Origin: Opitutaceae bacterium
GTDB lineage: Bacteria; Verrucomicrobiota; Verrucomicrobiia; Opitutales; Opitutaceae
Reading direction: 5' to 3'
Assembly (NCBI GenBank): GCA_014879845.1
Contig: JACSRI010000193.1
Coordinates: forward strand, 1-32,995
Length of the DNA stretch: 32,995 nucleotides
Made by a program: the position numbers and the translations under genes. Below, piece after piece: positions 1 through 32,995 of this stretch (the stretch's first letter is position 1; every line of letters starts with the position of its first letter). The notes under the pieces were generated by a model. That model did no database searches and was not told the DNA's origin. It was given only the letters and a program-made list of their open reading frames with translations.

Positions 1-18
1 GCCGTCGCATGCGACGGC
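1..18. repeat. Perfect 18-bp palindrome downstream of carB
   Basis: The first 18 bases equal their own reverse complement (GCCGTCGCA followed by TGCGACGGC). They lie 43 bp beyond the carB stop codon in the direction of carB transcription. With no spacer between the arms, an RNA hairpin would have to open a few central pairs as its loop. No T-tract can be judged because the window ends here. It could be part of a carB terminator or another intergenic palindrome of the kind seen elsewhere in this window. Confidence 0.4.
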
Positions 19-61
19 GGGAGCCCCTTTGCCGTTGGAAACACGCTGCGCCGTAGTCGAG

Positions 62-3301
<3,240 letters not shown>

Positions 3302-3389
3302 GGGCGGGAGGGAGCGGTACGCGCGTGACCGGCGAGGGTTGGGACCGCTCCGGACGCGCGCAAGCGGGAACTTTCCGCGAGAACGCACG

Positions 3390-3434
3390 GCCTGAGCCAC
3401 AGGCTCGAGATCGACGGGAGAGGGACTCTCCTCC
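3390..3434. other. carB upstream gap with two small hairpins
   Basis: The 154-bp gap between the response-regulator stop and the carB start holds two short inverted repeats: GCCTG/CAGGC with a 5-nt loop (3390-3404) and GGAGAG/CTCTCC with a 3-nt loop (3417-3431). Neither is followed by a T-tract on the minus strand, so neither is a convincing intrinsic terminator. No promoter for carB could be picked by eye. Confidence 0.25.
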
Positions 3435-3455
3435 GCTCCGTCAACCGCACTCAGC

Positions 3456-4724
3456 TCACTTCAGCTTCGAGGCGTCGCACTTCAGGATCTTCAGGGCGAG
3501 GGCCTTGTCGTCCTTGCAGGCGTTGAGGACGGTGGCGATATATTCCTTCTCCTGACCGGCGAGGTAGTCGGCCAGGCTCGGCCAGTCGGTCATCTCGCGC
3601 AGGCGCATGGGCAGCTGCCGCGAGGAGATCACACGCGTCTCCGTCGTGGCGACGATCTTGGAAATGACCTGATTCAGCTCGGAGATGTTGCCCGGCCAAT
3701 AATGGGCGCTGAGGGCCTGGAGTGCGTCGTCGGTGAACTCGATCTGGTTCGACGGGAAGGTCGGATTCGCCGTGCGGTGGATGACGTCCTTCACCAGCAG
3801 GGGAATATCCTCCGCGCGCTCGCGCAGCGGGGGGAGCACGACGGGCAACGACGCGACTCGATAGAAAAGTTCATCGTCGAAGGCGCCCTCGTCGACCTGG
3901 GCCTCGAGGTCGACCGTCGACGAGCAGATCAGGCGCGTGCTCCCGCCGAGCGACTTTAGCACACCCACGAGCGCCTGCTGGATCTCGAGCGGAAGGCTCG
4001 GGAGATTGTCGAGGAAGAGCGTGCCACCCTTGGCCTCCTCCACCTTCGCACCGCCGGAATTCTTTTCGCCGATGAGCTGGTCCCGGAAATCGGGATCGTC
4101 GTTGTGCGTGCAGTCCACGCGGACAAACGGCGCGCTCGGGTTGCTGGCGTTGTGCAGGAGTTCGGCAATCTGGCGCTTGCCCGTGCCGGCCTCGCCCTGA
4201 AGCAGGACGGGGGTCTTGGCCGTGACCAGCTTCTTGAGCTGCTGGACGAGCCGTTGGGTTGCGGGACTCTGCCCGATGATCTGGGACTCGATATCGCCGA
4301 CGGAGATCGAGGGCGCGACCGCGGGCGTCGCGGCGTTGGCCTCCTGCTCCTGGCTGAACTGGCGGTAGTCGAGCGCGCGCTTCAGGGTCTTGATCAACTC
4401 GTCGACCTTGAAGGGCTTCTGCAGGTAATCGAAGGCGCCGAACTTCAGCGCCTGGATCGCGCTCTCGGTGCTGGCGTAGGCCGTCATGATGATGACGACC
4501 GAGGACGGATCGAGCACCTTGAGCTGCTTGAGCAGCGTGATGCCGTCCATGGGCTTCATGTCGACGTCGGCCAGGACAAGGTCGAACTTCTGCTTCTTGT
4601 ATTTGGCCAGCGCCTGTTCGCCATCCGTCGCGAAGACCGTCGACAGCCCTGTGGGGGCGACTACGGCCTCGAGCATCTCGTGGATGGAAACGAGATCATC
4701 AACAATTAGGATCGACGACGACAT
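3456..4724 (-). CDS. Sigma-54-type response regulator with degenerate AAA+ domain
   Basis: Residues 1-120 are a CheY-like receiver: acidic pair D9/D10, phospho-acceptor D53 (LADVD), T81 and K103 in LQKPF. Residues ~145-375 resemble the AAA+ domain of NtrC-family activators: Walker A GEAGTGKR (177-184), Walker B region GGTLFLDN (233-240), FYRV (287-290), [14 protein letters not shown] and WPGNISEL. The C-terminus looks like the end of a Fis-type helix-turn-helix. Several hallmarks are missing. No GAFTGA loop is found between Walker A and B, Walker B ends in DN instead of DE, and the segment leading to sensor I is shortened (ICSST instead of the usual AATN-like motif). It may therefore act without remodelling sigma-54, for example as a DNA- or protein-binding response regulator. 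No histidine kinase is adjacent. It is co-directional with, and 109 bp downstream of, the pilus platform gene. Confidence 0.85.
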
Positions 4725-4738
4725 GTGCGGCAGCCTGT

Positions 4739-4766
4739 GGCGGGACTCTCTTTCCTAAGTCCCGCC
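4739..4766 (-). other. Leader hairpin upstream of the response regulator
   Basis: A 9-bp perfect stem (GGCGGGACT/AGTCCCGCC) with a 10-nt loop lies 14 bp upstream of the ATG of the response-regulator gene. On the coding strand the loop reads TAGGAAAGAG. It is in the 109-bp gap after the platform-protein gene. It could be an attenuating or processing structure. It has no T-tract, so simple intrinsic termination is unlikely. Confidence 0.4.
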
Positions 4767-4833
4767 TTGCGGAAATAAAGCCCCAAAACGGCCCCAGCCG
4801 CAGAAGGGCACGGACTTGCGACCCGAAACGCGA

Positions 4834-6003
4834 TCAACCACCGACCACGGACGAGAGCTGGAAGATCGGCAGGAACATCGCCATGACGATGCCACCGACA
4901 AACACGCCGAGGAAGACGATGAGCATCGGTTCGATCAGCGAGGTGAGCGCCGCGATGATCGATTCGCACTCGGTGTCGTAGAAATCGGCGGTTTTCTGCA
5001 TCATCCCGTCGACGTTGCCCGTCGACTCACCCGCTTTGGCCATGTGGCGCATCATGGGCGGGAAGAAGACATTGCTGCCAAGGATGTCGGACACCTGGCC
5101 ACCGGCACTGATGTGCCGCGAGATGTCCACGCAGGCTTCCTCGACCTGGACCTTGTTGCTGGACGCCGCGACGATCTCGAGCGTGCGCAGGATCGGCACG
5201 CCGGCACGCAGGAGCGTCGCGTAGGTGCGACAGAAGCGCGAGAGCGTGATCTTGCGGATGAGGTTTCCGAAGACCGGCAGCTTCATCAGCATCTCGTCCT
5301 TCACGCGGCGGCCCTTCGGGGTCTTGATGAACTTCACCCAGCCTTTGAAGGCCAGAAACGCCGCCACGATGATGTAGATGATGTTCGACCGCATGAAGCC
5401 GGACACATCGATGAGCGCCTGGGTGGGTTTCGGCAGCTTGGCGCCGAAATCGGCGAACATCTCGGCGAAGACCGGGATGACGAAGATCAGCAGGACCTGC
5501 ACGAGGATGACGGCCAGCGCGATGACCGCGATCGGGTAGGTCATGGCTGACTTGACCTTCTTGGTCAGCTTGACCGTCGACTCGAAGTAGGACGCCACCT
5601 TGCCGAGGATCTCCGCGAGGCCACCGCTCGCCTCACCCGCCTCGACCATCGAGACGAACAGCGTGTTGAAGGCGTTGGGGAACTTCTTCACCGCGGCCGA
5701 GAAGGAATTGCCCGCCGCGATGTCCGTGCGCACATCGCGGATGATGATGCGAAAGACCTGGTCCTCGGTCTGCTCCTGCAGGGCCTCGAGCGCCGCGACG
5801 AGCGGCAAGCCGGCCTCGAGCATCGACGCGAGCTGCTGGGTGAAGACCGCGAGGTGGGTGAGCTTCAGCTTGTAGGTCTTGCTCTTCTTCTCCAGGGATT
5901 TCTGCCGCGCGAGCGCCTGCACGGCATCGCGTCCCGTGCGTCCCTTGGCTCCAGCTTTCAGGGCGGTTGCAGAAGCGGGTGAAGCGGTCGATAGAAAGGC
6001 CAT
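4834..6003 (-). CDS. Type II secretion / type IV pilus inner-membrane platform protein (GspF/PilC family)
   Basis: Integral membrane platform that couples the assembly ATPase to (pseudo)pilin polymerisation. The 389-residue protein has the duplicated T2SSF domain. The first copy starts with LTHLAVFTQQLASMLEAGLP and includes VSMVEAGEASGGL. The second starts with LSRFCRTYATLLRAGVPI and includes MAKAGESTGNVD. Hydrophobic spans follow the first copy (AVIALAVILVQVLLIFVIPV), lie between the copies (IIYIIVAAFLAF) and form the C-terminus (MLIVFLGVFVGGIVMAMFLP). I chose the ATG giving MAFLSTAS because the 21 upstream residues are unlike the family; no Shine-Dalgarno is evident. It is divergent from the tRNA-Gly gene. 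GspE/PilB and PilT are absent here, and the only pseudopilin in the window is 15 kb away. Whether it serves pili or secretion cannot be told from sequence. Confidence 0.93.
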   Translation of the reverse strand: MAFLSTASPASATALKAGAKGRTGRDAVQALARQKSLEKKSKTYKLKLTHLAVFTQQLASMLEAGLPLVAALEALQEQTEDQVFRIIIRDVRTDIAAGNSFSAAVKKFPNAFNTLFVSMVEAGEASGGLAEILGKVASYFESTVKLTKKVKSAMTYPIAVIALAVILVQVLLIFVIPVFAEMFADFGAKLPKPTQALIDVSGFMRSNIIYIIVAAFLAFKGWVKFIKTPKGRRVKDEMLMKLPVFGNLIRKITLSRFCRTYATLLRAGVPILRTLEIVAASSNKVQVEEACVDISRHISAGGQVSDILGSNVFFPPMMRHMAKAGESTGNVDGMMQKTADFYDTECESIIAALTSLIEPMLIVFLGVFVGGIVMAMFLPIFQLSSVVGG

Positions 6004-6069
6004 GTGTGGTTGATACGTAACGAGGTGAAGGACTGCCGCGCCTGCTCCGGGGTGGGTACGAAGCAAGCC

Positions 6070-6097
6070 TTGACCGGGGTAATCGGAAGTGTATCAA
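6070..6097 (+). promoter_or_regulatory. Candidate sigma-70 promoter of tRNA-Gly
   Basis: TTGACC (6070-6075) and TATCAA (6092-6097) are separated by 16 bp, matching the -35 consensus at five of six positions and the -10 consensus at four of six. The expected start point falls about 7-8 bp before the mature 5' end of the tRNA at 6112. This was judged by eye only. Confidence 0.45.
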
Positions 6098-6111
6098 CCC
6101 ACTTAAACTCC

Positions 6112-6185
6112 GCGGGTATAGTTTAGTGGTAAAACGCCATCCTTCCAAGTTGGATACGACAGTTCGATTCTGTCTACCCGCACCA
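6112..6185 (+). tRNA. tRNA-Gly (anticodon UCC), CCA encoded
   Basis: The sequence folds as a full cloverleaf: 7-bp acceptor GCGGGTA/TACCCGC (6112-6118 with 6175-6181), D stem GTTT/AAAC, anticodon loop CTTCCAA (6142-6148) with TCC at 6144-6146, and T stem GACAG/CTGTC around TTCGATT. The discriminator is A6182 and the CCA end is encoded at 6183-6185. The anticodon stem CCATC/GTTGG contains one U-U mismatch. The gene stands alone and is divergent from the platform-protein gene. Identity is assigned from the UCC anticodon, which reads GGA/GGG glycine codons. Confidence 0.95.
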
Positions 6186-6213
6186 CTCCCGCTAAGCAAA
6201 GCACCCCGCTGGT

Positions 6214-6228
6214 CGGGACGACATCCCG
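6214..6228 (+). terminator. Weak hairpin after tRNA-Gly
   Basis: CGGGA/TCCCG with a 5-nt loop lies 28 bp after the tRNA 3' end and is followed by GGTCTTTCG. The stem is short and the T-tract poor. It may be a weak terminator between the tRNA and rsmE, or the two may be co-transcribed. Confidence 0.25.
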
Positions 6229-6274
6229 GGTCTTTCGCCCAGGCCAGACGCGAGGGGATTCTCCCGGTCTCGCG

Positions 6275-6997
6275 ATGAACCTGGTCCTGTTCCGCCCCGA
6301 GGAGTGCAACCGACCGCTCACGACTGAGGATCCGCGCGCGCGGCACATCATCGAGGTGCTGCGCCGCCGGCCCGGTGAGTCCTTTGACTGCGGTCTGGTC
6401 AACGGCCCTCGCGGACGGGCGCAATTCGTGGGTCTCGGAGGTGATGGTCTCACGCTGCGTTTCACCTGGCAGTCCGAGATGCCACCGCCGCTGGCGCCGA
6501 TCGAGTTGCTCGTCGGCCTTCCACGCCCTCAGACCGCACGCAAGGTGATCGCAGAGGCCACAACCCTCGGTGTCGCCCGCCTGGTTTTCTTCCAAACCGA
6601 ACGCGGCGAGCGATCCTACGCCGACAGCACCCTGTGGTCGTCGGGCGAAGTCGAGCGGCTGCTCGTCACCGCGGTCGGGCAGGCGTTTTGCACACGGATG
6701 CCCGAGGTCGCGCGCTCCGGTTCGCTCGAGGCCGCACTCGGAACCATCGTCTCGGGGATCTCGACCCGCCTCGCCCTCGACAACTACGAGGCCACGGCCG
6801 CGCTCGGCGAGGCAACGCTCGGCGCTCCCCCCGCCGCGCTCGCAGTCGGCCCCGAGCGGGGTTGGTCGGCGGCGGAACGCGAGATCCTGCGCGGGGCGGG
6901 ATTCATTCTCGTTCATCTCGGCACGCGCGTCCTGCGCACCGAGACGGCCTGCACGGCCGGGCTCGCCGTCCTCAAGACGCGACTTGGCCTCTGGTGA
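6275..6997 (+). CDS. rsmE: 16S rRNA (uracil-1498-N3)-methyltransferase
   Basis: SAM-dependent SPOUT-class methyltransferase that modifies U1498 of 16S rRNA. At 240 residues it has the usual length. The N-terminal PUA-like part includes HIIEVLRRRPGE. The C-terminal knot has the family signature GPERGWS (192-198), where family members usually read GPEGG, and LGTRVLRTETA (215-225), which forms the SAM site. No clear Shine-Dalgarno precedes the ATG. The stop codon lies 6 bp from the stop codon of convergent rsmD. It may be read from the tRNA promoter or its own. Confidence 0.93.
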   Translation: MNLVLFRPEECNRPLTTEDPRARHIIEVLRRRPGESFDCGLVNGPRGRAQFVGLGGDGLTLRFTWQSEMPPPLAPIELLVGLPRPQTARKVIAEATTLGVARLVFFQTERGERSYADSTLWSSGEVERLLVTAVGQAFCTRMPEVARSGSLEAALGTIVSGISTRLALDNYEATAALGEATLGAPPAALAVGPERGWSAAEREILRGAGFILVHLGTRVLRTETACTAGLAVLKTRLGLW

Positions 6998-7012
6998 GCC
7001 CGCTCAGGGCTC
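6996..7012. terminator. Hairpin spanning the convergent rsmE/rsmD stop codons
   Basis: GAGCCC/GGGCTC with a 5-nt loop overlaps the stop codons of both convergent genes, whose ends are 6 bp apart. The 6-bp stem is symmetric, so it would form in both transcripts. Neither strand has a T-tract. It may act in 3'-end protection or weak bidirectional termination. Confidence 0.35.
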
Positions 7013-7570
7013 GAGCGCGTAGAGACAGCACGTCGGCTGGTCGCGGCCCTTGCCGATACGCTTGAGCAGGCGCCAGCCGGGCGAGGCCAGCTCGAGCTGG
7101 CCCGGCATCTCGAAGACGAGCAGCCCATGGGGCGCGCCACGCAGGAACCCCGCGAAGCGCCGGAACAGCACCTCCCCGAGATCCGGGATGGCGTCGAAGG
7201 GCGGATCCGCGAAGATCAGGTCGACCGCGGCCTCGACCGGAGGTATCCAGGAAAGCACGTCCGCTGAGGCGATCGTCGCGACGCTCGGGGAAAAGCCCGC
7301 GCTGCGTGCGACGGCGGCGAGGTTCTCGCGCAGCGCGCCGACGGCGGCGCGGTCCCGCTCGACAAACCATCCGCCCGCCGCTCCCCGGCTGAGCGCCTCG
7401 AGCCCGTAGCTTCCGGTGCCGGCGAAGGCATCGAGAAATCGCGCCCCGGCCACGCGTTCGCCCAGGCTGGAAAAGAGGCCCTGGCGCAGCTTGTCCATGG
7501 CCGGCCGCACATCGACGCCGCGCGGCACCTTCAGCGGTATGCCGCGGGCGCGTCCGCCGCTTATGCGCAT
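7004..7570 (-). CDS. rsmD: 16S rRNA (guanine-966-N2)-methyltransferase
   Basis: Class I SAM-dependent methyltransferase that modifies G966 of 16S rRNA. The 188-residue length is typical. The N-terminus MRISGGRARG followed by VRPAMDKLRQGLFSSL is the family opening. Motif I is LDAFAGTGSYGLEALSRGA (47-64), the acidic residue of motif II is in FVERD (69-73), and the catalytic motif is DPPF (122-125). It has the clearest Shine-Dalgarno in the window, AGGGAGGT with a 5-nt spacer. It lies 25 bp downstream of mlaA and is probably the last gene of the mla transcript. Confidence 0.94.
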   Translation of the reverse strand: MRISGGRARGIPLKVPRGVDVRPAMDKLRQGLFSSLGERVAGARFLDAFAGTGSYGLEALSRGAAGGWFVERDRAAVGALRENLAAVARSAGFSPSVATIASADVLSWIPPVEAAVDLIFADPPFDAIPDLGEVLFRRFAGFLRGAPHGLLVFEMPGQLELASPGWRLLKRIGKGRDQPTCCLYALEP

Positions 7571-7575
7571 GGCCG

Positions 7576-7583
7576 ACCTCCCT
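7576..7583 (-). promoter_or_regulatory. Strong ribosome binding site of rsmD
   Basis: On the minus strand AGGGAGGT lies 5 nt before the rsmD ATG. It stands out because most other starts in this window have no recognisable Shine-Dalgarno sequence. Confidence 0.75.
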
Positions 7584-7595
7584 GCACCTCGCGAA

Positions 7596-8411
7596 TCACT
7601 TGCGGATCATCGCCTCGCGATACTGCAGGAAGCCATTGCGAAACGCGATGTAGGGATCGACGGCCGCCTTGTTGAAGGTGTCGTAGGCGCTGACGAGCTC
7701 AGGGAAGGCGCTGAGCGTATCCAGCGCACTGATGGCGAGGCGCCACTCCCAGGAGAGTTCGCTCATCACCTGCCAGTCCTCCGGGATGATCGAGCCGCGG
7801 CCCCACGAGGTGGGCGTGAGGACATAGTCACCCGCCCGCCCCAGGATCTCCCGCGGGTTGGCGGGACCGAGCACCGGCAGCACGAGGTAGGGTCCCGCCG
7901 GCAGCCCCCATTTGCCCAGGGCCTGGCCGATGTCCTCCTCCGGGACCCGCAGCTTGGGAAAGCGATCCGAAACCTTGACGAAGCCGCCGACGCCGGCCGT
8001 GGTATTCACAATGAACTTACCGGTCTCGGCTGCGGCGCGGTCGAGCTTGCCCTGCAGCAGCGACCCGGTGAAGCGCACGGGGAAACGGACGTTGTCGAAG
8101 AAGCTCACGAGGCCGCGACGCACCGGCGCCGGCGTGACCGTCTGATACCCGCTCGTGATCGGGCGCACCACGTGGCGGAAGAGCCCGTCGTTGAACTTGA
8201 AGACGGTGCGGTTGACCTTCTCGAACGGGTCGCGCACCGCCGGCTGGGCGTATTCGTCCTCCTCCTCGTCCTCGACCTCCTGTACGGCGGTGGTCGCCGC
8301 GCCGCTCATCGCCGCGGAGGTCTCGCCGGCCAAGAGGCGCGGCACACCCGCCAAGCTTGCCGCGACAGCCGCGGCCCAGGCGAGCCTGCTCATCAACGCG
8401 GCCAGGCTCAT
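7596..8411 (-). CDS. mlaA: MlaA/VacJ family outer-membrane lipid-asymmetry protein
   Basis: Outer-membrane component that removes mislocalised phospholipids from the outer leaflet and passes them to MlaC. The 271-residue protein has the diagnostic DPFEKVNRTVFKFN (about 61-74), FFDNVRFPVRF, NTTAGVGGF and WGLPAGPYLVLPVLGPA. The N-terminus is a signal peptide ending near LLAGE. It contains no cysteine, so there is no lipobox: unlike the E. coli lipoprotein this MlaA is not lipid-anchored by that route. An acidic stretch (EVEDEEEDEYA) follows the signal. The ATG overlaps the mlaC stop as ATGA, indicating translational coupling. mlaA sits in the same operon as the transporter, whereas E. coli encodes it elsewhere. 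Confidence 0.94.
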   Translation of the reverse strand: MSLAALMSRLAWAAAVAASLAGVPRLLAGETSAAMSGAATTAVQEVEDEEEDEYAQPAVRDPFEKVNRTVFKFNDGLFRHVVRPITSGYQTVTPAPVRRGLVSFFDNVRFPVRFTGSLLQGKLDRAAAETGKFIVNTTAGVGGFVKVSDRFPKLRVPEEDIGQALGKWGLPAGPYLVLPVLGPANPREILGRAGDYVLTPTSWGRGSIIPEDWQVMSELSWEWRLAISALDTLSAFPELVSAYDTFNKAAVDPYIAFRNGFLQYREAMIRK

Positions 8412-9019
8412 GTCGTTTTCGAAGCGATGTCGCGGAGGTTGTCCTCGAGCGACTTCAGGAGCGCCTCCGGGCCACCCTTCTGAAGGATGGCCTCAAATTG
8501 GCCGCGATAGTTCTGCACCATGCTCACCCCCTCGATGAGCACATCATAGACGAGCCAGCCGCCGGAAGCCTGCTGCTCCATGCGATAGGCGACAGAGTAG
8601 TTCTGTCCCAAATACCCGACGGTCTGGGCGAGTTCACGCCGCCTGGCCGAGAGTTCGACGACCGCCCCATAGCTGATCGTGGGCTTCTCCCTGGGCTGAA
8701 AGCGGTCGGCGTAGGTGCGAAGCACGATCTCGCCAAAGAGGTCGATGGCGCGGTGCTGCTGCGCCGAAGACAACTGCTTCCAGCTGGGACCGACGGCACG
8801 CCGCGTGATGCCCGCGAAGTCGAAGTACTTTTCCAGGACCGGCTTGACGCGCACGGAGAGCGGTGCGCTCGCAGGGGCGGGGTCGTAAACGACGGCCATG
8901 ACCTCGTCCACGCCGCGGCGCAGGATGGACTCGGGCTCGTCCGCCCGTGACACACCCGCGCTCGCGAGCACCGCGGCGGCGAGTGCGACCGGGAAGTTCA
9001 GAAATCGGGAGATTTTCAT
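8408..9019 (-). CDS. mlaC: MlaC family periplasmic phospholipid-binding protein
   Basis: Periplasmic shuttle between MlaA at the outer membrane and the MlaFED complex at the inner membrane. The 203-residue protein starts with a signal peptide (MKISRFLNFPVALAAAVL, likely cleaved after SRA near residue 26). The mature part has the family features KPVLEKYFDF, AVGPSWKQLSSAQ, FGEIVLRTYADRF and WLVYDVLIEGVSMVQNYR. The start overlaps the mlaD stop (ATGA) and the stop overlaps the mlaA start (ATGA). Confidence 0.94.
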   Translation of the reverse strand: MKISRFLNFPVALAAAVLASAGVSRADEPESILRRGVDEVMAVVYDPAPASAPLSVRVKPVLEKYFDFAGITRRAVGPSWKQLSSAQQHRAIDLFGEIVLRTYADRFQPREKPTISYGAVVELSARRRELAQTVGYLGQNYSVAYRMEQQASGGWLVYDVLIEGVSMVQNYRGQFEAILQKGGPEALLKSLEDNLRDIASKTT

Positions 9020-9522
9020 GGGCTGGTCTTTGCGGGGGAGGACGTCGGCGCAGGCGCGGCCGTTTCGTCGGACTTCTGCACGCTGCCGAAGGCGAAGCGG
9101 CTGATGAGCGACTCGATGTCGACGGTGGATTCGGTCTCGGTGAACGTGTCGCCAGCCGCGATCAGCTCGTCATCCGCACCGGGCCGGATGGCCAGGAACT
9201 TGTCGCCGATCAGGCCGCTGGTCTTCACAGAAACCATCGAGTCGGTGGAAAGTTTCAGGTCTTTGCGCAGGCGCATGTCCACGACCGCGCTGAAGTCGGC
9301 GGGATTGAGCCGCACGGCGTCGACACGCCCGACCGTGACCCCGGAGATCACGACCTGGCTGCCGGGGTTGACTCCCGCGGCGTTGGCGAAGCGAGCGTGC
9401 ACGACCATCGTGTCACCTCCGACGAACGAACCCGCGCCAATCTTCAACGCCAGGGTGGCGAAGGCGATCAGCCCGAGCAGCACGAAGGCGCCGACGACGG
9501 TCTCTAGTTTTCTCGAGTTCAT
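9016..9522 (-). CDS. mlaD: MlaD family MCE-domain protein
   Basis: Inner-membrane-anchored MCE protein that forms the periplasmic ring of the phospholipid transporter. The 168-residue protein starts MNSRKLETVVGAFVLLGLIA, a single N-terminal membrane helix. The MCE domain follows (FANAAGVNPGSQVVISGVTVG, then KTSGLIGDKFLAIRPG). The C-terminal tail is Ala/Pro/Ser/Thr-rich. The start is fixed by the ATGA overlap with mlaF and by the position of the membrane helix; the longer open frame upstream belongs to an alternative frame of mlaF. Confidence 0.93.
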   Translation of the reverse strand: MNSRKLETVVGAFVLLGLIAFATLALKIGAGSFVGGDTMVVHARFANAAGVNPGSQVVISGVTVGRVDAVRLNPADFSAVVDMRLRKDLKLSTDSMVSVKTSGLIGDKFLAIRPGADDELIAAGDTFTETESTVDIESLISRFAFGSVQKSDETAAPAPTSSPAKTSP

Positions 9523-10379
9523 TTGGGCAAGATCTCCAGCGGCTCGTGCGGCGCACGCCGCGAGGGTTGATGGGCGCGGTTGGCAGCCACGTCGGCGCGC
9601 AGGTCCTCCACGCTGTCGCGAAAGGCGCGAACCGACGCATCCGCGCTCGCGCGAAACTCCGCCGGCGTGCCGGCGAAACGCATACAGCCCTCGTCGAGCA
9701 GGGCCACGCGATCGGCCGCGACGAGCGCCTCCTCGAGGTCGTGCGTGACGACCACCGCGGTGAAGCCCAGCTCCACCTGGTAGCGCGTGATCATCGAAAA
9801 GACGGCGTTGCGGCGCAGCGGATCGAGGCCGGCCGTGGGTTCGTCGAAAAGCACGAGTTCGGGTCGCGTCACGAGAGCGCGCGCGAGGGCGAGCCGCTTC
9901 TGCATGCCGCCGGAGAGCTGGCTGGGAAAACGCTCGCGGAACTCGTCGAGCTCGAGCACACGCAGGACCGCGCGCGCGCGCTCCGTGATCTCGCGACGGC
10001 GCATGGTCGTGGTCTGCTCGAGCGGGAGCATGACGTTCTCCAGCGTGCTGAGCGAATCGAAGAGCGCGTTGCTCTGGAAGAGATAGCTGCATCGCCGGCG
10101 GAATGCCGCGCGCTCCGGCCCCTCGCCGGCCGGGAGCGTGCGGCCGTCGAAGCAGATTTCGCCGGCGTCGGGTCGCAGCACGCCGGCCACGCACTTGAGG
10201 AGCACGGACTTTCCGGTGCCGCTCTTGCCCAGCACGCAAACGAGAGCCCCGCGGGGCACCACGAGGTCGGCGCCGTCCAACACCGTTTTCCCCGAGAACG
10301 CCTTGCGCAGACCGCGCGCGACGAGCAGGGCCTCGGCACAGGCGCCGGTGCGGCCGGGAGTGTTGACTTGGTCGCTCAT
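9519..10379 (-). CDS. mlaF: MlaF family ABC transporter ATP-binding protein
   Basis: Cytoplasmic ATPase that drives phospholipid transport through MlaE/MlaD. The 286-residue protein has Walker A GKSGTGKS, the Q-loop in YLFQSNALFDSLS, signature LSGGMQKR, Walker B LVLFDEPTAGLD and the switch histidine VVTHD. The ATG giving MSDQVNTPGR overlaps the mlaE stop (ATGA), which makes it the preferred start. The C-terminal ~45 residues beyond the nucleotide-binding domain are Ala/Arg-rich and unassigned. No STAS-domain protein (MlaB) is encoded in this operon. Confidence 0.95.
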   Translation of the reverse strand: MSDQVNTPGRTGACAEALLVARGLRKAFSGKTVLDGADLVVPRGALVCVLGKSGTGKSVLLKCVAGVLRPDAGEICFDGRTLPAGEGPERAAFRRRCSYLFQSNALFDSLSTLENVMLPLEQTTTMRRREITERARAVLRVLELDEFRERFPSQLSGGMQKRLALARALVTRPELVLFDEPTAGLDPLRRNAVFSMITRYQVELGFTAVVVTHDLEEALVAADRVALLDEGCMRFAGTPAEFRASADASVRAFRDSVEDLRADVAANRAHQPSRRAPHEPLEILPK

Positions 10380-11152
10380 ACCAGTGCCGAGGTGATGAGG
10401 TAGTCCGTCGCAAGCACCGCGATGCTCGAGAGCACGACGGCGCGCGTGGTGGAGGCGCTGACCGCGCGGGCACCGGTGAGCCCGGGGCGCCGGTGGGCGT
10501 TGAAGCCATTGTGGCAGCAGATCGCCATCGTCACGATGCCGAAGACCACGGCCTTGATGAAACACTCACGCACGTCCTCCGGTCCGACCGCGCGCATGAC
10601 TGATGACCAATAGATGCCACCCTCGAGCGAGAGCAGCACCGAGCCCGACAGGTACCCCCCGACCAGGCCGATGAGCGTGAAGAACGCCGCATGCATCGGA
10701 TACACGACCACCGCCACCAGCAGCCGCGGCGACACGAGGTAGCGCCGCGGGTCCACGCCCATGGTCTCGAGCGCATCGATCTGCTCACTGTTGCGTTGGA
10801 TACCGATCTCGGCCGCGATGGCCGAACCAGCCTGGCCGACGACCATCAGCGCCGCGAGAACGGGCGCGAGTTCGCGCGTAAGCGTGAGCGACACGAGCGT
10901 GCCGAGCAGCCCCTCCGAACCGAAGCGCGCGAGCACGTAGTAGCCCTGCAGTCCGAGCACGAGCCCGGTGAAGGCACCCACGATCAGCACCACGGGCAGA
11001 CAGCGCACCCCCTGTTCATAGACCGCGCGCACGATGCGCCGGCCCAGACGCGGAGCACCCACCGCCGCGCTGAACGAGCGCGAGGTGAAAAGCGCGAAAT
11101 CGCCGAGTTCGGCGACCGCACCAAGAGTCCTGTGGCCGAGGGTTTGAAGCAT
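10376..11152 (-). CDS. mlaE: MlaE family ABC transporter permease
   Basis: Inner-membrane permease of the phospholipid ABC transporter. At 258 residues from the chosen ATG it has the family length. Recognisable parts are VLIVGAFTGLVLGLQGYYVL, LTRELAPVLAALMVVGQAGSAIAAE, the ALETMGVDPRRYLVSPRL cytoplasmic segment and several hydrophobic spans. It is the first gene of mlaE-F-D-C-A-rsmD. A TTG start 17 codons upstream (to 11203) is possible but gives a less conserved N-terminus. No Shine-Dalgarno is visible before the ATG. Confidence 0.93.
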   Translation of the reverse strand: MLQTLGHRTLGAVAELGDFALFTSRSFSAAVGAPRLGRRIVRAVYEQGVRCLPVVLIVGAFTGLVLGLQGYYVLARFGSEGLLGTLVSLTLTRELAPVLAALMVVGQAGSAIAAEIGIQRNSEQIDALETMGVDPRRYLVSPRLLVAVVVYPMHAAFFTLIGLVGGYLSGSVLLSLEGGIYWSSVMRAVGPEDVRECFIKAVVFGIVTMAICCHNGFNAHRRPGLTGARAVSASTTRAVVLSSIAVLATDYLITSALV

Positions 11153-11571
11153 TGAGTCGTCGGAAAAACGTCGAGAGCTAACGAACGCCCCGGGCCGGCG
11201 CAAGAGGCGTTCCCAACCAGTCGGCTACCGCGACCCGGCCCTGGGCTCAAGCGGCGATAATCCAACTCATTCGAAGACAAAGACCTGGGCGGCTTGCTTT
11301 CGTTCCCGGGCCTATCCGCGCGACCTGTCGAATCCTCGGCGCAAGTCCCGTCCGTCGCGGCCACCCCACATCAGGATGTTCACCGTGCGCCCCGAACCGG
11401 ACCGGCCGGCCGGACCGTGGCGCCGGCACCCCGCTCACCGTCCGCTCCCGTCCGCGCCTCCGCGGCCAATGTCATCCATTGGATGACATTGGCCGGGATC
11501 CAGCCGGCTCGTTGCGGACGCGTCTCGCCGCCGGGCCACCGCAAGCCGACATACCACTGGGGTCTGCCAGC
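11153..11571. other. 419-bp intergenic region between the RND pump and the mla operon
   Basis: No coding region is convincing here; the open frames that cross it read as low-complexity shadows. It should contain the promoter of mlaE (minus strand) and the 3' end of the pump transcript. A weak candidate promoter reads TTGTCT at 11275-11280 on the minus strand, with an AT-richer patch (GGATTATCG) about 12 bp further. The one outstanding structure is the 33-bp palindrome at 11463-11495, listed separately. Confidence 0.5.
11463..11495. repeat. 33-bp near-perfect palindrome between pump and mla operon
   Basis: Two 16-bp arms (11463-11478 and 11480-11495) are exact reverse complements around a single T. 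The core ATGTCATCC is clearly less GC-rich than its surroundings. It lies 77 bp downstream of the pump stop codon and about 310 bp upstream of mlaE. No T-tract follows on either strand. It could be an operator for a dimeric regulator or an RNA hairpin at the pump mRNA end. No regulator gene is adjacent. Confidence 0.7.
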
Positions 11572-14500
11572 TCAGGCTTTAGCCGGGGCTGAAGCCGCGC
11601 CGCGGCCGTTGACCTCTCGGTCGATTTGCTCGGCCTTGATCAAACCCTGCGCGCTGGAGTGGCCCGTGAACTTCACGCACATCCGGTCCATCAGCACGTA
11701 GACGATCGGGATGACGAAGAGCGTCATGACGGTCGAGATGGTGAGGCCACCCACGACGACGATGCCCATCGGGTTGCGCGTCTCGGCGCCCGCGCCGCTG
11801 GCAAAGGCGATCGGCGCCGCGCCCAGCACGGTGGAGATCGAGGTCATCAGGATCGGGCGGAAACGCAGCGTGGCCGACTCGAAGGCGGCGCGGAACGCGT
11901 CCTTGCCCTCGACCTGGAGCTGGTTGGCGAACTCGACGATGAGGATGCCGTTCTTGGCCACCAGGCCGATGAGCATGATCAGGCCGAAGCGCGAAAAGAG
12001 GTTGTCCGTCATCGGCTGGCCCCACAGGCGCGTGGCCCACAGCACGGTGAGCCCGCCGGCGAGCGCGATGGCGACGCCGGTGAAGATCGTCACCGGGTGT
12101 ATCCACGATTCAAACTGCGCGGCGAGGATCAGGAAGGTGAAGAGCAGCGCCAGGCCGAAGAGCATGTAGGTGTCGCTGCCGCTCTCGACGAACTCGCGCG
12201 TCTCGCCGTCCCAGGCGAGCGCGTAGCCGGCCGGCAGGAGCTCGGCCGCCTTGGCCTCGAGGAAAGCCACACCATCGCCGATCGTGCTGCCCTCGATGAT
12301 CTGCGCGGAGACCGTGACCGAGCGCAACCGGTCGAAGTGCGGATAACTCTCCGGCACGGAGTCCTCGGTCCAGCTCACGAGATTACTCAGCTGGACCAGA
12401 TGGCCGTCGGTGGAGCGCACATACAGGCGCGCCAGGTCCGCCGGCGTGACGCGGTTGTCGTCCTCGACCTGGATCATCACATAATACTGCTGGTTACCGC
12501 GCTGAAATTCCGTCACGCGGCGGCTGCCGAGGAGCGACTCGAGTGTCGAGGCCACCTCGTTGACCCGCACGCGCAGGTCCGCCGCCTTCGAGCGGTCGAT
12601 GCGCACCTGCAGCTGCGGCTTGGTCGGCGAAGGGTCGACGCGCGGCTGCACAAACATCGCCTCCTGCCGCATGGCCGTGACAAATTCCGCACCGATGCGC
12701 TGCAGTTCGTCAAAGTCCGCGCCCTGCAGCACCATCGCCACGCCGCTGCCGCCGCGCCCGCGCTGGAACGGGCGCACGGGATTGGCAAACGCCTGCCCGC
12801 CTGTGCTCCAGGCCTGGAACCTGCGCCGTAGCTCGGCCGTGATCTCCTGCGTCTTGCGCGTGCGCTCCTCCCAGGGCTTGAGCGTGGCGAAGACGAAGGC
12901 GCGACCGCCGTCGCCCGTGCGGTGGAAGGTGCGATCGATCTCCGGCACCTGCAGGATGATCTGCTCCATGTCGTAGGAGTAGGTGCGCAAGTATTCGGGC
13001 GTCGAGCCCACCGGGGCGATGAGGTTGGCCGTGAACACGCCGCGGTCCTCCAACGGCGTGAGCTCGCGCTGCAGCTGGGTGTAGAGCCAGAAGCCGCCCG
13101 CCGTCATGGCCAGCGAGGCGAGCAGGACGGCCGCCTTCCAGGAGAGCGCCGCGCGCAGCATCGCCTCGAAGACGCGGTTCATCCACGCGAAGAACGGTTC
13201 GGTTTTCTCGTAGAACCAACCGTGCTGCGCATGCCCGTTGACAATCTTCGCGCGCAGGAGCCGCGAGCAGAGCATCGGCGTGAGCGTCAGTGCCACAAAA
13301 GCGGATACGAGCACGGAAACCGCCAGCGTGATGCCGAACTCGAAGAACAGGCGCCCGGTCTGCCCGGACTGGAACGCCACCGGCAGGAAGACCGCCGCGA
13401 GCGTGAGCGTGGTCGCGATGATGGCGAAGGCGACCTGGCGCGCGCCGAAGATCGCGGCGTGGATCGGGCCCTCGCCCGCCTCCATGCGCCGGTAGATATT
13501 CTCGAGCATCACGATGGCGTCGTCCACGACGAGCCCCACGGCGAGCACGAGCGCAAGCAGGGTGAGGATGTTAATGGTGAAGCCCAGCGCCGCCATGACC
13601 GAGAACGTGCCGATGATCGACACCGGGATGGCCACAAGAGGGACGAGCGTGGCGCGCCAATCGCGCAGGAAGAGGAAGATCATCAACACGACCAGGATCG
13701 CCGCCTCCCAGAGCGTCTTGTAGACCTCCTGGACCGAGCGCTCGACGAAGACGGAGCTGTCGAAGCCGACCTCCACATTCACCTCGGGCGGGAGGTCGCC
13801 CTTGATCGCGGGGATGGCGGACTTCACGCCGTTGGCCACCTCGAGGAGGTTGGCGTTGGACTGGCGCAGCACCTGCACGCCGACGGTGGGCCGGCCCTTG
13901 AAGTAGGTCTCGGATCGATACTCCTCGGCGCCGAGCTCGACGCGGCCGACGTCGGAGAATTTCACCTGGTAGTTGCCGCGGGTGGCGAGGATGAGATTCT
14001 CGAACTCGACAGCATTCTGCATGCGGCCCTCGAGGCGCACCGGGAACTCGCGGGAGGAGGACTCGATGCGACCGCCGGGGATCTCGACGTTCTGCTGCCG
14101 CAGCGCGGATTCGACATCCGCCACCGTGAGGCCATAGGCCGCGAGGCGGTCGCTGTCGACCCACAGGCGCATGGCGTAGCGCGGGCCGCGGATGTTGACT
14201 GAACCCACGCCGGGAATGGTCTGGATGCGCTGCAGCGCGAGGCGCTCGACCATCTCGACCAGCTCGAGACGCGAATACTTCGGCGAATTGAACGAGAGCG
14301 AGAGGACGGGCGAGGAGTCGGCGTCGGACTTCGACACGCGCGGTTCGTCGATCTCCGCGGGGAGTCGGCCGCGGGCGCGGGCCACGCGGTCGCGCACGTC
14401 GCTGGCGGCCTGGTCGATGTCGCGATCGAGCGTGAACTCGACCGTGATGTTCGAGACCTCCTCGAAGGAGTTGGAGCGGATCACCCGGATGCCGTCGATC

Positions 14501-14718
14501 GCCGCGATCTCCTTCTCGAGCGGCTCGGTGATGCGCGACTCGACCACCTCGGCCGAGGCCCCGCGGTAGCTGGTCTCGACCGAGACGATGGGGGAGTCGA
14601 TCAATGGATACTCGCGCACCGGTAGCCGCCCGAAGCTGAGCAGGCCCACGATGACGATGATGATCGAGGCGACGAGGCCGACGACTGGGCGCTTGATCGA
14701 GATGTCGGAAAGGATCAT
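11572..14718 (-). CDS. RND family efflux transporter, inner-membrane pump (HAE1/AcrB-like)
   Basis: Proton-driven trimeric efflux pump, 1048 residues, the normal size for this family. The N-terminus is the usual first membrane helix (ILSDISIKRPVVGLVASIII). The proton-relay aspartates are D399 and D400 in GLVVDDAIVMLEN, and the conserved lysine of helix 10 is K922 in LVAKNGILIVEFANQ. Two large periplasmic loops follow helices 1 and 7, and the second half contains PILMTSISTVLGAAPIAF. The gene is 15 bp downstream of its membrane-fusion partner. No TolC-type outer-membrane gene or repressor gene is adjacent, so the outer-membrane partner must be elsewhere. The substrate cannot be predicted from sequence. 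Confidence 0.95.
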   Translation of the reverse strand: MILSDISIKRPVVGLVASIIIVIVGLLSFGRLPVREYPLIDSPIVSVETSYRGASAEVVESRITEPLEKEIAAIDGIRVIRSNSFEEVSNITVEFTLDRDIDQAASDVRDRVARARGRLPAEIDEPRVSKSDADSSPVLSLSFNSPKYSRLELVEMVERLALQRIQTIPGVGSVNIRGPRYAMRLWVDSDRLAAYGLTVADVESALRQQNVEIPGGRIESSSREFPVRLEGRMQNAVEFENLILATRGNYQVKFSDVGRVELGAEEYRSETYFKGRPTVGVQVLRQSNANLLEVANGVKSAIPAIKGDLPPEVNVEVGFDSSVFVERSVQEVYKTLWEAAILVVLMIFLFLRDWRATLVPLVAIPVSIIGTFSVMAALGFTINILTLLALVLAVGLVVDDAIVMLENIYRRMEAGEGPIHAAIFGARQVAFAIIATTLTLAAVFLPVAFQSGQTGRLFFEFGITLAVSVLVSAFVALTLTPMLCSRLLRAKIVNGHAQHGWFYEKTEPFFAWMNRVFEAMLRAALSWKAAVLLASLAMTAGGFWLYTQLQRELTPLEDRGVFTANLIAPVGSTPEYLRTYSYDMEQIILQVPEIDRTFHRTGDGGRAFVFATLKPWEERTRKTQEITAELRRRFQAWSTGGQAFANPVRPFQRGRGGSGVAMVLQGADFDELQRIGAEFVTAMRQEAMFVQPRVDPSPTKPQLQVRIDRSKAADLRVRVNEVASTLESLLGSRRVTEFQRGNQQYYVMIQVEDDNRVTPADLARLYVRSTDGHLVQLSNLVSWTEDSVPESYPHFDRLRSVTVSAQIIEGSTIGDGVAFLEAKAAELLPAGYALAWDGETREFVESGSDTYMLFGLALLFTFLILAAQFESWIHPVTIFTGVAIALAGGLTVLWATRLWGQPMTDNLFSRFGLIMLIGLVAKNGILIVEFANQLQVEGKDAFRAAFESATLRFRPILMTSISTVLGAAPIAFASGAGAETRNPMGIVVVGGLTISTVMTLFVIPIVYVLMDRMCVKFTGHSSAQGLIKAEQIDREVNGRGAASAPAKA

Positions 14719-14733
14719 CGAAAGCGGCCCCGG

Positions 14734-15858
14734 TTAATCGCCGACGCGGAACTCCTCGCGGATCGGCCGCGGCTCGAGCTTGGCGTTCGGGAAGATGATG
14801 AGCGCGCCCACGCCGGCGGCGACGACCGGCGTGCCCTCGGTGAGTTCACCCTTGAGCGGCGTCACCTCGACGAGTCCCTTGGCGCGCATGCCGAGCTGCA
14901 CGGGGACGAAGTCCGCGACCTTGTCGGCGCCGGCCTCGCGCACGGCGATCACCTCGCTGCCACCGGGCACGGTGCGTATCGCCCCTTCGGGCACGGTGAG
15001 CGCGGCGCGCCGCACGTCGAGCACGAGCTCGATGTTGGCAAACATGCCGGGCTTGAGCGCGGCAGGCGGCTCGGCCAGGAACCCCTTCACCTCGCTCGAG
15101 CGGGTGTTGCGGTCGATGACCGAGCTGACGAAATAGACCTCGCCCTTCACCGCCTCGACGTTGCTCAGCGCACGCGAGCGCAGCGAGAAGGAGGTCCCGA
15201 CCGTGACCTTGCTGAGAAACCGCTCCGGCACCTGGAAGTCGACCTTCAGCCGCGTGAGATCATCGAGCGTCGTGATCACCGTCGAGGCCGTGACATAATC
15301 GCCGGGGGAGATCACGCGCGCGCCGACGATGCCGTCGAACGGCGCCTTGACCTGCGTCTTCTCGAGACGCGTCTGCAGCAGCGCGAGCTCGGCCTTGGCG
15401 CTGGCGAATTCGGATCGCGCGCGGTCGGTCTCCGACTGCGGAATGGTGTTGGTCTCGCTGAGGTTCTCGCTGCGCGCGACATTGAGCCGGGCGAGCTCGA
15501 AACGCGCCTGCACCTGGGCGAGCTGCGCGCGCAGTTCGGCATCGTCGATGCGCACGAGCACGGCGCCTTTCGTCACCGGCTGGCCCTCGGTAAAGAGGAT
15601 CTCGCGCACGAGGCCGGATATCTCGGGCCGGATCTCGGCCGACTCGTTGGCGGCGAGCGAGCCGACGATCGTGAGGGTGTCGATCAGGTCGCGCCGCGAG
15701 GCCGCGGTCACCTCGACAGGCTGCTTCTGGATGCCTCCGCTGCCCGCGCCTCCACCCGGCGGCCCGCCGGCTCCAGGGGATTTCTTCCCGCAACCGGGGG
15801 ACACGAGGACGATCGTCGCGACACAAGCCGCGGCGAGAAATGGACGAAGGCGCTGCAT
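14734..15858 (-). CDS. RND efflux membrane-fusion (periplasmic adaptor) lipoprotein
   Basis: Adaptor linking the RND pump to an outer-membrane channel. From the ATG giving MQRLRPFL the protein is 374 residues. It begins with a lipoprotein signal ending VSPGC (C23), followed by a Gly/Pro-rich linker. The lipoyl halves are EIRPEISGLVREILFTEGQPV and APFDGIVGARVISPGDYV, flanking a coiled-coil hairpin (QLAQVQARFELARLNVA to AKAELALLQTRLEKTQV). Barrel and membrane-proximal domains follow. The longer open frame upstream has no family similarity, and the lipobox fixes the start. First gene of the two-gene pump operon. Confidence 0.94.
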   Translation of the reverse strand: MQRLRPFLAAACVATIVLVSPGCGKKSPGAGGPPGGGAGSGGIQKQPVEVTAASRRDLIDTLTIVGSLAANESAEIRPEISGLVREILFTEGQPVTKGAVLVRIDDAELRAQLAQVQARFELARLNVARSENLSETNTIPQSETDRARSEFASAKAELALLQTRLEKTQVKAPFDGIVGARVISPGDYVTASTVITTLDDLTRLKVDFQVPERFLSKVTVGTSFSLRSRALSNVEAVKGEVYFVSSVIDRNTRSSEVKGFLAEPPAALKPGMFANIELVLDVRRAALTVPEGAIRTVPGGSEVIAVREAGADKVADFVPVQLGMRAKGLVEVTPLKGELTEGTPVVAAGVGALIIFPNAKLEPRPIREEFRVGD

Positions 15859-15938
15859 GGGAACAGGGGAATGACGCCCGCACCATGCCCGCGGTAACGG
15901 GGCATGGCAATGAGCGTGCAGGGAATGTCTGTTCCAAT

Positions 15939-16011
15939 GGTAGGGCGCGCTCTCCGAGCGCGCCGCGAGAGCCAGAGGCAACCGCGGCGGGTTCGGAGAA
16001 CCCGCCCTACC
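15939..16011. repeat. Mirror-image double-hairpin repeat element
   Basis: The outer ends are GGTAGGGC and GCCCTACC, inverted relative to each other. Inside are two 8-bp hairpins: GGCGCGCT/AGCGCGCC with loop CTCCG (15944-15964) and GGCGGGTT/AACCCGCC with loop CGGAG (15986-16006). The two loops are reverse complements. It begins 80 bp upstream of the membrane-fusion gene and ends 12 bp beyond the uxaC stop. This is the layout expected of a REP/BIME-type element; no transposase is present. Confidence 0.8.
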
Positions 16012-16023
16012 CCCCGATCCACT

Positions 16024-17541
16024 TCAGCGCCTCTTCTTCGCTGGCTTCGCAGCCTTGGCGGCCGGCTTTCCCTTCGCCGCCGGCCTGGCCTTGGCCGCCG
16101 CTTTCGCCCCGGCACCAGGGAACTTGCCGTATTCGAGGCCGAAGAAGTTCGAGGCGTTGTTGAAGCAGATGTTCTCCACCATGTCGCCCACGGCCTTGGT
16201 GTCGTCCGGGATGAGGCCGGCCTCGACGTCGTTGCCGATGAGGTTGCAGAGGATGCGGCGGAAATACTCGTGGCGCACGTAGCTGAGGAAACTGCGCGAG
16301 TCCGTGAGCATGCCGACGAAGCGCGAGAGCAGGCCGAGCTGCGAGAGCGCGTTCATCTGCCACTCCATCGCCTCCTTCTGGTCCAGGAACCACCAGCCGG
16401 AGCCGAACTGCAGTTTGCCGATGATCGAGCCATCGCCGAAGTTGCCGCACATCGTCGCGAAGACGTAGTTGTCGGCCGGGTTCAAGTTGTAGAGCACGAC
16501 CTTCGGGAGCTCGCCGGCGGCGTCGAGCGTGTCGAGGTAGCGCGCGAGCGTGCGGGCCTGCGGGAAGTCGCCGATCGAGTCGACGCCGGCGTCGGCGCCG
16601 AGACGCTTGAGCAGGCGGGCGTTGTTGTTGCGCAGGGCGCCGAGGTGCAGCTGCTTGGTCCAGCCGCGCTTGGCGTCGAGGCGTCCGAAGAAGAGCATGA
16701 TGTAGGCGCCGAACTTCGTCCATTGCTCCGGCGTGGCGGCACGTCCGGCGCGGGCCTGGTCGAAGATCGCGGCGGCCTCGGCATCGGAACACTCGTCCCA
16801 CGGGATGAACTCCATGCCGTGATCGGAGACGCGTCCGCCGAGCGAGTGGAAAAACGCATGGCGGTCGTCGAGCGCGGCGAGGAACGAGGCGAGGTGCTTG
16901 ATCTCGATGCCCGAGCGGGCGGCGAGCTGCTCGACCCAGGGGTTGAAGGCCGCGGGCTTGTCGACGAGCAGCGCCTTGTCGGGGCGGAAGGTCGGAAAGA
17001 CTCGCGTCTTCAGGCCGCTCTTCGCGATCGCGATGTGGTGCTCGAGGGAGTCAACCGGGTCGTCGGTCGTGCAGACGACGGCGACCTTGAACTTCGTGAG
17101 GATGCCGTGGACCGACATCTCAGGCTTCGCGAGCTTCTCGTTCGCGAGCTTCCATATCTTCGGCGCGTTCTCCTCGTTGATGATGAGGTCGATTCCGAAG
17201 TAGCGGCGCAGCTCGAGGTGCGACCAGTGGTAGAGCGGGTTGCGGAAGGTGAGCGGCACGGTGCGGCACCAAGCGAGGAACTTGTCGTAGTCACTCGTCG
17301 TGGTGCCGGTGATCAGTTCCTCGGGCACGCCGTTGGCACGCATGGCGCGCCACTTGTAATGGTCGCCGGCGAGCCAGATGGCCCAGAGGTTCTTGAACTG
17401 GTGATTGGCCGCGATCTGGTCGGGCGGCAGGTGGCAGTGGTAGTCGAAGATCGGCTGCGGCGCGGCGTGCGCGGTGTAGAGGCGGCGCGCGGTGGGCGAA
17501 TTCAGGAGGAAGTCGTCGGGAAGGAACTTTTTCGAGGCCAT
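16024..17541 (-). CDS. uxaC: Glucuronate isomerase
   Basis: Interconverts D-glucuronate and D-fructuronate (or galacturonate and tagaturonate), the entry step of hexuronate breakdown. The metal-site opening is FDYHCHLPP (H35, H37). Other family blocks are WSHLELRRYFGI, VCTTDDPVDSLEHH, TFRPDKALLVD, GMEFIPWDEC and DSRSFLSYVRHEYFRRILCN. The last ~30 residues (about 476-505) are an Ala/Lys/Pro-rich basic tail not found in typical UxaC, so the protein is longer than the usual ~470. It is 107 bp downstream of the TIM-barrel isomerase gene with a perfect hairpin between them. No Shine-Dalgarno is visible. Confidence 0.95.
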   Translation of the reverse strand: MASKKFLPDDFLLNSPTARRLYTAHAAPQPIFDYHCHLPPDQIAANHQFKNLWAIWLAGDHYKWRAMRANGVPEELITGTTTSDYDKFLAWCRTVPLTFRNPLYHWSHLELRRYFGIDLIINEENAPKIWKLANEKLAKPEMSVHGILTKFKVAVVCTTDDPVDSLEHHIAIAKSGLKTRVFPTFRPDKALLVDKPAAFNPWVEQLAARSGIEIKHLASFLAALDDRHAFFHSLGGRVSDHGMEFIPWDECSDAEAAAIFDQARAGRAATPEQWTKFGAYIMLFFGRLDAKRGWTKQLHLGALRNNNARLLKRLGADAGVDSIGDFPQARTLARYLDTLDAAGELPKVVLYNLNPADNYVFATMCGNFGDGSIIGKLQFGSGWWFLDQKEAMEWQMNALSQLGLLSRFVGMLTDSRSFLSYVRHEYFRRILCNLIGNDVEAGLIPDDTKAVGDMVENICFNNASNFFGLEYGKFPGAGAKAAAKARPAAKGKPAAKAAKPAKKRR

Positions 17542-17606
17542 GGTGGGTCGGGTGTGGGTGGAGACTGGTGAAGGTGGAAAAGCCGGAAGTTATGAAGGTC
17601 GAAGGT

Positions 17607-17636
17607 CGTAGGCCGCCCGCGGGCGGGCGGCCTACG
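17607..17636. repeat. Perfect 30-bp hairpin upstream of uxaC
   Basis: Two exact 14-bp arms beginning CGTAGGCCGCC surround a GG dinucleotide. It lies 66 bp upstream of uxaC and 12 bp past the stop of the TIM-barrel isomerase. On the minus strand it is not followed by a T-tract. Its GTAGG...CCTAC ends recall the GGTAGGGC/GCCCTACC ends of the element at 15939. Confidence 0.75.
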
Positions 17637-17648
17637 CGGGACGTGGTT

Positions 17649-18422
17649 TCAATTCTCGAGGAGGTTTTGCCGGATGTATTCGAAGGAGAGTCTCAGCGAA
17701 TCGAAGGGGTCGCCCGGGCAGGTGTCCTGCTCGACCACGAACCAGCGGCAGCCGCTGTTTTCCGCGGCGGCGATGATGCGCGCGAAGTCGAGGTTGCCGC
17801 GGCCGATCTCGGCAAAGACGGGCTTGTTCTCCGTCGTGAAACCGTAGTCCTTCAGGTGCAAGACACTGAGGCGGCCGGCGAGTTTGGCACACCAGGCCAC
17901 GGGATCGCCGCCGCCGAACTGCACCCAATAAGTGTCGAGCTCGGCCGTGAGGTTGCGCCGCGCGGTGTGCGCGAAGATGTAGTCGAGCACGGTCGCGCCG
18001 CGGAACGGCATGAACTCGATGGCGTGGTTGTGGTAGCTGAGCGTGACGCCCGCCTTGCGGAAAATCGCGCCGGCGCGGTCGAGCTTTTCGCAGAAGGACT
18101 CGATCACGGCCGCGTTGGTGAAATCGATGCCTCCGGGATACGGATACGCGGTCTGGGTGCAACCGAGGCGCTGCACGCGCTCGAGCGCCTGTTCCGGCGT
18201 GTCGAGGATGCTCTGCGAAGGCTCGTGCGTCGCGCAGATCGTCAGGCCTTCACCAGCCATGATGCGCACGACCTCGTCGTCGGGGATCGGACCGATGCCG
18301 CTGACCTGCACGGCGGGATAGCCGATCTCGCGGATCTTCTTCGCGGTCGCGGCGAGGCCGGCCGCGGTCTTGCAGAAATCGCGGACGGTGTAGAGCTGGG
18401 CGGCGAGTTGCGGGAGTTTCAT
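17649..18422 (-). CDS. Sugar phosphate isomerase/epimerase family TIM-barrel protein
   Basis: Member of the xylose isomerase-like / AP endonuclease 2 TIM-barrel superfamily, 257 residues. Visible features are the LAAQLYTVRD opening, the GYPAVQVSGIG strand, ICATHEP, a metal-ligand pattern around GVTLSYHNHAIEF, TAELDTYWVQFGG, VLHLKDY and the final WFVVEQD. The conserved H, D and E residues suggest a metal-dependent sugar isomerase or epimerase. The substrate cannot be assigned. It overlaps the upstream Gfo/Idh/MocA gene by ATGA, a common pairing in carbohydrate or inositol-type catabolism, and is followed by uxaC. Confidence 0.85.
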   Translation of the reverse strand: MKLPQLAAQLYTVRDFCKTAAGLAATAKKIREIGYPAVQVSGIGPIPDDEVVRIMAGEGLTICATHEPSQSILDTPEQALERVQRLGCTQTAYPYPGGIDFTNAAVIESFCEKLDRAGAIFRKAGVTLSYHNHAIEFMPFRGATVLDYIFAHTARRNLTAELDTYWVQFGGGDPVAWCAKLAGRLSVLHLKDYGFTTENKPVFAEIGRGNLDFARIIAAAENSGCRWFVVEQDTCPGDPFDSLRLSFEYIRQNLLEN

Positions 18423-19588
18423 GGGGCGAAGGATTTTGCGAGGTCGGCCGTGCTCACGCGCGGGCCGGCCGGCTTTTTCACGACGCGCGAAGCGCGGATG
18501 CGCTTCTGGAGATGACGTGCGTACGTGCTCGCCGGTATCGGCAGATCGATGGTGCGGTCGGCCCAGGTCGAGAGCAGCATGGCGTTGGCGAGCTCGACGG
18601 AACCCAACCCCTCACGCGCGGGGGCCAGGAGTGGCGCGCCCGTACGAATGGCGTCGGCAAAGTTCTGCAGGATGGCGAGGTGCTGGCCGCCACGGTCCGG
18701 AAAGGACTCGGTCACCGTCGTCGCCGCAGGTCGGTCGAATGGACCCCGCGCCATCCGGGCAAACTCGCCGGCCGGCGTGGCGAGGCGCGTGAGCGTGACG
18801 CGATCGTTCTCGAAGAGGATCGAGGCACGGTCGCCGACGATCTCGAGGCGATTGATGCCAGGGGCCTCGCCGGTGGAGGCGATGAACGTGCCGGTCGCGC
18901 CGCCCTTCCACTCGAGAAACGCGGTGACGTCGTCCTCCACCTCGATGGCGTGATGCCGGCCGAACGCGCAGAAGGCGCGCACGCGTCGCGGCATCCCGAG
19001 CAGCCAGATGAGCATGTCGAGCTGGTGCGGGCACTGGTTGAGCAACACACCGCCGCCCTCCCCCGCCCACGTCGCGCGCCAGCGGCTCGACGCGTAGTAG
19101 GCCTCGGTGCGGAACCAATGGGTCGTGGTCCAGGCCACGCGCTGGATCGCGCCGAGTTCACCCGCGGTGATCCGTTCGCGGATACGCACGAAGGCCGGAT
19201 CTGTGCGCTGGTTGAACATCGCGGCAAACACCTGCCGGCTGCGCCCGCGGTGCGCTGCGAGCAGGCGCTGCGCGTCGGCCTTGTGCACGGAGATGGGTTT
19301 CTCGACGAGCACGTGCAGTCCGGCCTTGAGCGCGGCGATGCCGGCCGTTGTGTGCGCGTAGTGCGGCGTGGCGACGAGCACGGCATCAACGAGACCGGAG
19401 CGCAGGATCTCCTCCCCCGGTGGAAACGACGGGATGCCGGCGAACTCGGGCGCGCGAGTCGCCGGATCCGTGGAGTCCGCGAGCGCGGTGAGCGTCATCC
19501 CGGCGACGCGTCCGGCCAGCACGACACGGGCGTGGGTGGCACCCATGCCCCCGACGCCGATGATGCCGAGGCGGACCGTCTTTGCCAT
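18419..19588 (-). CDS. Gfo/Idh/MocA family NAD(P)-dependent oxidoreductase
   Basis: 389 residues from the ATG giving MAKTVRLGIIGVGGMG. The Rossmann motif is GIIGVGGMGATHA, the conserved EKP motif is in HVLVEKPISVH, and the catalytic-domain segment GGVLLNQCPHQLDMLIWL carries the conserved QCPHQLD histidine and aspartate. The C-terminal domain is the usual alpha/beta sheet dimerisation domain. Members oxidise or reduce sugars and cyclitols; the substrate here is unknown. The 41 residues upstream in the same frame are unlike the family and overlap the repeat element at 19681, so the internal ATG was preferred. It is translationally coupled to the TIM-barrel gene by an ATGA overlap. Confidence 0.9.
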   Translation of the reverse strand: MAKTVRLGIIGVGGMGATHARVVLAGRVAGMTLTALADSTDPATRAPEFAGIPSFPPGEEILRSGLVDAVLVATPHYAHTTAGIAALKAGLHVLVEKPISVHKADAQRLLAAHRGRSRQVFAAMFNQRTDPAFVRIRERITAGELGAIQRVAWTTTHWFRTEAYYASSRWRATWAGEGGGVLLNQCPHQLDMLIWLLGMPRRVRAFCAFGRHHAIEVEDDVTAFLEWKGGATGTFIASTGEAPGINRLEIVGDRASILFENDRVTLTRLATPAGEFARMARGPFDRPAATTVTESFPDRGGQHLAILQNFADAIRTGAPLLAPAREGLGSVELANAMLLSTWADRTIDLPIPASTYARHLQKRIRASRVVKKPAGPRVSTADLAKSFAP

Positions 19589-19680
19589 GAGGTCCACGAG
19601 ACTGGCGCGCGCGGTCAGCGGCGAAAAGGCGGAAGGTGCGGCGGGGGTGTTGGAATTTGCGTTGGAAGCGAATGCCTGCC

Positions 19681-19756
19681 CCTGGAGAGCCGAGCTCCCG
19701 CCCGGCCGCATCCATGCACAGACATCCGCGGCCGGGCAGGAGCCCGGCCCTCCACT
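19681..19756. repeat. 76-nt palindromic repeat, copy 1
   Basis: It begins CCTGGAG, ends CCCTCCACT, and has internal arms GCCCGGCCGC (19700-19709) and GCGGCCGGGC (19728-19737) around an 18-nt variable centre. It has the same length and the same outer 30 and 16 bases, with few changes, as the element at 26861-26936 (about 59 of 76 positions identical by eye). It lies 19 bp beyond the argG stop codon. Confidence 0.8.
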
Positions 19757-19775
19757 CGATCAACGGTCGCGAGGA

Positions 19776-21041
<1,266 letters not shown>

Positions 21042-21255
21042 GGACGGACGAGTTGGTTTTCCTGTCGTGGATGACGCCTCAGGCTGCCGCCTGCGGGATC
21101 GTGAAACAGCGGATGATTTTGCACGCGCGGCAAGAAGTTTCGCGCAGGGGCGCCGGAGGGTTCTCTCCATGCCCCAAAACGGTTCACGCTTCTTTGACAT
21201 CAAGTCAGTGTCACGGTCTCAAGGCCCCGCAGACCGTCCCGAAGCTACGAGCACT

Positions 21256-21741
21256 ATGAGCCCGAAGCGTACCTACCTGCGGCGTCAGCGCACCTCCAAG
21301 CGCGGCTTCACCCTCGCGGAAATCATGCTGGTCGTCGTCATCATCGGCATGCTCGCGATGCTGGCCTACCCGATGTTCGCAAAGTCCCGCAACAACGCCC
21401 GGGCCGCACGCTTCATCAACGACCTCCGCAATGGCGTGCACGCGTTCGAGCTCTACGCGCTGCAGACCGGCTACTATCCCGAGGACACCGCTCCCGGCAT
21501 CAAGCCCGCCGACATGGAGGACGAGCTCAAGCGCCCGCAGTGGGACAAGACGACGCCGATTGGCGGCACGTGGGATTGGGCCGTGGATCAGGGCGACTTC
21601 TACGCCGGCGTGGCCGTCGTCGGTCCGACCGTTCCGGCATCGATCCTCCAGACCATCGACTCCCGCATCGACGATGGCGACCTCAGCTCGGGTGCCTTCC
21701 AGTCCACCGGAGGCGGCGTGGTCTACATCATCGAGGAATAG
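21256..21741 (+). CDS. Type II secretion pseudopilin-like protein
   Basis: 161-residue prepilin-like protein. The leader of 17 residues ends in KRG and is followed by FTLAEIMLVVVIIGMLAML, the type III signal with cleavage between G17 and F18 and the conserved Glu at +5 (E22). The hydrophobic helix leads into ARAARFINDLRNGVHAFELYAL, then a short globular domain with LQTGYYPEDTAPG and repeated Trp/Asp. There is no cysteine. It resembles GspG/H-type minor pseudopilins but the exact subclass cannot be assigned. It is a single gene with a strong terminator, divergent from argG. The platform protein at 4834-6003 could be a partner, but no secretion operon is here. Confidence 0.85.
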   Translation: MSPKRTYLRRQRTSKRGFTLAEIMLVVVIIGMLAMLAYPMFAKSRNNARAARFINDLRNGVHAFELYALQTGYYPEDTAPGIKPADMEDELKRPQWDKTTPIGGTWDWAVDQGDFYAGVAVVGPTVPASILQTIDSRIDDGDLSSGAFQSTGGGVVYIIEE

Positions 21742-21784
21742 TCGCCCGTCCCTCGACCGCTTCGAGGCAGGTCGATCCTGAACG

Positions 21785-21817
21785 AAAGCCGGCCCCGCAG
21801 GCCGGCTTTTCTGTTTT
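21785..21817 (+). terminator. Intrinsic terminator of the pseudopilin gene
   Basis: A 10-bp stem (21785-21794 with 21800-21809, core GCCGGCC/GGCCGGC) with a 5-nt loop is followed by TTTTCTGTTTT. It lies 43 bp after the pseudopilin stop codon. The stem begins with AAA on the plus strand, so the argF transcript arriving from the opposite side would see the same hairpin with a shorter T-run. It may serve both convergent genes. Confidence 0.88.
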
Positions 21818-21874
21818 CCCGCTGGGCGGGTGGAGATCTGAGGGCGAGGACAGCCCCGCTCGCCAAGCGGTCGT

Positions 21875-22825
21875 TCAGGAAGCGGCACGCCGCGCCGACA
21901 ACGTCGCCAGGATCGCCTTCTGCATGTGCAGGCGATTCTCCGCCTGGTCGAAAATAATCGAGCGCGGGTTATCCAGGACGGCCTGCTCCACTTCCTCGCC
22001 CGGGTGCGCCGGCAGACAGTGCATGAAGAAGGCATCGGGCTTGGCGGCAGCGAAGAGTTTAGCCGTCACGGCATACGGGCGCATCTGCGCATGGCGGACC
22101 TTGGTCTCTTCCTCGTGGCCCATGCTCGCCCACACGTCGGTATAGACGATGTCGGCCCCGGTCACGGCCTCAAACGGATCGTTCGTGACGTGGAATGTCA
22201 CCGGCAGCTTCTCTTTCGTCAGCAGCGCGCGGATCTCCGAATTCGGCTCAAAGCCAGCCGGCCCGGCCAGCGCGATCTCCATGCCGAAAAACGCGGCCCC
22301 GAGGATCCACGAGCTGGCCATGTTGAAATTCGTGTCGCCGAGGAACGCGATCTTGCGGCCCTTGAGCGACGCCAGAAGGTCGCCTTGCGGTCCCGCCCAG
22401 CGCTCCGCCGCCGAAAAGGCATCGGTGTAGATCTGGCAGGGGTGCAGAAAATCCGTGAGCGCGTTGATCACCGGCACACTGCCGCAGCGCGCGAGTTCCT
22501 CGACTTCGGTGTGCGCATAGGTGCGCACGATCAGGCCGTGGACGTAGCGCGAGAGCACACGCGCGGTGTCGGCGACCGACTCGCCGCGGCCGAGCTGGAT
22601 GTCGTTCTTGCTCAGGAAAAGCGGATTGGCCCCGAGCTCGTGCAAGCCGACCTCGAAGGACACGCGCGTGCGCGTGCTCGATTTGGCAAAAATCATCGCC
22701 CAGGTCTGCCCCGCCAGCGCCGTGCCCGGCTTCATCCCTCGCTCGCGCTTCATCGTGCGGGCGAGCGCGAAGACCTCGGCGGCCTCGCGAGTGGTGAAGT
22801 CGGTCTCCTTCAGGAAGTGTTTCAC
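21875..22825 (-). CDS. argF: Ornithine carbamoyltransferase
   Basis: Transfers the carbamoyl group to ornithine to give citrulline. From a GTG start giving MKHFLKETDF the protein has 316 residues, the family norm. The carbamoyl-phosphate site is SSTRTR (49-54), with HPCQ (128-131). The ornithine loop is HCLPAHPGEE (269-278), and DVWASMGHEEE is also diagnostic. No ATG is available at this position, and the longer open frame upstream runs through the palindrome and into the reverse frame of argD, so GTG is the likely start. No Shine-Dalgarno is visible. It is the third gene of argB-argD-argF, separated from argD by a 161-bp gap that holds a long hairpin. Confidence 0.95.
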   Translation of the reverse strand: MKHFLKETDFTTREAAEVFALARTMKRERGMKPGTALAGQTWAMIFAKSSTRTRVSFEVGLHELGANPLFLSKNDIQLGRGESVADTARVLSRYVHGLIVRTYAHTEVEELARCGSVPVINALTDFLHPCQIYTDAFSAAERWAGPQGDLLASLKGRKIAFLGDTNFNMASSWILGAAFFGMEIALAGPAGFEPNSEIRALLTKEKLPVTFHVTNDPFEAVTGADIVYTDVWASMGHEEETKVRHAQMRPYAVTAKLFAAAKPDAFFMHCLPAHPGEEVEQAVLDNPRSIIFDQAENRLHMQKAILATLSARRAAS

Positions 22826-22896
22826 GGCAGGAAAAACGTTGAGCGATACCGGGTGGGAGGGGGTCTCGCGAGGAGAAAAACGGCAGGCGATCGGCG

Positions 22897-22971
22897 GTCG
22901 GGCGAGGCCTCCGGCCGAGCCGCGCCAACGATCGGCTTTCGCTCGCGGCTCGGCCAGAGGCCTCGCCCGAC
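22897..22971. repeat. Long hairpin repeat between argD and argF
   Basis: Two 28-nt arms (22897-22924 and 22944-22971) are reverse complements with a single mismatch, around a 19-nt centre. The arms carry GGGCGAGGCCT and GGCCGAGCCGCG. It lies 15 bp after the argD stop and 71 bp before the argF start, inside a probable operon. On the minus strand it has no T-tract. A 23-nt stretch of the right arm recurs exactly at 29237-29259. Confidence 0.85.
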
Positions 22972-22986
22972 CCACGGAAGCGATCC

Positions 22987-24222
<1,236 letters not shown>

Positions 24223-24226
24223 CAGA

Positions 24227-24320
24227 GTGCGGATTTCGGAATGCGGACTGCGGAACGGCTGAGTTCACTGAACAACGGCACGGATGGCGCGTGCGGCAAT
24301 CCGCACTCCGAAATCCGCAT
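24227..24320. repeat. Inverted repeat in the argB-argD gap
   Basis: Two 21-nt arms (24227-24247 and 24300-24320), built on GCGGATTTCGGA, are reverse complements at 19 of 21 positions and separated by 52 nt. Partial extra copies of the TGCGG motif flank both arms. The element fills most of the 110-bp gap between argB and argD. Its base composition is lower in GC than the neighbouring genes. Confidence 0.75.
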
Positions 24321-24332
24321 GCCGCATTCAGC

Positions 24333-25214
24333 TCACCCGTGGATCAGCTCCGTGCCGATGCCCTTGTCGGTGAAGATTTCGAGCAGCAGGCTGTGCGGCA
24401 TGCGGCCGTCGATGAAGTGCACGCGGTGCACGCCTTCCTCGAGCGCGCGGATGGCGCTCGCGACCTTCGGGCGCATGCCCTTGTCGATCACGCCGGCTTT
24501 CTTGAGCGCGTCGACCTCGCTGACGCGCAGCGTCGAGATGAGCGATTCCGCATCCGGCGGACGCGAGAGCAGGCCGGGCACGTCGCTCAAGTAGACGAGG
24601 CGACGCGCGCGCAGGGCCGCCGCCACGCGGCCGGCGGCGACGTCGGCGTTGACGTTGTAGGGTTTGCCGTCGAGTCCTTCGGCCACCGGCGAGATGACCG
24701 GCGTGAAGCCGTCGGCGATGGCCTTCTTGATCATCTTCACCTTCACCTCGGTCACATCGCCCACGTAGCCGAGATCGACCTTCTTGCCGTCGTCGTCCTG
24801 CTCGAGCTTCTGGCAGACGAGCACCTGGTCGCCAGGCAGCGCCTGCGGGCGTGCCTTGCGTGCGGTCAGCATTTCGCAGACCTCGCGGTTGATCTCCTCA
24901 TTGAGCGTGCGCTTCACCACCGCGACGGTGGCCTCGTCGGTCACACGCATCCCGTTCACGAAAACCGGCTTGAGCCCCGCGGCCTCCATGGCGCGGCTGA
25001 TCGCCTTGCCGCCACCGTGAACGACGACGGCGTTGATGCCGACCGCGGCGAGAAACGCGATGTCGCCCGCCACACGCGAGCGGATCTCTGGATCGGGATC
25101 ATCCATGAAGCTGCCGCCGTACTTCACGACGAAGGTCGAGCCGCGAAAGCTCTGGATGTACGGCAGCGCTTCGATGAGCACCTGCGCCTTGGCGATGAGG
25201 TCCGAGTAGATCAT
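24333..25214 (-). CDS. argB: Acetylglutamate kinase
   Basis: Phosphorylates N-acetylglutamate, the second step of arginine synthesis. The 293-residue protein has the amino-acid kinase motifs [22 protein letters not shown], the [22 protein letters not shown] nucleotide and substrate region, and [13 protein letters not shown] near the C-terminus. An N-terminal extension ([20 protein letters not shown]) resembles the helix of arginine-sensitive hexameric enzymes, so feedback inhibition by arginine is plausible but inferred. First gene of argB-argD-argF and divergent from argJ, 273 bp away across a CACAGAG-bordered element. Confidence 0.96.
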
Positions 25215-25296
25215 GTGGGCGGTCGAATCAGCGGAGAAAAATCGCGGGAGTTGTGAAGTCTTCGCCCGCGGAAGCCAACACGGATTTCGATCAGAA

Positions 25297-25448
25297 GGTC
25301 ACAGAGGGCACAGAGATGACACAGAGTTCATCGAGATGCCTCCCGCAACTCCACCTCGCGGGCGGCGGTGCGCCCGCGCCGATATACCCTACGCCGATAG
25401 TCGGAGTCGCTCCGTGACCTCTGTGTCACCTCTGTGCCCTCTGTGGCC
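25297..25448. repeat. CACAGAG-bordered inverted-repeat element, copy A
   Basis: Left arm from 25297 reads GGTCACAGAGGGCACAGAG and continues GATGACACAGAG; the right arm, ending at 25448, is its near-exact reverse complement over about 38 nt (few mismatches). The centre holds a separate 8-bp hairpin CGCGGGCG/CGCCCGCG (25357-25378). The element occupies about half of the argB-argJ divergent gap, so it lies between or over both promoters. A related element is at 30457-30576. No open frame for a transposase is inside. Confidence 0.85.
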
Positions 25449-25487
25449 CCCTCCGGTTCGCATCGGCACGAGTTTCGGCTTAACACC

Positions 25488-26831
25488 ATGGCGCGCTGCC
25501 CGCATCGGTCGATCGTGCCCAGCACCGCCCTCACCTTCTCGTCGCGCGAGCAACACCGCGTCTGGCTCGCCAGTCAGGCCGCCTTGCCCGTCGGTTTTCG
25601 CGTCGGCACGACGCGCTTCGCTTTCACACCCGTCGAGGTGCCGAAGCCCGCGAAGATGACGCTCACGCTCATCGCGCTCGACCAGCCGACGGCGGACTTC
25701 GCCGCGATGTTCACGAAGAACGCCTTTCCCGGCGCGCCCATCATCACCGGCCGCCGCCGCCTCGCCGAGCCCCGCCTCGGGGCGATCCTCGTGAACAACA
25801 AGATTTCCAACGTCTGCGCGCCCGGCGGCGTGGAGACGAGCGAACGCCTCTGCGCCGAGACCGCCGCGGCGCTCGGCCTCAAGCCCACCGAGGTGCTGCA
25901 GAGCTCCACCGGCGTGATCGGCTGGCGCCTGCCCGTCGACGCCATGAGCGCCGAGCTCCCGAAGGCCGTGGCCGCGCTCGCCCCCGGCTCGATCCTGCCC
26001 GCCGCGGAAGGCATCGTGACGACCGACCTGTATCCAAAGATCCGACGCGCCTCCGTCGGCGCCGGCTCGATCGTCGGCATCGCCAAGGGCGCCGGCATGA
26101 TCGAGCCCAACATGGCGACGATGCTCGTTTACGTGCTCACCGACCTCGCCGTGCCGCGCGACGCCCTGCGCGCCATGCTCGCGCGCACCGTCGACCGCAC
26201 GTTCAACTGCATGAGCATCGACAGCGACACGAGCACGTCCGACTCGATCGCCCTACTCTCGTCGGGCCGCATCCCATGCCCAGATCTCGCGGCCTTCGAA
26301 GCCGCGCTCCTTCAGGTCTGCGCCGATCTCACCGAGGATGTCGCGCGCAACGGCGAGGGCGTCCGCCACGTCATGCGCGTGACGATCACGGGGGCGCCGC
26401 GCGAGAAAATCGCGCGCGCCATCGCCAAATCTGTCGTCAACGCCCCGCTCTTCAAATGCGCCGTGGCCGGCAACGACCCCAACGTCGGCCGCCTGCTCCA
26501 GGCCATCGGCAAGTGGGTCGGCGCGAACGACGCAGCCCTCGACCTCAGCCGCACACGCGCAACGCTCGGCGGCATCACGATCGTGGAGAACGGCACCTTC
26601 GTGCTCGATCCCACGAAAGAGGACGCGCTCGTCGCGCACCTCAAGGCGGCCGAACTCTACGCGAGCGCGCCGCCGCAGGACGGCGTGTTTTCGCCGCCGA
26701 TCGATTACCCGCCGCACGAGCGCTGCGTGGAGATCGCCGTCGATCTCGGCCTCGGCAGCGCCAGCGCGACCGTGCTCGGCGCCGACCTCACGCATGAATA
26801 CGTGAGCGAAAACGCCGACTACCGCAGTTGA
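25488..26831 (+). CDS. argJ: Glutamate N-acetyltransferase / amino-acid acetyltransferase (ArgJ)
   Basis: Transfers the acetyl group from N-acetylornithine to glutamate, so the cyclic arginine pathway can be used; some family members also use acetyl-CoA. The self-cleaving Ntn-type junction is KGAGMIEPNMATML, with the new N-terminal nucleophile at T211. Other blocks are STGVIGWRLPVD, GIVTTDLYPK, FNCMSIDSDTSTSDS and AVAGNDPNVGRLLQAIGKW. At 447 residues it is about 40 longer than usual, with an extra N-terminal segment (MARCPHRSIVPSTALTFS). The true start could be later. GTG codons further upstream lie inside the repeat and are unlikely. It is divergent from argB. Confidence 0.94.
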   Translation: MARCPHRSIVPSTALTFSSREQHRVWLASQAALPVGFRVGTTRFAFTPVEVPKPAKMTLTLIALDQPTADFAAMFTKNAFPGAPIITGRRRLAEPRLGAILVNNKISNVCAPGGVETSERLCAETAAALGLKPTEVLQSSTGVIGWRLPVDAMSAELPKAVAALAPGSILPAAEGIVTTDLYPKIRRASVGAGSIVGIAKGAGMIEPNMATMLVYVLTDLAVPRDALRAMLARTVDRTFNCMSIDSDTSTSDSIALLSSGRIPCPDLAAFEAALLQVCADLTEDVARNGEGVRHVMRVTITGAPREKIARAIAKSVVNAPLFKCAVAGNDPNVGRLLQAIGKWVGANDAALDLSRTRATLGGITIVENGTFVLDPTKEDALVAHLKAAELYASAPPQDGVFSPPIDYPPHERCVEIAVDLGLGSASATVLGADLTHEYVSENADYRS

Positions 26832-26860
26832 CGCCGAACACAAAACGCACGGCGTTCTTT

Positions 26861-26936
26861 CCTGGAGGGCCGGGCTCCCGCCCGGCCGCGAATGCGCAAC
26901 GACGGAGGCGGCCGCGCCGGAGCGCGGCCCTCCACT
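26861..26936. repeat. 76-nt palindromic repeat, copy 2
   Basis: Same length and ends (CCTGGAG...CCCTCCACT) as the element at 19681-19756, with the left arm GCCCGGCCGC conserved and the right half altered (GCGGCCGCGC). It fills the gap from 29 bp after the argJ stop to 1 bp before the ATG of the GH2 gene, so it forms the whole immediate leader of that gene. Confidence 0.8.
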
Positions 26937-26937
26937 G

Positions 26938-29184
26938 ATGACACAAGCACGACATCTCCGCGTTCACCATCAATACCCGCTGGGCTTCGAACTCGGCTGG
27001 CATCGCGACCGCGAGGCCGAGCCCGAGGCGTGGGTTCCCGCGCAGGTGCCCGGCGCCGTGCAGCTCGACTGGGCGCGCGCCCAAGGCTGGCCCGACTGGC
27101 GGTTCGGCGACGAGTGGCGCCGTTACCGCTGGATGGAGGATGTCCACTGGACGTATCGGGCGCGATTTGACGCGCCGGCGCCTGCATCGAGCACGGACGG
27201 CGAGATCGTCCTCTGGCTCGGCGGCATCGACCACTCCGCCGAAGTGTTTCTCAACGGCGCCAAGATCGCCGACCACACCGGCATGCAGACGCCCGTGGAC
27301 GTCCCGCTCACCTCGCTCCGCCCGCACGACAATGAGCTGCGCGTTCGCCTGCGCCCGGTCCCGAAGTCGTGCACCGGGCCGGAGAATCGCGTCCAGGCGA
27401 ACGCGACGACGAAACCGGCGGTCGGCTACCTCTGGGATTTTCACCCGCGGCTCATCCCGCTCGGCCTTTGGCGCGAGGCGGAGCTGCGCGTGCGGCCGGC
27501 GCAGCGCATCGCGGGCGCGGAGCTCTTCTGTGACCTCGCGCGCGACCTGGCCTCGGCCCAGGTGCGCCTCATCGTCGCGGTGAAAAACCCCGCCGCCGGC
27601 ACGCTGCGCTGGCGCGTGTTCGGTCCGGCCGGCGACCCGCTCGCCGACGTCGAGGTCCAGGCCACCACGACAACGCTTCATACGACGATCACACGACCCG
27701 CGCTCTGGTGGCCGCACGATCAGGGCGCCCCCGCGCTTCACCGCTGGGAACTTGAGTTCATCGACGCCACCGGTGCCGTGCTCGACCGCGCGAGCGGCCG
27801 CTTCGGCGTGCGCCGCGCCGCGCTCCTCATGCACGAGGGCGCGTGGCAAGGCTTCGACCGCTGCCCCATGCCGCGCGAGCACGCGCCGATCACACTCGAG
27901 GTGAACGCACGCCGCCTCTTTGCGAAAGGCACGAACTTCGTCAGCCCCGAGGTGTTTCCGGCAACGGTCGCCGACGAGACCTATCGCATGCAGCTCACGC
28001 TCGCGCGCGACGCGGGGTTTTCGCTCATCCGCCTTTGGGGCGGTGCGCCGGCGCCGCGCGATGCCTTCTTCGAACTCTGCGACGAACTTGGCCTCATGGT
28101 CTGGCAGGAGTTCCCGCTCGCCTGCAACCGGTATCCGGATACAGCGGAGTATCTCGCCGAACTCGGGCAGGAGGCGCGCAGCCTGATCACGCGCCTGCGT
28201 TCACACCCCTCGCTCGTGCTGTGGTGCGGCGGCAACGAGCTTTTCAACCACTGGTCCGGCATGACCGACCAGGATGCGCCGGTGCGTCTGCTCGCGAGCC
28301 TGTGCTGGCAGCTCGATCCGACGCGACCCTTCTTGCCGACCGCGCCGTTCGGCCACATGGCGCATGGGCCGTATTCTTTTCGTGAGCACGTCGGCGGTTG
28401 GGAGATCTGGTCGGTCTTCCAGGATCGCGCGCACACGGCCTACACGGAATTTGGCTGCACCGCGCCGACGCACGCCGACACGGTGCGACGCGTGTTGCCG
28501 CCCGCGGACCTGTGGCCGCCGCACCACGGCACGGCGTGGGATGCGCACACCGGCCACACACCCGGCGACTTCGGTCACCTCAAGCCCGAGATGATCGAGG
28601 CCTACCTCGGGCCGATCACGTCCCTCGAGGACCTCGAGGAGAAGGGGCAACTGCTCCAGCTCGAGGGCGTGCGTGGACTCTACGAGGAGGCGCGCCGCCA
28701 GAAACCGCGCGCCGCCATGGCGCTGACCTGGTGCTTCAATGAGCCCTGGCCCACGCTCATGAACTGCGCGCTCGTCGCGTGGCCGAGCCGTCCCAAGCGC
28801 GGCTACGATGGCGCGAAGCTCGCCTGCCGCCCCGCGCTTGCGAGCGCCCGCATCCGCAAGTTCGCATGGGCCGCGGGGGAGCTGTTCGATCCGGAGCTCT
28901 GGTTGCTCAACGACGCCCCGCGCGAGCTCGCCCCGGGCACACTCGTCGCGACACTATGCCTCGGCGGCAGGCGCTGGGATCTCGACCGTTGGAATTTCCC
29001 TGGCGCGGAGGCTGCGAGAAACATCGCCGGCCCGCGTGTGACGCTGACTCTACCCGATGCTCCGCCAGGGCTGTTCCAGCTTGAGCTCGCCGTCGCAGGA
29101 CACCCGGAGCTGGACAGTACCTACACGCTCTGTTTCGGCCCGCACGATCCGGCGATGCTGGACGTGCGCGGCTTCAGAACGTGA
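26938..29184 (+). CDS. Glycoside hydrolase family 2 protein, beta-mannosidase-like
   Basis: 748 residues. The N-terminal jelly-roll (residues ~1-190) has QVPGAVQLDW, WTYRARFD, WLGGIDHSAEVFLNG and the VGYLWDFHPRLIPLGLW block typical of beta-mannosidases. A beta-sandwich follows, then the TIM barrel with FAKGTNFVSPEVFP, FSLIRLWGG and MVWQEFPLACNRYP. The acid/base glutamate is E434 in WCGGNE and the nucleophile is E504 in TEFG. It lacks a signal peptide and is somewhat shorter than classical ~820-residue enzymes, so it probably acts inside the cell on imported mannosides or related oligosaccharides. The family is clear; the exact substrate is inferred. The ATG lies 1 bp after a palindromic repeat, leaving no Shine-Dalgarno. 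Confidence 0.88.
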   Translation: MTQARHLRVHHQYPLGFELGWHRDREAEPEAWVPAQVPGAVQLDWARAQGWPDWRFGDEWRRYRWMEDVHWTYRARFDAPAPASSTDGEIVLWLGGIDHSAEVFLNGAKIADHTGMQTPVDVPLTSLRPHDNELRVRLRPVPKSCTGPENRVQANATTKPAVGYLWDFHPRLIPLGLWREAELRVRPAQRIAGAELFCDLARDLASAQVRLIVAVKNPAAGTLRWRVFGPAGDPLADVEVQATTTTLHTTITRPALWWPHDQGAPALHRWELEFIDATGAVLDRASGRFGVRRAALLMHEGAWQGFDRCPMPREHAPITLEVNARRLFAKGTNFVSPEVFPATVADETYRMQLTLARDAGFSLIRLWGGAPAPRDAFFELCDELGLMVWQEFPLACNRYPDTAEYLAELGQEARSLITRLRSHPSLVLWCGGNELFNHWSGMTDQDAPVRLLASLCWQLDPTRPFLPTAPFGHMAHGPYSFREHVGGWEIWSVFQDRAHTAYTEFGCTAPTHADTVRRVLPPADLWPPHHGTAWDAHTGHTPGDFGHLKPEMIEAYLGPITSLEDLEEKGQLLQLEGVRGLYEEARRQKPRAAMALTWCFNEPWPTLMNCALVAWPSRPKRGYDGAKLACRPALASARIRKFAWAAGELFDPELWLLNDAPRELAPGTLVATLCLGGRRWDLDRWNFPGAEAARNIAGPRVTLTLPDAPPGLFQLELAVAGHPELDSTYTLCFGPHDPAMLDVRGFRT

Positions 29185-29236
29185 CGTGGCGCGATGCAGA
29201 TCCGACCGAGCTGCTCGGGTACGCGTGTGGTTAACT

Positions 29237-29259
29237 CGGCTCGGCCAGAGGCCTCGCCC
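29237..29259. repeat. Solo arm of the argD-argF hairpin repeat
   Basis: These 23 bases (starting CGGCTCGGCCAGAGG) are identical to part of the right arm at 22944-22971. No matching left arm is visible nearby. The copy lies in the 111-bp gap between the convergent GH2 and decarboxylase genes and is followed by TACC, giving the GCCCTACC end seen at 16004-16011. Confidence 0.7.
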
Positions 29260-29295
29260 TACCGCCCGGCGCGTCGGCTCAACCGAGAATCCCGC

Positions 29296-30435
29296 TCACT
29301 CATTCACCTGCACCACCTTCGCCGGCGGGAAGCCGTTGAAGTAGGTGGCGGAGGCGTGGCTGTAGGCACCGATGTTTGTCGAGTAGACAAAGTCGCCGCG
29401 CTGCAGGTCGGGCAGGTTCTCGGCCATCGAGACGACGTCGAGCGCGTCGCAGGTTGGTCCATACACGGCGCAGAGCGTTGTCGCCGCCTTCTTGAATGAG
29501 CGGATCGGGTACTTGCAGTGATCGAAGATCACGCCCGAGTAGGTGTGGTAGACGCCGTCGTTGATGTAGTAGCTCGTCTTCCCGTCGCGCACGGCCTTGC
29601 CGATGATCTTCGAGACAGCGTAGCCCGCGGTCGCGACGAGGAAGCGGCCCGGCTCGGCGAGGATCTGGATCTCCTTCGGAAAGAGGCGCTCGAGCTCGGA
29701 GTTGATCACTTTGGCGAGTTCCCTGAACGGCTTGACCGTGTCGTCATACGGCGCAGGGAATCCGCCGCCGATGTCGACGAGGTTCATCTTCGTGTAACCG
29801 CGCTTCTTCGCCTCCTCGTAGATGTTGGCGGTGAGCTGGAGTGCCTGGACGTAGTTGTCGAAATTCGTCGTCTGGCTGCCGACGTGGAAGCTGATGCCCT
29901 CGACCGTGAGCCCGAGCCTGTCGGCCTCGAGGATGAGGTCCACGGCCTCGCCGGGATGGCAGCCGAACTTGGAGGAGAGCTCGACCATCGCGCCCGTATT
30001 CGGGACCTTGATGCGGATGACCAGGCCGGCGTGGGGAGCGTGCTTCTTGATCTTGTGGATCTCCTCGAGGTTGTCGAAGGTGACCAGCGGCTTGTACTGG
30101 TCGAGTTCCTCGAGAGTCTCGGTCGGCTTGTTCGGGTTGGCGTAGATGATCTTGTCCCAGATCCAGTCCTGCCGCTGCTTGGCCGGCATGCCCTTGATGT
30201 TCTCGTAGACGATCTTGAACTCCGGCATCGAGGCCACGTCGAAGCTGGCGCCCTCCTTGTAGAGGGTGCGCACGATCGCCGGGTCGGAGTTGGCCTTGAC
30301 CGCGAAGTAGACCTGCACGCGCGGCAGATACTTGCGGAACATGCGGTAGTTCTTCCGCAGCTCGTCGTGGTCGATGATGAACAAGGGCGTGCCGTGTTCC
30401 TTCGCGAGTTTCTGCAGCTTGGCTTGGGAGATCAT
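29296..30435 (-). CDS. Ornithine decarboxylase, fold-III PLP enzyme
   Basis: Alanine-racemase-fold decarboxylase (eukaryotic-type ODC/DAP decarboxylase group), 379 residues. The PLP lysine is K47 in YFAVKANSDP. Other motifs are SFHVGSQ (H184), GGGFP, EPGRFLV (261-267), GPTCDALD with catalytic C329 and D330, and GAYSHASATYFNGF. The GPTCDALD motif and length fit ornithine (or lysine/ornithine) decarboxylases rather than diaminopimelate decarboxylase. It would make putrescine, the substrate of the homospermidine synthase encoded directly upstream, 197 bp away. Carboxynorspermidine decarboxylase is a less likely alternative because no partner dehydrogenase is present. Confidence 0.87.
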   Translation of the reverse strand: MISQAKLQKLAKEHGTPLFIIDHDELRKNYRMFRKYLPRVQVYFAVKANSDPAIVRTLYKEGASFDVASMPEFKIVYENIKGMPAKQRQDWIWDKIIYANPNKPTETLEELDQYKPLVTFDNLEEIHKIKKHAPHAGLVIRIKVPNTGAMVELSSKFGCHPGEAVDLILEADRLGLTVEGISFHVGSQTTNFDNYVQALQLTANIYEEAKKRGYTKMNLVDIGGGFPAPYDDTVKPFRELAKVINSELERLFPKEIQILAEPGRFLVATAGYAVSKIIGKAVRDGKTSYYINDGVYHTYSGVIFDHCKYPIRSFKKAATTLCAVYGPTCDALDVVSMAENLPDLQRGDFVYSTNIGAYSHASATYFNGFPPAKVVQVNE

Positions 30436-30456
30436 AGGTCGGGACGAAAGGTTGGG

Positions 30457-30576
30457 TGAACCACAGAGGACACAGAGTGCACAGAGATCAGACGAAGGAA
30501 AACCGCCGGGGCTGGATGCACGCGAGGACGGTCTCGAGAGACCGCCCTCCGTGTCCTCTGTGAACTCTGTGGTTCA
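30457..30576. repeat. CACAGAG-bordered inverted-repeat element, copy B
   Basis: Left arm TGAACCACAGAG (30457-30468) and right arm CTCTGTGGTTCA (30565-30576) match exactly. Further in, the arms continue with CACAGAG blocks that pair imperfectly, to about 30 nt each. The centre holds a perfect 7-bp hairpin CGGTCTC/GAGACCG (30529-30544) flanked by GAGG and CCTC. It shares border design with the element at 25297-25448 but not its core. It lies between homospermidine synthase and the decarboxylase. Confidence 0.82.
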
Positions 30577-30595
30577 ATTCAGATGGTCAGGCGCA

Positions 30596-30618
30596 GGGCG
30601 CGCCTGGGGAGCGCGCCC
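30596..30618. repeat. GC-rich hairpin after homospermidine synthase
   Basis: GGGCGCGC/GCGCGCCC, an 8-bp perfect stem with a 7-nt loop containing GGGGA, lies 14 bp after the homospermidine synthase stop and directly beside the CACAGAG element. It has the same arm sequence as the first hairpin of the element at 15939 (GGGCGCGC). Confidence 0.7.
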
Positions 30619-30632
30619 CACCCCGAGCCGCA

Positions 30633-32093
30633 TCACTCGTTGTTTTCGGTGATGAGGAAGTTGCTGAACTGCCAGGGATCCTTGCGATCGAGCTTCGGTT
30701 TGCCGAAACCCGCGAACGCGTCGACCGTGTCCTTGAGCGGCGTCCAGTCCGAGCGGGTCGAGATGAACTTGCCGAGGTACGGCTTGGCGATGTCGAGGAT
30801 GTAGTCGTGCGGCATCTGGTCGGGGACCGTCACGCCGTTCTCTGGATTCTCGATCATCCACATCGTCGCGGCCACGACCGAGATCGCGACCTGCATGGTG
30901 GTGGCGTTCTGGTGCGGCACGAGGCGGCGCGACTCCTCGATGGAAAGGTCGCTGCCCGTCCACCACGAGTTGAACGTGTGACCCATGATCAGCGCGCCCA
31001 GGATGTCGGCGCCCGTCGTGATCTCGTCGTTCATGATGCGCTGCTTCTCGACCAGCCGGTACTTGTAGCCACGCAGCTCGTTGAGCGAGGCGATGGCCAT
31101 GTCGCACGGGCAGTAGGCGTAGTGCATGGTCGGGCGGTAGACGGCCTTGCCCTTCTCCCACACCGTGAGGGCGTCGGAGATGGTGAAGGCCTCGCCGTGG
31201 CGGACAACCATGCCGCGTATCGAGTAGTTGGGGACCCAGGTGCGCACCCAGGTGTTCATGCCCATGCGGGCCAGGCAGATCTGGTTCTTCGGTCCTTCGG
31301 TGTGCTGGTAGGCGAGCGCGGGCAGCGTCTTCTCGTGCGTGCCCCAGCCCATCTCGGCGGTGGTCGTGCCCTCCTCGCGGAATCCCTCGATCGACCAGGT
31401 GTTGACGAACTCGTCGACCGCCTTGGGCTTGTTCGTGATCTGCGTGTCGCGCTCGGAGCAATGGATGACCTTCACCTCGAGGGCGCGGGCGAGCTTGTTG
31501 AACTCGCGGCTCTTGATGTGCTGCTCGACCTGCTCGGCGACCTTTTTCTTGAGGCGCTTCTCGGCGATCGCGGCGTTGCCGATGTCGATCAGGCCCTGCT
31601 TGGTGAAGTGCGAGATGAGGCCGGGATTGGCGCCGTGCTCGATGACGGCGGTCGGGCCCTTCGTCTTCCACTTCGCCGTCATGCGGCGCAGGTTCATGTG
31701 GCGCCAGTAGAGCGTGCGTGTGGTCGGCTTGTTGTTGGGAAGGCCGGAGTACGGATCCCACAGCTCGGTCGAGGTGTTGATGTAGCGGACGCCATGGTCG
31801 TGGCACCACTGCAGGATCTCGAGCGCGTCGATGTTCCAGGCGAGGTCGATGATGATGTCGCCTGAGCCGACATACTTGGCGAGGATCGATCCGAGATTCT
31901 CACGGGTGACGCGGTCGCGTACGAACCTCACGCCCTTGGCGGTCCACTTCTTCAGCTTCTCCGCGCGATTCTCGAAGTCCATGACCGTGACATTGGCCGC
32001 GGGCACCTTGATGTGCTTGAAGAGAATCGGGAGTGTGCACTCGGCGACTGCACCGTAACCGACGAAGAGGACCTTGTTCTTGAATTCTACCAT
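30633..32093 (-). CDS. hss: Homospermidine synthase
   Basis: NAD-dependent enzyme that makes homospermidine from two putrescine molecules, releasing ammonia. The 486-residue length fits bacterial Hss. The Rossmann opening is VLFVGYGAVAECTLPILFKH. Other family blocks are DLAWNIDALEILQWCHDHG, INTSTELWDPY, VIEHGANPGLISHFTKQGL, NTWSIEGFREEGTTTAEMGWG and HYAYCPCDMAIASLNEL. I chose the ATG giving MVEFKNK because upstream codons in the open frame show no similarity. It is followed by the ornithine decarboxylase gene in the same direction, giving a two-step ornithine-to-homospermidine route. A terminator and a long hairpin separate it from rpsI upstream, so it probably has its own promoter. Confidence 0.95.
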   Translation of the reverse strand: MVEFKNKVLFVGYGAVAECTLPILFKHIKVPAANVTVMDFENRAEKLKKWTAKGVRFVRDRVTRENLGSILAKYVGSGDIIIDLAWNIDALEILQWCHDHGVRYINTSTELWDPYSGLPNNKPTTRTLYWRHMNLRRMTAKWKTKGPTAVIEHGANPGLISHFTKQGLIDIGNAAIAEKRLKKKVAEQVEQHIKSREFNKLARALEVKVIHCSERDTQITNKPKAVDEFVNTWSIEGFREEGTTTAEMGWGTHEKTLPALAYQHTEGPKNQICLARMGMNTWVRTWVPNYSIRGMVVRHGEAFTISDALTVWEKGKAVYRPTMHYAYCPCDMAIASLNELRGYKYRLVEKQRIMNDEITTGADILGALIMGHTFNSWWTGSDLSIEESRRLVPHQNATTMQVAISVVAATMWMIENPENGVTVPDQMPHDYILDIAKPYLGKFISTRSDWTPLKDTVDAFAGFGKPKLDRKDPWQFSNFLITENNE

Positions 32094-32278
32094 GATGGAT
32101 CTCGGACCTTTGTGTTGTACCCTGCGCCGCGTACGGACGATGAGACGTGAGTGAAGCAATCTTGCGGACTGTGTGCCGCCGCGCGCGCAGAGATTTCGAC
32201 GAAAGCAGAATGCTTCGCACGGAAGAGCAAGAGTTTTTGTGGTGCCGCGCGTGACGATTGCACCCCGTGTGCGCGCGC

Positions 32279-32325
32279 GGTGCCGACAGGCGCGCGTCGC
32301 GCGGATGTACGCGACGCCCGGCACC
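32279..32325 (-). other. Nested hairpin upstream of homospermidine synthase
   Basis: Inner 8-bp stem GCGTCGCG/CGCGACGC (32294-32301 with 32310-32317) is enclosed by an outer 7-bp stem GGTGCCG/CGGCACC (32279-32285 with 32319-32325), with an asymmetric internal loop. It lies directly beyond the rpsI terminator and about 190 bp upstream of the hss ATG. It may be a leader structure of hss or another intergenic palindrome. Nothing else recognisable lies in the gap. Confidence 0.5.
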
Positions 32326-32364
32326 GGAAAAACAAAAGGCCGGCTTCGCGTGGAAGCCGGCCTT
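32326..32364 (-). terminator. Intrinsic terminator of the rplM-rpsI operon
   Basis: On the minus strand a perfect 12-bp stem (32353-32364 with 32336-32347, core GGCCGGCTTC/GAAGCCGGCC) with a 5-nt loop is followed by TTGTTTTTCC. It starts 22 bp after the rpsI stop codon. This is one of the two clear intrinsic terminators in the window. Confidence 0.92.
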
Positions 32365-32386
32365 CGAAAGATCGTCTCGGCGCGGA

Positions 32387-32791
32387 TCAGCGCTTGGAGA
32401 ACTGGAAGCGCTTGCGCGCGCCGGGCTGGCCGGACTTCTTGCGCTCCTTCTCGCGCGGGTCACGCGTGAGGTGGCCGGCCTTCTTGAGGGCGGCGCGGAG
32501 TTCCGGGTTGAGCTTGAGCAAAGCCCGGGCGATGCCATGCGAGATCGCGCCAGCCTGGCCGGTGTCACCACCGCCCGCCACGTTCACAAACACGTCGAGC
32601 TTGTCCTTCATCTCGACGGTCTGGAGCGGGCGGAGGGCGACGCGCGAGAAATTCTCGTGCGAGAAAAAGGACTCGGCCGGCTCGCCGTTGATCTCCATGG
32701 AACCGGTGCCTTCCTTGAGGCGGACGCGGGCGGTGGACGTCTTGCGACGGCCGGTGCCCCAGAAATACGTGGCGGTGTCAGTGGCGCTCAT
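32387..32791 (-). CDS. rpsI: 30S ribosomal protein uS9
   Basis: 134 residues with the family opening [17 protein letters not shown], the [23 protein letters not shown] core and [20 protein letters not shown] leading to the conserved C-terminal FQFSKR. The SKR tail reaches toward the ribosomal P site in known structures. It is 23 bp downstream of rplM, the standard L13-S9 operon, and is followed by a strong terminator. Confidence 0.98.
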
Positions 32792-32814
32792 GTTTCAGCG
32801 GACGGCGAAAGGTT

Positions 32815-32995
32815 TCAGGCGGACAGGGGCTGGGGATTCTGCGCGGCGTGCGGGTGTTCGGCGCCCGCGTAGACCTTCAGCTTGGTGATCATGCGGGCGG
32901 CCAGGCGGTTCTTCGGGAGCATGCCTTTGACGGCGTGCTCAATGATGAACTCGGGATGGCGGCGGCGCATCTCTTCGAGGGAGAGGTGACGCTCA
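32815..32995 (-). CDS. rplM: 50S ribosomal protein uL13, C-terminal part
   Basis: The window edge cuts the gene; the last 59 codons and the TGA are present. The translation contains [20 protein letters not shown], then [20 protein letters not shown] and [17 protein letters not shown]. The KGMLPKN...[14 protein letters not shown] pattern is diagnostic of uL13. First gene of the pair with rpsI. Confidence 0.96.

Follow-up and report, generated by a model that had tools for sequence, protein, structure and literature searches.

Two similar palindromes of 76 nt lie in different gaps between genes of a 32,995-nt stretch of an Opitutaceae genome (the window), one just beyond argG and the other between argJ and a glycoside hydrolase family 2 (GH2) gene. 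They raise the question of whether such elements are copies of something mobile and, if so, which enzyme moved them. The original prediction, which relied on their equal length and variable centre, was of a mobile or actively copied non-coding element like the REP sequences, present in more than a handful of copies, with stems that change by compensation and with the same palindrome on the flanks of a RAYT gene elsewhere in the genome or in related Opitutaceae genomes. Textbook REPs have GTAG at the foot of the hairpin. They are thought to be copied by a small domesticated transposase, the REP-associated tyrosine transposase (RAYT), an HUH single-strand nuclease.

The elements at 19681-19756 and 26861-26936 share 78% identity over 76 nt, in agreement with the 59 of 76 positions counted by eye in the original prediction, and both are extragenic by the Pfam and open reading frame calls. 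The first is in the gap between argG and a Gfo/Idh/MocA oxidoreductase gene on the minus strand, the start of which (19588) is our own choice, and the second is between argJ and the first ATG of the GH2 gene. Two copies are therefore present as predicted, but the recurring unit is 72 nt and not 76 nt. Comparison with the other copies in the genome places the repeat proper, TGGA...TCCA, at 19683-19754 and 26863-26934. Both window copies also have an outer CC and CT, which are not general in the others. Each 72-mer consists of two facing 28-nt units around a 16-nt centre. A unit is made up of TGGAG, an 8-nt arm, a 4-nt loop, a second 8-nt arm and GCG, with GGAG flush against the 8-bp hairpin (Table 1), and thus has the REP arrangement, in which a conserved tetranucleotide stands 5' of a short hairpin.

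Table 1 Positions of the GGAG-tagged units in the window and of the genes around them.
Feature	Position	Strand	Evidence
GGAG-tagged REP unit, pair 1 left, imperfect stem	19683..19710	+	Covariance model R1, 39.9 bits
Centre of pair 1, 16 nt, sequence unrelated to other centres	19711..19726		Sequence comparison
GGAG-tagged REP unit, pair 1 right	19727..19754	-	Covariance model R1, 50.1 bits; folds as predicted hairpin
GGAG-tagged REP unit, pair 2 left, identical to family consensus	26863..26890	+	Covariance model R1, 50.8 bits; folds as predicted hairpin
Centre of pair 2, 16 nt	26891..26906		Sequence comparison
GGAG-tagged REP unit, pair 2 right	26907..26934	-	Covariance model R1, 42.9 bits; sequence
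argG (argininosuccinate synthase), context	19776..21203	-	Pfam PF00764, PF20979
argJ, context	25434..26831	+	Pfam PF01960
Glycoside hydrolase family 2 gene, context	26938..29184	+	Pfam PF22666, PF00703, PF02836

Folded as single-stranded DNA, the right unit of pair 1 and the left unit of pair 2 give exactly the predicted unit hairpin, and each whole pair gives one long imperfect hairpin. None of 200 shuffles folds better than the first 72-mer, and one of 200 folds better than the second. An Rfam search of the window found a tRNA only. The right unit of pair 2 stops 3 nt 5' of the first ATG of the GH2 gene (window 26934-26938) and would, if that ATG is the start, occupy the place of the ribosome-binding site.

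A BLAST search of the genome (G000; 5.44 Mb, 277 contigs, completeness 99.43%) with the second copy gave 48 matches. The whole-genome search with a covariance model, which had been proposed together with the original prediction, used a model (R1) built from an alignment (A1) of 54 units, derived from 58 initial hits by removing five spurious ones and adding the left unit of pair 1 by hand. From 26,263 first-look candidates 150 were scored, which gave 115 matches at E ≤ 10; four with E > 1 were left out, leaving at least 111 units with E < 0.5, the many copies per genome that are typical of REPs. The units group into at least 65 places, with at least 41 head-to-head pairs, at least five tail-to-tail pairs and at least 19 single units; sequences were compared for 60 of the 65 places, five weak single hits being left out. 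The lengths of the head-to-head pairs cluster: at least 13 are of 71-72 nt, including both window copies, at least 14 of 90-91 nt, at least seven of 106-108 nt and at least seven of other lengths. Chance palindromes in GC-rich DNA are ruled out, as the pattern TGGAGGGCNNNGCTCCNGCNNNGCC with up to one mismatch occurs 36 + 40 times in the genome and its reversed control 0 + 0 times. The short pattern TGGAGNGCCGNGCTCC with two mismatches was no different from its control (102/102 versus 106/108) and provides no evidence.

Within the TGGAG tag, G2, G3 and A4 do not vary among the 54 units of A1, and at least 90% of these units have the last G. The stems change by compensation. In A1, 97% of the cells pair and there are 38 double changes, compared with 12.7 in shuffles; the number of base pairs with a double change (four) is not unusual, being reached in 87 of 500 shuffles. 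Because A1 is biased towards good hairpins, the stems were assessed separately using the free triplets of TGGAGGGC NNN GCTCC N GC NNN GCC. All three positions are Watson-Crick pairs in 37 of 45 units, where 10,000 reshuffles (units from the 60 places) gave a mean of 9.0 and a maximum of 20. Copy number and compensatory change, both of which the original prediction depended on, are thus as it supposed.

The family model NF047646 detected one RAYT in G000 (C75:54333-54704; loci L060, L061 and L144) with a score of 80.8 bits, which contains an in-frame TAG; a second match was weak (12.7 bits). The C75 gene was rejected as the mover of the GGAG family, since it is flanked on both sides by hairpins of a GTAG-tagged REP family with a different stem (GTAGGGCGAGGCCTCCGGCCGAGCCGCG) and is placed outside the GGAG clades in the first of the two trees described below. 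A RAYT of the clade found next to GGAG hairpins in relatives (clade I) gave two matches in G000, of which the best is again the C75 gene (37%). No RAYT matching the GGAG family was detected in G000 with either the NF047646 model or the clade I protein. As the sole RAYT detected belongs to the other REP family, the GGAG family of the window is an orphan in this genome and its link to a RAYT rests on the relatives. The suggestion that it is actively copied here was not borne out, given that no matching RAYT was detected and that the only one detected has an in-frame stop and belongs with other hairpins.

The second REP family, GTAGGGCGAGGCCTCCGGCCGAGCCGCG, is also found in the window as a head-to-head pair near 22897-22971, with tags decayed to GTCG, and as a single unit with GTAG at 29238-29262. 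Further repeats in the window include long inverted repeats rich in CACAGAG at 25297-25448 and 30457-30576 (arms of 39 and 30 nt), which are alike in sequence, unrelated to the REP families and look like another class of repeat. An inverted repeat at 24228-24319 has GCGGATTTCGGAATGCGG-like arms of 30 nt that are 87% complementary.

Searches of 252 genomes of the same family revealed TGGAGGGCNNNGCTCCNGCNNNGCC with up to one mismatch in 67, at least ten times in 24 of these and to a maximum of 155 + 167 in G245; the reversed pattern was found at most three times per genome. In one relative (G048) two pattern hits bracket an intact RAYT of 157 amino acids. This protein, used as a query on 27 genomes, most of which had been picked for their pattern hits, gave 16 loci with 50-100% identity in 14 same-family genomes. 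A [CTG]GGAGGG unit adjoins the RAYT gene in all 16 loci, on both sides in 13. The predicted RAYT gene flanked by the same REP was thus not detected in G000 and is present in relatives.

An alignment of 15 of the 16 loci was used for a protein-only search of named genomes, which gave 183 relatives. The best 80 were retained; these are mostly Verrucomicrobiota and other PVC records, with eight labelled as other phyla. GGAGGG is present within 300 nt of 79 of the best 80 (the exception is L397) and on both sides of 68; at ten of the loci one flank is shorter than 300 nt. Of the 15 XYAGGG words other than GGAGGG, none is on both sides of more than five loci. GTAGGG, one of the 15, flanks none of the best 80 on both sides and five on either side, and CGAGGG is on either side of 30. 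Excluding the 12 loci from genomes already used, the GGAGGG counts are 67 of 68, and 56 of 68 for both sides. In contrast, 30 RAYT loci identified with only the family model have GTAGGG on both sides in nine cases and on either side in 15, and GGAGGG on both sides in two and on either side in 11. A strict hairpin scan of the best 80 loci found GGAG hairpins at 53 (both sides at 38), the next most frequent foot at ten and GTAG at none; by eye, 23 of the remaining 27 have GGAG hairpins bearing mismatches (e.g. GA/GA) that the strict scan refuses.

The clade I RAYTs match the E. coli TnpA-REP (PDB 4er8) at E 8.2e-14 and retain the PDH-H and Y...NPV motifs; for the one member scanned, no Pfam family was matched at E ≤ 0.001. 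The 75 members of the clade form one side of a branch (SH-aLRT support of 95, quick method) in a tree of 105 RAYTs. This tree was built from 59 named loci, after 12 duplicates and nine with stops or fewer than 145 amino acids had been left out of the 80, and from 46 of the 55 sequences of a first tree (nine divergent or mistranslated rows were left out). In the first tree, which held 55 of 61 RAYTs and included a mistranslated row (L078), the 16 rows of the clade were supported 91/98.

H101 of the E. coli protein is discussed among the residues for GTAG recognition, with R sometimes in its place, in passages of PMC6006769. At the aligned position the clade (n = 75) has T in 51, R in 21, and K, S and V in one each, and never H. 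Among 26 GTAG-labelled RAYTs, some of which have the tag on one side only, 25 have H; the remaining one is the C75 gene, where H is seen by eye after the stop. T at this position was seen only in clade I. As the members of the clade share ancestry, the correlation between residue 101 and the tag represents one change and not many. Residue 101 as the sole determinant of the tag is not supported: a second group of RAYTs with GGAG hairpins (group II; L138, L139 and L153) has R, H and H, and L147 (G076), which was left out of the second tree, has GTAGGG hairpins in its flanks, yet R at 101. With exceptions in both directions there is no one-residue code. Group II is a small group of RAYTs (in G149, G133 and G141) with GGAG hairpins of other stems (TGGAGGCGGG...) on both sides.

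Six pattern-rich genomes (G061, G076, G191, G221, G245 and G246) gave no clade I RAYT by protein query, and none of their 27 scanned RAYT loci has an adjoining TGGAG-tagged hairpin; one of the 27, L167, is flanked on each side by hairpins that have a different stem and an AGGAG tag. These genomes resemble G000 in this respect and are evidence against a simple one-to-one link between hairpin and enzyme. In G061 (L440-L446) there are arrays in which TGGAGGGCCGTGCTCCGTCACGGCC alternates with a second GGAG-tagged hairpin, TGGAGGGACGCCCTCCGTGGCGTCC; the pattern occurs more than 270 times in this genome, where the clade I query found no RAYT of the clade.

The centres of the 71-72-nt class have a mean identity of 0.34 and the 30-nt flanks 0.28 and 0.26, the chance value being 0.27 if a GC content of 65% is assumed. 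The class therefore consists of inverted doublets with a preferred length and a diverse spacer, as do REPINs. The variable centre had been taken as a sign of active copying, a reading that was not upheld: highly diverse spacers are a trait of REPINs in published passages of PMC8049555, and unrelated centres are also found where the matching RAYT is intact. In G047, which has such a RAYT, the left arms of four pairs are 0.95 alike and the centres 0.36. The values for three pairs of G045 are 0.75 and 0.44, and for six pairs of G076, where no clade I RAYT was found, 0.87 and 0.30. Comparison of G047 with G076 indicates that the centre is variable with or without the RAYT.

The matching RAYT may instead be present in the organism and absent from the draft assembly, in which case the family would still be active. 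The 277 contigs, and the position of some copies near contig ends (C42, C198, C218 and C267), are compatible with this explanation, but the completeness of 99.43% and the lack of any remnant of the clade, by the family model or the clade I protein, make it unlikely. It is unlikely that the elements are host regulators under selection (terminators, attenuators or stabilisers of mRNA ends) whose likeness to mobile REPs is secondary. Both window copies are in gaps between genes on the same strand, the arms are kept when the centres are not, and such roles are reported for REPs in passages of PMC3733652 and PMC6006769. However, no intrinsic terminator or promoter pattern was found at either window copy, and intrinsic terminators were rejected there; a host regulator would not explain the same-tag units with changed stems that flank RAYT genes in relatives.

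A MITE-like element encloses some of the pairs: terminal repeats resembling GGCGTGTTTTCAAACC stand on either side of ten of the 17 pairs of 85-91 nt and of three single units, the distance between the ends being 162-164 nt for the ten pairs (e.g. L279 on C172, L280 on C174, L288 on C250 and L290 on C263). The genome has 24 GGCGTGTTTTCAAACC-like ends with up to two mismatches and none in the reversed control, and outside the ends, at the distance expected, TA is found on the left in 7 of 13, on the right in 8 of 13 and on both sides in 4 of 13. On C256 (28244-28293) the spacing of two GGCGTGTTTTCAAACC ends is 50 nt, which leaves no room for a REP pair. A MITE with an internal REP pair, moved by a DDE transposase, is nevertheless very unlikely to be the main way in which the family spread. 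The pairs of 71-72 nt (13, with both copies of the window) have no shared flanks, the terminal inverted repeats expected at the ends of a MITE are absent around the 71-72 and 106-108-nt classes in the sequences inspected, and the 24 ends include no apparent pair that bounds an element of IS length.

The 72-mers are very probably elements of the REPIN type. The copies in G000 are most likely left over from earlier RAYT activity, as relics or as remains kept by vertical descent, and a MITE-like element would later have carried one class of pairs. The many copies, the compensatory stems and the association with a RAYT in relatives support the REP-like, mobile type of non-coding element originally proposed. 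The unrelated centres count against this explanation, as they imply that the 72-mers are not simple copies of whole units. Mechanistically, a RAYT would bind the hairpin on single-stranded DNA, with GGAG as the putative guide that sets the cleavage site. In passages of PMC8266576 the tag takes part in the choice of cleavage site, with A3G4 matching the CT site. As GGAG keeps the A3G4 of GTAG, cleavage is predicted at CT, as published for GTAG REPs. The units would have been copied by the RAYT, which may then have been lost from G000, as its absence from the draft genome suggests, and one class of REP pairs may afterwards have been carried by the MITE-like element.

A broader interpretation is put forward tentatively: GGAG may be a further large class of tag beside GTAG and CGTC, with its own RAYT clade throughout the Verrucomicrobiota and in other phyla, in which a T-to-G change of guide base 2 accompanied an H-to-T (at times H-to-R) change of residue 101; the RAYT would have disappeared from G000, where the pair would since have been carried as the core of a TA-targeting MITE. 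What is new is the GGAG-tagged REPs with their own RAYT clade; the REP/REPIN kind is known. The papers cited here describe the reading of GTAG-type tags by RAYTs, and a natural clade next to GGAG hairpins supplies dozens of pairs of enzyme and hairpin in which swaps, made either way, can probe the guide code. G000 is also a case of REPs persisting where their enzyme is not detectable.

No paper was found in a literature search for GGAG and RAYT as whole words, and 'ggag' as the start of a word is absent from the running texts of PMC3733652, PMC2817692, PMC8266576, PMC6006769 and PMC3116915. As figures and supplements fall outside this search, a GGAG foot may have been mentioned before. A search for TGGAGGGC with 'palindrom' gave none on REPs by title among the matches listed. 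The running text of PMC3733652 gives GTAG and variants such as GYAG, GTRG and GTGG, and not GGAG.

The 72-mers are similar to the REPINs of Pseudomonas fluorescens (in passages of PMC3116915 and PMC8049555) in having two inverted REPs, a preferred pair length and a spacer much less conserved than the ends, and in forming a long hairpin when single-stranded; unlike those, the G000 family has a GGAG tag and no matching RAYT was detected. The GTAG REPs, including those of Opitutus terrae (Di Nocera 2013; passages of PMC3733652), likewise have a hairpin of 20-40 nt with a 5' tetranucleotide tag, form head-to-head and tail-to-tail dimers and flank RAYT genes, but the second base of their tag is T where that of the window family is G. 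With GGAG, the family is a member of neither the GTAG (GTRG) nor the CGTC REP superfamily. The E. coli TnpA-REP (4er8; passages of PMC8266576 and PMC6006769) is matched by the clade I RAYTs, which share its PDH-H and Y...NPV motifs and differ in forming a clade of their own, adjoining GGAG hairpins, with T or R replacing H101.
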